Origin: a virus
DNA length: 56,727 nucleotides
IMG/VR virus record: IMGVR_UViG_3300024518_000353
Span: 1-56,727 of that record
Strand: one strand, 5' to 3'
Of this stretch, positions 1-56,727 are shown one piece after another. Under the pieces are notes generated by a model that saw only the letters and a list, made by a program, of their open reading frames with translations, had not been told where the DNA came from and searched no databases. The translations under genes and the position numbers were made by a program. How positions within the stretch are numbered: position 1 is the first letter of the stretch; each line of letters begins with the position of its first letter.

Positions 1-42
1 TAATTTATAAAATCTAAACATTATTTATCCCCTTTTTTTATG

Positions 43-60
43 TGTTGTAAAAATACAACA
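43..60. promoter_or_regulatory. Operator-like dyad TGTTGTA-N4-TACAACA, copy 1
   Basis: Perfect 7-bp inverted arms flank AAAA. An exact reverse-complement copy lies at 326-343, and a third copy with spacer TGAT at 50580-50597. Three perfect dyads, all in non-coding gaps, indicate a sequence-specific binding protein of phage or host. Its identity is unknown. Confidence 0.65.
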
Positions 61-89
61 AGTTTATATAAATTTATTAACATATTATA

Positions 90-118
90 ATTAAATTACA
101 AAAAGAAAAGATTGTCAA
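90..118 (-). promoter_or_regulatory. Leftward sigma70-like promoter candidate
   Basis: On the - strand a consensus TTGACA (113-118) is followed after 17 bases by TTTAAT (90-95), with a TATAAT just beyond at 84-89. It would transcribe off the left edge of the window. This makes sense if the ends of the genome are joined and it feeds the leftward block ending at 56618. The -10 match is imperfect. Confidence 0.4.
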
Positions 119-180
119 ACAAATAATAAAATAAATTAAATAACTTGATTTTAAAAAACTGTTGATAATAGGAAGTAATT

Positions 181-199
181 GATATTAATAATCATTATC
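181..199. promoter_or_regulatory. Fur-box-like palindrome 1
   Basis: GATATTAATAATCATTATC matches the classical 19-bp Fur box GATAATGATAATCATTATC at 17 of 19 positions. With its flanks it has symmetrical outer arms TTGATA and TATCAA. Two more copies lie at 262-280 and 299-317. Confidence 0.65.
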
Positions 200-261
200 A
201 AGTTGAAAATTCCATTTACTGCATTTACTCAAGACACATTTAGAGCAGACAACCTTTAACT

Positions 262-280
262 GATATTGATAATCATTATC
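262..280. promoter_or_regulatory. Fur-box-like palindrome 2 (best match)
   Basis: GATATTGATAATCATTATC matches the classical Fur box at 18 of 19 positions; the only difference is T for A at position 5. Its starts lie 81 bp after copy 1 and 37 bp before copy 3. Copies 2 and 3 also share the downstream bases ATCTA, so they look like a duplicated operator. Confidence 0.7.
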
Positions 281-298
281 ATCTATCTAAATTAGAAT

Positions 299-317
299 GA
301 TATTGATAATTATTATC
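299..317. promoter_or_regulatory. Fur-box-like palindrome 3
   Basis: GATATTGATAATTATTATC matches the classical Fur box at 17 of 19 positions. It lies immediately before the TGTTGTA dyad at 326-343, so two different regulators could act at this point. Confidence 0.65.
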
Positions 318-325
318 ATCTAGCT

Positions 326-343
326 TGTTGTATTTTTACAACA
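326..343. promoter_or_regulatory. Operator-like dyad TGTTGTA-N4-TACAACA, copy 2
   Basis: This 18-bp sequence is the exact reverse complement of 43-60. The two copies bracket the Fur-like boxes, which would allow a looping or bilateral control arrangement. Confidence 0.65.
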
Positions 344-358
344 GACAAAAAAGAGGTA

Positions 359-411
359 GGGGGAGGGAAAAAAACAGGGGGGGTGCGTGTAATATAAAAA
401 AGGGGTACCCC
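359..411. other. G-rich tract with GGGGTACCCC palindrome
   Basis: Runs of 5, 3, 7 and 4 guanines occur within about 50 bp of an otherwise very AT-rich genome. They are separated by A-rich linkers and end in the perfect palindrome GGGGTACCCC (402-411). This could be a packaging (pac/cos) element, a G-quadruplex-prone sequence or a protein site. No function can be assigned from the sequence alone. Confidence 0.5.
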
Positions 412-440
412 CACAAAATTACTGAGAAAATAGACTTTGG

Positions 441-456
441 TGTCAATCTTTTGACA
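441..456. promoter_or_regulatory. Dyad TGTCAA-N4-TTGACA, left copy
   Basis: TGTCAATCTTTTGACA is an inverted repeat and the exact reverse complement of 54888-54903 near the other end of the window. Each arm is also a consensus -35 hexamer, so bound protein could block divergent promoters. No good -10 element is seen at the right distance on either strand. Confidence 0.5.
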
Positions 457-555
457 GTTGGGGAGTTTCTTTAAAATTTGATTGGGGAGTCCTCAAAATA
501 GATGTACACAACCATACACGAGATGTGCAATAGAACTATATAGTTATGTGTTTGT

Positions 556-583
556 TTGATTTATTTGTCAGCTATGATATATA
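556..583 (+). promoter_or_regulatory. Candidate rightward promoter for the packaging genes
   Basis: TTGATT (556-561), a 16-base gap, then TATATA (578-583) preceded by TG, giving an extended -10. It is the best-placed + strand promoter before the terminase small subunit at 688. The -35 is weak, so this is tentative. Confidence 0.35.
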
Positions 584-639
584 CCTTTAACCCTGGCTAA
601 CATAGTTAGAAGTATATCATACTTTTGTCTAACTGACAA
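565..639. repeat. Imperfect long inverted repeat before terS
   Basis: The left arms TTGTCAG (565-571) and TATGATATATAC (573-584) pair with GTATATCATA (612-621) and CTGACAA (633-639). The inner palindrome CTAACATAGTTAG (597-609) lies in the loop. It overlaps the candidate promoter at 556-583, so it may be an operator, an attenuator or a structured leader RNA. Confidence 0.45.
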
Positions 640-687
640 GTTATTTTTTAACTTTTTTTTAAATTCATTATAGTGTATAATACAATA

Positions 688-1389
688 ATGAAATATAAAG
701 AACCCAAACATTTGCTTTATGCTCACCTAGACGATTCAGGTCTCAGGGATTTGATTAAGGAAACTGCAGCGACTCGTAAGAAACGTAACGCAGGTAGAGA
801 TTTGATTGAGATGAGACGTGAGTACATGCGTAGAATTGAGGAAAGGAGACTCAAGATGACTGAAAAGAAAGCTAAGAAGTTACCTGAAGGACAAAAGGTA
901 AAGATGTTAGAGAACGCACAGCATAAATACCATAACTTTGCAAAGAATACATTGCCTAGTGGATTGTCCCCTATGCAGGAAAAGTTTTGTTTAGAGTACA
1001 CAGCTACAGGTGACGTATTAACTGCGTATCGTTCAGCAGGTTATAAAGATTTACATAATGATGCAAAGACTCGTGCTGAAGCTAAACGATTATTAAAGAA
1101 TGATAAAGTTGAAGAAAGATGTAATCAGATAAGACTTGACGCAATGAAAGATGTAGGACTTAATATAAATGAAGTTGTAAAGAAGTTTATGAAAGTTTAT
1201 GATAGAGGTATGGCAGAAAATGATTTAACTAACTCTAATAGAGCAATGGAGTTTATAGGTAAACATTTAGGTATGTTAATTGAAAGAAAAGAAATTAAAC
1301 AGGACATTACAACAAAATCTCCAGAGGAATTAGAACGTGAAATTAAACATTACGAAAATGTTGTCAAGCTTGAACAAACTAATAAATAA
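688..1389 (+). CDS. terS: Terminase small subunit
   Basis: This is the DNA-recognition subunit of the packaging motor. The central segment (L-S-P-M-Q-E-K-F-C-L-E-Y, then T-A-Y-R-S-A-G-Y) is the helix-turn-helix signature of the Terminase_2 family, about residues 90-160. The N-terminal 90 residues are highly basic and probably contact DNA. The C-terminus is helical and charged, as expected for oligomerisation and TerL contact. A GTG at 673 is in frame, but the ATG at 688 is preferred. Neither start has a clear Shine-Dalgarno sequence. It lies upstream of terL, as usual. Confidence 0.85.
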   Translation: MKYKEPKHLLYAHLDDSGLRDLIKETAATRKKRNAGRDLIEMRREYMRRIEERRLKMTEKKAKKLPEGQKVKMLENAQHKYHNFAKNTLPSGLSPMQEKFCLEYTATGDVLTAYRSAGYKDLHNDAKTRAEAKRLLKNDKVEERCNQIRLDAMKDVGLNINEVVKKFMKVYDRGMAENDLTNSNRAMEFIGKHLGMLIERKEIKQDITTKSPEELEREIKHYENVVKLEQTNK

Positions 1390-1615
1390 AACTCTTTTAT
1401 ATTTTTACTATATATGTATAGTATTATTATTTAGTTGGGTTATGTACGTTTGTAGTATGGCAACCTGGAATACATTTTGTAAAGGTTGTCCAGCGACATG
1501 GTACAAAGAACATGTTGAACCAATACTTCCTAGACCTATGCCTAAACCTGTCGTACCAATTAAAGAAGAAGATGATTGGGATGATGATGATGACGAGGAA
1601 ACAGATTGGCGATAA
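1358..1615 (+). CDS. Small membrane protein with proline-rich and acidic tail
   Basis: This 85-residue protein overlaps the end of terS by 32 bases. One transmembrane helix (about residues 13-33) is followed by a cysteine pair, a proline-rich stretch (P-R-P-M-P-K-P) and a strongly acidic C-terminus of mixed Asp/Glu. I do not recognise the family. A single-pass membrane protein beside terminase could belong to lysis (spanin-like) or to packaging. An upstream GTG (1337) is possible, but ATG 1358 is simpler. Confidence 0.55.
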   Translation: MLSSLNKLINKTLLYFYYICIVLLFSWVMYVCSMATWNTFCKGCPATWYKEHVEPILPRPMPKPVVPIKEEDDWDDDDDEETDWR

Positions 1616-1740
1616 GAATAATTAATGAAAATACTTATTGGTTTATTTCTGTAGATTTTAGAAGAAAAGTAAAACCAAAAGAATATAAGTCCCCTGTAGT
1701 TGCATGGGGTAGTAGTAAAGATTATGTTACAGACAAGTGA
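1606..1740 (+). CDS. Possible 44-residue protein overlapping terL
   Basis: This is an open frame with a TTG start preceded by a purine-rich GAGGAAACA. It overlaps the previous stop and runs 17 bases into terL. The product has a W-F-I-S-V-D-F core and many lysines. The frame bridges exactly between its neighbours, which is typical of phage operons, but no ATG is available and the family is unknown. Confidence 0.4.
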   Translation: MAIRIINENTYWFISVDFRRKVKPKEYKSPVVAWGSSKDYVTDK

Positions 1741-3247
1741 GAATTTAATAAAGCTTAGAGAATTATATTTTCAAAGAGCAGTACAACAATCTAAAGATAG
1801 CTTTCTACATTTTATAGCTATGTTTGCACCTACATTAGTTCCTGATTGGATTATGGGTAAACATATTCATGTAATTGCAGATAGGTTAAAAAAAGTTGAG
1901 AATGGAGAAATAAAAAGACTTATGGTCTTTCTTCCTCCTCGTTCATCTAAATCAGTTATATGTTCAAAGTTATTTCCTGCATGGTACGTAGGGCGACACC
2001 CACAACATGAGATACTAACTGTTTCTCACTCTGACCAACTAGCTTCAGATTTTGGTAGGTCAGTAAGAGATTTAGTAAATCATGATTTATTTAATACTGT
2101 CTTTCCACAAGTACAATTACGTAGTGATGTTAGAGCAGCAGGAAAATGGAAAACAAATCAAGGTGGTTCATATTATGCAGCAGGTGTTAGAAGTCAAATA
2201 GCAGGTCGTGGTGCACATATTGCAATACTAGATGACGTAATGTCTGAAGAGGACTCCTTTAGTGAAACAGGTAGAAGATATGTAAAGGAATGGTACCCTT
2301 CAGGTTTACGTACACGTATTATGCCTAATGGTTCAATTGTAATTATTAATACACGTTATCATGAAGATGATTTATGTGGTTGGTTATTAAGACAGGAATC
2401 ACAAATAAAATTAGAGAATAAATGGGAAGTAATAAAAATCCCTGCATGGATAGACGAAGATTCAAGTAAGTTACTGGATTTACCTGTAGGGTCTTCCTAT
2501 TTTCCTGAATGGAAACCTAGTAAAATTTTAAAAACAGATGAAGAAGAAATAAAGGCAAGTAATGGTTTAAGGTATTGGGAGTCTCTTTATATGCAGAATC
2601 CTGTACCAGACAGTGGTGGTATTATTAAAAAGAAGTGGTTTCAATGGTGGGACTATGATGAACCACCTGCATGTGACTATATAATACAAACATATGATAC
2701 TGCTTTTTCAACAAAAACAACTGCTGATTTTAGTGTTATTCAAACCTGGGGTATCTTTCAACATATGGAAACTGATTCTACAGGAAGAGAAACTTGGGTT
2801 TCAAATTTAATTTTATTAGGAAATGAAAAAGGTAGATTTGATTATCCTGAATTAAGAGCTAAAGCACAAGAATTATATGAGTATCATAAACCTGATGTAT
2901 GTATTATAGAGAAGAAAGCAAGTGGTCAATCTCTGATACAGGACATGCGTAGAGCAGGTTTACCAGTCTTAGATTATATTCCTGATAGGGATAAGACTGC
3001 AAGAGTCTACGCAGCTACACCATTAATGGAATCTGGAAGAGTTTGGATTCCTAAAGGACATGAGTGGAGTGATGATTTATTTAGTGAAGCTATCACATTT
3101 CCAAATGGTAGACATGATGACCAAGTTGACGCAATGACTATGGCAATACACTATATGAAAGAATCATGGAATCTAGTTCACCCTGATGACCCTGATTATG
3201 AAGAAGGTCATGAAAGAAAAAAAAGGGTTGCATATTGGAAAGTTTAA
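1724..3247 (+). CDS. terL: Terminase large subunit (packaging ATPase-nuclease)
   Basis: This motor pumps DNA into the procapsid and cuts concatemers. In the 507-residue product the ATPase domain has a divergent Walker A P-P-R-S-S-K-S (residues 71-77) and Walker B I-A-I-L-D-D (166-171). The C-terminal RNase H-like nuclease domain shows Y-D-T-A-F-S, C-I-I-E-K-K-A-S-G and the final R-H-D-D-Q-V-D-A acidic motif. These are features of the Terminase_6 family. The ATG at 1724 is chosen over an in-frame TTG at 1700 because it starts the conserved part. Length is normal for the family. Confidence 0.95.
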   Translation: MLQTSENLIKLRELYFQRAVQQSKDSFLHFIAMFAPTLVPDWIMGKHIHVIADRLKKVENGEIKRLMVFLPPRSSKSVICSKLFPAWYVGRHPQHEILTVSHSDQLASDFGRSVRDLVNHDLFNTVFPQVQLRSDVRAAGKWKTNQGGSYYAAGVRSQIAGRGAHIAILDDVMSEEDSFSETGRRYVKEWYPSGLRTRIMPNGSIVIINTRYHEDDLCGWLLRQESQIKLENKWEVIKIPAWIDEDSSKLLDLPVGSSYFPEWKPSKILKTDEEEIKASNGLRYWESLYMQNPVPDSGGIIKKKWFQWWDYDEPPACDYIIQTYDTAFSTKTTADFSVIQTWGIFQHMETDSTGRETWVSNLILLGNEKGRFDYPELRAKAQELYEYHKPDVCIIEKKASGQSLIQDMRRAGLPVLDYIPDRDKTARVYAATPLMESGRVWIPKGHEWSDDLFSEAITFPNGRHDDQVDAMTMAIHYMKESWNLVHPDDPDYEEGHERKKRVAYWKV

Positions 3248-3256
3248 GTATATAAT
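3228..3256 (+). promoter_or_regulatory. Candidate promoter for the portal region
   Basis: TTGCAT (3228-3233), 17 bases, then TATAAT (3251-3256). It overlaps the end of terL and precedes the gene at 3288. A perfect -10 and ideal spacing make it plausible. The start is also AT-rich, so chance cannot be excluded. Confidence 0.45.
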
Positions 3257-3287
3257 AGAATATAATATATAACTGTGAAAGAAAATT

Positions 3288-3995
3288 ATGTTACCCAGAG
3301 GATTATTTAATTTATTAAAGTTACAATCAGCTAAAGCTATTCCTACGACTAGAGGTATAACAACTACTCCTGCTAATAAAGGTTTAGAATCTGTAGCTGA
3401 AAGAATTAATGTTTTTCCAGTTCCTCAAAGAATGTTAGATAGAACAGGTAAAGATTTTAAACCTTTTTTAAAAGATGTAGAATATGAAAAAGGAGGAAAA
3501 TATTTAAACCCTGTAACAAAAGAATCTTTAACTAATAAAAATTTAAAAGATGCAACTATATCTATTAGTGAAGATGGAAAACCAAATTTTAAAGCTAGTC
3601 CTATTGAAGCTGATATTGTTGGAAGTCCTGATGTTAAAGGAGCAACAAAAATAAAAACAAATTTATTTAAAAAGAAAGCAGGATGGAAATGGATAGATGC
3701 TCCAAAAGGTTTTGAGGAAGTTCCAACTTTAGTTTCTGTTGAGAATAAAGGTAAACATTATTATGCATTAAAAGCTGATTTTCCTAAAGGTGTAAATTTA
3801 TCAAGATATGCTGAGTCTAAATCAGAACCCAGACTAAGACCAACAATGAAAGGTTTTGTAGAATTAGGAGAACCTGTTGGAACAATATCAGTTAGAGGTA
3901 AAGAACATGTTGTTTACGATAGAATAGTAAATATGAAAGCAGGAGGAATGATTCAAAGAAATAATTATAATTATAACACACAAAGGACTATATAA
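3288..3995 (+). CDS. Unknown phage protein before portal
   Basis: A 235-residue protein of unknown function between terL and portal, sharing one overlapping base with the portal start. It is lysine-rich with predicted beta segments. It ends in a glycine-glycine then R-N-N-Y-N-Y-N-T-Q-R motif resembling short C-terminal tails in other genes here (see 12407 and 13287). Position suggests a minor head or packaged protein. There is no Shine-Dalgarno sequence at the ATG. Confidence 0.6.
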   Translation: MLPRGLFNLLKLQSAKAIPTTRGITTTPANKGLESVAERINVFPVPQRMLDRTGKDFKPFLKDVEYEKGGKYLNPVTKESLTNKNLKDATISISEDGKPNFKASPIEADIVGSPDVKGATKIKTNLFKKKAGWKWIDAPKGFEEVPTLVSVENKGKHYYALKADFPKGVNLSRYAESKSEPRLRPTMKGFVELGEPVGTISVRGKEHVVYDRIVNMKAGGMIQRNNYNYNTQRTI

Positions 3996-6430
3996 TGCCA
4001 ACTGAAAAGAATCCATTTAATAAAATAGATGAAGATATACTAGAGGCTTCAACTCCTGGAGAAGAAGTAGATATAGAAACTATGTCTGACCAAATTCTTC
4101 CTGATGAAAGTATTGCAATGATGGAAGATGGTTCAGCTATGGTTGATTTAACAGGGAAACCTGCAATTATGCCTGACGAAGAAATGGTAGGTGGTCATTA
4201 TGATAACCTAGCTCCAATGTTAGAAGATGCCTTACTTCAAGAGATAGGTTCTGAAGTATATCAAAAATATGAATCAGATAAAGAATCACGACATGAATGG
4301 GAACAAACTTTTGAAAGAGGTTTTGACTTATTAGGTTTAAAACTAAAAGAAACTACTCAACCATTTGAAGGTGCATGTACTGCAGTTCACCCACTCTTAA
4401 TTGAGTCAGCAGTAAAGTTTCAATCAAAAGCTTCTCAAGAATTATTTCCACCAGGTGGACCAGTTATGGCTCAAGTAATGGGAACTGAATCTGAACAAAA
4501 ACAACAACAAGCATCTCGTGTAAAACAATTTATGAATTATCAGTTAACTGATATGATGCCTGAATACTTTCATGAGTTTGAAAGAATGTTGTTTCATTTA
4601 CCAATTATAGGTTCAGCATTTAAAAAGATTTATTATGATGGAGCAATGGACAGACCTTGTTCAGAGTTTGTTCCTATTGACCAATTTTATGTGTCTTATC
4701 ATGCTTCAGATTTAATGAAGGCAGATAGATATACTCATGTTATATTACGTAATCCAAATGATTTAGCAAGAGAAATAGCTGCAGGAGTTTATGAAGATGT
4801 AGAATTACCTGAAGCACAATCAATTGAACAAACTTCAATGTCAATGAAAGTTGACGAAATAATGGGAACTGCAATTCCTACTGATTCAGACCCACAATAT
4901 ATTTTATTAGAACAACATTGTTATTTAAATTTACCTGAACCTTATGGAGATGGTGACGGAGTAGCATTACCTTATATTGTTACTATTGAAGAGAGTTCAC
5001 AAAAAGTTTTATCTATTAGAAGAAACTATGATGAAGATGACCCTACCAAACAAAAGAAAATGTTCTTTACTCATTATAAGTTTGTTCCAGGTTTTGGTTT
5101 TTATGGTTTAGGTTTAATACATTTCCTAGGTAATCTTACAATGACTGCAACTGCAGCTATGAGAAACTTAGTTGACTCTGGTCAGTTTGCAACATTACCT
5201 GCAGGATTTAAAGCTAAAGGTGTAAAGGTTGTTGGTGATAATGAACCTTTATCTCCAGGTGAGTTTAGAGATGTAGAAGCTACAGGTGTAGATTTAAATA
5301 GAGCAATTGTTCCTCTACCTTATAAAGAACCTTCTCAAACATTATTTCAAATGTTAGGTTTTATTTCAGGAGCAGGACAAAAGTTTGCTGACTCTACTGA
5401 AAAAGTTATAAGTGATTCAACTAACTATGGACCAGTTGGAACTACTATGGCATTACTAGAAGCTTCAAGTAAATTTTTTAGTGCAATACATAAACGATTA
5501 CATAATTCACAAAAAGAAGAATTTAAAATATTAGCAAGGATAAATTTTGAGTCATTACCTGACGCATATCCTTATGAGGTTCCTGGTGCAAGTCCAACCA
5601 TATTAAAAACGGACTTTGATGGTAGGGTAGATGTAATACCTGTTAGTGACCCTAACATACCTTCAAGTGCTCATAGATTAATGCTTTCACAGTTGGCTCT
5701 TCAGTTAGCCAGTCAAGCACCACCAGGAACTTATAATATACAGGCATTGCATAGAACAATATTACAAGCTGCAAATATGCCAAACTTAGATAACATATTA
5801 CCACCCCAAGTGAAACCACAACCACTTGACCCTGTGTCAGATATACAGGCAGCAGTTAAAGGGATGCCTATAGGAGCATTTCCAGGTCAAGACCATATGG
5901 CACATGTAACAGTTAAGTCTTCTTTTTTAACTGACCCAATGAATGGTGGAAGTCCAATTATGGAAAAAGTAAAACCAGTTCTTGAAGCAAATATAAAAGA
6001 ACATATGATTATGAGATACCAAGAACAAATTAATGGTATGGTATCAGGAGTAGCAACTGACCCTGCAACATTACAACAAGTTCAGGCACAAGCTGCTCAA
6101 CAGATTTCCCAAGCTAATCAAAATATGGGTGTACAACAATCACCTGAACAACAAATGGTTGAGCTTGAGAAAAAGAGACTTGATATTGAGAAAGAAAAAT
6201 TAGGTCTTGACGCACTACAAGAAGCTGCAAGTTTAGCTGTTAAACAACGTGAACTTACTTTAAAAGAAGAAGACCAAGGTATCAAAGCCATAAAAGATGG
6301 TGCTGCTACAATATTAAAACAAAGTGAGGGTACGAAGGATAGACAAACTAAAATTGCAACTCAGACTATTAAAACTCTTGGTGACTTAGCCAAGGAAGAA
6401 CTCAAAGAAGAAACGAAAGGAGAAAACTAA
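3995..6430 (+). CDS. Portal protein
   Basis: At 811 residues this forms the dodecameric ring through which DNA passes. It is identified from size, position after terminase and pattern: an acidic N-terminus, a long central region with D-G-x-x-D-R-P and Y-x-V-x-Y-H-A-S-D segments, and a C-terminal Gln-rich coiled coil (about 680-800). Such long portals with a helical C-terminal barrel are typical of P22-like podoviruses. The coiled tail (E-L-E-K-K-R-L-D-I-E-K-E-K) fits a barrel extension. The ATG overlaps the previous stop codon. Confidence 0.85.
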   Translation: MPTEKNPFNKIDEDILEASTPGEEVDIETMSDQILPDESIAMMEDGSAMVDLTGKPAIMPDEEMVGGHYDNLAPMLEDALLQEIGSEVYQKYESDKESRHEWEQTFERGFDLLGLKLKETTQPFEGACTAVHPLLIESAVKFQSKASQELFPPGGPVMAQVMGTESEQKQQQASRVKQFMNYQLTDMMPEYFHEFERMLFHLPIIGSAFKKIYYDGAMDRPCSEFVPIDQFYVSYHASDLMKADRYTHVILRNPNDLAREIAAGVYEDVELPEAQSIEQTSMSMKVDEIMGTAIPTDSDPQYILLEQHCYLNLPEPYGDGDGVALPYIVTIEESSQKVLSIRRNYDEDDPTKQKKMFFTHYKFVPGFGFYGLGLIHFLGNLTMTATAAMRNLVDSGQFATLPAGFKAKGVKVVGDNEPLSPGEFRDVEATGVDLNRAIVPLPYKEPSQTLFQMLGFISGAGQKFADSTEKVISDSTNYGPVGTTMALLEASSKFFSAIHKRLHNSQKEEFKILARINFESLPDAYPYEVPGASPTILKTDFDGRVDVIPVSDPNIPSSAHRLMLSQLALQLASQAPPGTYNIQALHRTILQAANMPNLDNILPPQVKPQPLDPVSDIQAAVKGMPIGAFPGQDHMAHVTVKSSFLTDPMNGGSPIMEKVKPVLEANIKEHMIMRYQEQINGMVSGVATDPATLQQVQAQAAQQISQANQNMGVQQSPEQQMVELEKKRLDIEKEKLGLDALQEAASLAVKQRELTLKEEDQGIKAIKDGAATILKQSEGTKDRQTKIATQTIKTLGDLAKEELKEETKGEN

Positions 6431-6573
6431 TGAGTGAAATTATAAAAGGTCCTAAGAATAAAAAAGGTTTTGGTGACTGGTCAAAGATGCCAAGCACGGA
6501 TTATTCAGTCAGAGTAAAAAAGGGTGTCCTAAATGAATGGCAACCTGATAGTACATATAAAATTAAAAAATAA
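6430..6573 (+). CDS. Small conserved-looking protein (47 aa)
   Basis: The ATG shares its A with the portal stop codon. The product is basic and contains G-F-G-D-W-S-K-M-P and N-E-W-Q-P-D-S-T-Y. Function unknown. Tight overlap with portal suggests translational coupling and possibly a head-completion role. Confidence 0.55.
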   Translation: MSEIIKGPKNKKGFGDWSKMPSTDYSVRVKKGVLNEWQPDSTYKIKK

Positions 6574-6575
6574 TT

Positions 6576-6782
6576 ATGATACATAAAATTATTTCTGAAA
6601 TTGAGAAGGAAATAACGAATGAAATTGCACAAATCCAAGAATCATTGGGGGATGGTATTTGTCAAGACTATTCTCACTATAAACATCTAACAGGTTCAAT
6701 TGATGGATTGAATAAAAGTAAGATGGTTATAAAAAATATATATAAAAAAATGATTGATGGAGATGAAGATGCAGACGATTAA
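6576..6782 (+). CDS. Small helical protein (68 aa)
   Basis: A short, mostly helical protein beginning I-H-K-I-I-S-E-I-E-K-E. It has a D-Y-S-H-Y-K-H-L-T-G-S-I-D-G-L-N segment of a kind common in small phage proteins near the portal. Function unknown. It overlaps the start of the GroES-like gene. Confidence 0.6.
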   Translation: MIHKIISEIEKEITNEIAQIQESLGDGICQDYSHYKHLTGSIDGLNKSKMVIKNIYKKMIDGDEDADD

Positions 6783-7185
6783 AATGCAAAAGGCAGTAAA
6801 AAATGATGTATGGCTTAATAACGAAGAAACTCCTGACCCAAAAGTGTTACCTGTTTTGCCTGGGTATCATGTGTTGGTTCGCCCTGTTTCGATAAGAAAT
6901 CAAACTAAAGGTGGTATCATGTTACCTGATTCAGTTAAAGAAGATATATCTTATCTTACAACTGTAGGAAAAGTTTTATCTATAGGTGATTTAGCTTATA
7001 AAGATAAAGATAAATTTCCTAATGGAAACTGGTGTGAGGTTGGAGATTATGTAAGCTATGGAAAACATGAAGGACAAAAATTTATTTATAAAGGTTTAAA
7101 ACTTTTATTATTATTTGATGACCAAATAATGATGAAGGTTGAAGACCCTAAACATTTAGATACAACTTATAATTTATCAAATTAA
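6769..7185 (+). CDS. GroES-like co-chaperonin
   Basis: The 138-residue product has the Cpn10 fold signature: L-P-G-Y-H-V-L-V-R-P near residue 30, then a mobile-loop-like T-K-G-G-I-M-L-P-D, V-G-K-V-L-S-I-G-D and G-D-Y-V-S-Y-G-K-H. It would cap host GroEL to help fold capsid or other virion proteins, like T4 gp31. No phage GroEL is present. ATG 6769 is chosen because GGAG lies six bases upstream; ATGs at 6754-6763 and 6784 are alternatives. It sits among head genes, which fits assembly. Confidence 0.85.
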   Translation: MQTIKMQKAVKNDVWLNNEETPDPKVLPVLPGYHVLVRPVSIRNQTKGGIMLPDSVKEDISYLTTVGKVLSIGDLAYKDKDKFPNGNWCEVGDYVSYGKHEGQKFIYKGLKLLLLFDDQIMMKVEDPKHLDTTYNLSN

Positions 7186-7200
7186 TAATATGGAAATAAA

Positions 7201-7332
7201 ATGCAGTTCCCTAAAGACTTAATTTTATTTACTAATATTAAATTTAAAGTAACAAAAAATACTAAACGATTAAAAGACTTATCTGATAATAGATGGGATT
7301 ATACAATAATTAATAGAAAGGGGAAAATATGA
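7201..7332 (+). CDS. Small basic protein (43 aa)
   Basis: An ATG follows GGAAATAAA, and the stop overlaps the next start as ATGA. The product is lysine-rich with F-P-K-D-L-I-L-F-T-N and D-N-R-W-D-Y-T-I-I. Function unknown. The coupling supports a real gene. Confidence 0.5.
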   Translation: MQFPKDLILFTNIKFKVTKNTKRLKDLSDNRWDYTIINRKGKI

Positions 7333-7514
7333 TTTGTTTATGTAAAAGTATAAAGGAAAAATTTACAAATTTAAGTATATGGACTTGGTTTAAACATAAA
7401 GGTTGTTTAATAAAAACCATGATTGTTTTATGGAAAGTTTCATTACCTGAGTTAAAAGTTATTATTGACGAAAAAAATAAGACTAAAACAAGACCTACTA
7501 TAACTGAGGTCTAA
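7329..7514 (+). CDS. Small basic protein (61 aa)
   Basis: Coupled to the previous gene by ATGA. It contains W-T-W-F-K-H-K-G-C and a mixed hydrophobic middle that might touch membrane, then a lysine- and threonine-rich end. Not recognised. Confidence 0.5.
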   Translation: MICLCKSIKEKFTNLSIWTWFKHKGCLIKTMIVLWKVSLPELKVIIDEKNKTKTRPTITEV

Positions 7515-7530
7515 GGTAAGGATAAGGATA

Positions 7531-8001
7531 ATGATTGACCCATTTACAGCTTTTGCAGCTTTGAAGGGAGCTACAGAGGCAATATCAAGTGCTATAAAAA
7601 CTGGAAAAGATTTATCTACTATGTCAAGTTCAGTTGCAAAATGGGCAAAGGCAGAAGCAGGTTTACAAGTTATAACTTCAGAAAAACCTGGAGTTGTTTC
7701 TAAATTATTTGGTAAGCTAACTGGTGCTGAGCAAAATGCAATTGATGCACATTTTAGAAAAGAAGAAGCTAATAGACTTCGTGATGAAATGCGAAGTATG
7801 TTTTTATTATATGGGTCTGCTGGTCAATGGGAAAGACTTCAAAAAGAAATTGCAGTTGAACGTAAGAGACAAACAGATTTTTTAAGGCAACAAATAGCTG
7901 CAAAAAAACGTAGAAAGAGTATTATTATTTGGACATTTGCTTTAATATTTGGAGTATCATTTGTAGCTTTTGAAATATATCTATTAATGAATCATTATTA
8001 A
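7531..8001 (+). CDS. C-terminally membrane-anchored phage protein
   Basis: 156 residues. The N-terminus (M-I-D-P-F-T-A-F-A-A-L-K-G-A) resembles proteins common in marine podovirus head regions. The middle is alanine- and lysine-rich and helical, followed by charged coils, K-K-R-R-K and one transmembrane helix (about 131-152). Function is unknown; a virion-associated or membrane-penetrating role is possible. It lies between GroES and scaffold genes. Confidence 0.65.
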   Translation: MIDPFTAFAALKGATEAISSAIKTGKDLSTMSSSVAKWAKAEAGLQVITSEKPGVVSKLFGKLTGAEQNAIDAHFRKEEANRLRDEMRSMFLLYGSAGQWERLQKEIAVERKRQTDFLRQQIAAKKRRKSIIIWTFALIFGVSFVAFEIYLLMNHY

Positions 8002-8016
8002 AAAAGGATAAAAATT

Positions 8017-8106
8017 ATGCCATATGGTCCAGGAACTTATGGAAGTAAACGAGGAAGACCTAAGAAAATGAAAAAAGGTAAAAGACCTTGTCCTTCTAAA
8101 AAGTAA
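8017..8106 (+). CDS. 29-residue AT-hook microprotein
   Basis: M-P-Y-G-P-G-T-Y followed by K-R-G-R-P-K-K, a canonical AT-hook core (G-R-P flanked by basics), then a run of lysines. An AT-hook binds the minor groove of AT-rich DNA, so it may help condense or package the AT-rich genome. The start follows an A-rich AAAAAGGAT leader. Confidence 0.55.
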   Translation: MPYGPGTYGSKRGRPKKMKKGKRPCPSKK

Positions 8107-8115
8107 AATAAATAC

Positions 8116-8144
8116 TTGTATGCTATGTTAAACTATAGTATTAT
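8116..8144 (+). promoter_or_regulatory. Candidate promoter before scaffold and capsid genes
   Basis: TTGTAT (8116-8121), 17 bases, then TATTAT (8139-8144), followed by more TATAAT-like sequence. The same TTGTAT with 17-base spacing occurs at 20881-20909, so these may form a class of rightward late promoters. Confidence 0.45.
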
Positions 8145-8197
8145 ATAATATTATAACTTTGCGTAATCGATTGGTTCGCAACAACGTAGGAGATAAC

Positions 8198-9253
8198 ATG
8201 GCAGATGATGCAGTAAAAAAAGACTCAGAAGAATGGGGTAATATTGATACCTCTAAACCTGAGACCAAAGAAGATAAAGTAGACTTTGAGGTTGAAAACT
8301 CTTCTGAAGAAGTTAAGGTTGAACCTGTAGTTGAAACTAAACAAGAAGAAAAAGTTGAAGCTGTAGTTGAAGAAACTAAAAAGGAAAAACCTGAAGAAGA
8401 AACTCAACCTGAAGAACAAACTGACGAAGCTGAAGGAATAGAATCCAAAAGAGCACAAAAAAGAATACGTCAATTAGTTCGTCAAAGAAAAGAAAAGGAA
8501 GAAGAAGTTGCTAGACTTTTATCTGATAAACAAGAACTTGAAAAAAGATTAACAGCAAATCAAACAAATCAATTTGATTTAACTAAAACAAGTATTGAGT
8601 CTCAGGAAAAAGGTTTGGAAAATCAACTGAATCTTGCTAAACAAAACTACTTAGATGCTTTTGAAAAAGATGACAAGAATCAATTATTAAAAGCACAAGA
8701 AGCTTTGAATGAAGCACAAATTAATTTAAATAATGTTAAAACAAATAAGGTAAGTTTTGAAAGAGATTACGAGAATTACCAGAACGCAGTTAAACAACAA
8801 CCTGTACAATCACAACAACAGGCAGTACCACAACAACCACAGTATGACCCTAAAGCAGTTGAATGGGCAGAAAAGAATGAGTGGTTTGGTCAAGATAAAA
8901 TGATGACTGCAGCAGCATTAGCTTTAGATGCTCAGTTAAAAGAAGAAGGTTTCGACCCAGCAGATAATGATTTTTATACTGAAGTAGATAGTAGGTTAAA
9001 AGAAACATTTCCAACTAAGTTTGAAAAAGCTGAGTCAACTCAAAAAGTTCGTCAGAAGGGCACGTCAAGTCCTTCTCAAGTAGTAGCAGGAACGTCTCGC
9101 ACTCCTGCTTCCAAGAAGGTTAAACTGACACAAGAAGATGTTAGATTAGCTCAGAAATGGAATATACCACTTGATAGATATGCTCAAGAAAAATCACGAG
9201 TAGGTGATTCTGAAGAGTATTCAACAATAACAACAATGCGTAGGAGTTCATAA
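8198..9253 (+). CDS. Probable capsid scaffolding protein
   Basis: 351 residues, beginning M-A-D-D-A after a good TAGGAG ribosome site. The N-terminal third is extremely acidic and rich in Glu, Val and Lys. The middle is a long coiled coil (about 95-195). Then come Gln-rich spacers and a small C-terminal domain with W-F-G-Q-D-K-M-M-T-A-A-A-L-A. Composition and position before the capsid gene are typical of scaffolds, which leave or are cleaved during maturation. No protease gene is apparent. Confidence 0.75.
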   Translation: MADDAVKKDSEEWGNIDTSKPETKEDKVDFEVENSSEEVKVEPVVETKQEEKVEAVVEETKKEKPEEETQPEEQTDEAEGIESKRAQKRIRQLVRQRKEKEEEVARLLSDKQELEKRLTANQTNQFDLTKTSIESQEKGLENQLNLAKQNYLDAFEKDDKNQLLKAQEALNEAQINLNNVKTNKVSFERDYENYQNAVKQQPVQSQQQAVPQQPQYDPKAVEWAEKNEWFGQDKMMTAAALALDAQLKEEGFDPADNDFYTEVDSRLKETFPTKFEKAESTQKVRQKGTSSPSQVVAGTSRTPASKKVKLTQEDVRLAQKWNIPLDRYAQEKSRVGDSEEYSTITTMRRSS

Positions 9254-9254
9254 C

Positions 9255-9746
9255 ATGACTATAAATAAAATAAAACGTACTGAAGAAACACGAGAAGCTA
9301 CTTCAATAAAAGAAACATCTTCATTTGAAGACCAAAACTATTTATCAATTCCTGATAATGTAAAAAATAAATTTGAAAGTCAGGGAATGGCATTAAGATG
9401 GATTAGGATTACTTTAAGTGGAGAAGATGATTATAAAAATGTAGGGAAAAAACAACGAGAAGGTTGGATTTTTGTTACACCTGAAGAAGTTCCTGAATTA
9501 TCTTCTACCTCAATCGTAAAAGGAGAAGGCAAATATAAAGGTGTAGTTTCCATGGGAGACGTAGCACTGGCAAAGATGTCAACAGAAAGAGTCATGGCAA
9601 GGCAAAAATACTATCAGGATAAACATAAATCACAAGAGGAAGCTTTAGATGCTAACTTACGTGCTCAATCTGATTCTAAAATGCCAATAACGAACTCAAG
9701 TAAATCAACAGTTACAAGAGGTCGAGAACCACGTTTTCAAAGATAG
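9255..9746 (+). CDS. Conserved small head-region protein
   Basis: 163 residues with a central G-M-A-L-R-W-I-R-I, D-D-Y-K-N-V and E-G-W-I-F-V-T-P-E-E-V-P series that I associate with marine podovirus head regions. Function unknown. It starts two bases after the scaffold stop, so it is probably cotranslated and virion-related. Confidence 0.6.
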   Translation: MTINKIKRTEETREATSIKETSSFEDQNYLSIPDNVKNKFESQGMALRWIRITLSGEDDYKNVGKKQREGWIFVTPEEVPELSSTSIVKGEGKYKGVVSMGDVALAKMSTERVMARQKYYQDKHKSQEEALDANLRAQSDSKMPITNSSKSTVTRGREPRFQR

Positions 9747-9788
9747 CTTGTAATATATATTAATAATCTATTTTAAGGAGAAAAAACA

Positions 9789-10370
9789 ATGAGTTCAAGT
9801 AAAGCACTCTTTGGTTTAATTCCTCTAAGAAAAGTTGGTTCAAATGCTAATTCAAGTGGACAATCTTCATATGATATAGCAAATGGAACATCAGCAAATA
9901 TTTTCTTTGGGGATGCTGTAAAGATAGCTAGTGGGTTTATTACACCTATTACTACGACTACAGACTATCCAATAGGTGTCTTTGTTGGGTGTGAATATAC
10001 TGACCCAACTTCAGGACAACCTACTTGGTCTAGACACTTTCCTGCAGCTGTCTCAAGCAAAATTGGTGTACCAAAAGGATTTGTGGTTGATGACCCAAAT
10101 GCTACATTCATGATGCAAGCCGATGCTTCAGTTACTGCAGGTGATATTAACGGAATGAACTTTGCTGTTACTTTAGGTACAGGTGATACTGTAACGAGTA
10201 ATTCAGGTTTTGGAATTAAAGCTGCGAGTAGAGCAACTACTCATTTAGCTGTAAGACCAATTGCAGTTATTACTGAGCCAGGAAATGGTCTATCAGCTAC
10301 TGATGGAGCTTTTCCAAAGCTAGAAGTAAAGATAGTTCAACATGCTCTTACAAGAGTATCAGCAGCATAA
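9789..10370 (+). CDS. Putative capsid decoration or minor head protein
   Basis: 193 residues, preceded by a strong AAGGAG. It is beta-rich and Ser/Thr/Gly-rich, with F-F-G-D-A-V-K-I-A-S-G and P-I-G-V-F-V-G-C segments. It has no signal peptide. Its place directly before the major capsid gene suggests a decoration or stabilising head protein. This is inferred from context and composition only. Confidence 0.55.
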   Translation: MSSSKALFGLIPLRKVGSNANSSGQSSYDIANGTSANIFFGDAVKIASGFITPITTTTDYPIGVFVGCEYTDPTSGQPTWSRHFPAAVSSKIGVPKGFVVDDPNATFMMQADASVTAGDINGMNFAVTLGTGDTVTSNSGFGIKAASRATTHLAVRPIAVITEPGNGLSATDGAFPKLEVKIVQHALTRVSAA

Positions 10371-10389
10371 ATAGAAAGGGAAGGATAAT

Positions 10390-11298
10390 ATGGCTATAAA
10401 TAGAGCAAGTATTGCAAAACAACTTCTTCCAGGTCTTAATGCTGTTTTTGGTATTGAGTATGGAGATGTTAATGACGAACACAAATCTTTATTTGAAATT
10501 GAAAATTCAGATAGAGCATTTGAAGAGGAAGTGCTTTTCACAGGATTTGCTACTGCACCAACAAAGTCTGAGGGTGCTGCAGTATCTTTTGATAACGCAC
10601 AAGAATCATACACAGCTAGATATAATCACGAAACAGTTGCTTTAGCTTTCGCAGTTACTGAGGAAGCAATGGAAGACAACTTGTACGATACTTTTTCAAA
10701 AGTTCGTGCTCGTGCATTAGCTCGTGCTATGGCAAACACTAAGCAAGTTAAAGGTGCTGCTATATTCAATAATGGATTTGCAGCAGGTGATTATGCTATT
10801 GGTGATGGTAAAGCATTTTTTGCTTCTAACCACCCAACAACTACAGCAGGTGACCAAAGTAACTTGTTAGCAGCTTCAGATTTAGCTGAAGCAGCTTTAG
10901 AAACAGCATTAATTTCGATTGATGGAACTAAAGATGACAGAGACATCCTAGTGGGTGCACAAGCTAAGTCTTTACATATTCCATCTGACTTGAAATTTAC
11001 TGCAGATAAGCTTTTAGCTTCTCCAGGTAAAGTAGGGTCTGCAAACAACGACATTAATGCAATCAGAAATATGGGAGTAGTTCCTGATGGATATTTTGTA
11101 AACAGAAGATTTACAAATTCCAACGATTACTTCATTAAAACTGACGTTCCTAATGGTACTAAAATGTTTGTTAGAGTTCCTCTACAAACTAAAATGGAAC
11201 CTGATTTCGATACAGGAAACATTCGATTTAAAGCAAGAGAAAGATATTCTTTTGGTGTTTCTGATTGGAGAGGTTTCTATGGTTCAGCAGGAAGCTAA
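10390..11298 (+). CDS. Major capsid protein
   Basis: 302 residues, starting after GGGAAGGATAAT. It resembles the Mu gpT-like/HK97-fold capsid group: F-E-E-E-V-L-F-T-G-F near residue 45, F-A-V-T-E-E-A-M-E-D-N, a long helical R-A-R-A-L-A-R-A-M-A-N-T-K segment and the C-terminal R-Y-S-F-G-V-S-D-W-R. It is followed by a terminator-like hairpin, as expected for a highly expressed gene that needs its own dosage. No N-terminal scaffold-like delta domain is seen. Confidence 0.85.
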   Translation: MAINRASIAKQLLPGLNAVFGIEYGDVNDEHKSLFEIENSDRAFEEEVLFTGFATAPTKSEGAAVSFDNAQESYTARYNHETVALAFAVTEEAMEDNLYDTFSKVRARALARAMANTKQVKGAAIFNNGFAAGDYAIGDGKAFFASNHPTTTAGDQSNLLAASDLAEAALETALISIDGTKDDRDILVGAQAKSLHIPSDLKFTADKLLASPGKVGSANNDINAIRNMGVVPDGYFVNRRFTNSNDYFIKTDVPNGTKMFVRVPLQTKMEPDFDTGNIRFKARERYSFGVSDWRGFYGSAGS

Positions 11299-11308
11299 AC
11301 AATAACTT

Positions 11309-11336
11309 ATAAAGGGTCTCTTTTGAGACCCTTTAT
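11309..11336 (+). terminator. Hairpin terminator after the capsid gene
   Basis: Perfect arms AAAGGGTCTC (11311-11320) and GAGACCCTTT (11325-11334) around a TTTT loop, extended by AT pairs. The following tract is T-rich but broken (TTTATATTA), so termination may be partial and set the capsid-to-tail expression ratio. Confidence 0.75.
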
Positions 11337-11359
11337 ATTATATATAAGGAATAATAAGA

Positions 11360-11641
11360 ATGACTAATTTAACAGCAATAGAATATTCAGCTATTACTAC
11401 AGCAGCAGCAACGTCTACTGTTCGTTCATTTGGTACAAGAATAAGAGGTTTTAATGTTGCTAATATTAAAAATGTAGTAGGTGCTTTTGAAATTAAAAAT
11501 GGTACTACTTCAAGAATTAAAATTGTATTACCAGCAAATGGGACACTTGATACTTATTTAGCAGATGAAGGTATTAGATGTGAAGATGATGTTACAGTAA
11601 GTGTTACACCTAGTGTTTATGCAACAATTTATTACGGATAA
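11360..11641 (+). CDS. Small beta-rich head or connector protein
   Basis: 93 residues, Ser/Thr/Ala-rich, with strand-forming segments such as A-I-E-Y-S-A-I-T-T-A and G-A-F-E-I-K-N-G-T-T. Family not recognised. Between capsid and adaptor genes it may be a head-completion or decoration protein. Confidence 0.5.
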   Translation: MTNLTAIEYSAITTAAATSTVRSFGTRIRGFNVANIKNVVGAFEIKNGTTSRIKIVLPANGTLDTYLADEGIRCEDDVTVSVTPSVYATIYYG

Positions 11642-11656
11642 TTTTGGGGATGTTAA

Positions 11657-12313
11657 GTGGCAGATTATACAACATTAACAACAGATATAATTAACACAAC
11701 AGAAAATGATTCAACTGAATTTTTAAATCAGTTACCTAATATTGTTAATAGAGCAGAGGAAAGATTAACAGATGAATTAGATGATTATGGTTTAGTAACC
11801 TATACTTCAGTAGCAGTTTCTCAAGGAAACAACATAGTTACTTTACCAACAGGAACAAGAATTTTAAAAAACTTTAATGTTGTTGTTAATGGTAAGAGAA
11901 CAAGTATTCTAGTAAAGACTGATGAATATTTAAGAGATTACTGGAATGTTTCTGCCTCAACAGGTGAACCAAAGTATTATGCACATAAAGATAATACAAC
12001 CATAATGGTAGCACCTACACCTTCATCAACAAGTAATGGTGAGATAGTACACGTAACAAGACCAACAACTTTAACGTCAGCTTCACCTACTAATTATTTT
12101 ACTGGGTTTTGTTATAACGCATTGTTTAATGCTTGTTTAGTTGAGTCGTATATCTTTATGAAAAACTTTCAAGTTATACCAGCTATGGAACAAAACTATC
12201 AATCAGCAATTGCAGTTGTTAGAAACAGAGCCAGAAGATTTAGAAGAGACGATATGACAAGACCTGCAAGTCCTGCAGGAGCAGATGATACAGTCGTAGA
12301 TGGGAGTAATTAA
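11657..12313 (+). CDS. Head-tail adaptor protein
   Basis: 218 residues from a GTG start behind GGGGATG. The pattern (L-P-N-I-V-N-R-A-E-E-R-L-T-D-E-L near residue 25, then V-T-L-P-T-G, and P-K-Y-Y-A-H-K-D-N in the beta part) resembles the adaptor family of podoviruses that dock under the portal. The C-terminus is basic and then acidic, suiting a flexible arm. The ATG of the next small gene overlaps its stop. Confidence 0.65.
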   Translation: MADYTTLTTDIINTTENDSTEFLNQLPNIVNRAEERLTDELDDYGLVTYTSVAVSQGNNIVTLPTGTRILKNFNVVVNGKRTSILVKTDEYLRDYWNVSASTGEPKYYAHKDNTTIMVAPTPSSTSNGEIVHVTRPTTLTSASPTNYFTGFCYNALFNACLVESYIFMKNFQVIPAMEQNYQSAIAVVRNRARRFRRDDMTRPASPAGADDTVVDGSN

Positions 12314-12405
12314 TGGCAATCAGTAGAAGTTCAATACCACAACAGATAATGAAACCTGGTCGTAAACGTATAAAAAAATTTAAACAAGGAAAAAGTAGTA
12401 GATAA
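12313..12405 (+). CDS. 30-residue basic microprotein
   Basis: It begins M-A-I-S-R-S-S-I-P-Q-Q-I and ends in a Lys/Arg/Gly-rich tail. The start overlaps the adaptor stop. Very small basic proteins of this type are frequent in marine phage head clusters. Function unknown. Confidence 0.5.
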   Translation: MAISRSSIPQQIMKPGRKRIKKFKQGKSSR

Positions 12406-12406
12406 A

Positions 12407-13270
12407 ATGCTAAATTTAAAAGAAAAAGCCAAAGGAAGAAAAACTAAAAGTAAAATAATGTCTGATAAAAATGTTAAGGTAAAAAACCAAACATCTACAA
12501 TAATGAAAAAAGGTAAAGGAGAGTCGTCTAAAGAAAGTGGTAGAATTGAACAAAAACGTAAACAACAAACTCCCACAACAAAAACTGGATTTCAGGCAAC
12601 AGAGCCTATGACTTCTCGCAGGTTAAAACAATCTTCAGACAAATCAAAAGGTAACAAACCTATTGTACCAAGTATTACAGAGAAAAGTGTTGCTGCTTCA
12701 AGAACAGGAAGAGCAACGAGAGTTAAAGAACCTGTAAAAGGAAATATTGGTGAAATAAAAACAAAAAATAAGTCTAATAAAATTGAAGAAAAAAGACAAC
12801 AAAGAAAAAGTTTATTAAAAAATATTGGAGAGTTTAAAACTTCAGGACCAACAAAAATACAAGAAGAAAGAAAAAAAAGAGTAAGACAAACTACTTTTCC
12901 AGTAAAAGATAAATCAATAAAAACTTCATCTAAAATTTCAGAAATTGAAAAAGAAAAATTTAGAAAACCAGTTCCTGGTAATAGACCTGGAGTAGTAAAA
13001 ACATCTGGACCTTCAATTGTTGATAAAAGTAAAGAAAGTGACAGACCTACATCAAGGTTAGATAAAATTAAAACTAGAGCAAAAATGGTTATGGATAATA
13101 TAGCTAGAAGTGCAGATAATCTTTATCCTTCTAAACAAGCTAAAGATATTGTTATAAGAAAATCTGTTGGTGGTAGACTTGATGATTTAGGTTATGAAGA
13201 AGTTGATAAAAGACCAACTTCTAAAAACAATCGTAGCTATCGTGGATATGGTGCTGCAAGAAAAAATTAA
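12407..13270 (+). CDS. Lysine-rich disordered protein
   Basis: 287 residues with extremely high Lys, Arg, Ser and Thr content, low-complexity repeats of S-G-P-T/S-I-x-x-K type and little predicted fold. The C-terminus carries S-V-G-G-R-L and Y-R-G-Y-G-A-A-R-K-N, like the glycine-basic tail of the next gene. It probably binds nucleic acid or is packaged. Not recognised. Confidence 0.55.
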   Translation: MLNLKEKAKGRKTKSKIMSDKNVKVKNQTSTIMKKGKGESSKESGRIEQKRKQQTPTTKTGFQATEPMTSRRLKQSSDKSKGNKPIVPSITEKSVAASRTGRATRVKEPVKGNIGEIKTKNKSNKIEEKRQQRKSLLKNIGEFKTSGPTKIQEERKKRVRQTTFPVKDKSIKTSSKISEIEKEKFRKPVPGNRPGVVKTSGPSIVDKSKESDRPTSRLDKIKTRAKMVMDNIARSADNLYPSKQAKDIVIRKSVGGRLDDLGYEEVDKRPTSKNNRSYRGYGAARKN

Positions 13271-13286
13271 ACAAAGGAGTAAATAA

Positions 13287-13781
13287 ATGACAATATTAAC
13301 TAAAGGTGTTAGAAGCTTATTAAAATCAATGCCAAAAATGACAGGTAAAGATGCTCTACCTGATAAATCTTTAAAAAATATTAAAGTTGATGATTATTTT
13401 GCATTAAATCAAAATTCAGGTAAACAATTTAAAGTTAAATCAAAGTTTAGAGAAAAAGGTAAAAGTAAGGTTGAAATTGCTCCTGTAGAAGATTACAATA
13501 ATAGTAGAGTGGTTAATGCTGATAAAAAAGTTTTTTATAACAATAATGTATTACCTGACCAATATGAAGACATAGCTGAACAATTAACTGATATGTTAGG
13601 AAAAAAAATTAGTCCTTCAAAGGCAAAGAGTATGGTTAAAGCTATGCAAGAAAAAAAACCAATAAGATTATTAAAAGGTAAAACAATTCCTAAACCAAAA
13701 AAATTATTTACTGGTGGTAGAGTAGGTTCACCTAAAGGAGCTGGAGCTGCATTAAGAGGATTTGGTAAAGGATATAAATAA
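13287..13781 (+). CDS. Small basic virion-region protein
   Basis: 164 residues behind AAAGGAG. A predicted beta-domain (V-D-D-Y-F-A-L-N-Q-N-S-G-K-Q-F-K-V) is followed by a basic helix. The tail F-T-G-G-R-V-G, then G-A-G-A-A-L-R-G-F-G-K-G, is a glycine-basic motif I associate with marine phage virion proteins. Function unknown. It ends one base before the nozzle-type gene. Confidence 0.55.
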   Translation: MTILTKGVRSLLKSMPKMTGKDALPDKSLKNIKVDDYFALNQNSGKQFKVKSKFREKGKSKVEIAPVEDYNNSRVVNADKKVFYNNNVLPDQYEDIAEQLTDMLGKKISPSKAKSMVKAMQEKKPIRLLKGKTIPKPKKLFTGGRVGSPKGAGAALRGFGKGYK

Positions 13782-14465
13782 ATGGCTTATAATCCTTCAG
13801 GCACATATGACTTTAATTTAGAGATAGGTGATGTCATTCAGGAAGCTACTGAGATGATTGGTGGTGAAGTAACTCTTGGTGAAGAACCTAGAAGTTCAAG
13901 AAGGTCTATTAATTTAATTTTAAGTGACTGGCAGAATAGAGGTATTTGTTTATGGACAACTAATACAACTATTGTTAGTGTTGCTGCAAGTACAACTGCA
14001 GTAAGTTTAGGTAGTCATGTAAGTGACGTTATGCAAGTTGTAGTTAATAGAGACAATACAGATTTAAATTTAACTCGTATATCTTATGAAGAATGGTTGA
14101 AACTTCCTAACAAAGGACAGACTGGTAGACCTTCTCAGTATGCAATTAAAAGATTAGCAAATAATGTCGAGTTATATATGTGGGCATTATCAGATAATAA
14201 TAATGATAAATTAAAAATTGAAAAGATTGACTATATGCAGGATGTAGATAAATCAGCAATACAAACTGCAGAGATGCCAAGAAGATTTTTACCTGCATTA
14301 ACAGTTGGTCTAGCTTATTATATGTCGCTTAAAAGACCAGGTATAAGTGAGGCAAGGGCAAAGTTTTTAAAACAGGAATATGAAGAAAGACTTTCATTTG
14401 CCATGACTGAAGATAAAGAACGTGCATCATTATATGTTACTCCTAGATATACAAATATATATTAG
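13782..14465 (+). CDS. Tail connector (P22 gp4 / tail-tubular-A-like)
   Basis: 227 residues. The N-terminus (D-F-N-L-E-I-G-D-V-I-Q-E-A-T-E-M-I-G), then R-S-S-R-R-S-I-N-L-I-L-S-D-W and the C-terminal helix near A-L-T-V-G-L-A-Y-Y-M, follow the pattern of short-tail connector proteins that extend the portal. Together with the adaptor (11657) and the stabilisation protein (22545) it supports podovirus morphology. Confidence 0.7.
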   Translation: MAYNPSGTYDFNLEIGDVIQEATEMIGGEVTLGEEPRSSRRSINLILSDWQNRGICLWTTNTTIVSVAASTTAVSLGSHVSDVMQVVVNRDNTDLNLTRISYEEWLKLPNKGQTGRPSQYAIKRLANNVELYMWALSDNNNDKLKIEKIDYMQDVDKSAIQTAEMPRRFLPALTVGLAYYMSLKRPGISEARAKFLKQEYEERLSFAMTEDKERASLYVTPRYTNIY

Positions 14466-14467
14466 GA

Positions 14468-14647
14468 ATGGTATATAAAAAAAGTAAAGGATTAGTTTCT
14501 GAAAATAAAAAAAGAATGTATAAAGGTAAGGAAGTAAAACCTGTATTATATTCAACAGAGACAGGTAAAAAAAGAATGGTAGGGCAAGTCGAAGGTGAAC
14601 TTATATTAGATAATCAAGGATACCCCATACCTTTAAAACAATTATAG
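14468..14647 (+). CDS. Small basic protein (59 aa)
   Basis: An intact frame filling the gap between the connector and zinc-finger genes. The start follows TTAGGA. It contains repeated K-K-R-M and an acidic beta-like end. Function unknown. Confidence 0.55.
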   Translation: MVYKKSKGLVSENKKRMYKGKEVKPVLYSTETGKKRMVGQVEGELILDNQGYPIPLKQL

Positions 14648-14654
14648 GTGGTAG

Positions 14655-14945
14655 ATGGCAACAGGAAAAAGAACATTAGCAGTTTGTGATACATGTGGAT
14701 TTGTTTATCCACATAGAGTTATGCAGAAAAATAGCTATGGTTTAATTGTTTGTCCTACTGATTTTGATGGTGCTTATGATGAAAAAAATCATCCACAGAA
14801 TAAAGCACCTAATTTAAAAGAAGACCCATCTATTAGAGACCCAAGACCTACACGTAGTGAAGCATTTACCAGTTGGGAACGTCAGACTACAAATTGGGAA
14901 GCAACAACAAACTTTTGGAATATAGTGAGTAATACAGATGCCTGA
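14655..14945 (+). CDS. Small zinc-ribbon protein
   Basis: 96 residues with C-D-T-C-G-F-V-Y-P-H-R-V-M near the start and V-C-P-T-D-F-D-G later, giving a C-x2-C plus C/D metal site. The rest is Pro/Asn-rich and ends in Trp-containing repeats. Similar small zinc proteins accompany tail-fibre genes in marine phages. A tail-assembly role is inferred. It overlaps the fibre start by eight bases. Confidence 0.6.
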   Translation: MATGKRTLAVCDTCGFVYPHRVMQKNSYGLIVCPTDFDGAYDEKNHPQNKAPNLKEDPSIRDPRPTRSEAFTSWERQTTNWEATTNFWNIVSNTDA

Positions 14946-16953
14946 TTTAACTGGAACAAAAATATCGAATACATATAAAAGACTTCTACAAGTTAATGCT
15001 TCAGATAATGAAGGAATAACTTCATCCCTACAGACTATTCAGTCAGGTGATAATACTAATTCACCTTTACAACTTTCAAACTCTACATTAAATGTTAATG
15101 GTACTTTTGCAATAGGTGGTGTAAACTTAACTGCAACTGTTTCATCTTTAAATGCAACTGCAGATATTGCAGGTAGTCAAGGTTATGTAGTTGTATCAGG
15201 AACTAATGTTTATAAAAGAACTTTTTCTGAAGGTAATGGTATTACATTATCAAATGCAGATGGTGTTGCAAGTAATACAGGTATTGCCTTAACAAGTACA
15301 ATTTCGAATATTCAAAGCTTTGGTGCTTCAGCAGTTTCAGCTACAACAATAACTGTAGCAAAAACTATTCATTCTTCAATTGTAAGTGCAGCAGATATAA
15401 GAGCAGCTACAGTAAGTACAGCAGTTTTAAAATCACCTTCAGTTTCAATTACAGGTGGTTCAGTTAGTTTAGCTTCAGGTGAAATAAAAGACTTTACAGC
15501 TACATCTATTGCAGCATCAGTTATTGACGCAGCAACAGGTACATTTACAGGAGTAGTTTCAGCATCAGGTTTTGCAGGAGATGGTTCACAATTAACAAAT
15601 GTTCCTTCTGCTGAAGGTGGTACAGTACAAGCTATTAAACCTGGAACAGGTCTTGCAGCAACTGTTAATGGTGCATCAGCAACAACTATTACAGTTAGTG
15701 GTACATTAAATGTTAATCCTAATCAATCTTTTGGAACAGTTTCAGTTTCAACAGGTTTAGTTGTTCCACAAGGAGCAATAACTTTTTCAGTACCAGTAAG
15801 TGGTACTTCAGCAGTCTTTACAGGTAATGTATCAGCAGCAAACGTGTACGCAGCTACAGCTATCTACATAGGAGGGTCAGCAATCCCTTCTGCTTCAGAC
15901 ATAGCTGCAGTTTCAGCACTAACAAAAACTAATTTAGACTCTATAACGTCTGCAAATACAGTTATTGCTGCAGTTTCAGCTTTAACTTCAGTAAATAAAG
16001 TAGATATTGCAACAAATGTAGCAGCAATTACGTCTGCAAATACAGTAATAGGTGCAGTTTCAGTATTAACGTCAGTAAATAAGGCAAGTATAGCTACAAA
16101 TGTAGCAGCAATTACTTCAATTAACTCAATTATAGGTGATGGTGGAAATTATGCAACAAGTGCTGAACTTGCAACAGTCTCTTCTGCACTTGCAACAAGT
16201 ATTGGTAACACAAACACTGCATTAGCTACTACTTCAGCAGCTTTAGCGACAAGTATTGGCAATAGTAATACTGTAATAGGTGCAGTTTCCGTATTAACTA
16301 AAACTAATTTAGATGCAATTACTTCAATTAATACAGTTGTAGGTAATGTTTCATCAACTCTTGCAACAAGTATTGCAAATGTTTCATCAACTATGGCAAC
16401 TTCCATAGGAAATTCAAATACTAACATTGCAGCAGTATCAGTTTTAACTTCAGTTAATCTTGCAAGAATTGCAGCAACTTCAGCAGCATTAGCAACAAGT
16501 ATAGGTAATCAATTACCTAAAGCAGGTGGTACAATTACAGGTACTGTGTCTGCTCAATCAGTTTATGTTAGTGCATTGGGTGCAAATACAACTGCAACTC
16601 TTGGAAAAAGAATAAGAATGGATGGTGCAGCAGTAGCTGACATAGTAAGTTTAACAGATGGTGCAACTATTAATGTTGACTTTAATAATTCTCAAAATTT
16701 TGCAGTACAGTTAGGTGGTAATCGTGCATTAGGTAATCCAAGTAATTGTGTTCCAGGACAAACAGGAAGTTTCTTTTTTATTCAAGACGGAACTGGAAGT
16801 AGAACTTTATCATTTGGTGCAAACTATAAATTTGCAGGAGGTACTGCACCAACTTTAACCACAACAGCAGGAATAACAGACAGACTTGATTACATTGTTT
16901 ATTCATCAACTGCTGTACATGCAATAGCAACTTTAAATGTGAGTACATCATAA
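14938..16953 (+). CDS. Tail fibre with internal repeats
   Basis: 671 residues, dominated by Ser, Thr, Ala and Val. Residues about 320-540 carry repeats of the type A-A-I-T-S-A-N-T-V-I and S-V-L-T-S-V-N, as expected for a trimeric shaft. A G-D-G-S-Q-L-T-N-V segment is a common collar motif of phage fibres. The last roughly 100 residues form a compact domain also present in the fibre at 21562 (both have N-V-D-F, Q-D-G-T-G and the G-T-A-P-T-L motif). It probably binds the host receptor. Confidence 0.75.
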   Translation: MPDLTGTKISNTYKRLLQVNASDNEGITSSLQTIQSGDNTNSPLQLSNSTLNVNGTFAIGGVNLTATVSSLNATADIAGSQGYVVVSGTNVYKRTFSEGNGITLSNADGVASNTGIALTSTISNIQSFGASAVSATTITVAKTIHSSIVSAADIRAATVSTAVLKSPSVSITGGSVSLASGEIKDFTATSIAASVIDAATGTFTGVVSASGFAGDGSQLTNVPSAEGGTVQAIKPGTGLAATVNGASATTITVSGTLNVNPNQSFGTVSVSTGLVVPQGAITFSVPVSGTSAVFTGNVSAANVYAATAIYIGGSAIPSASDIAAVSALTKTNLDSITSANTVIAAVSALTSVNKVDIATNVAAITSANTVIGAVSVLTSVNKASIATNVAAITSINSIIGDGGNYATSAELATVSSALATSIGNTNTALATTSAALATSIGNSNTVIGAVSVLTKTNLDAITSINTVVGNVSSTLATSIANVSSTMATSIGNSNTNIAAVSVLTSVNLARIAATSAALATSIGNQLPKAGGTITGTVSAQSVYVSALGANTTATLGKRIRMDGAAVADIVSLTDGATINVDFNNSQNFAVQLGGNRALGNPSNCVPGQTGSFFFIQDGTGSRTLSFGANYKFAGGTAPTLTTTAGITDRLDYIVYSSTAVHAIATLNVSTS

Positions 16954-18335
16954 TGGCATTATTTCAAAATAATTTATTAATGGGTGCAGCTTCTCAAAGT
17001 GGTAGTAGTGGTTATTCTATAGACCAATCAATTAGATTTAATCCAAGTGATTCAGCTTATATGTCAAGAACACAAGATACTGCTGCCAGTAAACAGAAAT
17101 TTACTTTTTCCTGGTGGATGAAACTTGGGGTAGTTGATGATGAAATGGTTGTTATATCAGGTGGTGCAAGTTCAAGATGGCTTTTAAGATTTAATACTGC
17201 TCAACAATTAACCTTTAGATTAACTAATGGTACTACTGAAAAGACTATGACAACAACTATGAAGTTCAGAGATAATTCAGCTTGGTATCATTGTGTATGG
17301 ACAGCTGATTGCACAAATGATATTTCTTCTGATTATTCACGTTTCTTTGTAAATGGAGAAAGAGTTGCAATGACAGGAACTCAACCAAGTGCTGATACTG
17401 ATTTTGCTGGATATGGAGATGCGACAACTGCTGCAATAGGTTGTCTTGCTCATTCTTTAGGAACTGGGGATTTTAATGGCTATTTGGCTGAAATGGTACT
17501 TATAGATAATCAGGCATTAACACCAAGTTCTTTTGGAGAATTATCAGATGATGGAATATGGCGACCTAAAGATGTGTCAGGATTGACTTTTTCCACTAAT
17601 GGATTTTGGGTTGATGGTAGAGATAGTGGAGATTTGGGAGATGATGAATCTGGAAATGGGAATGACTGGAGCACATCAGGTCTTGCTACTCATGACCAAT
17701 TTCTTGACTCACCTACAAATAATTTTTGTACTATGAATCCTTTAGCTAATAGATTAATAACCTATAAAAATGGAAACATGGAATCTAATGCAACAAGTCA
17801 AACAACTGCACATAAAACAGTAAAATCCACATTAGGTATTCCACCTTCAGCAACTGGAAAATATTATTTTGAATGGCAAGTTCCAAGTTCAACAGCTTCT
17901 GGTGATGTAGATATAATTGGGTTTTGTGATTTAGAAGATGGAACAAATACAGAAAGTAGCACAGTCAATAGTGGTAGAGGATATGGCATAGGATATAAAA
18001 TAGGTACAGGAAGTGTTTATGCTGGAACTGGTTGGACAGCAAACTCATTTACATTTGGTGGCTTTGTAGCTAGTAATTATTATGGTTTTGCCTATGATGC
18101 ATCTACAGGAAAGTTATATATTTATCAAAATGGTTCAGCTTTAAACTCTGGAGCTCATGTTGCAACTTTTGATAAAAGCTCAACAATAGCACCAGGCTAC
18201 AGTCAATATAATAATACAAGCACATACAATTTTTTTAATGGAGCACAAACATCATTAACTAACAGTAATTTTAATTATGCACCACCTACTGGTTATGTGC
18301 CAATCAATACAGCAAATATAGGAGATGAATTTTAA
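16953..18335 (+). CDS. Lectin-like tail protein (LamG plus SPRY-like)
   Basis: 460 residues. About 30-200 match a concanavalin A/laminin-G-like sandwich (F-T-F-S-W-W-M-K, then W-Y-H-C-V-W, then N-G-Y-L-A-E-M-V-L-I-D). About 275-430 look SPRY-like (G-K-Y-Y-F-E-W and Y-G-F-A-Y-D-A-S-T-G-K-L-Y-I). Such modules bind surface glycans. It starts on the stop codon of the fibre gene and its stop overlaps the next ATG. Probably a receptor-binding virion protein. Confidence 0.7.
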   Translation: MALFQNNLLMGAASQSGSSGYSIDQSIRFNPSDSAYMSRTQDTAASKQKFTFSWWMKLGVVDDEMVVISGGASSRWLLRFNTAQQLTFRLTNGTTEKTMTTTMKFRDNSAWYHCVWTADCTNDISSDYSRFFVNGERVAMTGTQPSADTDFAGYGDATTAAIGCLAHSLGTGDFNGYLAEMVLIDNQALTPSSFGELSDDGIWRPKDVSGLTFSTNGFWVDGRDSGDLGDDESGNGNDWSTSGLATHDQFLDSPTNNFCTMNPLANRLITYKNGNMESNATSQTTAHKTVKSTLGIPPSATGKYYFEWQVPSSTASGDVDIIGFCDLEDGTNTESSTVNSGRGYGIGYKIGTGSVYAGTGWTANSFTFGGFVASNYYGFAYDASTGKLYIYQNGSALNSGAHVATFDKSSTIAPGYSQYNNTSTYNFFNGAQTSLTNSNFNYAPPTGYVPINTANIGDEF

Positions 18336-18469
18336 TGGGAAATCCAAGTATAATAAATAGCAAAGAACAGTTCTTTAATATTATTTATGATGGTAATGGA
18401 GTAGGTAACTTTAAGTATTCAGTACCAAGTGGATTTTTAGCAAACTGTACAAAGAATGTAGGGAGTTAA
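18335..18469 (+). CDS. 44-residue protein like the N-terminus of the next lectin
   Basis: It resembles the first about 40 residues of the 801-residue lectin at 18471: Q-F-F-N-I-I-Y-D-G-N-G-V-G here, Q-F-F-P-I-I-Y-E-G-N-G-G-G there. It may be a stand-alone anchoring domain, a remnant of a swapped fibre, or a competing anchor. Its ATG overlaps the previous stop. Confidence 0.6.
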   Translation: MGNPSIINSKEQFFNIIYDGNGVGNFKYSVPSGFLANCTKNVGS

Positions 18470-18470
18470 T

Positions 18471-20876
18471 ATGGCAGCACCAACAATACCAAACGGAAAA
18501 TCTCAATTTTTCCCAATAATCTACGAAGGCAACGGAGGAGGTCAAAAGGTTGGAACTTTTGTTCCTTTTACGGATAATGGTACTGTAGACAATAGTTGCA
18601 TTTTCAACAAACCTGATACTGCAGCATTAACCAAAACTTATGGAAGTGAAGGAACTAAAACTGCTTTTACAATGTCTTGTTGGATTAAACCATCACTTCA
18701 AACAACTTACGGATATATATTTGGAGCAAGTACATCTGCTGATTCTTGGAACGCAAGTACAACTACAAGTTTATATTTTGATACAAATACTTTGGTGTTT
18801 TATTCTGGTGGAACTACTTATATTAAAACTAATAGAACCTTTGAGGATGCAGGTAAATGGTATCATATCTGCCTTGCTGTCAATACTGGTGGAAGTGGTA
18901 CGGATAAAGTAAAATTATATATAGATGGTGTTCAACAAACTAGCTTTGCAACTGACAATAGGTCAAGTATTTCTGGAGATATGTATATTGGAGATGATGT
19001 TGGTCACTTCATAGGTGGTCAGGTAACAACTGGAACCACTAGTGCTTTTTGGGATGGGTATATTGCCGAATTTAATTATATAGATGGAAGTCAGTTGGCA
19101 GTATCAACTTTTGGAGTTACTGATACATCAACTGGAAGATGGATTCCAAAAGCATTAACAGGTATTACTTATGGAAGTAACGGATGTAGATTAAAATTTC
19201 AAGATTCAAGTTCTCTCGGAGATGATACTGGTGGAGGGACAAATGACTGGACTGCCCAGAACCTTGCCTCTACTGACCAAACTACGGATAGTCCTACTCA
19301 AAACTTTAATAATATGGGTGGTAGCAATTCTGGTAGCTTTACTTTAACTGAAGGTAATTTAAAAGTGGTTATTCCTGGTACTGGTGCTTATAACCAATGT
19401 TTAGGTCGACAATCTTTTGGAGTAGATTCTGGTAAGTGGTATTGGGAAGTAAAAATTAATGTAAAAGGTGCATCAGGATATGGGTGGAAATCAGATGAAC
19501 ATACTGGAGGTGCAGTAGCAAACTCTTCTGCTGCTGGTTCAAATAATTTAGGTATTGTTTATAATGTTGGAGGGTCAGGTGGTTTTGCTGATGGTGAATG
19601 GGTAGGAGATTGGCAAGGAGGAACAAGCGATTTTTCTACATTTACAACTGCAAGTGTTGATGATGTGGTGATATTTGCAATAGATTTAGATAATGGAAAA
19701 GGTTATGTAGGTCTAAATGGAACTTGGTTTAATAGTGCAAATCCAGCAAGTGGTACTGGTAGTATAGGTTTAGGAAAACCAGCAAGAAAAGGCAATAAGT
19801 TTTATCCTATGTGTATAAGATTAGACGCAACTGGTACTGGAACTTATAATTTCGGTTCAAAATCTTTTGCCCATACTGCACCAACTGGTTTTTCTGCTCT
19901 ACAACAAGATAACCTACCTGAATCTAGCAAAGGTGTATCTGGATTGGCTTGGATTAAGAATAGAGATGCCCTTGACTCTCACCAATTATACGATAGTTCA
20001 AGAGGTGTTCAAAAAGACCTACAATCAGATGCCATTAATGCTGAAAGCACTACTGTTAATGGCTTGTGTAGATTTTTAAAAGGTGGTCAGCAGATAGAAG
20101 ATGATGTTTCAGTCAACACAAGTGGTGAATCATATGTGAGTTGGAACTGGGTGGGAAATTCAGGAACGACAGCTACAAATGCAGAAGGTTCAATTCTCTC
20201 TACTGTCCAAGCTAATACAACTGCTGGATTTAGTATTGTACAATATACTGGAACTGGTAGTGCTGCAACAATTGGACACGGATTGTCAGTTGCACCGAGT
20301 GTAATAATGGTAAAGAATCTTTCAACAACGGATGCTTGGAAAGTGTATCATTCATCAATGGCTAGTGACCCAGAAACAGATTATTTAGTTTTAAATACTA
20401 CAGCAGTTCCAGTAGATGATGCTACTGTTTGGAATGATACTGCTCCTACAAGTACAGTTTTTTCCATTGGGAATCATACTGATGTTAATACAAGTTCCGA
20501 GAATTATGTTGCCTATTGCTGGACAGATATAGTTGGATTCTCAAAGGTTGGTCAATATAATGGAAATAATAATGCTGACGGAAGTTTTATTTACACAGGG
20601 TTCAAACCATCTCTAGTTATATGTAAAGGATTAACTACAGCCACTGGTTGGACAGTATGGGATTCTGCAAGAAGTTCTATCAATCCGATTGATAAAGCAT
20701 TATTTTGGGATACAACTGGTCTTGATGATACTGGAAATACAATAGATTTTTTATCTAATGGATTTAAGTTAAGAAGCATAAATGCAGATTTTAATGGTTC
20801 GTACAGTTATGGGTATCTATCTTTTGCTGAACATCCATTCAATGGTGATGGAACTAATCCAGTTACAGCTAGATAA
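18471..20876 (+). CDS. Large lectin-like tail protein
   Basis: 801 residues. An N-terminal anchoring segment (Q-F-F-P-I-I-Y-E-G) is followed by a LamG-like domain (about 50-220; F-T-M-S-C-W-I-K, K-W-Y-H-I-C, W-D-G-Y-I-A-E-F-N) and a SPRY-like domain (about 300-470; G-K-W-Y-W-E-V-K). The C-terminal half is beta-rich with two related blocks (I-V-Q-Y-T-G-T-G / V-G-Q-Y-N-G-N-N, each followed by P-S-V/L-I/V). It is a paralogue of the 16953 protein with an added C-terminal module. Likely a host-glycan binder. Confidence 0.7.
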   Translation: MAAPTIPNGKSQFFPIIYEGNGGGQKVGTFVPFTDNGTVDNSCIFNKPDTAALTKTYGSEGTKTAFTMSCWIKPSLQTTYGYIFGASTSADSWNASTTTSLYFDTNTLVFYSGGTTYIKTNRTFEDAGKWYHICLAVNTGGSGTDKVKLYIDGVQQTSFATDNRSSISGDMYIGDDVGHFIGGQVTTGTTSAFWDGYIAEFNYIDGSQLAVSTFGVTDTSTGRWIPKALTGITYGSNGCRLKFQDSSSLGDDTGGGTNDWTAQNLASTDQTTDSPTQNFNNMGGSNSGSFTLTEGNLKVVIPGTGAYNQCLGRQSFGVDSGKWYWEVKINVKGASGYGWKSDEHTGGAVANSSAAGSNNLGIVYNVGGSGGFADGEWVGDWQGGTSDFSTFTTASVDDVVIFAIDLDNGKGYVGLNGTWFNSANPASGTGSIGLGKPARKGNKFYPMCIRLDATGTGTYNFGSKSFAHTAPTGFSALQQDNLPESSKGVSGLAWIKNRDALDSHQLYDSSRGVQKDLQSDAINAESTTVNGLCRFLKGGQQIEDDVSVNTSGESYVSWNWVGNSGTTATNAEGSILSTVQANTTAGFSIVQYTGTGSAATIGHGLSVAPSVIMVKNLSTTDAWKVYHSSMASDPETDYLVLNTTAVPVDDATVWNDTAPTSTVFSIGNHTDVNTSSENYVAYCWTDIVGFSKVGQYNGNNNADGSFIYTGFKPSLVICKGLTTATGWTVWDSARSSINPIDKALFWDTTGLDDTGNTIDFLSNGFKLRSINADFNGSYSYGYLSFAEHPFNGDGTNPVTAR

Positions 20877-20880
20877 AGTA

Positions 20881-20909
20881 TTGTATATTAACAAAAAATA
20901 ACGTATAAT
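20881..20909 (+). promoter_or_regulatory. Candidate internal late promoter
   Basis: TTGTAT (20881-20886), 17 bases, then a perfect TATAAT (20904-20909). It sits in a short AT-rich gap before a strong AAAAAGGAG ribosome site at 20942. The -35 resembles 8116-8121. Confidence 0.5.
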
Positions 20910-20941
20910 AATAAATTAACACATAAAAAAAAGGAGATAAC

Positions 20942-21550
20942 ATGTGGGCAAAAGTAAAAGCTGACCAAGTTATTGAAGTATTCAATGGTGCTAAAGCTAT
21001 CACTGATAGTCATGGTGTTCAGCATCCTTCAAGTATCTTCAGTCATTGGTCAAAAAGTGAATTAGCTGATATTGGAATTTATCCAGTAACTCAAGCTACT
21101 GCAATTGATAATAGATTTTATAGACAAGGTAGTGCGAGTTATAGTTATAAAGATGGAGTTGTAACTGAAACATTAAGTTCATCTACAATAGAAATAGCTG
21201 ATGTAACTGTAACTGATAGTGACGGAGTAGTTCAAAAAAATTCAGATGGAACTACAATGATAACAACAGGTTTAATTACACAATATAAAATGGATATTGA
21301 TAATCAAGCTTATAATTTATTACAAACATCTGATTGGATGGCAGTAAGACAATATGAAACAGGAGTTTCAATGTCAGATGATTGGAAAACTTTTAGAGCA
21401 GGTGTAAGAACTAAAGCTACAGAAATGAAAACTGCAGTTTCAGCAGTAACTTCAGTAGGAGCATTAAAAGATTTACATATAGTACATGATGCAGACAGTT
21501 CAATATCAAGTGGAATATTATATAACTTTGGTGAACCACCATCAGAATAG
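20942..21550 (+). CDS. Tail fibre assembly or accessory protein
   Basis: 202 residues behind a strong ribosome site. It contains H-P-S-S-I-F-S-H-W-S-K-S-E-L-A-D-I-G-I-Y-P-V and a Y-K-M-D-I-D-N-Q-A-Y-N-L-L, then S-D-W, resembling phage proteins with DUF4376/fibre-chaperone-like helical ends. It lies between lectin and fibre genes. The function is inferred from that setting. Confidence 0.5.
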   Translation: MWAKVKADQVIEVFNGAKAITDSHGVQHPSSIFSHWSKSELADIGIYPVTQATAIDNRFYRQGSASYSYKDGVVTETLSSSTIEIADVTVTDSDGVVQKNSDGTTMITTGLITQYKMDIDNQAYNLLQTSDWMAVRQYETGVSMSDDWKTFRAGVRTKATEMKTAVSAVTSVGALKDLHIVHDADSSISSGILYNFGEPPSE

Positions 21551-21561
21551 GGGAAAATTAG

Positions 21562-22536
21562 ATGGCAACATATACAACTAGAATTAGACTTGAGAAACAA
21601 GCTAATGGTGCTAATTCAGGTACATGGGGAACAATTCTAAATCAGAATGTAATTGATTTAATTGATGATGCCATTGCAGGTTATACTATTGTTTCTTGTA
21701 GTTCAGCAGATGTTACATTAACAAGTAATAATGGTTCAGCAGACCAATCACGTAGTGCAGTATTAGAACTTCAAGGAACATTAACAGCTAATGTTGACAT
21801 TACAATTCCTTCAGTATCTAAAATTTATTATGTAAAAAATAATACTTCAGGTTCATACGCAATTACATTAAAGACTGCAGCAACAACTGCAAAGACTACA
21901 GTTACTCAAGGTGGTACTGGTCCATTTATTTGTGATGCAGCAAATGTTATTTCAGGTGCTGATACTACAGGTTTAGGATTAGGAACTGCTTCAACATTAA
22001 ACTTTGGTACTTCAGATGCAAATTTAATACCAGTATCAAGTGCAGATATTAGATATATACCTACTTCAACTTCTTCAACTATTAGTGCTAATAAAGTATT
22101 TAGTGGTACTGTTATTACTTCAGGAACAAATACATTTACTTCAATTACTACACACTCAGGTAAGTCAGTATTTACTGCTGAAGTATCTGCAGCTTCATCA
22201 GCAACTTTCTCAGGTGCAGTAGGAACTCCTGAAGTTTCAATTGCAAGTGCAACTTCAATGAATGTAGATTTTTCAGCAGGTAATAATTTTGCTATGACAT
22301 TAGGAACAAATGCAACTCTTGCTGGAGCAGTTAATGGTAAGGTAGGTCAATCAGGTACAATAACAATAACACAAGATGGTACAGGAAATAGGACATTATC
22401 TTATGGAGCTTCTTATAATTTTGCAAGTGGAACAGCACCAACTCTTTCAACTGCTGCTGCTGCAAAAGATATTATAGTTTATAAAGTAAGAGAAGTTTCA
22501 TCTGTAGATTGTGCCAGTATTCTTAATCTTTCATAA
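21562..22536 (+). CDS. Second tail fibre protein
   Basis: 324 residues. The N-terminal block (R-I-R-L-E-K-Q-A-N-G-A-N-S-G-T-W-G) is a widespread virion-attachment start for phage fibres. The C-terminal about 95 residues are related to the end of the 671-residue fibre (14938). The middle is Ser/Thr/Ala-rich. It may compete with or complement the longer fibre at the same attachment site. Confidence 0.7.
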   Translation: MATYTTRIRLEKQANGANSGTWGTILNQNVIDLIDDAIAGYTIVSCSSADVTLTSNNGSADQSRSAVLELQGTLTANVDITIPSVSKIYYVKNNTSGSYAITLKTAATTAKTTVTQGGTGPFICDAANVISGADTTGLGLGTASTLNFGTSDANLIPVSSADIRYIPTSTSSTISANKVFSGTVITSGTNTFTSITTHSGKSVFTAEVSAASSATFSGAVGTPEVSIASATSMNVDFSAGNNFAMTLGTNATLAGAVNGKVGQSGTITITQDGTGNRTLSYGASYNFASGTAPTLSTAAAAKDIIVYKVREVSSVDCASILNLS

Positions 22537-22544
22537 GGGGTTCT

Positions 22545-24380
22545 ATGTCAACACAAACAAAGATGCAACTTTTAAAATTAGATTTTGCACCTGGGTTTCA
22601 CAGGGAGTCAACTCAATATGCTGAGCAAGGAAAATGGTATGATGGTAATAGAGTTAGATATAGAGCAGGTAAACCTGAGAATATAGGTGGATGGAATTTT
22701 AAAGTTAGTAATTCATTTATTGGGACTTCAAGAGATTTAATTGCATGGACTGATAATAATACATTAAAGAGGGCATCATTTGCAACAGAAAGTAAACTCT
22801 ATACTTATTTTGGTGGTGTCAATTATGATATTACTCCAATTGTTTCTACTGTTACTGTTACTAATAAGTTAACAACTGCATCTGGAAGCATGAAAGTTAT
22901 TTGTTCAACAACAAATAATTTATCTACTGGAGACTTTGTAGAATTTACTTCAATGGCAGCTACAATTGGTGGTAACATTTATTTTACAAGTGGGTCAGAT
23001 TTTGCAGTAAGTGTGGTTGATTCAACTTCATTTGAAATATTAACTTCAACGACTGCAGCAGCAACTTCAGCAACAACAGGAGGTGTGACATTACATTTTC
23101 TATTACCAACAGGTACTATAGACCAAGTAGCAGGACTTGGATGGAGTGCAGGATTTTATGGACAAGATGGTTATGGTGAAGCAAAATCAAGTTCAGAAAT
23201 AGAAATTCTTTCTCGTCAATGGAAGTTAGATAACTGGGGTGAAGACTTAGTTGCAGGTTTAAGAAAAGGTAAAGTTTATTATTGGGAAACTTCAACAGGT
23301 ACAGGAGCACGAGCAATTGAAGTTAGTGCTGCACCAAGTACAAGTAATAGTCTTATAGTTTCACAAGAGGATAGACATTTAATTTGTTTAGGAACTAATG
23401 AACAAGCATCTGGAAACTTTAATCCATTATTAGTTAGATGGTCAAACCAAGAAAACTTTAATAATTGGACACCTTCAGTAAGTTCAACTTCAGGTGAAGT
23501 AATATTAGGTTCAGGTAATAGAATTGTTACTGCTGCAAGAAGTAGAAATAATATTATTATATTAACTGATAATTCTGCACATACAATGCAATTTACTGGA
23601 CCACCTTTTACTTTTGGTTTTAATGAGATAGGTACAAATTGTGGAGCTGCAGGAGCACATGCAGCAGTTGATTTTGATGGTAGAGTCTACTGGATGGGTT
23701 CTTCAAATTTTTATGTCTTTGATGGTACAGTTAAAAATTTACCTTCAACAGTTAGAAGATATGTTTTTGACAGTATTAATTTAGACCAAGCAGATAAAAT
23801 TTATGCTGCTGTTAATTCTGAATTTAAAGAAGTAACTTGGTTATATCCTTCTGCAAGTGCAACTGAATGTGATAGGTATGTAACATTTAATCCAAATGAA
23901 AACTATTGGGTTTATGGTTCAACACATTATACAACCTTTGAAGATAGAGGTGTATTTGATAATACAATTACAAATGGAGTTGAAACAAGTTCAAGTTTAT
24001 CTTATCTATATGATAATGAACCTGAAGGAGTTTATACTGGTAATGGAAGTGCTTTAGAATCTTATATTGAATCAGGAGATTTTGATATGGCAGAAGGTAA
24101 TCAAATAATGTTTATTGATAAAATGGTACCTGACTTTACACTTGAGAATGAAACGTCAGGAACTGAAGGACAAATTAATTTACAGATGACAACAAAGAAT
24201 TATCCTAATTCAAGTGACTCATCATTAAAAGGTCCTTTTACAATAACACCTAATACAAATAAAATATCTATGAGGGCAAGGGGAAGACAAGCTAAAGTAA
24301 GAGTTGCTACTTCAACTGCAGGTACTAGATGGAGATATGGTACAATACGATTAGATATTGGTGAAGATGGGATGAGATAA
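22545..24380 (+). CDS. DNA stabilisation / tail protein (P22 gp10-like)
   Basis: 611 residues, beginning L-L-K-L-D-F-A-P-G-F-H-R-E-S-T-Q-Y-A with W-Y-D-G-N-R-V-R-Y-R soon after. This start is characteristic of the packaged-DNA stabilisation family. The middle has beta-propeller-like blocks (G-R-V-Y-W-M-G, F-Y-V-F-D-G-T-V). It plugs or extends the tail tube in short-tailed phages. Length is slightly above P22 gp10. Confidence 0.75.
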   Translation: MSTQTKMQLLKLDFAPGFHRESTQYAEQGKWYDGNRVRYRAGKPENIGGWNFKVSNSFIGTSRDLIAWTDNNTLKRASFATESKLYTYFGGVNYDITPIVSTVTVTNKLTTASGSMKVICSTTNNLSTGDFVEFTSMAATIGGNIYFTSGSDFAVSVVDSTSFEILTSTTAAATSATTGGVTLHFLLPTGTIDQVAGLGWSAGFYGQDGYGEAKSSSEIEILSRQWKLDNWGEDLVAGLRKGKVYYWETSTGTGARAIEVSAAPSTSNSLIVSQEDRHLICLGTNEQASGNFNPLLVRWSNQENFNNWTPSVSSTSGEVILGSGNRIVTAARSRNNIIILTDNSAHTMQFTGPPFTFGFNEIGTNCGAAGAHAAVDFDGRVYWMGSSNFYVFDGTVKNLPSTVRRYVFDSINLDQADKIYAAVNSEFKEVTWLYPSASATECDRYVTFNPNENYWVYGSTHYTTFEDRGVFDNTITNGVETSSSLSYLYDNEPEGVYTGNGSALESYIESGDFDMAEGNQIMFIDKMVPDFTLENETSGTEGQINLQMTTKNYPNSSDSSLKGPFTITPNTNKISMRARGRQAKVRVATSTAGTRWRYGTIRLDIGEDGMR

Positions 24381-24667
24381 TGGCAACAAATAAAGCAATA
24401 GTTTATCCTGAACTTAGAGATACGTTTGGGAGTTTAACAACAAGAGAACAAAAGATTGCTTTTGAAATTGTTAAACAATGGGCAGATTCTTTAATTACTG
24501 AACTAACTTCACAATTAATTGAGCAACAAGCAAGAGAATCCATAAGGGTGGCAAGAGTAACTAATACAAATACTGTAGCTAATCCTGTAATGGGGGACAT
24601 TAGATTTAACGAATCAACTTCAAAGTTCCAAGGTTATACTGGAAGTTCATGGGTTGATTTTCATTAG
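24380..24667 (+). CDS. Small tail protein (95 aa)
   Basis: A helical N-terminal half (E-L-T-S-Q-L-I-E-Q-Q-A-R) then M-G-D-I-R-F-N-E-S-T-S-K-F-Q-G-Y-T-G-S-S-W, a short fibre-like motif often found at phage fibre ends. The start overlaps the previous stop. A minor tail part is inferred. Confidence 0.6.
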   Translation: MATNKAIVYPELRDTFGSLTTREQKIAFEIVKQWADSLITELTSQLIEQQARESIRVARVTNTNTVANPVMGDIRFNESTSKFQGYTGSSWVDFH

Positions 24668-24675
24668 GAGAAAAT

Positions 24676-25416
24676 ATGGCATCAGGTGGTAATTACGCAC
24701 AAGCAGCAATGCAAACTTTATTTGGTGAACAGCTAAGACAATTAGAAAATCAAGCTGCTCAACCTGCAGAAGTTAATCAAGAATTAGTTGAACAGTATAC
24801 ACCTGAGTCAACACCTGTTGGTGATACAGCTCAAGATGTTTTAAAAAGATTTACTGAAGGGACAGAAGCAGTTCCACAATCAAATAATATTCAAAGTGGT
24901 CTTGCATCACTTCAAGAAAAGATTGATGCTGAACAAGCTAAGTTACCTGACTTAACTATAACTACTACTGAAGAAAAACAAAGACCTCAATATGAATATG
25001 TACCACCTCAGTATATGGGTCCAGGTCCAGGACCTTCTCATAGTCAACGTAAAATAGTTAATGAATTACCAAAAAATTCTAACTTAACAAGTATAAATTA
25101 TGGTAACCCAGTATATGTAACTCCTGCTCCAGGTAATAGAACTTATATGCAAACTCCAGAACAAAGAGGGTATTATAGAGCAATGCCTGATGAAAAATAT
25201 ACAGTTACAAATACAAGAGCAGCAGAAGCTGGTGATGATATATATGATAAACAAATGAATCTAGTAAATCAATTACAAAGACAATATGATGTAAGAAATA
25301 AATATGCAACTCCGTCATCTACAGGAATACAGGGTTTAATTGCTGAACCTATTGTAAGTCAACCACAAACAGGTTATAATAATATTAACGAAATTATGAA
25401 AAGGTATATAGGATAA
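24676..25416 (+). CDS. Unknown virion-region protein, Gln/Pro-rich
   Basis: 246 residues behind TTAGGAG. Rich in Gln, Pro and Tyr, mostly disordered, with P-G-P-G-P and Y-V-P-P-Q-Y segments. It leads into the internal-protein cluster and shares one base with the next gene's start. Function unknown. Confidence 0.55.
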   Translation: MASGGNYAQAAMQTLFGEQLRQLENQAAQPAEVNQELVEQYTPESTPVGDTAQDVLKRFTEGTEAVPQSNNIQSGLASLQEKIDAEQAKLPDLTITTTEEKQRPQYEYVPPQYMGPGPGPSHSQRKIVNELPKNSNLTSINYGNPVYVTPAPGNRTYMQTPEQRGYYRAMPDEKYTVTNTRAAEAGDDIYDKQMNLVNQLQRQYDVRNKYATPSSTGIQGLIAEPIVSQPQTGYNNINEIMKRYIG

Positions 25417-26765
25417 TGATGCAAAATACTATGGTAGCACCACCATTAGAAAATATGGCTAATCTTCTTGAAGACCAAGGAAGATATGGTGATACTGAAT
25501 TAGTACATATGTCACAACCTGAAGTAAGAGGTTTGCAATCATTAGGTAGATTAACAAGAAACCCTGAAACAGGTTTAATGGAAGCATTTAGTATTGGTGG
25601 TTTCTTTAAAGATTATGTAGCACCTGCTGCATTATTTGCAGTTCCATATGTAGGTCCTTATCTATCTGCAGGTTATACAGGTATTAAAGCAGGTCTTGAA
25701 AGTGGTAATGTACTAACAGGTATTACTTCAGGTTTACTAAGTTATGGTTTAGGTAAGGTAGGTCAAAATATATTTAAAGGTGCGTTTGGTGCAGATAAAG
25801 CAATAAGTCCAGGAGCAAAAAGTTTTACATCAAGTTTAGAAAAAGGAGCAACAGGTGCTAAAGTACTTCAACAAACAGGAGGTACTAATTTTGGACAAGC
25901 ACCAATTTCTGGTCAAAATATTAAAAGTGCATTAGATGTTGCTAATACAGGTATTCAAAATGTTCCTATATCAGCTAGAATAACACCTGCTTTTAATAAT
26001 GCTGCTCCATCTGTACCTGGAAATCCTTTTAAACAATTTGCTAAAACATTATCAATGCCAGGTGGAGGAAGACAATTAGGTGGTGAATTTATGAAAAATT
26101 TAATGACTCCTGAAACTGCAATAAGAGGACTAGCTTCAGGTGTTGTTTCAGATTTAACACGTACACCTGAGTATGCTGAAGCTACAGGTTTTGCTACTGA
26201 TGATAGTGCTAAAGAACCTGACTTGAAAAAGAACAGAAATTTTGCAATGAATACTAGAACAGCACCTTTTGACCAAGCACGAGCTAATGCTGCTTTCATT
26301 CCTGATTCATCAGGACGAGTACAACCATTAGAATTTACTGACCCTAGTTATTCACCTGCAGTGACAGGTAATGTAAGTAGTACATTCCTAGCTAAGAAGG
26401 GTGGCATGTTAGACGCACTTGATTCAATTACTGAGGGTATGGAAGAGTTAGCTGAACAAACAGATGGTGATGTTTCAATTGAAGGAATGATTAAAGCTGC
26501 ACAAGAAGGTGGTTTAATGGGTATGCAACCATATGAAGGAAGAGTAATAGGTCAGGGTAATGGTATGTCAGATGAGATACCATTTAGTATTGAAGGACAA
26601 CAACCTGCTTTATTAAGTAGAGATGAGTACGTTATACCTTCTGATGTTGTGTCAGCTTTAGGTTCTGGTTCATCTAATGCAGGTGCAGATAAGTTAGATG
26701 TATTTTTAACTAATGTAAGAAAAAAAGTTATGGGGAGAGAAAGACAGATTAACCAAATTGGATAG
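25416..26765 (+). CDS. Putative internal virion protein
   Basis: 449 residues. Residues about 10-50 contain the motif G-D-T-E-L-V-H-M, then N-P-E-T-G-L-M-E-A-F, also present at the start of the 1030-residue protein. Next come a hydrophobic stretch (A-A-L-F-A-V-P-Y-V-G-P-Y-L-S-A-G-Y, about 65-110) and a C-terminal D-E-I-P-F-S-I-E-G-Q-Q-P-A-L-L-S-R-D-E-Y-V-I-P block. A membrane-active internal protein is inferred. Confidence 0.6.
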   Translation: MMQNTMVAPPLENMANLLEDQGRYGDTELVHMSQPEVRGLQSLGRLTRNPETGLMEAFSIGGFFKDYVAPAALFAVPYVGPYLSAGYTGIKAGLESGNVLTGITSGLLSYGLGKVGQNIFKGAFGADKAISPGAKSFTSSLEKGATGAKVLQQTGGTNFGQAPISGQNIKSALDVANTGIQNVPISARITPAFNNAAPSVPGNPFKQFAKTLSMPGGGRQLGGEFMKNLMTPETAIRGLASGVVSDLTRTPEYAEATGFATDDSAKEPDLKKNRNFAMNTRTAPFDQARANAAFIPDSSGRVQPLEFTDPSYSPAVTGNVSSTFLAKKGGMLDALDSITEGMEELAEQTDGDVSIEGMIKAAQEGGLMGMQPYEGRVIGQGNGMSDEIPFSIEGQQPALLSRDEYVIPSDVVSALGSGSSNAGADKLDVFLTNVRKKVMGRERQINQIG

Positions 26766-26773
26766 GAGTTAAA

Positions 26774-27190
26774 ATGAAAGTTGTCCCTGTAGAACCCATA
26801 GGTGTAGAATTATTTTGGGATAAGATTGAACCTTTAGTTAAAAAAGCTGTAAGTTATTCAGGTGGTAGACATACAGTTGCCACAACAAAGTATTTATGTA
26901 AAATAGGTGAAATGAAATTATGGATTGTCTTTAAATCTGTAAAAGATATTGAAGCAATTATTATAACCCAAAAAGCAATTTATCCTGCCAAAACTATATT
27001 AACTATTGTTTTATGTGGTGGTCGTAATATGAGTAAATGGTCAGGAGAAGCTATAAAAACTATTATGGAGTACGCAAAAGAAAATGGGTGTACAGGAGTT
27101 GAAGTCATGGGAAGACCAGGATGGAGAAAAATTTTTAACAAACACGTAAAATATAAGGAAAGCTATGTCTTATTTGAATCACATTTCTAA
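26774..27190 (+). CDS. GNAT-fold-like small virion protein
   Basis: 138 residues. The ending T-G-V-E-V-M-G-R-P-G-W-R-K-I-F, and the beta-strand pattern before it, resemble the acetyltransferase-fold internal proteins of T7-like phages (gp13 type). Enzymatic activity is not implied. It sits before the giant internal proteins and overlaps the next start by 26 bases, matching a gp13-like position. Confidence 0.5.
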   Translation: MKVVPVEPIGVELFWDKIEPLVKKAVSYSGGRHTVATTKYLCKIGEMKLWIVFKSVKDIEAIIITQKAIYPAKTILTIVLCGGRNMSKWSGEAIKTIMEYAKENGCTGVEVMGRPGWRKIFNKHVKYKESYVLFESHF

Positions 27191-30100
27191 TTTTATAATT
27201 GAAAAATTATTAACAACTAAATTTAAAGTTTGGTTACTGGATAAACTTGCATGTAATATTGCCAATCAAGGTGAAGATGGTGATACTGAACTTGCACATA
27301 TTAATTCATATGAAGCTAAACTATTAAAATCAGTTGGTGGTTCAGGTACTATCAATAAAACCACAGGTCTAAGACAGTATGGTTCAGGGGGTAGTAAAGG
27401 TGGTGGTGGAGGTGGTGGAACTACCACGCAAACTGTAACGAAGGAAGAGTTTCCTCCTGAGATACGTCCTTACATTACTGACATTCTTGAAAGAGCACAA
27501 GCTCAAGAAGAAGCAAGACAAACTGTTGGTTATCCAGTTTATCCAGGTCCACGTATTGCAGCTTTTACTCCTGAAGAACAAGCAGCTCAAGCAGGTGTAG
27601 TAAGTCTTGTAGGTTCTCAAATTCCAACATTTGATGTTGCTAGAGGTTTAACTGCTTCAGGTGCTGCTGAAGATACAGCAAGTGCAATACAGGAACGTAT
27701 GTCTCCTTATATGCAGAATGTTGTTGATATTCAAAAGAGAGAAGCACAAAGAGATGCAGACATGAGAAGACAGCAATTAGATGCACAGGCAGTAGGTGCT
27801 AGAGCATTTGGTGGTTCTCGTGATGCTTTAATGCAATCAGAACTTGACAGAACTTTACAACAACAACTTGGAGATATTCAAGCTACAGGACAACAAGCAG
27901 CATATCAACAAGCACAACAAGGTCTTGCTAATTTAAGACAAAGGCAAATGGCAGCAGGTCAACAGATGGCAGGATTAGGTGCTGCTCAACAAGCTGGAGC
28001 TATGAAGGAACTTGGAGCACTTTCAGGTATTGGTGAACAACAAAGACAACAACAACAAAAAGCATTAGACTTAGGATTCCAACAGTTTAGAGAAGAACAG
28101 ACTTATCCTGAAGCAAGTCTACAACAGTATCAATCTATCATTAGAGGTTTCCCAATCTCACCAACAACCACACAAACTCAACAAGCAATTTTACCACAAC
28201 CATCATTAAGTCAACAATTAATTGGTGGTGCTGGTGCTTTAGCAGGTCTAGGTATTGCAGGACAGATACCTAAGTTATTTAAAGAAGGTGGTAGTGCTAC
28301 TACACCTTTTATTGATTATAAACGTATAGCAGGTATGGGTAAAAATAATAATAATAAAATATCTAAAAAAGATAATAAAAAATATAAAGAATACACTCAA
28401 ATGTTAATGGGACTTATTGCAGATAAAGGTAAAGAACTTACAGGTATGGGGGACGTTAATACTAGCTATGATGGTGGTGTTGTTAAGATGGACAATGGTG
28501 GTTTACTTAAAAACCCACTTGATGAAACAACTATGTTTAATCCTACTTTTGGAGGACCTGTTAAAGTTCAAGGTACAGGTTTGCCAAGTTTAAAAGAATT
28601 ATTTACTAATCCAAAGTATTTTTCAAAAGATGATATTATAAAAGTAGATACACCTAATGGACCTCAATTTCTTATAAAAGATAGTACAACTGGAGGAACA
28701 AGACCATTAACTGAAATGGAACTTTCTAATTTAAGATACGAAGATAGAAGTATGCTTGGAAGAATGGGAGCTGAAGGAACACCTATTGGTGAAGGTTTAG
28801 ATTATATAAAACAAAAGGGAGAAGATATTAGTAAAGCTATTACACAGTCTGATTTAACAAAACAATTAACTAGCACTATAACAGATACTGCAAAAGGAAT
28901 AGGCTCTTTTTTAATACCTCCAAAAGGAACACTCCCTGGTGAAGCACAAAGTAAATATTTTGAGTCAGCAGGTACTTCAGTAGATAACATTCTTCAAAAA
29001 GCTAAAGATTCTATAAAAAGAAACAATGAAAAAGATGAAAGAAAAATGGAAGAAACTCATTTAAAAGCTGCTGAAGAAGGAGACCCAGGAGCTAGATTAT
29101 TAGTTACTAAAAGAAATGAAAAAGAATTAGAAGAATTATTTAAACAAAGGGATGCGTTAGGAGAACAAATAAAAAGTTCAGAAAATGAACCTCAAGTAAA
29201 TGTTTCTCAAAAAACACAAATGGATGTTTTAAATAATGCTATTGAAGAAAAACAAAAACTTATAAGTGAGTATTCTGATACTGCTTATAATCCTATTAAT
29301 AGAACAATATCTAACGTAACAGAAAGTATTAAGGATAAATTTGGTAAAGGTTTTGAAAAATTTAAAGAAATGGATGCAGAAAATTCTCAAAAACTTAAAG
29401 GCTACCTTGAGCAATTTTCTAACACTGGTACAGGCAAAGTTGAAGAAGAGATAAAAGAAGAAACAAAAGATGAAACTAAAACTAAACCAAAAGAAGATAC
29501 AGATAAAACTGAAACTGAAAATAAAATAGAAAATGAAAAAAAACAACAAGAAGAAAAAAATATAAAGACAGGAGTAAATCAATATATAGCTAGTGAAGTT
29601 GCTGACCCTAAAGCTGCAGAATCATTATCTACAGATATGAAGAAAGACCCAGATGCTATTAATGCATTAAGTATGTCAGAAAGATTTATTGACTTTTTAG
29701 ATAAACGAGATAAAGAATCTAAATCTGAATTTGATAAACGTAGAGGTTTTGCTATAGCTCAAATGGGTTTTGCAATAATGGGTGGTAAACGTATTGTTGA
29801 TGCAGCATCAGACCTTATGCCTACATTAAGTGATTTAGAAAAACAAAGACTTGAAGCTAAGAACCAAAGATTTTCAGATGAAATGGATATTGCAAAAATT
29901 CAACTAAAAGAAAAAGAACTCACATTAAAAGATAAAGAACTTAGTGGTAAAATTCCTTATTGGAAAGCATTAGCAGATAAATATGCAGAAGAAGGTATTG
30001 AAACAATGAGTTTAGAAGATATTGAAAAATTAATTCCTAGTTCATATATAGACCCAGAAGGTAATAAATATACTATTAAAGGTTCTGATGCACAGAATGT

Positions 30101-30257
30101 ACTTCGTAAAGCTTATGTATATAGCAGAGAAAAGAAATTAGGTCTTGACGAATCAATAACAAAAGCTATAAGTGATGTTGTGCCTAATATGGACCCTAAT
30201 TCAAGTTTTTGGGATGGTACTAAAAAATTATTTAAAAGTTTAGTTGGAAAAAAATAA
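27165..30257 (+). CDS. Large internal/ejection-type virion protein 1
   Basis: 1030 residues behind AAGGAAAGCT. It has an N-terminal G-D-T-E-L-A-H-I motif shared with the 25416 product, then a glycine-run linker (about 74-86), an Ala/Gln-rich coiled region (about 110-330), lysine-rich coils (about 600-800) and a helical end. No lysozyme motif was seen. Size and place suggest a protein ejected into the host with the DNA. Confidence 0.65.
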   Translation: MSYLNHISNFIIEKLLTTKFKVWLLDKLACNIANQGEDGDTELAHINSYEAKLLKSVGGSGTINKTTGLRQYGSGGSKGGGGGGGTTTQTVTKEEFPPEIRPYITDILERAQAQEEARQTVGYPVYPGPRIAAFTPEEQAAQAGVVSLVGSQIPTFDVARGLTASGAAEDTASAIQERMSPYMQNVVDIQKREAQRDADMRRQQLDAQAVGARAFGGSRDALMQSELDRTLQQQLGDIQATGQQAAYQQAQQGLANLRQRQMAAGQQMAGLGAAQQAGAMKELGALSGIGEQQRQQQQKALDLGFQQFREEQTYPEASLQQYQSIIRGFPISPTTTQTQQAILPQPSLSQQLIGGAGALAGLGIAGQIPKLFKEGGSATTPFIDYKRIAGMGKNNNNKISKKDNKKYKEYTQMLMGLIADKGKELTGMGDVNTSYDGGVVKMDNGGLLKNPLDETTMFNPTFGGPVKVQGTGLPSLKELFTNPKYFSKDDIIKVDTPNGPQFLIKDSTTGGTRPLTEMELSNLRYEDRSMLGRMGAEGTPIGEGLDYIKQKGEDISKAITQSDLTKQLTSTITDTAKGIGSFLIPPKGTLPGEAQSKYFESAGTSVDNILQKAKDSIKRNNEKDERKMEETHLKAAEEGDPGARLLVTKRNEKELEELFKQRDALGEQIKSSENEPQVNVSQKTQMDVLNNAIEEKQKLISEYSDTAYNPINRTISNVTESIKDKFGKGFEKFKEMDAENSQKLKGYLEQFSNTGTGKVEEEIKEETKDETKTKPKEDTDKTETENKIENEKKQQEEKNIKTGVNQYIASEVADPKAAESLSTDMKKDPDAINALSMSERFIDFLDKRDKESKSEFDKRRGFAIAQMGFAIMGGKRIVDAASDLMPTLSDLEKQRLEAKNQRFSDEMDIAKIQLKEKELTLKDKELSGKIPYWKALADKYAEEGIETMSLEDIEKLIPSSYIDPEGNKYTIKGSDAQNVLRKAYVYSREKKLGLDESITKAISDVVPNMDPNSSFWDGTKKLFKSLVGKK

Positions 30258-33200
30258 ATGACTAATCAGAATTATAGTCTAAATGATTTAATTAGTTTTG
30301 AATTACAAAGAGACCCTGAATACATTGAAAAATTAAAAAAACAAAAAGAGGAAAAAGTAAACTCTTTTAGTTCGCAAGTACAAAGAAGTATAGCAGGAAC
30401 TAAAAAAGCAATGTATGATGGTCTAACTGCTGTAGGAACTGCAGTTGAACAAAAGACTGGTGAAGATTCTACAGTCACAGACTTTCTTCAAGATGTAGGT
30501 AAACGTAATTCTACACGACAACAAAAAGTCCTAGAATCACTAGGCTCTCCCACAGAAACAACTGACTTTTGGAAAATAAAATCAATTGGTGATGCCAAAG
30601 AATTTGGTAAACAAGCAGCAGGAAGTGTTACTGGTTCTTTAGGTGTTCAATTAGGTTTAGGTACAGCAGCTAGGGTTGGTCTTAAGTTAGCAGGTTTTCA
30701 TCCTGCAGGTAGGGTTGGTAGATTCTTATTTAGTATGTTACCAGTTAGTCCTTTATTTGCTCAAGGTATTGGTTCAGTTTATAGGTCAGCTATAGAAAAA
30801 GGAGCTTCAGATGAAGAAGCTGCAGAGAAATCTTTACTAGCAGGTGTAGCTAATGGTTTAATTGATACAGTTTTTGTAGGTAAAATATTAAGTAAAATAT
30901 ATAACCCAGTAAAAGCTTCAGCAAAAACTGCTGAACTAACTAAGAGAAGTTTAGTGGGTGCAATGGCAAGTGACTCAGTTAAACTTGCAACAACTGGTGC
31001 AATTACTGAAGGTTTGGTCGCAGCAAATACAGAAATAGCTTCAGATAAAATAGCAGGTAGAGAAACAGATATAAAAGAAGTAGGTAAACGAGCTATTAAT
31101 GATGCAGTTGTAGGTACTATAGGTGGTGGTGCTATAGGTCCAGTAACAGGTACTTTATCTAAACTTCAAACAGATGCTTTAATTGAACAAAATAAAGAGT
31201 CTGATGAGTTTATAAAATTATCTGAACAAATAGAAAAAGAAGATTCTTATAATTCTAGTGTTGTTAAAAGAAGTACAGCAACTATTGAACGTCTTGAAAA
31301 AATAATTGAAAATATAGATAAAAAAGCTGATAGATTAAATACAAAAATTAGTGGTAATAAATATTTTGATACTGCTAATGAATCTTTAAATAAATTAAAA
31401 GAAAGAGAAGCTAAAATTCTTGATGAGTATAAAGCTTCAAGAGATAATGCTTTACCTAACGAATCAAAGGCAAAAAGAATTGAATTAAAAAAGATACAAG
31501 ACGAAATAAAAAAGTTTAATATAGATAGGCAGCAAGAACTAAGATATTCTAAAAAAGCTGGAGAGATGAAAGCAAATATTCAAAAAAGAATTAATACGGA
31601 AAAAGAAAAACTTCTTGACGCAAAATCTAAAGGACAAAACAAAGGGAATATTTTTATAACTCCACAAATGTTAAGTGGTGCAAACCCTACAGGAATACGT
31701 GGACTAATATCCAAACTATATGATGGTAGTATGGTTCAAAAATTATTAGGTAGAGCAACATCTCCTATTAGAAGAGCAGCTATTAGAAATTATAGAGAAT
31801 ATGGCGATACAAGTATGTTTAGAATTTATAATAATTTTGAAGGATTCTATCCTGAAACTCAAGCTAGAGCAGGTTCATATCTTTCACCAATACTTGAAGC
31901 TGTTACAGAAGGTGGTCCTATAGCAAGGACAGGTGTTAGAGATGTTCTTAATCTTGCAACTACAGGTCTTGTTAAACAAAGTTCTATTATATCTACAAAA
32001 GACCAAAAACTTTTAACTGAAGCATTAATGAATGATAAAGGTTATATGTTAAGAAAGTATGGTGATACTAGAAAAGCTAGAAGATTTGAAGAGATGCGTA
32101 GTAAAATAAGACCAATACTTGATTTAGCTAAAAAAGATGCTGATGCTGCAGGTATAGGAGATGGTTCTTATGTTAAAAATTATATACCTTACAAACATAA
32201 TGTAACAGATAAGACTAAAGATAAATGGTTAGAGATTGCACGTAAACATAAGATTAAAGAAAATGAAGCTCAAGGTATAGTTGAAAGTATTATAAATGGA
32301 GGTGGTTTTTATTTTAATGTTTTAAGACCAAAGAAAAAACAAATTCCTGGTAGAGTAGTAAATGTAAATTTAGAAACAAGAAGAAAACTTCCTAAAGAAA
32401 TGATAGCTGATTTAAAAGCTGAAGGTTTAATTGATGATAATTTTCTTGAGATGATACCTTCATATATTATGAAACTATCTAAAGCTATTGAATATGAAAA
32501 TAGATTTAAAGGTATTGATAGACTTGTAGAAAATCTTAAAACTCAAAACAGAATAACAGACAATGAGTTTAATACTATAGGTAATACTTTAGATGCTATA
32601 CAAGGAAAATATGGCACTCAAATACCTAGAGGGTGGGGTGGTCAGACTCCTTATAGATGGGCAATGTCTCTTGCCTATATGGCAACATTACCTTTAGCAG
32701 CTTTAACTGCATTAAGTGAGCCACTAATATTGTTATCTCGTGCTAAACCTGGGTCAGCTTTAGTCTCTGCAATTAAACTACCCATCAATGCTTTTATGAG
32801 AACTGCTAGAATATTTTTACCAAGAATTAAAAAGAGTCCTACTGAAAAAGCTTTTCAAGAAATTATGTATGGTTTAGATGGTTCATTAACTGAACGACTT
32901 AACTCATCATCTACAATTGAAACACCTAGAAGAATGACTGATGCTTTTTTTAAAGCTACTATGTTAACTCAAGTTACTCAACTGTCAAGACAAATGGCTT
33001 TTAATACTTTTAAGAATGAATTAAAAACTGATATGAGTTCAATTGTTAAAGGAAATCTTCAGGGAACTGTTAGAGGTTTAGAACTTACAAGAAAATATCA
33101 AGAGGTAGGAATACCTAACATATTTAAATTAGTTAATGATATACAAGGTAAACCATTCAATAAAGTATTTACAGAAAGTTCTATAATTAAAGCTGCTTCT

Positions 33201-33881
33201 TTAAAATATGTTGACGATTTTATTATGACACCTAATCCTACAAACAGACCATTATGGATGTCAAGTCCTGCACTTGCTGCAGCAGCACAGTTAAAAAGTT
33301 TTTCTTTTGTATTTGGTAATACTGTAGGTTTTAGACTTCTTAAAAATTTAATAGGTTCAAACAGAACTCCTACTCAAAGAATAAATACTTTATTTAGATA
33401 TGGTGTAGCATTATCAATGATTATCTTGGTTGCTATGTTTACTGATTTAACAAAAGAAATGTTTAAAACTGCAGGTTCAGATGAGCCTGTAAAAGATTTA
33501 GATGACCTTATAAAAAAGAAAAAAGAATTAAATCAAAATTATTTATTTGATGTTATAGCAGGAACAAATATATTTGGTGGTATGACATCTTTACAACAAG
33601 CACTTAATTCTGCACGTTATGGTTCAAGTCCATTGTTAGGAATACTTGCTGGTCCAGTTGGAACTAAGGCAGATGCTTTTATTAAAGCAGTAAGCAATAG
33701 ATTTTATGCCTCAGATAAAACTAAAGCTGATAAAAGAATAGTAAGAGAATTATTAAGAACTCATCCTGTATTTGCAGTTAATAAAGCAGCAAGAGATAAT
33801 GCTATTAATTTAATTATAGGAGAGGACGATAATTTTAATAGTTATGAAGATTTTAATAAAGAATTTGATTTAGGTTTTTAG
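30258..33881 (+). CDS. Large internal/ejection-type virion protein 2
   Basis: 1207 residues, starting immediately after the previous stop. It has small-residue-rich, possibly membrane-inserting parts (about 115-290; A-A-G-S-V-T-G-S-L-G-V-Q-L-G), coiled segments (about 300-460), hydrophobic stretches near 800-830 and 1030-1050, and a C-terminal N-S-A-R-Y-G-S-S-P-L-L-G. This mix is typical of T7 gp16-like DNA-injection proteins. No transglycosylase signature was found. Confidence 0.65.
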   Translation: MTNQNYSLNDLISFELQRDPEYIEKLKKQKEEKVNSFSSQVQRSIAGTKKAMYDGLTAVGTAVEQKTGEDSTVTDFLQDVGKRNSTRQQKVLESLGSPTETTDFWKIKSIGDAKEFGKQAAGSVTGSLGVQLGLGTAARVGLKLAGFHPAGRVGRFLFSMLPVSPLFAQGIGSVYRSAIEKGASDEEAAEKSLLAGVANGLIDTVFVGKILSKIYNPVKASAKTAELTKRSLVGAMASDSVKLATTGAITEGLVAANTEIASDKIAGRETDIKEVGKRAINDAVVGTIGGGAIGPVTGTLSKLQTDALIEQNKESDEFIKLSEQIEKEDSYNSSVVKRSTATIERLEKIIENIDKKADRLNTKISGNKYFDTANESLNKLKEREAKILDEYKASRDNALPNESKAKRIELKKIQDEIKKFNIDRQQELRYSKKAGEMKANIQKRINTEKEKLLDAKSKGQNKGNIFITPQMLSGANPTGIRGLISKLYDGSMVQKLLGRATSPIRRAAIRNYREYGDTSMFRIYNNFEGFYPETQARAGSYLSPILEAVTEGGPIARTGVRDVLNLATTGLVKQSSIISTKDQKLLTEALMNDKGYMLRKYGDTRKARRFEEMRSKIRPILDLAKKDADAAGIGDGSYVKNYIPYKHNVTDKTKDKWLEIARKHKIKENEAQGIVESIINGGGFYFNVLRPKKKQIPGRVVNVNLETRRKLPKEMIADLKAEGLIDDNFLEMIPSYIMKLSKAIEYENRFKGIDRLVENLKTQNRITDNEFNTIGNTLDAIQGKYGTQIPRGWGGQTPYRWAMSLAYMATLPLAALTALSEPLILLSRAKPGSALVSAIKLPINAFMRTARIFLPRIKKSPTEKAFQEIMYGLDGSLTERLNSSSTIETPRRMTDAFFKATMLTQVTQLSRQMAFNTFKNELKTDMSSIVKGNLQGTVRGLELTRKYQEVGIPNIFKLVNDIQGKPFNKVFTESSIIKAASLKYVDDFIMTPNPTNRPLWMSSPALAAAAQLKSFSFVFGNTVGFRLLKNLIGSNRTPTQRINTLFRYGVALSMIILVAMFTDLTKEMFKTAGSDEPVKDLDDLIKKKKELNQNYLFDVIAGTNIFGGMTSLQQALNSARYGSSPLLGILAGPVGTKADAFIKAVSNRFYASDKTKADKRIVRELLRTHPVFAVNKAARDNAINLIIGEDDNFNSYEDFNKEFDLGF

Positions 33882-33896
33882 AAAAGGAATTATATT

Positions 33897-34130
33897 ATGA
33901 ACAGTAAGAACTCATTGGAAGCTAGAATAGCTGCACTAGAAGCAAGGAATGAAGAACAACATAAGGAAGTATCACGCAAACTTGAAGTTGCTTTTGATTT
34001 AATTACAAGACAGACTGAACTTATTAATGGACTACGCACAGATATTGCAAGGGGTTCAGGTGGTATTAAGATGTTAGTAATTGTGGGAACTGCATTAGGT
34101 TTAATTTATACATGGATTAAAATGATATGA
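33897..34130 (+). CDS. Coiled-coil plus one-TM protein (holin-like)
   Basis: 77 residues: an N-terminal coiled coil (L-E-A-R-I-A-A-L-E-A-R-N-E-E-Q) and a C-terminal transmembrane helix (M-L-V-I-V-G-T-A-L-G-L-I-Y-T-W-I). This is the architecture of XhlA-type accessory holins or lysis regulators. It is coupled to the next gene by ATGATG. Confidence 0.5.
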   Translation: MNSKNSLEARIAALEARNEEQHKEVSRKLEVAFDLITRQTELINGLRTDIARGSGGIKMLVIVGTALGLIYTWIKMI

Positions 34131-34339
34131 TGTGGTGGGAAAAACTTAAAAAGAAATTTTCAGATGCAGATAATGTTATTGACTTTAGTGTTGATGTACT
34201 TATTATAATGTTTGATGTTCTAACTACACCACTTCTTATACCTATTAGAATAGGCAGGTATTATATCAAAGGATTTTTTAAAGCAATATGTAAAAGATTC
34301 TTAAAGAAAACTTATCATAGGTTGTATGATAAAGAATGA
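34127..34339 (+). CDS. Small membrane-associated protein (70 aa)
   Basis: A hydrophobic central segment (V-D-V-L-I-I-M-F-D-V-L-T-T-P-L-L-I-P-I) lies between basic ends. Its stop overlaps the ATG of iscA. Function unknown. It may act in lysis together with the preceding gene. Confidence 0.5.
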   Translation: MMWWEKLKKKFSDADNVIDFSVDVLIIMFDVLTTPLLIPIRIGRYYIKGFFKAICKRFLKKTYHRLYDKE

Positions 34340-34659
34340 CGTTAGTAAACTTAACAGATAAAGCAAAAGAACATCTAAAGAATCTTGCTAAAGACCACGA
34401 TAAAAAATATGTTCGTTTAGAAGTTAAAGGTGGTGGTTGTGCAGGTTTTAAATATGACTGGTCATTTGATAACTATATACAGGACAGTGATGATTTCCTA
34501 GAGTTAGATGGCTTTACATTATTAATAGATAAATCTAGTTTATTTTATTTAATGGGAATGACTATTGAATATAAGAAAGAAATATTTGGTAGCTTCTTAG
34601 AACTAAAGAATCCTAATGCAACAAGTAGTTGTGGTTGTGGAGAAAGTTTTGGAGTATGA
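34336..34659 (+). CDS. iscA: A-type iron-sulfur cluster carrier (IscA/ErpA-like)
   Basis: 107 residues with the three family cysteines: C35 in G-G-G-C-A-G-F, and C99 and C101 in S-C-G-C-G-E-S-F. It holds and transfers [2Fe-2S] or [4Fe-4S] clusters to client proteins in the cytoplasm. All ligand residues are intact, so it should be functional. It is coupled to iscU by an ATGA overlap at 34656 and to small membrane genes upstream. It looks like a host-derived auxiliary gene at the end of the late operon. Confidence 0.92.
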   Translation: MTLVNLTDKAKEHLKNLAKDHDKKYVRLEVKGGGCAGFKYDWSFDNYIQDSDDFLELDGFTLLIDKSSLFYLMGMTIEYKKEIFGSFLELKNPNATSSCGCGESFGV

Positions 34660-35051
34660 CATATAGTAAAGAATTATTAGACCATTATGAGAATCCTAAA
34701 AATGTAGGGTCAATGAATAAAGAAGATAAAGATGTAGGTACAGGTCTTGTTGGTGCACCAGCTTGTGGTGACGTTATGAAACTACAGATTAAAGTAAGTG
34801 ATGATTCAATAATTGAAGATGCTAAATTTAAGACATTTGGTTGTGGGTCTGCCATTGCTTCAAGTTCACTAATTACAGAGTGGGTAAAAGGTAAAAGCAT
34901 TGATGAAGCTGATTCAATTAAAAATACTGAAATAGCTAACCATCTCGCATTACCACCAGTTAAGATTCATTGTTCTATTTTAGCTGAAGATGCAATCAAG
35001 GCAGCAATTGCAGATTATAAAAAGAAAAATGAAAGTAAAACATTACTTTAG
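34656..35051 (+). CDS. iscU: Iron-sulfur cluster scaffold IscU
   Basis: 131 residues. Clusters are built on C37, C63 and C106 with D39 (A-C-G-D) and H105. The chaperone-binding L-P-P-V-K is at 99-103. These positions are the same as in E. coli IscU, and D-H-Y-E-N-P and G-A-P-A-C-G-D-V-M-K-L-Q-I are near-identical. The start at 34656 (ATGA overlap with iscA) is chosen over an in-frame upstream start. IscS, HscA/HscB and ferredoxin are absent, so host partners of the ISC type would be needed. Confidence 0.95.
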   Translation: MTYSKELLDHYENPKNVGSMNKEDKDVGTGLVGAPACGDVMKLQIKVSDDSIIEDAKFKTFGCGSAIASSSLITEWVKGKSIDEADSIKNTEIANHLALPPVKIHCSILAEDAIKAAIADYKKKNESKTLL

Positions 35052-35151
35052 AATTATAATATTATTATTAGTTATTGAGATAATATCTCATATAGCAAAT
35101 TTAATTTTTGAGATGGAAGCATATTATAATTTAACTGGTTTATTATACTGA
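35029..35151 (+). CDS. 40-residue membrane protein after iscU
   Basis: The frame begins inside the end of iscU and encodes one hydrophobic helix (I-I-I-L-L-L-V-I-E-I-I) and an aromatic tail. It is the last + strand gene before the terminator. Function unknown. Confidence 0.5.
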   Translation: MKVKHYFRIIILLLVIEIISHIANLIFEMEAYYNLTGLLY

Positions 35152-35173
35152 TAGCCAACTGTGAAAATTGGAC

Positions 35174-35217
35174 AAAAAAATACCCCTAGTTATTAAGTTA
35201 GCTAGGGGTTTTTTATT
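35174..35217. terminator. Bidirectional terminator between convergent operons
   Basis: CCCCTAG (35183-35189) pairs with CTAGGGG (35202-35208). It is flanked by AAAAAAATA on the left and TTTTTTATTT on the right, so each strand has a stem followed by a U tract. It ends the rightward late operon and the leftward operon that finishes at 35233. Confidence 0.85.
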
Positions 35218-35232
35218 TAATGATTGTTCTAA

Positions 35233-35604
35233 TTATTTTTCTTTCCAAGTTTTAATACCTTTTTCAGCACCTCTACTTATAATGTAACCACCAATACCAA
35301 TTTGTAATAAGTCAAATAGTTTCATGATTACTTGGTCAGATAAATTTTCTGGATGTATTCCAAACCAATACATAAATAAAAGCATCAAGAAAGATAGCAT
35401 TGTTAATGGTCTCCAGTTACGTTGTAACCATCCTTCACCTTTGGCTTCAGCAACGACAACAGATGCAGCAGCTTTTTCTATATCTGCTGAATGTGTTACG
35501 AGTGCTTTGTTTAGTTCTGTCTGTGCTTTTTGTTGTGCAGCTTTATCAGGTATAACTCTGTCAATTACTTTACCTAGTATAGGTGCAATTAGATTTAACA
35601 ACAT
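35233..35604 (-). CDS. Holin of the GTA three-TM type
   Basis: 123 residues. The core G-E-G-W-L-Q-R-N-W-R-P-L-T-M-L is the signature of the gene-transfer-agent holin family (GTA_holin_3TM). Hydrophobic helices lie at about 68-84 and 93-110, with an N-terminal amphipathic helix. It should permeabilise the inner membrane so the M15 endolysin reaches peptidoglycan. It lies on the opposite strand from the virion genes and far from the endolysin gene (49962). Confidence 0.8.
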   Translation of the reverse strand: MLLNLIAPILGKVIDRVIPDKAAQQKAQTELNKALVTHSADIEKAAASVVVAEAKGEGWLQRNWRPLTMLSFLMLLFMYWFGIHPENLSDQVIMKLFDLLQIGIGGYIISRGAEKGIKTWKEK

Positions 35605-35644
35605 AATCTTTCTCCATTTTAAAGTTATTATAACATATTAATAT

Positions 35645-36220
35645 TTAAAAGAAAAGAGTAATTTTATTATTCTCTGGATTAATTTTACCCTTACCTTCTA
35701 AACAAATTAGTTTATTATCTAAGTTTAATTTAAAATATTGTTTATGAAAAGGTTTAACATGGAAATAAAAACTACCTACATATAGTGGTAAGTATTCTTT
35801 CTTATTACCAAATCTAGTTATATAAAATAATCCTGAACTTGCATTACCTATATGGATAGGTATTGTAAAATAAAAATCTGCATTATGTCCTAGATTAAAA
35901 TATGTTCCATCATTCTCAATGATTTCAAATCCTGGAATTGAATAGGAATTATCTTCAATTTCCTCAACATATATATTATTTAACATCTTTCTTATCTTAT
36001 AGAATAAGGAAGGAAACTTTTCAAAAAGAACAGGATTATTATTTAAACATTTTTGTTTATAACTTTTGTCATTATCTATAAGTTCTTTAGCTGAACCTAA
36101 AGATAATCTATTATTATATTTATTCCATGACTCTTCCAGTTCAAGAACAGACTGATGAATCGTATGACACGAAGTCTCATTTAAAAAATTTCTAACTGTT
36201 ATAGCTGATAGTATCTTCAT
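35645..36220 (-). CDS. Unknown protein coupled to the glycan-modifying fusion
   Basis: 191 residues, overlapping the end of the triple-fusion gene by 29 bases. The C-terminal half is strand-rich (F-Y-F-T-I-P-I-H-I-G and V-G-S-F-Y-F-H-V-K-P-F-H). This could be a small double-stranded beta-helix or cupin-like fold, with H-N-A-D as a possible metal site, but the motif is incomplete and no family is claimed. Context suggests surface-glycan modification. Confidence 0.55.
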   Translation of the reverse strand: MKILSAITVRNFLNETSCHTIHQSVLELEESWNKYNNRLSLGSAKELIDNDKSYKQKCLNNNPVLFEKFPSLFYKIRKMLNNIYVEEIEDNSYSIPGFEIIENDGTYFNLGHNADFYFTIPIHIGNASSGLFYITRFGNKKEYLPLYVGSFYFHVKPFHKQYFKLNLDNKLICLEGKGKINPENNKITLFF

Positions 36221-38471
36221 AATCAGGATGGTGCTCTCTTCCCCCAGTTTTCCATAACTCAGAAACTAATGTATCTTCACCATAAAATTCTATATGAATG
36301 TCAATATCTTTTCTCTGAAATAATTTCTCACAGTCTTGAGCCATAGCTAGTAACTCACCAGTTGTCCAAAACTTTTTGTTATTAGTAGTAACATGTAAAT
36401 ATTTTTTTCTACCTGTATCTTCTAATGCTTCTTTATCTTTAGGTTCAGGTACTGAACAATCAAAACCATATAGTTTAAAGTTTCTAAATCCTAACGTATG
36501 TCCAACACTTATTGCTCTCATTGCTGCACATGTACCACCAGTTAATAACACGGAGTTCTTTGGTATATCTAAATCTTTTGCAAGAACTACTTTATCTTTA
36601 GTGCTATTTGTACTTTCAATAATAGCATCTGAATATGCGTTCCAACCAATGATGTTTGCTTTCTTATCTTTTAAATGTTTAACAACTGAAACGTCAGTCA
36701 TTGATGATACAAAGAAAATAGTTTCATCAGGTACTTCTTTAAATAAATCTTTCCTAACAACACCATGTGTACTTGTGCCACCTATAGGTCTGGGGTCAAG
36801 TATGTTACAACCCCAAGGAATAATACCTTCTTTTAACAACATAGGTAATGAATGTTTAACACACATAATTTTATGATTAGAATGTTTTAAATAATCTTTA
36901 TACTTTAAAAAGGAAGGACCACCTGAAACTATAAGTAATGTTTCACCATGTGGTCTAGCTTTAATTAACCAATTTTTTATTTTCTTAATATTATTTTTTA
37001 TATTATTTTTAATATAATCTTTAGGCATACAGTCTTTAGGTTTGACAATAATAGGAACATGATTAAATTTTTCAGGTAAGGCAGGTAAGTTTTTATCATG
37101 AACTACAACACAAAGATGGGTAATACCTCCACCTACAACAGGGTCATATGAATGTAAAATTTTTCTTCTATACTTCTTATCTATTTTATCAAAGATTTTA
37201 TTTGTTCCTTTATGTTCTTCAGCAACATTTTTATCTTGTTCATCTTTAGTAAAGTAATCATCAAACACCACAAGTGGTAATCCTTTTGTCATACTATAAT
37301 CATGATGAACAGTTTCAAAGCTATGCCCACCATCAAGATAAGCCATATCAAAATCTTTCTGTTCAGTTAATGTAGTTTTAGTATCACCTTTAACTAAATC
37401 AAAATCAAAATCTTTATTCATTTTGTCTTTGACATATTTTTTAAATTCATTTAATCTTTTCTCAACTGCTTGATAAAGATTATGTGGTTTAGTATTTAAT
37501 TCTGTTTGGTCAGTAAATTCATCTGCGTCTTCAAATAAATCATAACCTTTATAATAAACTTTATCTACATTGTCAAAAGCTGCCAATGCCATTTCGATAG
37601 CTCTACCACCATTCCAAGTACCTGTCTCAAGTAACCTTGAAAACTTGTAATGTCTAATGACATCTGCCAATTGTTTATACCTTTTTGGACCAACGACATC
37701 AGGTGTGGTCTTATCTGATAGGAGTTGTTTTTTATTTCCTTTAAAGTGCTGAAAGAACTGCGATAAAGGAGAGTTATTAAAAGCATCAAGACCTCTTACG
37801 TCAGGGGTTAAGTTATGTTTTTTAATGCCATGAGCATTATAAAAATTAAATAGTCTTTCAAATATAAAACCATCATGCCATTCTCTATAAGAAAGAACTT
37901 CGTGACTATCATATATACCTCTCATATCTAATAGTAAATCTAAAGGGGGAGTGTTGTTTAAATTAAAAGCCATAAAAGATGTCTCGCTATAGTCAACATC
38001 TTTTCTGCCCAGATGAACTAACTCAGAATTAAGGGGAATAATTCCAAGAAAGTCTTTTTTACTCACAGGTTTATTAAGGATAATGTCAGCATCTAACCAA
38101 ACAACCCACCCCACCTGCACACCTTTCTCTACTAACTTGAAGGAAAAGTCAGTCAAGGCATACACTTTGTGACACCATTTAATGGCATCTAATCTCCAAT
38201 TATAAGGCATGCGTTTGCCTTCAGTACCATCATGTACTTTCATTTCTTCTCTGTACTTTAACATAGAAGGAATATCATTTAGATTTTTGAATGTTATCTT
38301 ATTTGATTTGGGAAACTCTTTTATTTTTTCTTTATCAAAGTCATGATAGTAAGCAGTTAAATGTAAATCATCAGCAAGAAATTTATTAGCTGACTCAATC
38401 ATTTTCTTTGCATAAGTTTCCCATCCTTTAGGACTAAAGGAAGTTACGATATTTATTGTGTCTTTACTCAT
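36192..38471 (-). CDS. Triple fusion: glycosyltransferase - methyltransferase - DUF115
   Basis: 759 residues. About 1-250 is a GT-A-like glycosyltransferase with D-A-D at 127-129 (V-V-W-L-D-A-D). About 260-470 is a class I SAM methyltransferase (L-L-E-T-G-T-W-N-G-G at 280-289; D-M-A-Y-L-D-G-G-H at 375-383). About 490-759 is a DUF115/MptE-like domain (L-L-I-V-S-G-G-P-S at 512-520; L-Y-G-F-D-C-S) found in sugar or flagellin glycosylation proteins. ATG 38471 is chosen because it starts one base after the upstream stop; longer frames overlap the neighbour. It probably modifies a surface glycan of host or virion. Confidence 0.8.
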   Translation of the reverse strand: MSKDTINIVTSFSPKGWETYAKKMIESANKFLADDLHLTAYYHDFDKEKIKEFPKSNKITFKNLNDIPSMLKYREEMKVHDGTEGKRMPYNWRLDAIKWCHKVYALTDFSFKLVEKGVQVGWVVWLDADIILNKPVSKKDFLGIIPLNSELVHLGRKDVDYSETSFMAFNLNNTPPLDLLLDMRGIYDSHEVLSYREWHDGFIFERLFNFYNAHGIKKHNLTPDVRGLDAFNNSPLSQFFQHFKGNKKQLLSDKTTPDVVGPKRYKQLADVIRHYKFSRLLETGTWNGGRAIEMALAAFDNVDKVYYKGYDLFEDADEFTDQTELNTKPHNLYQAVEKRLNEFKKYVKDKMNKDFDFDLVKGDTKTTLTEQKDFDMAYLDGGHSFETVHHDYSMTKGLPLVVFDDYFTKDEQDKNVAEEHKGTNKIFDKIDKKYRRKILHSYDPVVGGGITHLCVVVHDKNLPALPEKFNHVPIIVKPKDCMPKDYIKNNIKNNIKKIKNWLIKARPHGETLLIVSGGPSFLKYKDYLKHSNHKIMCVKHSLPMLLKEGIIPWGCNILDPRPIGGTSTHGVVRKDLFKEVPDETIFFVSSMTDVSVVKHLKDKKANIIGWNAYSDAIIESTNSTKDKVVLAKDLDIPKNSVLLTGGTCAAMRAISVGHTLGFRNFKLYGFDCSVPEPKDKEALEDTGRKKYLHVTTNNKKFWTTGELLAMAQDCEKLFQRKDIDIHIEFYGEDTLVSELWKTGGREHHPDYEDTISYNS

Positions 38472-38472
38472 A

Positions 38473-39306
38473 CTACATCTGTACCATTTTAGTAGGTCTT
38501 GAATCTTCGATAGTATTTCTATATAGTAGTTTCTCATCTTCCCAGTCTTGTGCAAACTGCATGTCTGTAAACTTACCACCAAACCAAGGACCACCAAGAG
38601 AATAATGTATAGCATTGGGTGATGCGTCAAGGTTTGAAACTTCAGGAATATGATTCCAACTAGCAGGTATCTCACCTATCTGGTTATCACTTGTCCATTT
38701 AAATTGATGAAGGTCTAAACCTTTCATAGTATTTACATCATCACTTGTTAAATTTTTTACATCTTTATGTTTCATATTAAATAACATTAGTGAAGACCAT
38801 AATTTCTTTTCATATCCTAGTTGTTTTTGATTGTCCATCTTAGTATCTTCAGTAGGTTGCCAATCAAACTTAACACAGGCAACAGCTTTATCAGCATGGT
38901 TCTCTTCTACAAACTTAAATAGTTTATCTACATCTCTAAGAAATAAAAAATCACAATCAACAAACATTACCCAATTTTTAACATTGTTTAATCTAGCAAT
39001 AGCAGGACACAAGAATCTTGTATGACTAAACTCTGTTGAAAAAGGTTTATCATCTAGGACATCATACTTTTGTCCTTCAGTATCTTCTCTCCATTCTCTA
39101 GTAAAATGTCCACTATTTCTTAAATGCCTGACATTAAGTTCAACTGCAGTTAAAGGTCGTGAACTATGCCTAATTAATGAATGTTCACAAACTTTATAAG
39201 CAATGTCTTCACGAGCATCATAACCTATAAAAACAAAGTTAGTTTGTTCTTTAGGTAATGGATGAATTGTTTCTTCTTTCTCTGTAGTTCTTGCACTTAT
39301 TAACAT
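38473..39306 (-). CDS. GT8-like glycosyltransferase
   Basis: 277 residues behind AAGGAATAAAT. It has a V-D-C-D-F-L-F-L-R-D motif (D-x-D, metal and sugar-nucleotide binding) and a C-terminal N-A-I-H-Y-S-L-G-G-P-W-F, as in GT8-type retaining transferases. It is one base from the fusion gene and probably acts on the same glycan. A strong promoter lies about 130 bases upstream. Confidence 0.8.
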   Translation of the reverse strand: MLISARTTEKEETIHPLPKEQTNFVFIGYDAREDIAYKVCEHSLIRHSSRPLTAVELNVRHLRNSGHFTREWREDTEGQKYDVLDDKPFSTEFSHTRFLCPAIARLNNVKNWVMFVDCDFLFLRDVDKLFKFVEENHADKAVACVKFDWQPTEDTKMDNQKQLGYEKKLWSSLMLFNMKHKDVKNLTSDDVNTMKGLDLHQFKWTSDNQIGEIPASWNHIPEVSNLDASPNAIHYSLGGPWFGGKFTDMQFAQDWEDEKLLYRNTIEDSRPTKMVQM

Positions 39307-39308
39307 AT

Positions 39309-39455
39309 TTATTCCTTATCTTTTTCTGTTAGGTCACACCAGTTACAAGGTTTCCCCTTTTCAATACCCATAACATCTTGTTCGACTTTACAATAATGCT
39401 CCCACATTTGGGAAGAATTATTTTTTATAATGTAATTATATAATTTTTTAAACAT
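39309..39455 (-). CDS. Small C-x2-C protein (48 aa)
   Basis: An open frame between the RNR gene and the glycosyltransferase. The end contains H-Y-C-K-V-E-Q-D and K-P-C-N-W-C-D, so C plus C-x2-C may bind zinc or iron. The promoter at 39435-39463 overlaps its first codons. A shorter form starting at the ATG at 39407 would fit that transcript. Not recognised. Confidence 0.45.
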   Translation of the reverse strand: MFKKLYNYIIKNNSSQMWEHYCKVEQDVMGIEKGKPCNWCDLTEKDKE

Positions 39456-39463
39456 AGTGTCAA
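39435..39463 (-). promoter_or_regulatory. Perfect-consensus sigma70 promoter for the glycan cassette
   Basis: On the - strand, TTGACA (39458-39463), 17 bases, then TATAAT (39435-39440). Both hexamers and the spacing are ideal. It would drive 39306-35233 strongly by host RNA polymerase without phage factors. Confidence 0.75.
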
Positions 39464-39472
39464 GTAAAAAAG

Positions 39473-41401
39473 TTAAACTATTTCACATGCACCTGCAGTA
39501 CATGCAAGTTCTTTTGATGAAGTGGTTGTGTCTTCTTTCTCATAGTTAGTTAAGTCCATCCAGTTAATATTTCTAGGAGTTTTCTTTAACCATTCTTTAT
39601 AAGTATTCTCATTAACTTCTTGATAAGGTGCTTGTTTGTATAAGTGTTCAGAGTGTGGTAAGAAAGCTACACCACTCATCACGTCAAAGTTTTCATATAC
39701 CCACGCACCTACTTCTAACCATTCATGTTCTTTAACATAAACAGTAATGGAAGGTTTATGTTCACACCAATCAAGCTGATATATTTTCCATATTTCTAAT
39801 TGTTCAAGAGCAGACTTCTCATCTCTCATAGTTGAACCTTTAGGGGACTTCATTGGAAAATAAAATACTTTAGTATCATTAGGTTTCATTACATCATCTT
39901 CACCATAGAAACCTTTTTCTAACATCATGTCACACAAAGGGTCTTTCTTATCTGCTCTTACAGTTCGTAGATAATAAGGAGAATAACGTGGGTGAATACC
40001 TGAAGCTGAGTCAACTAATTGTGATACAGTTCCTGAAGGTTTAACACATGTTATAGCAGTAGCTTGATTAACTTTTAATTTAGTTGACCATTTTTTATTT
40101 ACTTCAATAGCATGGGTTTTTAAAGTAGTTAACCATTCAGTTAATAATGCTTTATTAAAAATATTTCCTGAAAGAATATTATGGTCCATGATACCTGTCA
40201 AGGAAACACCAAGCAATCTTTCTTCTTCAGTATTCTCTTTCCATTTTTTAGTAATGTATCTAAAGTCAGAAAGTGTGGACTGTAGTGTACCAAAGATAGT
40301 AGCTAGTTCAATTTTTTCTTTCAAAGAATCAAGAGTATCTTCAGGTCTAATTACTACTTCAGATAAATTACAGAATTGTTTGTTGCGTAAAACGATTTCT
40401 GAACAAGGATTAGTTCCAAAGTCAAAGTCTCCATCTCTTCTACCTGAACGTGCTGCCATTTTTTGTGAAGCTACTCTATTAAAGATACCACGTTCACCTG
40501 ACTTAGAATCATAAAGAGATACCCACTCTTTCATAAATGTACCTATGTCAGGTTTCTCAGTATAAGCTACAGAGTTATTAGAATAACTTCTTTGTGGATT
40601 GTTGTCCCACCATTGTCCATTCTTTGCATCTCTCATTCTAATATCTGAAAGATTAGAAAGACTTATTAAAGCTGAACGTCTAACACCACCACACACAACA
40701 ACGTCTGCTATCTTACATACAAGGTCATGACACTCAAGGGAATTTAATTTTCTTCCACTAGCTTTCTTAAAAGTTTCAATACTAAATTTAAATAAATCTC
40801 TTAATGGGTCAGGACCACTAGCACGACCACCAAATGTTTTTAGTTTAGCACCTGCAGGTCTAACAAGAGACATATCAAACTGTGGTATCTGTCCTGCATA
40901 AAGCATAGCAATAAGTTCTCTATAAGATTTTGCCCACCCTATTTTACTATCATTAACTTTAATAACAGTTTCAGTAGAATGAAAGGACTCAGCAATGTCA
41001 GGTAGATTATCTACATATTGTCGTTCAACACTAAACCCTACACCTGTTCCACACATAAGGATGTACATAATCTCGTCAAAGGTTCTTACATTATCAATAG
41101 CAACATACGAACAATTAAATCCTGCAACATTATCTTTATCTAACGCAGGACCTGCAGTCATTAATGCTCTCATTGAAGGCATAACTTGTAGAGTAAGGAT
41201 AGCATTAAACCATCTTTCTCTTTCTTTGTTTTCTAATTTTTTACCTGTTATTTTTTCATAACGATTAGACATATAGTTTACATATCTATCAACAGTTTCT
41301 TGCCAAGTTTCCCTTCTGTTTTCTTTCTCTAACCATCTAGCATATCTTGAGATGGCAATATAACTTTGGTATTCAGTTGGTAATGTGTTGCTATTATTCA
41401 T
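39473..41401 (-). CDS. nrdJ: Class II (B12-dependent) ribonucleotide reductase
   Basis: 642 residues, monomeric adenosylcobalamin type. It reduces ribonucleotides to deoxyribonucleotides for phage DNA synthesis. Radical cysteine C333 and E335 lie in N-P-C-S-E-I. The redox pair is C97 (F-N-C-S) and C344, which is 11 residues after the radical cysteine as in RTPR. Reducing cysteines C634 and C639 close the C-terminus. It needs cobalamin from host or medium but no oxygen and no R2 subunit. It lies with replication genes. Confidence 0.93.
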   Translation of the reverse strand: MNNSNTLPTEYQSYIAISRYARWLEKENRRETWQETVDRYVNYMSNRYEKITGKKLENKERERWFNAILTLQVMPSMRALMTAGPALDKDNVAGFNCSYVAIDNVRTFDEIMYILMCGTGVGFSVERQYVDNLPDIAESFHSTETVIKVNDSKIGWAKSYRELIAMLYAGQIPQFDMSLVRPAGAKLKTFGGRASGPDPLRDLFKFSIETFKKASGRKLNSLECHDLVCKIADVVVCGGVRRSALISLSNLSDIRMRDAKNGQWWDNNPQRSYSNNSVAYTEKPDIGTFMKEWVSLYDSKSGERGIFNRVASQKMAARSGRRDGDFDFGTNPCSEIVLRNKQFCNLSEVVIRPEDTLDSLKEKIELATIFGTLQSTLSDFRYITKKWKENTEEERLLGVSLTGIMDHNILSGNIFNKALLTEWLTTLKTHAIEVNKKWSTKLKVNQATAITCVKPSGTVSQLVDSASGIHPRYSPYYLRTVRADKKDPLCDMMLEKGFYGEDDVMKPNDTKVFYFPMKSPKGSTMRDEKSALEQLEIWKIYQLDWCEHKPSITVYVKEHEWLEVGAWVYENFDVMSGVAFLPHSEHLYKQAPYQEVNENTYKEWLKKTPRNINWMDLTNYEKEDTTTSSKELACTAGACEIV

Positions 41402-41422
41402 AATATTAGTTCCCCTTTCAAT

Positions 41423-41992
41423 TTAAAATGAAATTTTATAACCAATGCCTAGAGCATTGTATTGACTGTCACCCCTTTTAATTTTTGTTCCCAATGAAAC
41501 AGAGTTATTGTCGTTAAGTTTATATGAAACACTAACTTTATAAGTAGTGTCTGTTTGATTATGTGAAGTATCAAAACTGTCTCTGAATCTTACTCCAGTT
41601 TTTAGACTCCATTTATTATTCAGTTTATAATTAACACCAGGTTCAATAGTCCAGTACCCATAGTCTGCGTCTCTTACAAACTTCATGCCTGAACCTGCTC
41701 TTGTATATAAACTAAATTCATTATTTAGTTTTAAGTTACCAATCATTGCTACCTCTGCACGTTGGTCATTACTTGTACTACTATCTTTTAGTTTAGTTCT
41801 TGTTTTAATTTCAGCAGTAAAAGTATCATTTAATTTCTTCCCAACTTTTAATCCATATTCTTTAGAATTTTTTCCACCATTTAATCCATCTTGTATTCCC
41901 ATGTTTACTCCTACATATATATCTTTTGCTGCTAAAGATTTAGATAATAACATAATAAAAACTACAACAATTATTATAATTAATTTTTTCAT
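41423..41992 (-). CDS. Phage-encoded outer membrane beta-barrel
   Basis: 189 residues with a Sec signal peptide (M-K-K, hydrophobic core, cleavage near A-A-K at about 22), then alternating strand pattern (about eight strands; for example Y-G-L-K-V-G-K-K-L-N-D-T-F-T-A-E-I-K) and a C-terminal phenylalanine (I-G-Y-K-I-S-F), the usual BAM signal. It should insert in the outer membrane. Lambda Lom is a known phage-encoded precedent. A role in superinfection exclusion or receptor masking is inferred. Confidence 0.75.
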   Translation of the reverse strand: MKKLIIIIVVVFIMLLSKSLAAKDIYVGVNMGIQDGLNGGKNSKEYGLKVGKKLNDTFTAEIKTRTKLKDSSTSNDQRAEVAMIGNLKLNNEFSLYTRAGSGMKFVRDADYGYWTIEPGVNYKLNNKWSLKTGVRFRDSFDTSHNQTDTTYKVSVSYKLNDNNSVSLGTKIKRGDSQYNALGIGYKISF

Positions 41993-42367
41993 TTACTTTA
42001 TCTTTTTATTTTTTTTAATTCTATCATAACTATCTCTATGTGTCAATATGGCATTGATATGACTACGAATAAAATTAGTTCTCTTTGAAGTTAATATATC
42101 TATAGCTACCTTTCTCATATAGTTTGGTTCAATGTCAGCTAAATCACACACATAATCAAAGTCTTCTCTTTTCTTACCAAACCTAGCAGTAAACCATAGG
42201 ATTGATTCTCTTTTATACTTAGCATTTTCCAAATCATTGGTATCTTTTTGCGTAGCATCAAGCAATGCTTGTAAAATAACTGCAAGGAATAGTGTCCTCT
42301 CAGTAGAAGTGCTACTGATAAAATAACTTTCAACTGTCTGGAAAAACTTATCATGTTGTCTTATCAT
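41993..42367 (-). CDS. Conserved phage protein of unknown function
   Basis: 124 residues, helical, with L-F-L-A-V-I-L-Q-A-L-L-D-A-T and E-S-I-L-W-F-T-A-R-F-G-K, then D-L-A-D-I-E-P-N-Y-M-R. The last part resembles a small helix-turn-helix. It is one base from the OMP gene. An in-frame ATG at 42388 would add seven residues. Possibly a regulator or replication accessory. Confidence 0.6.
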   Translation of the reverse strand: MIRQHDKFFQTVESYFISSTSTERTLFLAVILQALLDATQKDTNDLENAKYKRESILWFTARFGKKREDFDYVCDLADIEPNYMRKVAIDILTSKRTNFIRSHINAILTHRDSYDRIKKNKKIK

Positions 42368-42722
42368 ACCATTGTCTAGGAATACCATCACCTATCTTAC
42401 AGTAATCAAAGTTATGTTTCTCACACCATACAGCATAAGTCATAGTACCACCTTTATTTAGTTTCTTGTTTGGATTATCAAAAGCAAATCTAATTATAAT
42501 ATTAGGATTAGACTTTCTAAAAAATAAATGTTTCTTTCTCATCTCAATAGTTAATCTACCTTTTACTTCTATATAACTTCCATTAGGTAATAAGAAGTCA
42601 GGGCAATAAGTTTTATTTTCAAACCATTCATAACTATATTTATTAGGTTCATATTTAACTTTTATTTTTTTATCTTTAAAAAATTTATAAACCTTTTCTT
42701 CTGAACCACTTCTAAATTTCAT
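42351..42722 (-). CDS. Endonuclease I (Holliday junction resolvase, T7 gp3-like)
   Basis: 123 residues. R-S-G-S-E-E-K-V near the start, Y-E-P-N-K-Y-S-Y, C-P-D-F-L-L-P-N-G and I-E-V-K-G-R give the PD-(D/E)-x-K nuclease core (D57, E67, K69 roughly). The end T-Y-A-V-W-C-E-K-H is family-specific. It resolves branched DNA before packaging and can help degrade host DNA. It overlaps both neighbours. Confidence 0.88.
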   Translation of the reverse strand: MKFRSGSEEKVYKFFKDKKIKVKYEPNKYSYEWFENKTYCPDFLLPNGSYIEVKGRLTIEMRKKHLFFRKSNPNIIIRFAFDNPNKKLNKGGTMTYAVWCEKHNFDYCKIGDGIPRQWYDKTT

Positions 42723-42943
42723 TTAATATTCCTCATATGAAAATAGTTTCTAACATGTAAAGCTGTAAAGACAATACACATAGCTAACATGAAATAACTT
42801 GTGGATAAAAATGCCCACGTTATCCATAACATATTAGATATTAGTCCATATAAAGGTGCATAGTTATCTTTATTACCATACACCCATACAGTAACTACTG
42901 CACTTATAGCAGCAAGTAATTCAAATATTTCAACTACCATCAT
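42719..42943 (-). CDS. Small three-helix membrane protein
   Basis: 74 residues with three hydrophobic helices and the pattern V-W-V-Y-G-N-K-D-N and N-M-L-W-I-T-W-A-F. Similar small phage proteins look like half of a PnuC/SWEET-type transporter, but no transport function can be shown. It overlaps the nuclease gene by 14 bases. Confidence 0.6.
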   Translation of the reverse strand: MMVVEIFELLAAISAVVTVWVYGNKDNYAPLYGLISNMLWITWAFLSTSYFMLAMCIVFTALHVRNYFHMRNIK

Positions 42944-43778
42944 TTAATTGTACTTCCATTACATCAGGTGTTTTAACCACATTGGTTAAGTATCTTGGTC
43001 CATTTGCGTAGATAAATTTTCTAAGTCCTGTCCCACCATTAACATCCTGCCAACAATCCACTTTATAAGGACAGTAGGAACACCCAACATCAAGTTTACG
43101 ATTACCACTAGCACCATCTGCAATATCAGCATAACACTTGCTAGGAATTTTATCATCTTTGACAACATTTTTAAGATGAACGATTTTATCTTTTGCATTT
43201 ATCATCTCCATATTGTGGACTGGCATTAAACATATCCTTCCACTTTGTTTATCGATAGCTAGAAAAGCTCCACCATTTTTATTTTGTGCTTCAGTATAAG
43301 CTGATAGCTGTGCTATATATCCAAAGGGGTCATCTTTTAATAGTGAACGATTAGAAAACTTTTTAAATGAGTAGGCACTAGCAGACTTACAATCTGTAAC
43401 AACACCATCAATCTCACAATCTTGGTGTCCTTTAATGTTTTCAATATCTAATTCCTTTTGTTCATTCTTAACTTCATGACCTGCTGTCTTAGCTAATAAT
43501 AAAAGTAACTCTTCAAGTATATGACCATAAGTAAATTTTATTTTTGCCCATGAAGGTAGCTTTTCTTTTTTAATGTCTCGTGACTGATACCACACCTGTC
43601 TATCAGGTTTACCAATTTGAGACATTCTTAATTTATTATTTTCAGAATGTATGTTGAATAACGATAGCACACCTTCTTTAACATTATCAGCAAACAAGTC
43701 TAAATCTTTTTGACTAGGTTGTTTACCTTCAGAAATTGTTTGGTACATATCTTCAACTAAAGTATCAATCTTTTTCAT
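42930..43778 (-). CDS. RecB/Cas4-like exonuclease
   Basis: 282 residues of the PD-(D/E)-x-K superfamily: E90-like helix G-H-I-L-E-E-L, then G-H-Q-D-C-E-I-D-G and V-T-D-C-K-S-A-S carrying catalytic D and K, then Q-L-S-A-Y. Near the end C-S-Y-C-P-Y-K-V-D-C (C-x2-C-x5-C) resembles the Fe-S cluster of Cas4/AddB nucleases. The usual fourth N-terminal cysteine is not obvious (G-K-P-D-R-Q-V-W-Y stands there). It takes the place of T7 gp6. Confidence 0.8.
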   Translation of the reverse strand: MKKIDTLVEDMYQTISEGKQPSQKDLDLFADNVKEGVLSLFNIHSENNKLRMSQIGKPDRQVWYQSRDIKKEKLPSWAKIKFTYGHILEELLLLLAKTAGHEVKNEQKELDIENIKGHQDCEIDGVVTDCKSASAYSFKKFSNRSLLKDDPFGYIAQLSAYTEAQNKNGGAFLAIDKQSGRICLMPVHNMEMINAKDKIVHLKNVVKDDKIPSKCYADIADGASGNRKLDVGCSYCPYKVDCWQDVNGGTGLRKFIYANGPRYLTNVVKTPDVMEVQLNDGS

Positions 43779-43782
43779 GTGA

Positions 43783-43815
43783 AAAAAATAGGGGTGAGTT
43801 ATTAGCTACACCCCC
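43783..43815 (-). terminator. Terminator after the SSB gene
   Basis: On the - strand GGGGTG (from 43809-43814) pairs with CACCCC (from 43791-43796), followed by TATTTTTTTC. It lies between the SSB and exonuclease genes and would limit read-through, giving high SSB relative to downstream nucleases. Confidence 0.75.
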
Positions 43816-43837
43816 ATTCAAAGGTTAATAATAAAAG

Positions 43838-44326
43838 TTATACAGGAATCTCTGCAAACTCTTGAGTCGTAGATGGATTATCTACTTTACCTTCAGGTAC
43901 TTCTTCAAAAGCATTTGCAGAAGAACCAGTTCCTTCGTAAGGAATAAGATTAACAACCTGAACTGCTTGTAAGTCAGCACTCGTACCAGTTCTACCAGTT
44001 GGTTTATGATTCCATTCATAAGTTTTATATAAAACATTTACGTCTGAACCATTACCAATTAAAGTATTTTCCAAAGGTCTTTTCATGTTATCCATGATGT
44101 CAGGTGCTTTGTTAGGGTTGCCATCTTTTCTTTTGGCTTTCCTTTTAAATGTAACAAAGTCTCCTCTGTCATCACCTTTATTTTTTATAGTTAGACCTTC
44201 AGCTTCAGCAGATTTTTTATTTTTCTCGTCAACTGCAAGGTCAATAGAATAGACACCATCTTCATCAAACATAGTGTTTGGTGTTACAACTGATGCCCAA
44301 TAAGCTTTACCATTTAATACTGGCAT
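43838..44326 (-). CDS. Single-stranded DNA-binding protein (T7 gp2.5-like)
   Basis: 162 residues behind AATAAGGAGCAAAT. The OB-like start (L-N-G-K-A-Y-W-A-S-V-V-T-P-N), a central F-V-T-F-K-R-K-A-K-R-K-D-G and the P-Y-E-G-T-G end resemble gp2.5. The C-terminus is acidic (A-F-E-E-V-P-E, E-I-P-V), used to contact polymerase and helicase. It has its own promoter and terminator, so it is probably strongly expressed. Confidence 0.85.
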   Translation of the reverse strand: MPVLNGKAYWASVVTPNTMFDEDGVYSIDLAVDEKNKKSAEAEGLTIKNKGDDRGDFVTFKRKAKRKDGNPNKAPDIMDNMKRPLENTLIGNGSDVNVLYKTYEWNHKPTGRTGTSADLQAVQVVNLIPYEGTGSSANAFEEVPEGKVDNPSTTQEFAEIPV

Positions 44327-44389
44327 ATTTGCTCCTTATTGTTTAAGTTATTATTGTGTCGTATTAACTACGACTATCTTTAATTATAT

Positions 44390-44419
44390 ATTATAAACTA
44401 TAACAATATATAAAGTCAA
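44390..44419 (-). promoter_or_regulatory. Promoter for the SSB gene
   Basis: On the - strand TTGACT (44414-44419), 18 bases, then TATAAT (44390-44395), with a short leader before the strong ribosome site of the SSB gene. It sits in the only sizeable gap of the replication module. Confidence 0.65.
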
Positions 44420-44442
44420 CACTTATTTAAAATAAACTTAAA

Positions 44443-46143
44443 TTAGTGTGTATCTGCCCAGCTAGAGCCAGTCTTAAACTCTGCGTCTAGTGGGCAGTTA
44501 AGGTTAAGTTGTTCAGTTGTTTCTTTAATTGACAGTTTCACAACTTCCCCCATACTTTGTATGTCATTCTTATTAACTTCAAACTGATACTCGTCATGTA
44601 TTGAAGCTATAAGTTTAACATCCAAACCTTTTGAATAAATATGTTTAATCATATTTCTTAACCATACCTTACAAGCAATAGCACCTGCACCTTGTATGAT
44701 TGTATTAACTGCTTTATGTGGTGACCTAACATTAAATAGTCTACCATCAAGTCCTTTAACTCTACCTGATTGAGCAGCTTGTTCAACTTGACTTCTAAAA
44801 GATTTGAGTCTAGGTAGTTCAGATAAAAACTTATCTATTAATTTTTTCCCTACACTTAAATCTTTTGAACCAACTATCTGTGCAATCTTCTTTGAACCTG
44901 CACCAAATAAAAAGGCATAGATAAAAGTCTTTGCTTGGTCTCTGTCATTAAGTCCTGCCATATTCATGTTCTTTGTATGAATGTCACCATTCAATATCTC
45001 ATTCGTATATTCAGGTGTATTAATATAATGTGCTAACATTCTTAATTCTAAACCTGAAGCATCTGTTCCAAAGATTACATGCGTGTCAGGTTTATCAGTA
45101 GTCCATACTTGTCTACACTCTTTACCATAAGGTGAATATGTAGCAGGTACTTGAGCCATGTTTGGTGAGAGATGACTCATGCGACCTGATACACAACGCA
45201 AAGTAAGGACACGACCATGCACTCTTCCAGTTGTATGCTTAACTTCATCCAACCATGAAGAGATTTGAGACGTTCTTTTTTTTAATAATAAATATTCAGA
45301 TATTAATTTAGCTTCAGGTATCTTTTCAATCCTTGACAGTACACCTTCATCTACAATAGGTGAATTTTTATCAGTAAACTTTTTAGGTTTCCAACCTAAC
45401 ATCATTAATCTTTCAGCAATCTGTTTACGAGATGCAAGATTAAATTCTTCATAGGTAACTTTAGTAAAGGGTTGTCCTTTAATATACCCACGACTTTTAT
45501 TATTTACTTTAGGTATAAACTCTTCTTCCCTTTTAATAGGTGGAAAAGTTTTATGTACTTCCTTTTCTAACTGTTCAGCTTTGTCTTCAAGTCTAGCACT
45601 TAATGACATAGCTTTAGACTGGTCAATATAAAAACCAGTCTGTTCTTGTTTATAAACTATTGAACGAATGTCATGCTCTAATCTTAAAGACTCATGAGAA
45701 AATTTATTACCTTCAAGTTTAAGTTGTTTATAAACTTTATGAGTAAGTTCAACATCTCTTCTACAATATGTAAGCATTTCATTTGTAAACTTTGAGAAGT
45801 CAGTAAACTCTAGTTTAGGTAAACCAAATCTCTTTCCCCAGGAATCAAGTGAATGTCCATTAATTCTTTCAGGATTAAAGAGTTGTGACATTATCAATGT
45901 GTCTTCTATCTGGGGGAGTTTAATATTAGTTCCTGCTAATCTATTTAAAATAGGTGCATCAAATGTAACCCCATTGTGCATAATAATTTTCTCTGCATGT
46001 TTCTCAATAAACTTAGGAAACTTATTATAACAATCACCACCTACAAAAGCATAGTTGTCACCTGATTCTATATTCTTGGCAACGATACAATGAATCTTTG
46101 TTGCATCCAAAGCATCTGTCTCTATGTCAACTACTATGTTCAT
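44443..46143 (-). CDS. Family A DNA polymerase with 3'-5' exonuclease
   Basis: 566 residues. Exonuclease motifs are intact: V-D-I-E-T-D near residue 5, H-N-G-V-T-F-D-A, Y-C-R-R-D. Polymerase motif A is G-T-D-A-S-G-L-E-L-R. Motif B is R-D-Q-A-K-T-F-I-Y, with tyrosine at the position of E. coli Pol I residue 762. Motif C is S-I-H-D-E-Y. It is shorter than T7 gp5 (704 aa), so the thioredoxin-binding loop is probably missing or reduced. It replicates the genome with the SSB and helicase. Confidence 0.93.
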   Translation of the reverse strand: MNIVVDIETDALDATKIHCIVAKNIESGDNYAFVGGDCYNKFPKFIEKHAEKIIMHNGVTFDAPILNRLAGTNIKLPQIEDTLIMSQLFNPERINGHSLDSWGKRFGLPKLEFTDFSKFTNEMLTYCRRDVELTHKVYKQLKLEGNKFSHESLRLEHDIRSIVYKQEQTGFYIDQSKAMSLSARLEDKAEQLEKEVHKTFPPIKREEEFIPKVNNKSRGYIKGQPFTKVTYEEFNLASRKQIAERLMMLGWKPKKFTDKNSPIVDEGVLSRIEKIPEAKLISEYLLLKKRTSQISSWLDEVKHTTGRVHGRVLTLRCVSGRMSHLSPNMAQVPATYSPYGKECRQVWTTDKPDTHVIFGTDASGLELRMLAHYINTPEYTNEILNGDIHTKNMNMAGLNDRDQAKTFIYAFLFGAGSKKIAQIVGSKDLSVGKKLIDKFLSELPRLKSFRSQVEQAAQSGRVKGLDGRLFNVRSPHKAVNTIIQGAGAIACKVWLRNMIKHIYSKGLDVKLIASIHDEYQFEVNKNDIQSMGEVVKLSIKETTEQLNLNCPLDAEFKTGSSWADTH

Positions 46144-46553
46144 TTTAAATCTACATACTCCTTTATTGTTTTAATATCAAATAGTTTTTGTAAGTTAATC
46201 AAGTACATCTTGGAAGCATTATGGTCACCACCTCTGACTGTAACTTTTTTTTCTAAAGAATTTAAAATCTTTTTTAAGTTATCAGTTTTAAATACTAATG
46301 TTGCATATGTTTCATCACCAACACATAAGTTATGAAACCAGTAGTCAGCTTCAGTTGCAGCAATACCTGAAGGTTTACCCCAACTCTCATACTCAATGGC
46401 TATGTTACCAGTTCGTTTCCAAACATCTCTTTCAGATTTAACTTCAATCTTTTTATCTTGTAACATTTCCTTTACCAGTTCTTCCCTAACCTTACCATAG
46501 GCAAGGTCAAGGTCAAACTTTTTTCTATCTTTTTCTTTAGGACTTAAACTCAT
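46140..46553 (-). CDS. Putative small PD-(D/E)-x-K-like protein
   Basis: 137 residues; ATG 46553 is chosen since it overlaps the helicase stop and starts the charged conserved part. V-R-E-E-L-V, then I-E-V-K-S-E-R-D-V-W, and T-G-N-I-A-I-E-Y-E-S-W-G-K-P-S-G-I resemble small nucleases. The E-x-K suggests an active site, but no aspartate is certain. It lies between polymerase and helicase. Confidence 0.6.
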   Translation of the reverse strand: MSLSPKEKDRKKFDLDLAYGKVREELVKEMLQDKKIEVKSERDVWKRTGNIAIEYESWGKPSGIAATEADYWFHNLCVGDETYATLVFKTDNLKKILNSLEKKVTVRGGDHNASKMYLINLQKLFDIKTIKEYVDLK

Positions 46554-48183
46554 TGTTCTCTTCTTCCTTAAAAGGGTTTTCAATTTCTGACAGTCTACCA
46601 TTTTCAGGAGCATAAAGCAAGTAAGAAGCAACACCAGTTGTCCCTGCATACCTATTCTTTAATACTCTAATCGTAGAAGTATTCTTAGCAATCTCATCAT
46701 CATCTTGTTGGTTTCTTTCCATGCCTATAACTGCATCAGATAACTGTGCAATAGCATGTGACCCACGCAAATGGGATAAAGATACTCGTTTACCTTCTTC
46801 ATGACCTTTATCATTATCAAGTCTACGCAAGTGACAAGCAAGTAACATACCTATCTTTGTTTCATGACACAAGCTACGAAGTTTTGTCATAAGAATATCA
46901 ATAGCTTTTCTTTCATTGACATCATCTCTGCCTGATATAATCAAACTTAAATGGTCAACAAATATCCATTTACAATCACAACCCCTAGCCATATAACGAA
47001 TACGATTTATAATATCATCATCAGTCATTGAACCAAAGTGGTCAAACAAAACTAATCGTCTATCACCTTTTAATTCTGAAGACCATTTCTTTAAATCATC
47101 TTGACTTTGTTTCTTCCACTCTTCAGGTTTATGTAGTTCTTTGTTTGCATGTATGCCTACTAAACCTCTGAATGTTCTTTTCTTTTCTTCTTCAAGAAAC
47201 AAAAGACCAATCTTATCTTTAGTTGTTTTCCAAATATGATAAACCAATTCTCTTAATAAACTTGACTTACCCATACCAGTACCTGATGTAAGTGTAACTA
47301 ACTCACCCACTCTCATACCATATAACTTTTTATTAATACCTTCATAAGGATATGGACAAGTATCTATATTTTCTTCAGTCCATAAGTCATCTGCTACATC
47401 ATCAAACATTACAATACCTGCAGGTGTAAATGGTTTTGCGTTCCACCATGCACGATTAAAGTCTTCTCTCTTACCTGTCCTTAGATATTCATTGGCATCT
47501 TTTAAATCAAGATTAACAACTTTACACTTGTTGGGTGAGAATATTTCTGCAACTTTATTTGCATGTTCTCTGCCAATTTCATCATTATCAAAACAAATAA
47601 TAATATTATTAAAGCTATCAAGGTACTCAAAGTTTTGTTTACAATCTCTGACTGCTGAAGCAACTCCATTCTTAATAGATACAGTTGCCCAACGACTACC
47701 CATCATTTCATATACTGCCAAAGCATCACACTCACCTTCAGTAATTGTAATGTACTTCTGTCCTTTGTTAAATAAATGCTGACCAAATAATTCAGACTCA
47801 CCAAAGTTTCCTTGAGCAGTAAATGCTTTAGGTAAAGTTCTAATTTTATTGGCAGTATGTTTGCCACCTGAATTATAGTATGGATAAATATGTTTAGACA
47901 CCATACCATTCTTTGTTATTGTTGTTACCCCAAACTTCTGTGCAGTTTGCAATGAGATATTTCTATCTTGTAATGCAGTTGTTTGTCCTACATATAAGTC
48001 ATTGGAATAACTTTGTTCTTTATTGTCTGTCATTGGTATCACTTCTCCTTCTCCTTTCTCGTAATGATTACAGTCAGGTGTAAAACAATGAGCATGTCCA
48101 TCACTATATCTAGCTAAGTTATTTTGGCTATGACATTTAGGACATTGCTCATGCCTTACAAATTTACTTTCCATTTTTAACAT
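46537..48183 (-). CDS. Primase-helicase (T7 gp4-like)
   Basis: 548 residues. An N-terminal zinc ribbon (C-P-K-C ... C-F-T-P-D-C) for template recognition, a TOPRIM primase (I-T-E-G-E-C-D-A-L-A near 145; C-F-D-N-D-E-I-G) and a RecA-like hexameric helicase (Walker A S-G-T-G-M-G-K-S near 305; I-F-V-D-H-L-S-L; C-H-L-R-R). The start at 48183 follows AAAAGGAAAGGTAT. An internal ATG at 48174 would lose three residues. Confidence 0.92.
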   Translation of the reverse strand: MLKMESKFVRHEQCPKCHSQNNLARYSDGHAHCFTPDCNHYEKGEGEVIPMTDNKEQSYSNDLYVGQTTALQDRNISLQTAQKFGVTTITKNGMVSKHIYPYYNSGGKHTANKIRTLPKAFTAQGNFGESELFGQHLFNKGQKYITITEGECDALAVYEMMGSRWATVSIKNGVASAVRDCKQNFEYLDSFNNIIICFDNDEIGREHANKVAEIFSPNKCKVVNLDLKDANEYLRTGKREDFNRAWWNAKPFTPAGIVMFDDVADDLWTEENIDTCPYPYEGINKKLYGMRVGELVTLTSGTGMGKSSLLRELVYHIWKTTKDKIGLLFLEEEKKRTFRGLVGIHANKELHKPEEWKKQSQDDLKKWSSELKGDRRLVLFDHFGSMTDDDIINRIRYMARGCDCKWIFVDHLSLIISGRDDVNERKAIDILMTKLRSLCHETKIGMLLACHLRRLDNDKGHEEGKRVSLSHLRGSHAIAQLSDAVIGMERNQQDDDEIAKNTSTIRVLKNRYAGTTGVASYLLYAPENGRLSEIENPFKEEENNEFKS

Positions 48184-48195
48184 ATACCTTTCCTT

Positions 48196-48267
48196 TTAAA
48201 AAAATAAAGTTCCATAAAAAATTATTAGTCCAATTAATATAAATATTTTTGTAAAAAATTCTTCCAT
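48196..48267 (-). CDS. 23-residue membrane microprotein
   Basis: A perfect AAGGAG lies six bases before the ATG. The product is a single hydrophobic helix (I-F-I-L-I-G-L-I-I-F-Y) with an acidic start. The strong ribosome site suggests real translation despite the size. Confidence 0.45.
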   Translation of the reverse strand: MEEFFTKIFILIGLIIFYGTLFF

Positions 48268-48276
48268 GTTTACTCC

Positions 48277-48579
48277 TTAATGTAGTTTAGTACCATCATT
48301 TTTTTTCATATGTATAAAGTTAAATAGTTTATCTTCTTCAGTTTGTGGCTCACCTAATTCTAAAGCAATTAGTTCTTGAGCAGTATCATTTAATGCGTTC
48401 TGCATTGTAAGATAACCATAGAAATCTTTTTCAGCTTTCATAATTGCTGTAATAAATAATGCTCTTGCCATTAGATATAATGTTTCAGGTGAATCATATT
48501 TCAATACCATTTCCATAACTACTTTATGGAATGATTGTATTACTTCTGCCTTTTGTTTAGGTGTAAGATTAAGTATCAT
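48277..48579 (-). CDS. Small helical protein (100 aa)
   Basis: Mostly helical, with S-P-E-T-L-Y-L-M-A-R-A-L-F-I-T-A-I-M-K and an acidic tail. Function unknown. Its start overlaps the end of the next upstream gene. Confidence 0.6.
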   Translation of the reverse strand: MILNLTPKQKAEVIQSFHKVVMEMVLKYDSPETLYLMARALFITAIMKAEKDFYGYLTMQNALNDTAQELIALELGEPQTEEDKLFNFIHMKKNDGTKLH

Positions 48580-48727
48580 TCTTGTTTTGTCCTTCCATTA
48601 AATCTATGAAGCCATTAATATCTTCAAGAGAAACTTTTTTAATATTAGTTTCACCTGATACACTTAATATAGTTGACATCATTGATGTAGGTATTTCTTC
48701 GTATGTTTTATATTTAGGTATGGTCAT
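48569..48727 (-). CDS. Small protein (52 aa)
   Basis: It fills the gap between its neighbours with 11- and 14-base overlaps. The sequence includes Y-E-E-I-P-T-S-M-M-S-T-I-L-S-V-S-G and ends L-M-E-G-Q-N-K-N. Function unknown. Confidence 0.55.
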   Translation of the reverse strand: MTIPKYKTYEEIPTSMMSTILSVSGETNIKKVSLEDINGFIDLMEGQNKNDT

Positions 48728-49004
48728 TGTCCCCTTCCTTAAATCCTTTCATGATTAATTGTTTTCTATTTTGTTCATCATTATAAACTTGATTAATTAA
48801 TTTGTCAAGATACCATCTTGCTTTTCTTAAATCTTCAAGTGGATTACCTTTGTAATCATATCTCCAAAGATACTTAACAACATTTGCTTTTAAGTACCCT
48901 AGAAATTCTTTGTCTGACATTGATGCTTCAATAGCTTGAATACATTCAATGCCATGCTTATTGTAGTGTCTAGGATTATTTACATTATCATATTGTTCAG
49001 TCAT
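48714..49004 (-). CDS. DUF3310 family protein
   Basis: 96 residues with N-N-P-R-H-Y-N-K-H-G-I-E-C-I-Q-A-I-E, then L-K-A-N-V-V-K-Y-L-W-R-Y and D-L-R-K-A-R-W-Y-L-D-K-L. This is the DUF3310 signature common in phage early and replication regions. Function is unknown; it is sometimes viewed as a nucleotide-kinase-like accessory. Confidence 0.8.
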   Translation of the reverse strand: MTEQYDNVNNPRHYNKHGIECIQAIEASMSDKEFLGYLKANVVKYLWRYDYKGNPLEDLRKARWYLDKLINQVYNDEQNRKQLIMKGFKEGDNDHT

Positions 49005-49018
49005 ATTTTTCCTTTCTT

Positions 49019-49177
49019 TTAAACAACTTTACATATTAACATTTGTGGGTGTATATTACTTTTATAACATACTTCTTCTGGTGCTTTAAGTTTTTTATTT
49101 GCACACCCAGTTATAAATAATATAATAAATATTAGCATCAATATAATTGCACAAAGTTTAGCTTTATCTTTTGCCAT
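49019..49177 (-). CDS. Small lipoprotein (52 aa)
   Basis: A signal-like hydrophobic helix ends in L-F-I-T-G-C, a lipobox whose cysteine would be lipidated, followed by a short exported tail with two more cysteines. Size and lipobox fit an Rz1-type outer-membrane spanin or an inner-membrane lipoprotein. It overlaps its upstream neighbour by 14 bases, and the endolysin is about 800 bp upstream in the same operon. Confidence 0.65.
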   Translation of the reverse strand: MAKDKAKLCAIILMLIFIILFITGCANKKLKAPEEVCYKSNIHPQMLICKVV

Positions 49178-49442
49178 AATAAGTTAACTCCTTTTTTTTC
49201 TTTTTAGGTTTATATCTATTTTGTATAGATGAGTATAAATGTCCATAAGTTTTATCTTTTCTTTTTTCAAAGAAAGTTTTTGGGTATTCACAAGAAATTC
49301 TTTCAATACTAATCTCATCAGGTTGGGCATCAACTATTTTTTGCACTTGTTTTTCACACTCCCTATAAACTTTAGGTATTACTTTTTGATATAATCTATT
49401 GTTATATTCAAACCAGATTGTTATAAAAAATACATCAAACAT
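49164..49442 (-). CDS. Unknown protein with N-terminal hydrophobic segment
   Basis: 92 residues. A short hydrophobic start (M-F-D-V-F-F-I-T-I-W-F) is followed by a charged helical body and a lysine-rich end. With the overlapping lipoprotein it could form an inner/outer spanin-like pair. This is speculative. Confidence 0.55.
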   Translation of the reverse strand: MFDVFFITIWFEYNNRLYQKVIPKVYRECEKQVQKIVDAQPDEISIERISCEYPKTFFEKRKDKTYGHLYSSIQNRYKPKKKKKELTYYGKR

Positions 49443-49443
49443 T

Positions 49444-49731
49444 TTATTCCCTTATAGGTACAACACAATTAGGTTGAATGATAACTGGTTTAGGTACTGG
49501 GTCAGGCATATTTATATTTGTAATATATCTTTGTCTAGCCAAATGATGTACCCACCCAATACACATATAACCTGAATAAGATAATTTCTTTCTATCCATA
49601 TTTAATTTTTTAAACTCTTCTTCAGCTATTACTTTTACTTTATTACAGTCAGGTAATTGCTTAACAAACTTTTCAACATCACCAGTAGGTGAAGAGAAAG
49701 TTAAATACAATGCAAAGATTTCTTTTATCAT
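49444..49731 (-). CDS. Unknown small protein, possibly exported
   Basis: 95 residues. A hydrophobic start (I-K-E-I-F-A-L-Y-L-T-F) could be a weak signal. It has several cysteines (D-C-N-K, M-C-I-G-W, N-C-V-V) and the proline-rich N-M-P-D-P-V-P-K-P. Not recognised. Confidence 0.55.
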   Translation of the reverse strand: MIKEIFALYLTFSSPTGDVEKFVKQLPDCNKVKVIAEEEFKKLNMDRKKLSYSGYMCIGWVHHLARQRYITNINMPDPVPKPVIIQPNCVVPIRE

Positions 49732-49943
49732 TTGTCAAGTTCCTTTGTCACACATTTTTGTTTATAAAAAACATTACCTAGTAATGTGATACTGGCATTG
49801 CCTGAGTCAGCTTTAGTCTTTCCAACATATTCCCAACGACAATTCATAGTCTTGTTATTGTTTGCTCGTTGATAAAAAAAGTCAATGTTATCAAGGGTAT
49901 AGATGTTAAATATTATACCAAATATTAATGTTTCAACTCCCAT
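49728..49943 (-). CDS. Unknown small protein, possibly exported
   Basis: 71 residues with a hydrophobic N-terminus, then M-N-C-R-W-E-Y-V-G and A-S-I-T-L-L-G-N-V-F-Y-K-Q-K-C. Two cysteines might form a disulfide outside the cytoplasm. It overlaps the next gene by four bases. Confidence 0.55.
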   Translation of the reverse strand: MGVETLIFGIIFNIYTLDNIDFFYQRANNNKTMNCRWEYVGKTKADSGNASITLLGNVFYKQKCVTKELDK

Positions 49944-49961
49944 TTATTTTCCTTTCTATTA

Positions 49962-50381
49962 TTAATATACATATACAACTTGTGGTAGTGGTGTATGGTC
50001 ACTCCTTCTGTCCACATGGATAAAAGTTTTAGCAACACCTACAGTCCAACCCAAATCTATTGCTCGTTTAATTAAATCTTTTCTAAAGACTGAATTAGGT
50101 ATAGCAATATCAACTGCACAAGTATCTGTGTCCCATTTATCATTACCAATTTTATGGAATGAGTTAGGACTTGCAGGATAACCACGATTTCTTAACCAGT
50201 CATTGTGTTCTTGTGAACGACAACAAGAAGTTATCTGTAATGGTTCACCTACATTCTCTCTTAAATTTATTAAACAATTTAAGAAACCTTTTTGTAAAAT
50301 AATATCCTTTGAAGTAGGACATTGTAATTCTTTTTCACTAAAGTATTTATTATCATAGTAGTTAAGTCTTTCTTTCATCAT
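49962..50381 (-). CDS. Endolysin, M15-type D,D/L,D-peptidase
   Basis: 139 residues. S-C-C-R-S-Q-E-H-N-D-W near 52, S-F-H (H76), A-V-D-I (D91) and F-I-H-V-D (H122) form the zinc site of Peptidase_M15_3. It cuts peptidoglycan cross-bridges for lysis. No signal peptide, so it needs the GTA-type holin at 35233. The two genes are about 14 kb apart in the same direction. Confidence 0.85.
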   Translation of the reverse strand: MMKERLNYYDNKYFSEKELQCPTSKDIILQKGFLNCLINLRENVGEPLQITSCCRSQEHNDWLRNRGYPASPNSFHKIGNDKWDTDTCAVDIAIPNSVFRKDLIKRAIDLGWTVGVAKTFIHVDRRSDHTPLPQVVYVY

Positions 50382-50478
50382 CTAGTTCCTTCCTTAACTC
50401 TTTAATTCTTTTATAAGAAGTATAAAGTTGTTTAGTTAATGTTTGTATTTCTTTTATATATAAGTTTTTATTTATCAT
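50362..50478 (-). CDS. 38-residue coiled-coil protein
   Basis: Highly charged and helical (L-T-K-Q-L-Y-T-S-Y-K-R-I-K-E-L-R-K-E-L). It overlaps the endolysin start. The AAAGG is 13 bases away, so initiation is uncertain. It is the first gene after the promoter at 50515-50544. Confidence 0.45.
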   Translation of the reverse strand: MINKNLYIKEIQTLTKQLYTSYKRIKELRKELDDERKT

Positions 50479-50514
50479 TTTTTTTATTTACCTTTCATAA
50501 AGGTTTATAAAACA

Positions 50515-50544
50515 ATTATACACCCTTCTCGTTTCTTATGTCAA
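50515..50544 (-). promoter_or_regulatory. Strong leftward sigma70 promoter before the lysis and replication genes
   Basis: On the - strand TTGACA (50539-50544), 18 bases, then TATAAT (50515-50520). Both hexamers are consensus. The TGTTGTA dyad (50580-50597) lies 35 bases upstream, suggesting regulated activity. Confidence 0.75.
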
Positions 50545-50579
50545 ACTAAAAGTGCAATAGTCAAATTACTGACACAATT

Positions 50580-50597
50580 TGTTGTATGATTACAACA
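50580..50597. promoter_or_regulatory. Operator-like dyad TGTTGTA-N4-TACAACA, copy 3
   Basis: The same arms as 43-60 and 326-343, with spacer TGAT. It is upstream of the promoter at 50515-50544 and just past the stop of 50599. An activator site is the simplest reading given the distance, but repression by looping is possible. Confidence 0.65.
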
Positions 50598-50598
50598 G

Positions 50599-50895
50599 TT
50601 ATTTTTTCTTTCTCCAATCTCTTTTGTCACCTCTTGGTGTTTGTATTTGTTTCTCACAAGCATAGCCACTATGTGTAGTGATAACCATTTTTTCTTTATC
50701 AGTACAAGTATAATAACATTTAACTCCATCTTCACCTTGAAATAGTTTTTTTTCTTTTGTTAATCTACAAGTCACAAAGTATTGGTTTCGTTCATCATAA
50801 AGTTTACCTTTACCAGTCCACTTATAACTCCAACTCTTTGCATCAACAACCAAAGATAAGTATATTATAATAGTTAATATAATTTTACTCATCAT
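50599..50895 (-). CDS. Small secreted cysteine-containing protein
   Basis: 98 residues. A signal peptide (K-I-I-L-T-I-I-I-Y-L-S-L-V-V-D-A, cleaved near residue 19) precedes a domain with four cysteines (V-T-C-R-L, V-K-C-Y-Y-T-C, Y-A-C-E-K) and a basic tail. It is probably periplasmic with two disulfides. Function unknown. Confidence 0.65.
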   Translation of the reverse strand: MMSKIILTIIIYLSLVVDAKSWSYKWTGKGKLYDERNQYFVTCRLTKEKKLFQGEDGVKCYYTCTDKEKMVITTHSGYACEKQIQTPRGDKRDWRKKK

Positions 50896-51139
50896 ATGTT
50901 TCCATATAAAGTTCTATCTCTTCAGGTGTCATAAGATTGACAAGTATTGGTGTGTCTTCACCTATGTACGCACCTTCAATGTTAAAGTCTACAAATTCTT
51001 TTGCATCTTCATAAGACATATCGTCCCTTCTAACTAATTTAGTTATCATTCTGTGCTTATCATATATAAATACATCTAACATACCACTGCGTGTACCTAC
51101 ACCTATGATACAGTCATCATAATCGTCCCATATTTTCAT
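50885..51139 (-). CDS. Small acidic early protein (84 aa)
   Basis: ATG 51139 overlaps the upstream stop (TGATG). The content is Asp/Glu-rich, with V-F-I-Y-D-K-H-R-M-I and a P-E-E-I-E-L-Y tail. Not recognised. Acidic small proteins in phage early regions often inhibit host enzymes. Confidence 0.55.
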   Translation of the reverse strand: MKIWDDYDDCIIGVGTRSGMLDVFIYDKHRMITKLVRRDDMSYEDAKEFVDFNIEGAYIGEDTPILVNLMTPEEIELYMETYDE

Positions 51140-51435
51140 CACTCAATCCTTTCTTTTATTGCAAGTTGTCGTAGCCATTCATTGCCACCAAAAGGGAAAG
51201 CTATAAAACATTCGTACAAAAACTCTGCTTGTTTTATACTTATGCTTTTAGTAGACACAACACTAATATCTCTATAGTCATCTTGCTCACCACCATTGCC
51301 ATCTTCTATGGAATCAGGAAACATATCTCTGATTAGTTCTTTCTTATCTCTCACATCAGTATCATCTTGATGTATGAGATAGTCATTGTACTCATTGAAA
51401 CCATCAATGATTTTATATTGTACTAATATTGGCAT
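51139..51435 (-). CDS. Small early protein (98 aa)
   Basis: Contains Y-K-I-I-D-G-F-N-E-Y-N-D-Y-L and I-S-V-V-S-T-K-S-I-S, with an acidic middle (E-D-G-N-G-G-E-Q-D-D). Function unknown. Coupled to both neighbours. Confidence 0.55.
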   Translation of the reverse strand: MPILVQYKIIDGFNEYNDYLIHQDDTDVRDKKELIRDMFPDSIEDGNGGEQDDYRDISVVSTKSISIKQAEFLYECFIAFPFGGNEWLRQLAIKERIE

Positions 51436-51599
51436 TACTTACTCCTTTCTATTACTTCAAGATGATTAACGAGCATATCCAAACCATCACACACACCTTT
51501 ATATTCTGCTTGTGTTTGGCTATCATTAACCCATTCATCATCAGATTTAATATCTATTACTATATTTTTTATTCGTTCTAGTGTTATAGGTTTACTCAT
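51435..51599 (-). CDS. Small early protein (54 aa)
   Basis: An intact frame exactly bridging 51435 and the start region of 51592, so coupled by overlaps. Helical, with T-L-E-R-I-K-N-I-V-I-D-I-K-S-D-D-E-W. Function unknown. Confidence 0.55.
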   Translation of the reverse strand: MSKPITLERIKNIVIDIKSDDEWVNDSQTQAEYKGVCDGLDMLVNHLEVIERSK

Positions 51600-51768
51600 C
51601 TCTCATCTCCTCAATCATTGCATCAATTTCTTCTGCACAGAAACCACAGACCCAACCTTCAACATAACCATCATCTCTAGGGTATCTATTAACAAATCTA
51701 CCACTACCAAAGTGGCAAGGTTTATCACACTCTACACATATTTGTGAATCAAATAAATCTTTACTCAT
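51592..51768 (-). CDS. Small zinc-finger early protein (58 aa)
   Basis: Two C-x2-C-like pairs (C-V-E-C-D-K-P-C and W-V-C-G-F-C) make a likely zinc ribbon. ATG 51768 follows GAGGAGGATAGTG. Longer frames would run into the upstream gene. May bind DNA, RNA or a host protein. Confidence 0.6.
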   Translation of the reverse strand: MSKDLFDSQICVECDKPCHFGSGRFVNRYPRDDGYVEGWVCGFCAEEIDAMIEEMRDE

Positions 51769-51883
51769 CACTATCCTCCTCTCTTTCATCTGCATCATCA
51801 ATGATATATTTGTAATGTTTAGGTAGATTGAGAACATCAACAACGCAACCTCCTTCAACTTTAATTATTATTTCTTTACTCAT
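51761..51883 (-). CDS. Small acidic early protein (40 aa)
   Basis: A beta-like start (E-I-I-I-K-V-E-G-G-C-V-V-D-V-L) and a very acidic end (D-D-A-D-E-R-E-E-D-S-D-E). Overlaps both neighbours. Function unknown. Confidence 0.5.
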   Translation of the reverse strand: MSKEIIIKVEGGCVVDVLNLPKHYKYIIDDADEREEDSDE

Positions 51884-52185
51884 CACTCATCTCCTTTCTC
51901 GTACTCTATTTGTTCTTGCAATGTGTAATTCATTGCAGTTAATAATATATGTTGAGCAGACGCAGTTGAAGGTGCAGTATCGTGTATGAATTGAGCAGAT
52001 GTATCTGCTAAAGCATACGCAATGTCAAAGCTATGCGTCTTTCTTTTGATATGTTTGTTAATTACTTTCTCTAAGTCTTTAGCTACAATGTCTATACCAA
52101 ACTCTGCATCTATAACTTTTTCTTTTTGTTTCTTTCTATGTTTAGAAAGCATTCGTTTAGTTTTAAAATCAATTACTTCAGTCAT
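51883..52185 (-). CDS. Small helical early protein (100 aa)
   Basis: A basic N-terminal half (K-T-K-R-M-L-S-K-H-R-K-K-Q-K-E-K) and a helical alanine-rich second half (I-A-Y-A-L-A-D-T-S-A-Q-F). Possibly nucleic-acid binding. Not recognised. Confidence 0.55.
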   Translation of the reverse strand: MTEVIDFKTKRMLSKHRKKQKEKVIDAEFGIDIVAKDLEKVINKHIKRKTHSFDIAYALADTSAQFIHDTAPSTASAQHILLTAMNYTLQEQIEYEKGDE

Positions 52186-52187
52186 AG

Positions 52188-52397
52188 TTATACTCCTTTC
52201 TTTAGTTTGTCTATTACTTCAGGTGTTTGTTCAACAATAGATTCTATTTGTTCATCTTGAACATCAGTAGGATTACCAAAGTTTAATTCATCATAATCCC
52301 CTGCCCAAACTTTTTCTTCAGCTTCTTCTTCAGAGTCAGCTTCTACTATGCATTGCCATTCAGCATTAGCATAGGTTGTCACAAGATATTTTTTCAT
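52188..52397 (-). CDS. Small acidic early protein (69 aa)
   Basis: ATG 52397 is chosen, with AAGGAAAAGACTA upstream. Begins M-K-K-Y-L-V-T-T-Y, then E-A-D-S-E-E-E-A-E-E-K-V. This order (strand, then acidic helix) is common among small phage proteins with a ferredoxin-like half-fold. Function unknown. Confidence 0.55.
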   Translation of the reverse strand: MKKYLVTTYANAEWQCIVEADSEEEAEEKVWAGDYDELNFGNPTDVQDEQIESIVEQTPEVIDKLKKGV

Positions 52398-52603
52398 TAG
52401 TCTTTTCCTTTCTGCCATTTATATATTAATGCTAATAATAAATCAGCACAATCTTGTCTACCATATTGAATGAAATCATCTTTGTTTTCACAAAAATTTT
52501 TATCATACAGTTCAGTTCTATCTATTTCGTTTCGCAACCATAATTTTATTTTATCTAAAACTATGGTTTCTTCTTCTATTAATTTATTATTTGATATATT
52601 CAT
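52397..52603 (-). CDS. Small early protein (68 aa)
   Basis: Helical, with I-V-L-D-K-I-K-L-W-L-R-N-E-I-D-R and G-R-Q-D-C-A-D-L-L-L-A-L-I. The stop overlaps the next ATG. Function unknown. Confidence 0.55.
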   Translation of the reverse strand: MNISNNKLIEEETIVLDKIKLWLRNEIDRTELYDKNFCENKDDFIQYGRQDCADLLLALIYKWQKGKD

Positions 52604-52605
52604 AG

Positions 52606-52815
52606 CTATACTCCTTTCATTTTAGTTAGTGTATCATAGATACTTGGATTCTCCAAGATAAATTCTTCACCATCTTGATAAAATGTAATCTCTTCATTAT
52701 CGTAGGCATCATCAATGATGAACTCGTCCACACCCATATCAAGCAACTGATTCTCAGTCATTTGTTTGCGTGTTTCTTCTGCCACATTTATTAATATAAA
52801 CTTTTTATTATTCAT
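52606..52815 (-). CDS. Small acidic early protein (69 aa)
   Basis: Strongly acidic with M-G-V-D-E-F-I-I-D-D-A-Y-D-N-E-E and F-Y-Q-D-G-E-E-F. It has an AAAGGAG ribosome site, as most genes of this operon do. Possibly a DNA-mimic-type inhibitor, but this is only composition. Confidence 0.55.
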   Translation of the reverse strand: MNNKKFILINVAEETRKQMTENQLLDMGVDEFIIDDAYDNEEITFYQDGEEFILENPSIYDTLTKMKGV

Positions 52816-52829
52816 AGCTTTACTCCTTT

Positions 52830-53132
52830 CTAATCTAAATTATTATTTATAAACCAATCATTCACATAACCTTTGGAGGGATAATTTGAAATACTTTCTT
52901 CATCATCATCAAAGGCAGAACAATCAAACCAGTCTATCATTTTATATCTTGGTTTAATGTGGCAGAACATTCTAGAATAAATTCTAATGTGGCAGTAATC
53001 TACTGCTTTGAATTCTTCTAATGCTTTATGATAATTCTTAGTTTTACCATAATATTCGTTTGGTTCATCTGCACTAGCAAAAGATAATAAATGATTATCT
53101 TTGATTGCTTGTTTTATTAATTGTTTAGTCAT
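52830..53132 (-). CDS. Small early protein (100 aa)
   Basis: Start 53132 is chosen for spacing to AAAGGA; ATG 53138 is two codons earlier. Contains Y-Y-G-K-T-K-N-Y-H-K-A-L-E and C-H-I-R-I-Y-S-R-M-F-C-H-I-K. An acidic segment precedes the end. Not recognised. Confidence 0.55.
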   Translation of the reverse strand: MTKQLIKQAIKDNHLLSFASADEPNEYYGKTKNYHKALEEFKAVDYCHIRIYSRMFCHIKPRYKMIDWFDCSAFDDDEESISNYPSKGYVNDWFINNNLD

Positions 53133-53146
53133 AGTCATAGTCCTTT

Positions 53147-53236
53147 CTATATTGGTAGCACTTGGTTGCTATGCCATAAGGCATACATAGCTAGACCAAA
53201 TGCTAATATTAATTTTAATAAAAATCTATCTTCCAT
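53147..53236 (-). CDS. 29-residue membrane microprotein
   Basis: One hydrophobic helix (F-L-L-K-L-I-L-A-F-G-L-A-M-Y-A-L) with a charged start. It overlaps the upstream gene by 11 bases. Function unknown. Confidence 0.4.
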   Translation of the reverse strand: MEDRFLLKLILAFGLAMYALWHSNQVLPI

Positions 53237-53531
53237 AGATAGACTCCTTTGCCTTTTCAATAAAGGCATATTCTTTTTTCCATTCATCTGTACCTGCTAT
53301 TAGTTCGTGATAGCTTACCACATCTTTAACATAGATGTCGCCATACTCCCACGAACCATAGGTATAAGGTGAACGACTCGCAACATACCACCTAGCATAT
53401 TGATTCTTACTTTCATTTTCTTTTGTCTGATAAGTTTTTAAAACTCTATGCTCAAAGTTTGTTGCTTCATTTTTATAGACTGCATAAGGTGAATCCACCT
53501 TTACAGTCTTACCAAATTTATTTTTTGCCAT
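53226..53531 (-). CDS. Small early protein (101 aa)
   Basis: Tyrosine-rich and basic-acidic mixed: Y-A-V-Y-K-N-E-A-T-N-F-E-H-R-V-L-K, then Y-A-R-W-Y-V-A-S-R-S. Might be a small RNA- or DNA-binding domain. Not recognised. Confidence 0.55.
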   Translation of the reverse strand: MAKNKFGKTVKVDSPYAVYKNEATNFEHRVLKTYQTKENESKNQYARWYVASRSPYTYGSWEYGDIYVKDVVSYHELIAGTDEWKKEYAFIEKAKESIYGR

Positions 53532-53685
53532 TGATTAACTCCAAAAAGTTTTTTGCCAGAGAGTATCTACCTTGTTTCCACTCTCTTATCAGTTCATTAT
53601 TAACTGGTGGGTCTGTCTTATCATTTTCAAGGATAACTTCACACCAAATTTTTATATCTTTAAGTTTATATTCTGCGTCTATCAT
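53518..53685 (-). CDS. Small early protein (55 aa)
   Basis: A frame bridging its neighbours by overlaps. Contains I-K-I-W-C-E-V-I-L-E-N-D-K and E-W-K-Q-G-R-Y-S-L-A-K. Function unknown. Confidence 0.55.
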   Translation of the reverse strand: MIDAEYKLKDIKIWCEVILENDKTDPPVNNELIREWKQGRYSLAKNFLELINGKK

Positions 53686-53858
53686 TTTCTTTTTCGTCCT
53701 TTCTTTCTTTTGCGTTTAAGTTTAGGTTTCATTTTAATATTATTAAAATGTTTGTCAAGTTTTTTAAAGAAACTATCATTAATAATTTCATTTAATTGTT
53801 GGCAGACATTTGTAGGTAGGTCTGAGCTTCCATATAACTTTATGGAACTACTCATCAT
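53682..53858 (-). CDS. Small protein with a lysine-arginine tail (58 aa)
   Basis: The last 17 residues are nearly all Lys/Arg (K-P-K-L-K-R-K-R-K-K-G-R-K-R-K), a likely nucleic-acid-binding tail. ATG 53858 is chosen because longer frames overlap the upstream gene. A perfect 21-bp palindrome (53730-53750) lies in the coding sequence. Confidence 0.5.
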   Translation of the reverse strand: MMSSSIKLYGSSDLPTNVCQQLNEIINDSFFKKLDKHFNNIKMKPKLKRKRKKGRKRK

Positions 53859-54033
53859 CACGCACTCCACACCTAGCCATAATGTGTGACCTTGCGTCTT
53901 CTCTTTTGTGATAGCCAAACTTTTTAACTACCTTTGTGAGAATATCTGACATTGCCCAACCCCTAATCTTAGGGTCAGCTTTGCCTTGAGCCATTAGTTG
54001 CTCAATATATTTATATAATAATTCATTATTCAT
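53848..54033 (-). CDS. Small early protein (61 aa)
   Basis: Helical; L-L-Y-K-Y-I-E-Q-L-M-A-Q-G-K-A-D-P-K-I-R, then D-A-R-S-H-I-M-A-R-C. Possibly DNA binding. It starts behind GAAAGGAAAAAA. Confidence 0.55.
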   Translation of the reverse strand: MNNELLYKYIEQLMAQGKADPKIRGWAMSDILTKVVKKFGYHKREDARSHIMARCGVRDDE

Positions 54034-54056
54034 TTTATTTTTTCCTTTCTTTTTTA

Positions 54057-54392
54057 TTAGTATGGTAGTTCGCTTTGTCGTAGTTCCTGAACATCTTCTT
54101 CAAGAATGTCGTGTAAATATTTATCTGCAAATTCATCAAAGTATTCTGCTTCTTCAGAAAGCATTTGGTATTTACCAATAGGCACTTCATACATATGCCA
54201 TACTGTGTCTTTGATTTTTTCAAAGAGTGCAGTAATTACTTTATCATCTGAAGCGAAGTCTTCAAAGTTAAATTTAGTTAGTGGTTCATTGTCGTATGTA
54301 AAACTTTGTAAAGTTTCATCATACAATCTAGAAAGATGATACTCCATTTCAGAGTACATTTTTTCTTGCATTATTAAATGTTGATTTGACAT
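54057..54392 (-). CDS. Acidic early protein (111 aa)
   Basis: Very acidic with E-D-F-A-S-D-D-K-V-I-T-A-L-F-E-K and E-E-A-E-Y-F-D-E-F-A-D-K-Y. GGAG is seven bases before ATG 54392. Not recognised. Candidate host-inhibitor by composition only. Confidence 0.6.
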   Translation of the reverse strand: MSNQHLIMQEKMYSEMEYHLSRLYDETLQSFTYDNEPLTKFNFEDFASDDKVITALFEKIKDTVWHMYEVPIGKYQMLSEEAEYFDEFADKYLHDILEEDVQELRQSELPY

Positions 54393-54414
54393 AGTCAAAC
54401 TCCTTTCTTTGTTG

Positions 54415-54558
54415 TTATTCTATTGCTTCTAAAAGTTTTTCCAAAGGTGAACCTTTGAACTTTTTAGAAGTAAAAGTTTCCATTGGAAGACCCTTGTAAA
54501 CAAGGGCTTTCAAATGTTTATGTTGACTACTCGTCAACTGTATGTGTTTGTATATCAT
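54415..54558 (-). CDS. Small basic early protein (47 aa)
   Basis: Contains H-I-Q-L-T-S-S-Q-H-K-H-L-K-A-L-V-Y-K-G. A hairpin-forming CCCTTG/CAAGGG pair lies inside the coding sequence. Function unknown. Confidence 0.5.
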   Translation of the reverse strand: MIYKHIQLTSSQHKHLKALVYKGLPMETFTSKKFKGSPLEKLLEAIE

Positions 54559-54559
54559 T

Positions 54560-54736
54560 TTATTTTACTACCTTTCTTAATAGATGTATAAAATCTAATT
54601 CTTTTACATCTATAAATTGTTGTTTACTTTCACTAAACACTTTACCATTTTTTAGTATTTCAACTATGTCTTTTGGTAAAGGTTTATTTTGTTTATGAGT
54701 ATTTAAAACAAATTTTATTAAGTTTTTTATTTTCAT
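54560..54736 (-). CDS. Small basic early protein (58 aa)
   Basis: The first gene after the promoter at 54775-54803, with AAAGGAAAAAGAAAA before the ATG. Basic and helical with F-V-L-N-T-H-K-Q-N-K-P-L-P. Function unknown. Confidence 0.5.
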   Translation of the reverse strand: MKIKNLIKFVLNTHKQNKPLPKDIVEILKNGKVFSESKQQFIDVKELDFIHLLRKVVK

Positions 54737-54774
54737 TTTTCTTTTTCCTTTCTTTGTTTGTTGTTTATAATACC

Positions 54775-54803
54775 ATAGTAATCAAGACTTTTTGAATTGT
54801 CAA
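54775..54803 (-). promoter_or_regulatory. Leftward early promoter
   Basis: On the - strand TTGACA (54798-54803), 17 bases, then TACTAT (54775-54780). It is placed to drive the block of small early genes 54736-50599. Confidence 0.6.
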
Positions 54804-54870
54804 ATGTTTTTTTATTTTTTTTATATTTTATTTCTTTATATTAATTTATTTTATTATTCATAAAATCTAT

Positions 54871-54954
54871 GTTCTACCTTTGTTCTATGTCAAAAGATTG
54901 ACAATTAAATGTTTTACTTTTGTTTTACCTTTGTTCTACTTTTGTTCTTATTTT
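54871..54954. repeat. 11-bp tandem repeats in an AT-rich gap
   Basis: Four consecutive 11-mers of the form GTTYTAYYTTT start at 54911, 54922, 54933 and 54944 (the last degenerates to GTTCTTATTTT). Two more copies start at 54871 and 54882. A long A/T-only stretch lies beside them (about 54805-54860). Repeats of one helical turn next to AT-rich DNA suggest an iteron-type replication origin or a multi-site operator. No coding frame crosses it. Confidence 0.6.
54888..54903. promoter_or_regulatory. Dyad TGTCAA-N4-TTGACA, right copy
   Basis: TGTCAAAAGATTGACA is the exact reverse complement of 441-456. It lies between the two blocks of 11-bp repeats. Confidence 0.5.
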
Positions 54955-54957
54955 TCC

Positions 54958-55980
54958 TTATAATGTGTTTATATCTTTTACAAATCCTCCATTTATAGCT
55001 TTTTGTAATTCAATTTCTCTTTTTTGTTTGTTCCATTTTGCTCTATATTTAAAGCGTAATAATATAGCGTTAGGTTTATTTCTTTTCCAATGTGGTAAAT
55101 AGTCAATAGTATCTCCATCAAAAACTTTTAATATCTTATCTTTTATTTTAATTGTTGATGGTAAAGGTTTATTCCTTGCCACATTAACAACAACAGCTAG
55201 TGATAAACCATTATTAATAGCTTGTAATGATTTTTCTATGTCATTAGTACCATAAGAATAAACTTTATGATATATACTTGATTGTTTTCTATTATAATTT
55301 TTTGTATAGTCGTATGGTATAGGTTTAAAATCTTTTAAATCAGTTTTATTGACAATATCAAATATAATTTTATCCATTGTAGTTAATTTATTTTGATATA
55401 TAACTTTTATATTCTCATAATTAATATCACTTGAAATATTTGGTCTTACTGACATAATTAGATTATTATTAATGCAATAATCTGAATACAAAAGTAAATG
55501 CCTGATAAAATTAGATAAAAATAATTGTGTATCATTAAGAAAAAATAATTTTCTATTATACATAGCATTTTTTTTATTCTTTTCATATGCTGGATTACCA
55601 CATTCAAAAGATACACAATTAATTCTACAATGTTTATTTGAATTTCCACATAAAGTTATTATTTCATTTTTTTGTTTATTAATTAACTTGTTTAAATCAA
55701 TAAATAAATTTAACTCATCGATTTTGTTTGTAGTATGTGGAGCTAATGATAAACCAACAGTATTTATGTTTAATATTTTTTTACTCTTTAATAATTTACT
55801 ACTATTTGTAGTTAATAAACCTGAAAAATTATATGTTTTATTCAAATCTATTAATTGCCTTTTATTAGCATTTAATATATTTATTTTTGTATTAGTTTTT
55901 TTATCTAATATAAAATTATTATCTAGGTTAAAAATTTTATTCTTTAGATAATCATTAATATCTATTACTTTTTTTTTCAT
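54958..55980 (-). CDS. Gp88-like phage protein with cysteine cluster
   Basis: 340 residues, resembling the actinophage 'gene product 88' (DUF7227-like) family: C111, C118, C122 and C127, then Y-N-R-K-L-F-F-L, V-R-P-N-I-S-S-D-I, P-Y-D-Y-T-K-N-Y-N-R near 222, N-G-L-S-L-A-V-V-V near 257 and F-D-G-D-T-I-D near 287. The order resembles radical-SAM-like barrels, and the cysteines could hold an Fe-S cluster. This is an inference; the family function is unknown. Composition is more AT-rich than its neighbours. Confidence 0.6.
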   Translation of the reverse strand: MKKKVIDINDYLKNKIFNLDNNFILDKKTNTKINILNANKRQLIDLNKTYNFSGLLTTNSSKLLKSKKILNINTVGLSLAPHTTNKIDELNLFIDLNKLINKQKNEIITLCGNSNKHCRINCVSFECGNPAYEKNKKNAMYNRKLFFLNDTQLFLSNFIRHLLLYSDYCINNNLIMSVRPNISSDINYENIKVIYQNKLTTMDKIIFDIVNKTDLKDFKPIPYDYTKNYNRKQSSIYHKVYSYGTNDIEKSLQAINNGLSLAVVVNVARNKPLPSTIKIKDKILKVFDGDTIDYLPHWKRNKPNAILLRFKYRAKWNKQKREIELQKAINGGFVKDINTL

Positions 55981-55988
55981 AATTATAA

Positions 55989-56393
55989 TTACTTATTTAA
56001 ATTATATATAGATTCATTATATCCAATAACAAAACCAAGTAATTCATTAGTAGAATTAAATCTTTTTATATCATTACAATATTTATTATAGCCATTATTA
56101 ATTGAATATTTATTAAAAGATACACCATTTTTTTTAATATCTTTTTTTGAAATATGACCATATCCAAATTTTAAAATATTACTGGTGAATAATGCACATT
56201 GATTTGCATAATAATATTTTTCTTTACTTTTTAAAACAAAATTAATATTTTCTTTATTAAGTTTAAATTGCAATTCACTTCTTTTGTTAAATAATTTTAA
56301 AGAGTCAAATTTTGAAAAATCCCTATTATGATTTAAAAAATTATCAATTTCTTTTATACTGTTTAAATCTTTTTCTATTTGTTTATTATTCAT
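55989..56393 (-). CDS. Unknown Asn/Lys-rich protein
   Basis: 134 residues with very high Asn, Lys and Ser. Helical start (K-D-L-N-S-I-K-E-I-D-N-F-L) and a Y-Y-Y-A-N-Q-C-A-L-F-T-S-N segment. Promoter P56432 lies directly upstream. Not recognised. The composition suggests recent acquisition together with the Gp88-like gene. Confidence 0.55.
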   Translation of the reverse strand: MNNKQIEKDLNSIKEIDNFLNHNRDFSKFDSLKLFNKRSELQFKLNKENINFVLKSKEKYYYANQCALFTSNILKFGYGHISKKDIKKNGVSFNKYSINNGYNKYCNDIKRFNSTNELLGFVIGYNESIYNLNK

Positions 56394-56475
56394 TGTCTTA
56401 TTTTCCTTTATAATTAAATTAATATTAATTCATTCTATCATTTATTTTTTTTTATTGTCAATAGTTTATTTATTT
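56384..56475. repeat. 92-bp direct repeat, copy A
   Basis: It is identical to 56609-56700 except for one base (C/T at 56397). It contains a start-codon region, a ribosome site (AAGGAAAATAA on the - strand) and a full promoter. Each copy precedes a - strand gene. Confidence 0.8.
56432..56461 (-). promoter_or_regulatory. Repeat-borne promoter A
   Basis: On the - strand TTGACA (56456-56461), 18 bases, then TAGAAT (56432-56437). It drives the 134-residue gene and probably the Gp88-like gene. Confidence 0.6.
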
Positions 56476-56480
56476 ATTTT

Positions 56481-56618
56481 TTATTTTTTATACTCTACTT
56501 CTACAATATATCCATTGTTCTCGAGTATTTCCAAAACTGTTTGTAAATCATTAGCAACAAACATTTTTTGTTCATCTACATCATCAGTGTAAACTTTAAA
56601 ACTTTTTATATTATTCAT
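56481..56618 (-). CDS. Small acidic protein (45 aa)
   Basis: Contains F-K-V-Y-T-D-D-V-D-E-Q-K-M-F-V-A-N-D-L and G-Y-I-V-E-V-E-Y. It follows the repeat-borne ribosome site and promoter. Two beta strands and a helix are likely. Function unknown. Probably an early gene. Confidence 0.55.
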   Translation of the reverse strand: MNNIKSFKVYTDDVDEQKMFVANDLQTVLEILENNGYIVEVEYKK

Positions 56619-56700
56619 TGTTTTATTTTCCTTTATAATTAAATTAATATTAATTCATTCTATCATTTATTTTTTTTTATTGTCAATAGTTTATTTATTT
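56609..56700. repeat. 92-bp direct repeat, copy B
   Basis: The second copy, with a period of 225 bp. It runs almost to the window end, so further copies may lie beyond. The duplication would place two adjacent genes under the same regulation. Confidence 0.8.
56657..56686 (-). promoter_or_regulatory. Repeat-borne promoter B
   Basis: TTGACA (56681-56686), 18 bases, then TAGAAT (56657-56662) on the - strand, upstream of the 45-residue gene. Confidence 0.6.
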
Positions 56701-56727
56701 TTTTTTTATTTTTTTTTGTTGATAGTG

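Follow-up and report, generated by a model that had tools for sequence, protein, structure and literature searches.

A fused glycosyltransferase, methyltransferase and MptE-like protein with its GT8-like partner as a candidate sugar-modification cassette of an uncultured phage lineage

Introduction

Phage-encoded glycan modification is already known. In pelagimyophages, GT8 genes similar to the one considered here were read by the authors as modifying the host LPS or O-chain (PMC7029224). HTVC103P-type phages and related metagenome genomes have been covered as well, in a main text that contains no mention of glycosyltransferase or methyltransferase genes (PMC8528129). Among bacterial systems, the Maf flagellin glycosyltransferases have a catalytic domain that belongs to pfam01973 and is similar to the sialyltransferase Cst-II, while their N-terminal domain bears a weak resemblance to methyltransferases (PMC11339370).

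Here we describe a phage locus in which a GT-A glycosyltransferase domain, a SAM methyltransferase domain and an MptE-like domain are joined in one polypeptide next to a GT8-like gene. A published description of this three-domain fusion was not found in the part of the literature that was searched.

Results

The window, that is, the whole stretch of DNA analysed, is an IMG/VR virus record of 56,727 bases with a GC content of 32%. In a profile search its gene content was that of a tailed phage (TerL, portal, major head protein, PolA, primase/helicase and RNR families), and the RNR carries a B12-type (class II) domain according to Pfam. An outer-membrane beta-barrel protein is also encoded. The window PolA is closest to those of the Pelagibacter phages HTVC115P, HTVC104P and HTVC103P (about 50%), and the portal is closest to those of 023Pt_psg01, DSL-LC04, HTVC027P and HTVC023P (41-44%). 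When HTVC115P was compared with the window by tblastn (1e-4), replication-side genes alone matched and the virion genes gave no match. Because the PolA and portal kinships differ and HTVC115P matches on the replication side only, the window is a mosaic genome with SAR11 phages among its cultured relatives; its host is one that we infer.

The cassette lies on the minus strand between the RNR gene and the convergent virion genes, in the order GT8-like gene (277 aa), one base, fusion gene (759 aa), 191-aa ORF and holin gene. The length of the fusion, the coordinates, the one-base spacing and the orientation opposite to the virion genes had all been given correctly in an earlier note on this DNA. 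The features are listed below.

39435..39463, minus strand: sigma-70-type promoter, TTGACA-N17-TATAAT, 12/12 match, putative function
39309..39455, minus strand: 48-aa ORF between RNR and GT8, taken from the ORF list, no role assigned
38473..39306, minus strand: GT8-like glycosyltransferase, 277 aa (PF01501 below cut-off; phrog_28018)
36192..38471, minus strand: fusion protein of 759 aa, separated from GT8 by one base, full length in the first 80 relatives fetched
37722..38471, minus strand: GT-A (GT6-like fold) domain, residues 1-250 (Foldseek, invariant motifs, Mosig homologue)
37077..37709, minus strand: SAM methyltransferase domain, residues 255-465 (PF13578, TylF in relatives, O-methyltransferase folds)
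36237..37034, minus strand: MptE-like/DUF115 domain, residues 480-745 (PF01973; Foldseek 5mu5, 8sd5)
35645..36220, minus strand: 191-aa ORF, overlaps the fusion by 29 nt, no family
35233..35604, minus strand: holin (GTA_holin_3TM; PF11351 3.9e-10, phrog_3427 holin 5e-25)
35182..35209, no strand assigned: terminator-like stem-loop between the convergent modules, 11-bp stem, T run on the plus strand

The perfect-consensus promoter previously noticed upstream of the cassette was confirmed at 12 of 12 positions, and it is situated just past the RNR stop. Two exact matches occur in the whole window, while shuffles average 1.55 even with one mismatch allowed. A promoter matching at 11-12 of the 12 positions was located 24-35 nt upstream of GT8 in 11 of 96 non-redundant relatives, compared with 0.2% of mononucleotide shuffles. 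The apparent conservation in the nearest relatives was discounted, as the -10 match often falls inside the RBS/start region. Since this promoter follows the RNR stop and the terminator-like stem-loop follows the holin gene, the GT8, fusion, 191-aa and holin genes are predicted to form one unit with the holin probably as its last gene. The stem-loop, as read from the sequence, may also serve the minus strand, and the promoter and gene order together would place the unit late in infection.

The range covered by the earlier note also contains two small ORFs, of 191 aa (35645-36220) and 48 aa (39309-39455). The start of the latter overlaps the promoter -10; an ORF of 57-58 aa (cluster c39) occupies the same RNR-GT8 slot in five relatives and was judged by eye to be its homologue. 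The 191-aa ORF gave no family match in Pfam, PHROGs or NCBIfam and was found in close relatives only. Its structure model was unusable (pLDDT 54), and TerS, found at this position in other relatives, was ruled out as a homologue by alignment. An 827-aa reading of the fusion frame from a GTG start was also rejected: it overruns GT8, and the ATG at 38471 is where the alignment with the relatives starts.

Transferase folds were sought in the fusion by domain search and structure prediction, and they were found. The SAM methyltransferase and MptE-like domains proposed earlier both exceed the Pfam cut-offs, namely Methyltransf_24 (PF13578) at residues 281-395 (3.3e-6, 28.4 bits vs 26.3) and MptE-like (PF01973) at residues 489-675 (1.7e-17, 64.1 bits vs 34.6). 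Both families were matched in 35/35 aligned relatives at E 0.1 or better, and TylF, a sugar O-methyltransferase family, was matched in 16 of the 35. The N-terminal domain of the window protein corresponds to no Pfam family, and a PDB sequence search gave no meaningful match. The GT-A assignment made from the letters is nevertheless supported by the AlphaFold model, which Foldseek placed near GT6 enzymes at an E value of about 1e-6 (many chains, about 1e-6 to 1e-5, TM-scores by target 0.41-0.59). In the whole-model search the top match was Maf (5mu5, E 1.1e-9), with low TM-scores of 0.26-0.30, followed by the GT6 enzymes, O-methyltransferases and the M. jannaschii HPPK 8sd5 (TM 0.65 by target length). 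As the model has a pLDDT of 79 and a pTM of 0.42, its individual domains are credible as predictions, while their mutual arrangement is not.

The motifs that are invariant in the 35 relatives, putative catalytic and SAM-binding ones among them, include DAD at residues 127-129 (genome 38085-38093), EWHDG at 197-201, GTW-NGG at 284-289, DGG at 380-382 and GGTC at 645-648. In GT6 enzymes, the catalytic Glu follows the W-H-D motif. At this position the 35 relatives invariably have glycine (G201) and distant homologues have S, C or G; hence the N-terminal domain is GT6-like rather than a member of GT6. The dN/dS values among relatives range from 0.04 to 0.29, mostly near 0.1, in each of the three domains, which points to purifying selection on all of them. 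The MptE-like domain alone found no match in cultured phages by tblastn.

The neighbouring gene, labelled GT8-like earlier, matches PF01501 just under the Pfam cut-off (21.3 vs 24.3 bits) and phrog_28018 at 1.7e-61; the homologues L083 and L210 exceed the PF01501 cut-off. No similarity between the fusion and this GT8 was detected by hhalign.

A first scan gave 302 relatives, and in the best 80, which were fetched, the fusion is essentially full length with 51-86% identity. A second scan, led by a bacterial two-domain homologue, yielded 76 further three-domain ORFs, some of them on contigs of the first set. From the best 80 of the 302 and the second scan together, the three-domain protein is present on roughly 145 metagenomic viral contigs. 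Clustering placed GT8 in 78 of the 80 first-scan loci, the other two contigs starting inside the cassette, and it is directly upstream of the fusion in 78/78 relatives with enough contig. An RNR-anchored scan recovered both genes in 23/23 near relatives in which 3.8 kb or more lie downstream, and the fusion in none of 25 more distant RNR relatives. By this distribution, the cassette is not unique, and it is constant across a large lineage of uncultured phages instead of being an occasional accessory.

Portals were compared in a hand-picked set of 20 records, including two shorter ones of about 21 kb. Among the longer records with the window-type portal (60% or more), 8 of 10 have the cassette. 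The other two look like fragments, because PolA is missing in one and near the end in the other. The cassette was not found in the PolA-related records G015 and G018, which have another virion module. Judged from these records, it seems to follow the window-type portal and not PolA, which would amount to inheritance together with a single virion module. No match to the cassette was obtained in HTVC027P and HTVC023P, although their portals are of this type (about 43%). Record L132 encodes a TerL of the window type and a fragment of a portal, and its cassette shares a strand with the preceding large ORF. In bacterial and archaeal genomes, a Sneathiella MAG gave a match on a phage contig, and a contig of a Thalassobaculaceae MAG gave one to a two-domain GT-A and methyltransferase gene.

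Split equivalents were observed in other phages. In Mosig and related contigs, GT-A and GT8 are separate genes of one cluster. The cluster of Mosig also holds FkbM methyltransferases and a sulfotransferase and lies by RNR, not by virion genes. In the freshwater-type contigs L210, L239 and L246, the GT-A and GT8 genes are a few kb apart among sugar genes. L210 has an FkbM methyltransferase together with a protein that joins a cytidylyltransferase-like domain to the C-terminal domain of a mannose-6-phosphate isomerase, and L246 has a GT25 enzyme along with a GDP-mannose 4,6-dehydratase. In L096, a GDP-mannose 4,6-dehydratase is close to the cassette itself. Such gene company is the strongest evidence for glycan chemistry: because the split equivalents sit beside FkbM, sulfotransferase and sugar-nucleotide enzymes, glycan building and O-methylation are well supported. 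Sugar assembly and methylation, as proposed earlier for the fusion, are also supported by the domains, invariant motifs and gene pairing, and the cassette probably carries out glycan synthesis with O-methylation.

Discussion

In the scheme that we propose, GT8 and the GT6-fold domain would each transfer one sugar of hexose type, with a nucleotide sugar of the host as donor, and the methyltransferase domain would O-methylate the product. The MptE-like domain, whose Pfam family includes the catalytic domain of the Maf protein O-glycosyltransferases, would add or anchor another sugar. As acceptor, a virion protein is the most likely candidate; it would be synthesised in the infected cell and receive its sugars there, in the cytoplasm, at a late stage. 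What the enzymes catalyse, in which order and with which donor sugars, and most of all what they act on, are parts of the scheme that we infer. Taken as a whole, the statement that GT8 and the fusion form one sugar-transfer system with a virion protein as target is tentative, with doubt slightly outweighing belief.

We lean towards a virion target on signs that are each indirect: the cassette is fixed in its occurrence, is predicted to be co-transcribed late with the holin, appears to be inherited along with a single virion module and encodes a Maf-type domain. The positions of GT8 homologues near a tail gene in the Caulobacter phage CcrColossus and among virion genes in ctDrO704 are also in favour. 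Against it stand HTVC027P and HTVC023P with their shared portal type, and the location of the Mosig cluster by RNR. The close rival, possible but rather doubtful in our view, is that the same chemistry places a methylated sugar on a host surface glycan (LPS core or O-chain) and so changes the receptor, for example excluding rival phages. GT8 is mainly an LPS-biosynthesis family, the pelagimyophage authors gave similar GT8 genes an LPS reading (PMC7029224), and the window encodes the beta-barrel protein. The GDP-mannose dehydratase, GT25 and nucleotidyltransferase genes of the split clusters fit LPS as well as a virion target. However, the ORFs scanned gave no Gtr-type flippase or other membrane partner, the lineage carries the cassette as a fixed trait, and the predicted unit ends in a holin, which would be late for surface remodelling. 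The block of superinfection suggested by the earlier note found no direct support. A lineage-fixed gene with predicted co-transcription with a late-gene holin would be an unusual profile for such a function. Superinfection exclusion may apply if the host surface is the target, but none of the results speaks for it.

Glycosylation of phage DNA against restriction is very improbable. It is true that the cassette adjoins RNR in the window, that the split pair is near RNR in Mosig and L221, and that a 2OG-Fe(II)-oxygenase-like gene (identified by eye) is near the cassette in many relatives. But the window's own group does not have this gene, the window ORFs scanned include no pyrimidine hydroxymethylase or TET/JBP oxygenase, and the homologues keep company with surface-glycan enzymes. 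The Pfam name of PF01973 and the Foldseek match to 8sd5 might instead suggest a 6-hydroxymethylpterin diphosphokinase in the MptE-like domain and a fusion that serves folate or pterin metabolism. This would leave the joining to GT-A and O-methyltransferase domains and the constant GT8 partner unexplained, and the best whole-model match is Maf, whose own catalytic domain belongs to PF01973; such a role is hardly credible.

If the preferred reading of a sugar-transfer system acting on a virion protein is true, a widespread marine phage lineage constantly, and not just as an accessory, reserves about 3 kb out of 57 kb for its own sugar chemistry. The constant pairing of GT8 and fusion would offer a compact expressible system to probe the roles of phage glycans, for which particle protection, aid to adsorption and change of the host surface are candidates. 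It also gives a glycan setting to a phage domain of the MptE-like/DUF115 family, which phage annotations often name simply as a pterin kinase.

Compared with known systems, the fusion differs in its combination of parts. In the Gtr O-antigen setting a GtrA flippase and the bactoprenol glucosyltransferase GtrB would be expected next to the serotype transferase, and neither was detected among the window ORFs scanned with Pfam and PHROGs, a scan that did not extend to every small ORF. The GT6 alpha-1,3-galactosyltransferases and bacterial GT6 enzymes (1g8o, 4ayl) have the GT-A fold, D-x-D and W-H-D in common with the N-terminal domain at about 9-15% identity. With the Maf enzymes (5mu5), the PF01973 domain is common and the likeness is one of fold type alone; the fusion has in addition a GT-A domain and a recognisable methyltransferase. 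Its order of methyltransferase then MptE-like domain would parallel Maf, the Foldseek output having printed no aligned ranges. Unlike the Maf context, no flagellar genes were present among the window ORFs scanned (Pfam/PHROGs). In the pelagimyophage clusters of Mosig type, a GT-A gene homologous to the N-terminus of the fusion is beside a GT8 homologue and methyltransferases, but the genes are separate, the methyltransferases are FkbM-type and not Methyltransf_24, a sulfotransferase is present, and no MptE-like gene was detected in the Mosig cluster. The CcrColossus cluster gp126-gp131 has a GT8 homologue (gp129, 44%) among glycosyltransferases, without a fusion. Its first gene, which is sialyltransferase-like, immediately follows a tail gene, and gp126 is only marginally similar to the MptE-like domain (hhalign, E 0.013). 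The overall architecture is matched by A0A6J7X5Q0 (UniProt/BFVD) of an uncultured Caudovirales phage, a 714-aa protein that aligns with the 759-aa model over 756 columns at 33% identity. This full-length homologue is thus already in UniProt under another name, 'Methyltransferase domain containing protein', which refers to the methyltransferase domain alone. What may set the present cassette apart, as a proposal that we put forward with more doubt than belief, is a soluble two-protein cytoplasmic machine that would assemble an O-methylated oligosaccharide on the virion protein itself, with three activities in one polypeptide and fixed in a widespread marine lineage of uncultured phages that has SAR11 phages among its closest cultured kin.

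Neighbourhood of the cassette

Proximity of GT8 and GT-A glycosyltransferase genes to the ribonucleotide reductase (RNR) gene was common to podovirus-like and T4-like phages, as in phage Mosig (L083), locus L221 and the window. In many relatives (L041, L049, L079 and similar loci), RNR is separated from GT8 by genes labelled by eye as 2OG-Fe(II)-oxygenase-like and Hsp20-like. In the window, the following features were also recorded.

41423-41992 (-): outer-membrane beta-barrel protein, 189 aa (PF13505, 1.4e-8)
34336-35051 (+): adjacent Fe-S_biosyn/HesB-type and NifU_N genes (8.7e-19 and 1.4e-53, respectively)
48780-48808 (-): second perfect TTGACA-17-TATAAT site, amid early genes

The beta-barrel gene adjoins RNR, and the N-terminus of its product resembles a signal peptide; this protein is a phage-borne candidate for host-surface change. 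The Fe-S cluster assembly pair closes the virion module, and about half of the close relatives carry it.

Related contigs and genome composition

A two-domain relative of the 759-residue fusion was found on a Thalassobaculaceae MAG contig, where it adjoins transporter genes.

L088:7995-9314: GT-A plus methyltransferase fusion, 439 aa, 33%

The first two domains of the phage protein may have a cellular relative in this gene, or may derive from it. PolA, portal and TerL are each present twice in the L099 contig (106894 bases), which probably consists of two phage genomes merged by assembly.

When compared with the cultured Pelagibacter phage HTVC115P (tblastn, 1e-4), the replication genes of the window gave matches at 28-60%, while its virion genes gave no match. 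The window genome as a whole is a mosaic.

Follow-up and report, generated by a model that had tools for sequence, protein, structure and literature searches.

A divergent Gp88-family protein of an AT-rich, marine-type phage, with a predicted shape near that of radical-SAM enzymes

The DNA analysed here, hereafter referred to as the window, comprises an entire virus record of 56,727 bases, the GC content of which lies mostly between 28 and 37%. The gene under study, designated P0001, is an open reading frame of 340 codons plus a stop codon on the minus strand (Table 1); a preliminary description of this DNA, made from the sequence alone, had given its exact coordinates and no strand. Between positions 54001 and 56000 the GC content falls to 22.6%, a dip which overlaps the gene and which may reflect a recent acquisition. 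Among isolates, the Pelagibacter phage HTVC115P alone matches this end of the window at the DNA level, and this match, together with the base composition, agrees with the earlier suggestion of an AT-rich, marine-type phage. The immediate upstream neighbour of P0001 is a 134-aa gene, for which family searches gave no convincing match, and the two genes are probably carried on one transcript.

Table 1. Features of the GP88 locus in window coordinates; residue numbers are those of the P0001 product
Feature	Position	Strand	Basis or remark
GP88-family gene P0001, 340 aa	54958..55980	-	ORF call, PF17338, phrog_1617, dN/dS 0.06-0.09
GDTID, residues 289-293	55102..55116	-	D293 invariant
YHKVYS, residues 237-242, core strand 4	55255..55272	-	Y237 and S242 invariant
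DYTK, residues 224-227, end of core strand 3	55300..55311	-	D and Y invariant; K replaced by A in 7/89
VRPNISSDI, residues 178-186, end of core strand 2	55423..55449	-	R179 and D185 invariant
Cysteine cluster, residues 111-127	55600..55650	-	Conservation in 86-89 sequences; loop after core strand 1 (72-77) in AlphaFold model
134-aa gene, function unassigned	55989..56393	-	ORF call; L001 has a counterpart at the equivalent position
112-nt repeat with promoter-like site, copy 1	56378..56489		96% identical to copy 2
Sigma-70-like promoter TTGACA-N18-TAGAAT, TG before -10	56432..56461	-	One of six such sites in the window
112-nt repeat with promoter-like site, copy 2	56603..56714		96% identical to copy 1
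Second copy of sigma-70-like promoter site	56657..56686	-	Within 112-nt direct repeat

A contig of a close relative (L002) joins both ends of the window, carrying the terminase small subunit gene, a promoter-repeat-like sequence and the GP88 gene, which indicates that the window ends are neighbours; they are not treated here as a biological terminus. The GP88 gene opens the minus-strand arm and is divergent from the terminase gene. Exact TTGACA-N16-18-TAKAAT sites occur six times in the window, against 0.31 expected, and all six are on the minus strand; two of them, both near-consensus, are carried by the two copies of the 112-nt cassette that precede the GP88 gene. Each repeat copy (within 56378-56714) is located upstream of a small ORF. 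A perfect consensus promoter site also precedes the GP88 gene of another contig, L003. In phage HMO-2011 and in the pelagiphages HTVC024P, 035P, 115P, 120P and 309P, the GP88 gene is the first to fourth of the record, HTVC023P being an exception in that its GP88 gene is positioned between two terminase genes and not at the start of an early operon. Transcription of mycobacteriophage Kampy at 5 min after infection is largely confined to genes 82-88 (PMC4626039), a block which includes the GP88 homologue, gene 87. The phage thus probably employs GP88 early in infection. No constant gene partner of GP88 was observed among 91 loci, where the two commonest neighbour families were present in 26 and 20 loci, respectively, while VRR-nuclease-like, terminase and DNA-methyltransferase neighbours were each restricted to some lineages.

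The window protein matches the Pfam GP88 family (PF17338) with 27.6 bits and an E value of 3.3e-6, narrowly passing the gathering cut-off of 24.4. Since DUF5131 proteins score up to 27.7 bits with the same model, the Pfam score alone is a weak basis for membership. Membership was settled by a PHROGs match to phrog_1617 (E 1e-22), by the lack of a match to DUF5131 (PF07505) in a Pfam search up to E 10, by the best viral-model structure match, which was to a Gene product 88 protein (E 4.6e-18, TM 0.65 on the query and 0.81 on the target), and by retention of the residues that are invariant in the family. These results uphold the proposal of a divergent Gp88-like protein; the DUF7227 label that accompanied it is not supported, as this family was absent from the Pfam matches up to E 10. 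Among 56 GP88 relatives, DUF5131 matches were found in two and were weak (best 0.0021). The Radical_SAM family PF04055 returned no Pfam match to the window protein and is absent from the 25 families most matched by members of the relative set A2; neither the window protein nor members of set A4 had a meaningful NCBIfam match, a PADLOC search with two GP88 proteins returned no match, and a direct sequence search of solved structures yielded no credible match.

An affiliation with an actinophage gp88 family had also been proposed. This holds insofar as mycobacteriophage Kampy gp87 belongs to the same Pfam family (1.4e-35) and PHROG (9e-141), while the picture of a family confined to actinophages does not, as members are carried by phages of alphaproteobacterial, gammaproteobacterial, acidobacterial and mycobacterial hosts. 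A compact relative used as query retrieved 264 phage records, 235 of which are mycobacteriophages, the remainder including Pelagibacter, Roseobacter, Mesorhizobium, Caulobacter, Stenotrophomonas and Puniceispirillum phages, and a scan of viral contigs, in which 600 candidate stretches were considered, identified at least 260 relatives. Gp88 occurs in several hundred sequenced phage genomes, including those of phages infecting the abundant marine SAR11 bacteria, and the family is largely phage-restricted. A cellular origin was considered and rejected: when 84,980 species genomes were scanned with one pattern, five loci emerged, one of which (L092) has phage-type genes alongside, and of 291 genomes from a single phylum, nine had a Pfam match, at least four of them through DUF5131 cross-matches. 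A contig binned as an archaeon (L094) encodes both a DUF5131-type protein with a C-x3-C-x2-C motif and a GP88 gene (positions 449-1153 and 6501-7298). Within the literature that was partially covered, no paper was found that names PF17338, or ‘gene product 88’ in the sense of this family; the ‘gp88’ of overexpression papers on Waterfoul and Amelie is a cluster K gene number, and its identity with the GP88 family is not established there.

All of the motifs listed in the preliminary description are present in the order given, i.e., the cysteine cluster (C111, C118, C122 and C127), V178-R-P-N-I-S-S-D-I186, D224-Y-T-K-N228 and D288-G-D-T-I-D293. As to the cluster itself, C111, C118 and C122 are family-wide, being invariant across 86 relatives (with one gap at C111), while C127 is not conserved, and the family cluster is therefore one of three cysteines. 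The invariant positions of this 86-sequence set include, besides C118 and C122, G128, R179, N181, D185, D224, Y225, Y237, H238, S242, D293 and F333. When Kampy, HMO-2011 and HTVC023P are added (89 sequences), the three cysteines, R179, D185, D224, Y225, Y237, S242, D293 and F333 are still conserved, the exceptions being N181 (in HMO-2011), H238 (conserved in 88 of the 89, with serine in Kampy) and K227, the TK lysine, for which alanine is found in seven sequences, including Kampy. HMO-2011 also has TDD in place of TSD.

The window protein retains all 19 invariant columns of the family, and lacks several near-invariant residues (R140, N236 and E245). It shares its membership features, i.e., a score above the Pfam cut-off, the PHROG and the invariant residues, with Kampy gp87, HMO-2011 phage1322_01 and HTVC115P gp03, and its gene is, as in many phages, among the first of an early arm. 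It differs in its Pfam score, which reaches ~100 bits or more in other members with known bits, in an N-terminal extension of ~60 residues, and in inserts at residues ~84-108 and ~208-222. Identity to members outside its own clade amounts to 23-31%, as compared to 93-96% for orthologues in other viral contigs. A comparison of the window gene with its counterparts on L002-L004 produced the dN/dS values given in Table 1, and this strong purifying selection within the clade points to a working gene rather than a relic. The window protein is thus a real, strongly conserved yet divergent member of the Gp88 family.

An AlphaFold model of the window protein was generated from a 56-sequence alignment (pLDDT 83.5, pTM 0.86), and the compact relative, a protein of 229 residues, was modelled separately (pLDDT 92.2, pTM 0.89); the two models share most of the alignment and are thus not fully independent. 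In the window model, the core strands comprise, in order, residues 72-77, 175-179, 223-226, 238-243, 260-265 and 305-309, and the invariant cysteines follow core strand 1, ahead of the first long helix. When the PDB matches of this model were aligned using VIA-align, the best 18 entries were all radical-SAM enzymes (Z 4.7-6.1), led by spore photoproduct lyase (Z 6.1) and including anSME, TYW1, SuiB, viperin, NifB and MoaA. For the compact relative, the best 19 entries were likewise all radical-SAM enzymes (Z 4.9-7.0), among which were QueE (Z 7.0), the PFL activating enzyme (Z 6.9), viperin, LipA and RlmN. Glycoside hydrolases and other barrels rank close behind the radical-SAM entries in both lists. 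By Foldseek alone, the PDB matches were weak, with no E value below 0.001 for either model, and radical-SAM enzymes constitute only a handful of its own top 50.

The predicted topology is compatible with a partial (beta/alpha)6 barrel with a cluster loop after strand 1, although Z scores of 4.7-7.0 are modest, could reflect merely a common strand arrangement and do not prove the fold. The radical-SAM reading of the fold is founded on the observation that both models, with different leading matches, rank radical-SAM enzymes first without exception, and on the location of the cysteines in the loop following strand 1. The models accordingly lend support to the earlier suggestion of an enzyme with a possible barrel fold, and the predicted shape and motifs of Gp88 place it near the radical-SAM enzymes.

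The cysteine spacing of GP88, C-x6-C-x3-C, is not the canonical radical-SAM C-x3-C-x2-C, and the GGE motif is absent. Radical-SAM members with non-canonical cluster motifs are known, i.e., ThiC, HmdA and PhnJ. A possible bridge is provided by DUF5131 (PF07505, phage Gp37/Gp68), which is related to the radical SAM mobile pair protein A (rSAM_mob_pairA, TIGR04471). With the GP88 model, DUF5131 proteins score higher than the cut-off over the cysteine region, a cross-match that was found in four genomes at places where DUF5131 itself scores ~1e-91 to 1e-104. A DUF5131 protein in turn matches the NCBI model TIGR04471 at 1.8e-22, which is below the curated cut-off of that model, and a shorter DUF5131 relative possesses the canonical C-x3-C-x2-C motif and a weak Pfam Radical_SAM match (0.004). 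DUF5131 and GP88 have in common a loop of three cysteines, the first two spaced C-x6-C, and NxxSD, TK and S motifs in equal order; they differ in the last cysteine gap, which is x2 with CY in DUF5131 and x3 with CL in GP88, and in distribution, since DUF5131 occurs in cells as well as viral contigs.

The order Cys, SD, TK and S is common to GP88, DUF5131, proteins resembling spore photoproduct lyase (SPL) and the solved SPL. In the latter, the residue mutated in the C140 entries is located two positions before the S of a TSD motif, which the VRPNISSDI of the window protein resembles. SPL (PF20903) and the radical-SAM superfamily provide the best solved-structure matches, with a cluster loop after strand 1 and the TSD/TK/FS order, whereas GP88 has no counterpart of C140, has other motif spacings and displays no direct sequence match. 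Profile-profile comparisons of GP88 with DUF5131 and SPL, using alignments built in this study, were weak (P 0.02-0.03 local; 0.003 global with DUF5131), and it is consequently the Pfam cross-match, together with the structures, that carries the bridge between GP88 and the radical-SAM enzymes.

DUF5131 also has a possible connection to defence, in that a DUF5131 protein matches the PADLOC candidate defence models PDC-M41B and PDC-M30B (E 1e-117 or better) and that the DUF5131 gene adjoins that of TcmP, a three-Cys-motif partner, in two genomes. At L104 (positions 1480-3582), a DUF5131 gene lies next to TcmP and its product is a PDC-M41B/M30B match.

Taken together, we consider it somewhat probable, at roughly 55%, that the window gene encodes a divergent Gp88 protein acting as an early-expressed radical-SAM-like enzyme, which modifies a host or phage molecule. 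Promoters read by the host sigma-70 would drive its synthesis as soon as infection begins, and the protein would form a six-strand barrel, in which C111, C118 and C122 of the strand-1 loop would hold an Fe-S cluster, presumably [4Fe-4S], while the strand-end residues R179/S184/D185, D224-Y225-T226-K227, Y237/S242 and G289/D293 would bind S-adenosylmethionine and the substrate. The ensuing radical chemistry may modify a host or phage molecule in the course of takeover or counter-defence. The idea of counter-defence draws on the match of DUF5131 to candidate defence models, which is an association only.

Three alternatives were weighed against this radical-SAM-like enzyme. It is unlikely, though worth considering, that Gp88 is a zinc-binding or otherwise cysteine-stabilised barrel enzyme, e.g., a hydrolase or nuclease, that performs no SAM chemistry and in which the three cysteines and a histidine hold zinc: the unusual cysteine spacing, the missing GGE motif, the close-ranking glycoside hydrolases and other barrels and the near-universal H238 would all suit such a protein, yet the radical-SAM block is unbroken through the top 18 and 19 entries of the two models, the cysteines occupy the post-strand-1 loop, the DUF5131 cross-match points to the same superfamily, and Kampy has replaced the histidine by serine. 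A rather improbable variant retains the radical-SAM-like fold and dispenses with catalysis, Gp88 then being a binding protein or decoy that interferes, for example, with a host defence in which related proteins operate. The PADLOC matches and TcmP pairing of DUF5131, the early and largely phage-restricted occurrence of GP88 and the near-invariant residues missing from the window clade are consistent with a decoy, but the invariant residues are concentrated at the C-terminal ends of strands and in the cysteine loop, as would be expected if the active site had been kept, and all 19 are present in the window protein.

The remaining alternative, more improbable again, overlaps the radical-SAM reading and differs in substrate, in that the enzyme would act on phage DNA, through repair or base modification, and not on a host target. 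SPL, a DNA-acting enzyme, heads the solved-structure matches of the window model and has the TSD/TK/FS order in common with GP88, and several loci and phages encode DNA methyltransferases close to GP88; the likeness to SPL, however, is limited to fold and motifs, with no cysteine equivalent to C140, and no DNA-modification gene is a constant neighbour among the 91 loci.

The preferred reading, that of an early radical-SAM-like enzyme, would give an early phage gene, active in the first minutes of infection, a concrete and testable chemistry, and would connect the phage family with cellular proteins that already figure among anti-phage defence candidates. The Gp88 family itself was already known; what is new is its assignment to radical-SAM-like barrels with unusual cysteine spacing, together with its immediate-early setting, and no paper linking the family to such barrels was found in the part of the literature covered. 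A broader generalization, which we put forward tentatively and regard as doubtful, is that Gp88 represents a phage-restricted radical-SAM class with a C-x6-C-x3-C motif, serving immediate-early takeover or counter-defence in unrelated marine-alphaproteobacterial and mycobacterial phages, and sharing an evolutionary connection with the DUF5131/TcmP candidate defence pairs of bacteria.

Several other genes of the phage are of note. An IscA/ErpA-type gene (PF01521, 8.7e-19) is followed by iscU (TIGR01999, 5.9e-69, above cut-off) at positions 34336-35051, representing a phage-borne Fe-S assembly pair with few relatives in phage records. A coupling of GP88 to this pair was considered; since the IscU relatives in phage records are not those of GP88-bearing pelagiphages, no special link between the two is claimed. 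A large ORF at 36192-38675, specifying an MptE-like domain and a methyltransferase domain, overlaps an ORF at 38473-39306, whose product is glycosyltransferase-like as judged by eye, and the two perhaps constitute a surface-sugar module. Finally, positions 39473-41401 encode an adenosylcobalamin-dependent ribonucleotide reductase of the RTPR-like type, scoring 315.5 bits against a cut-off of 340.
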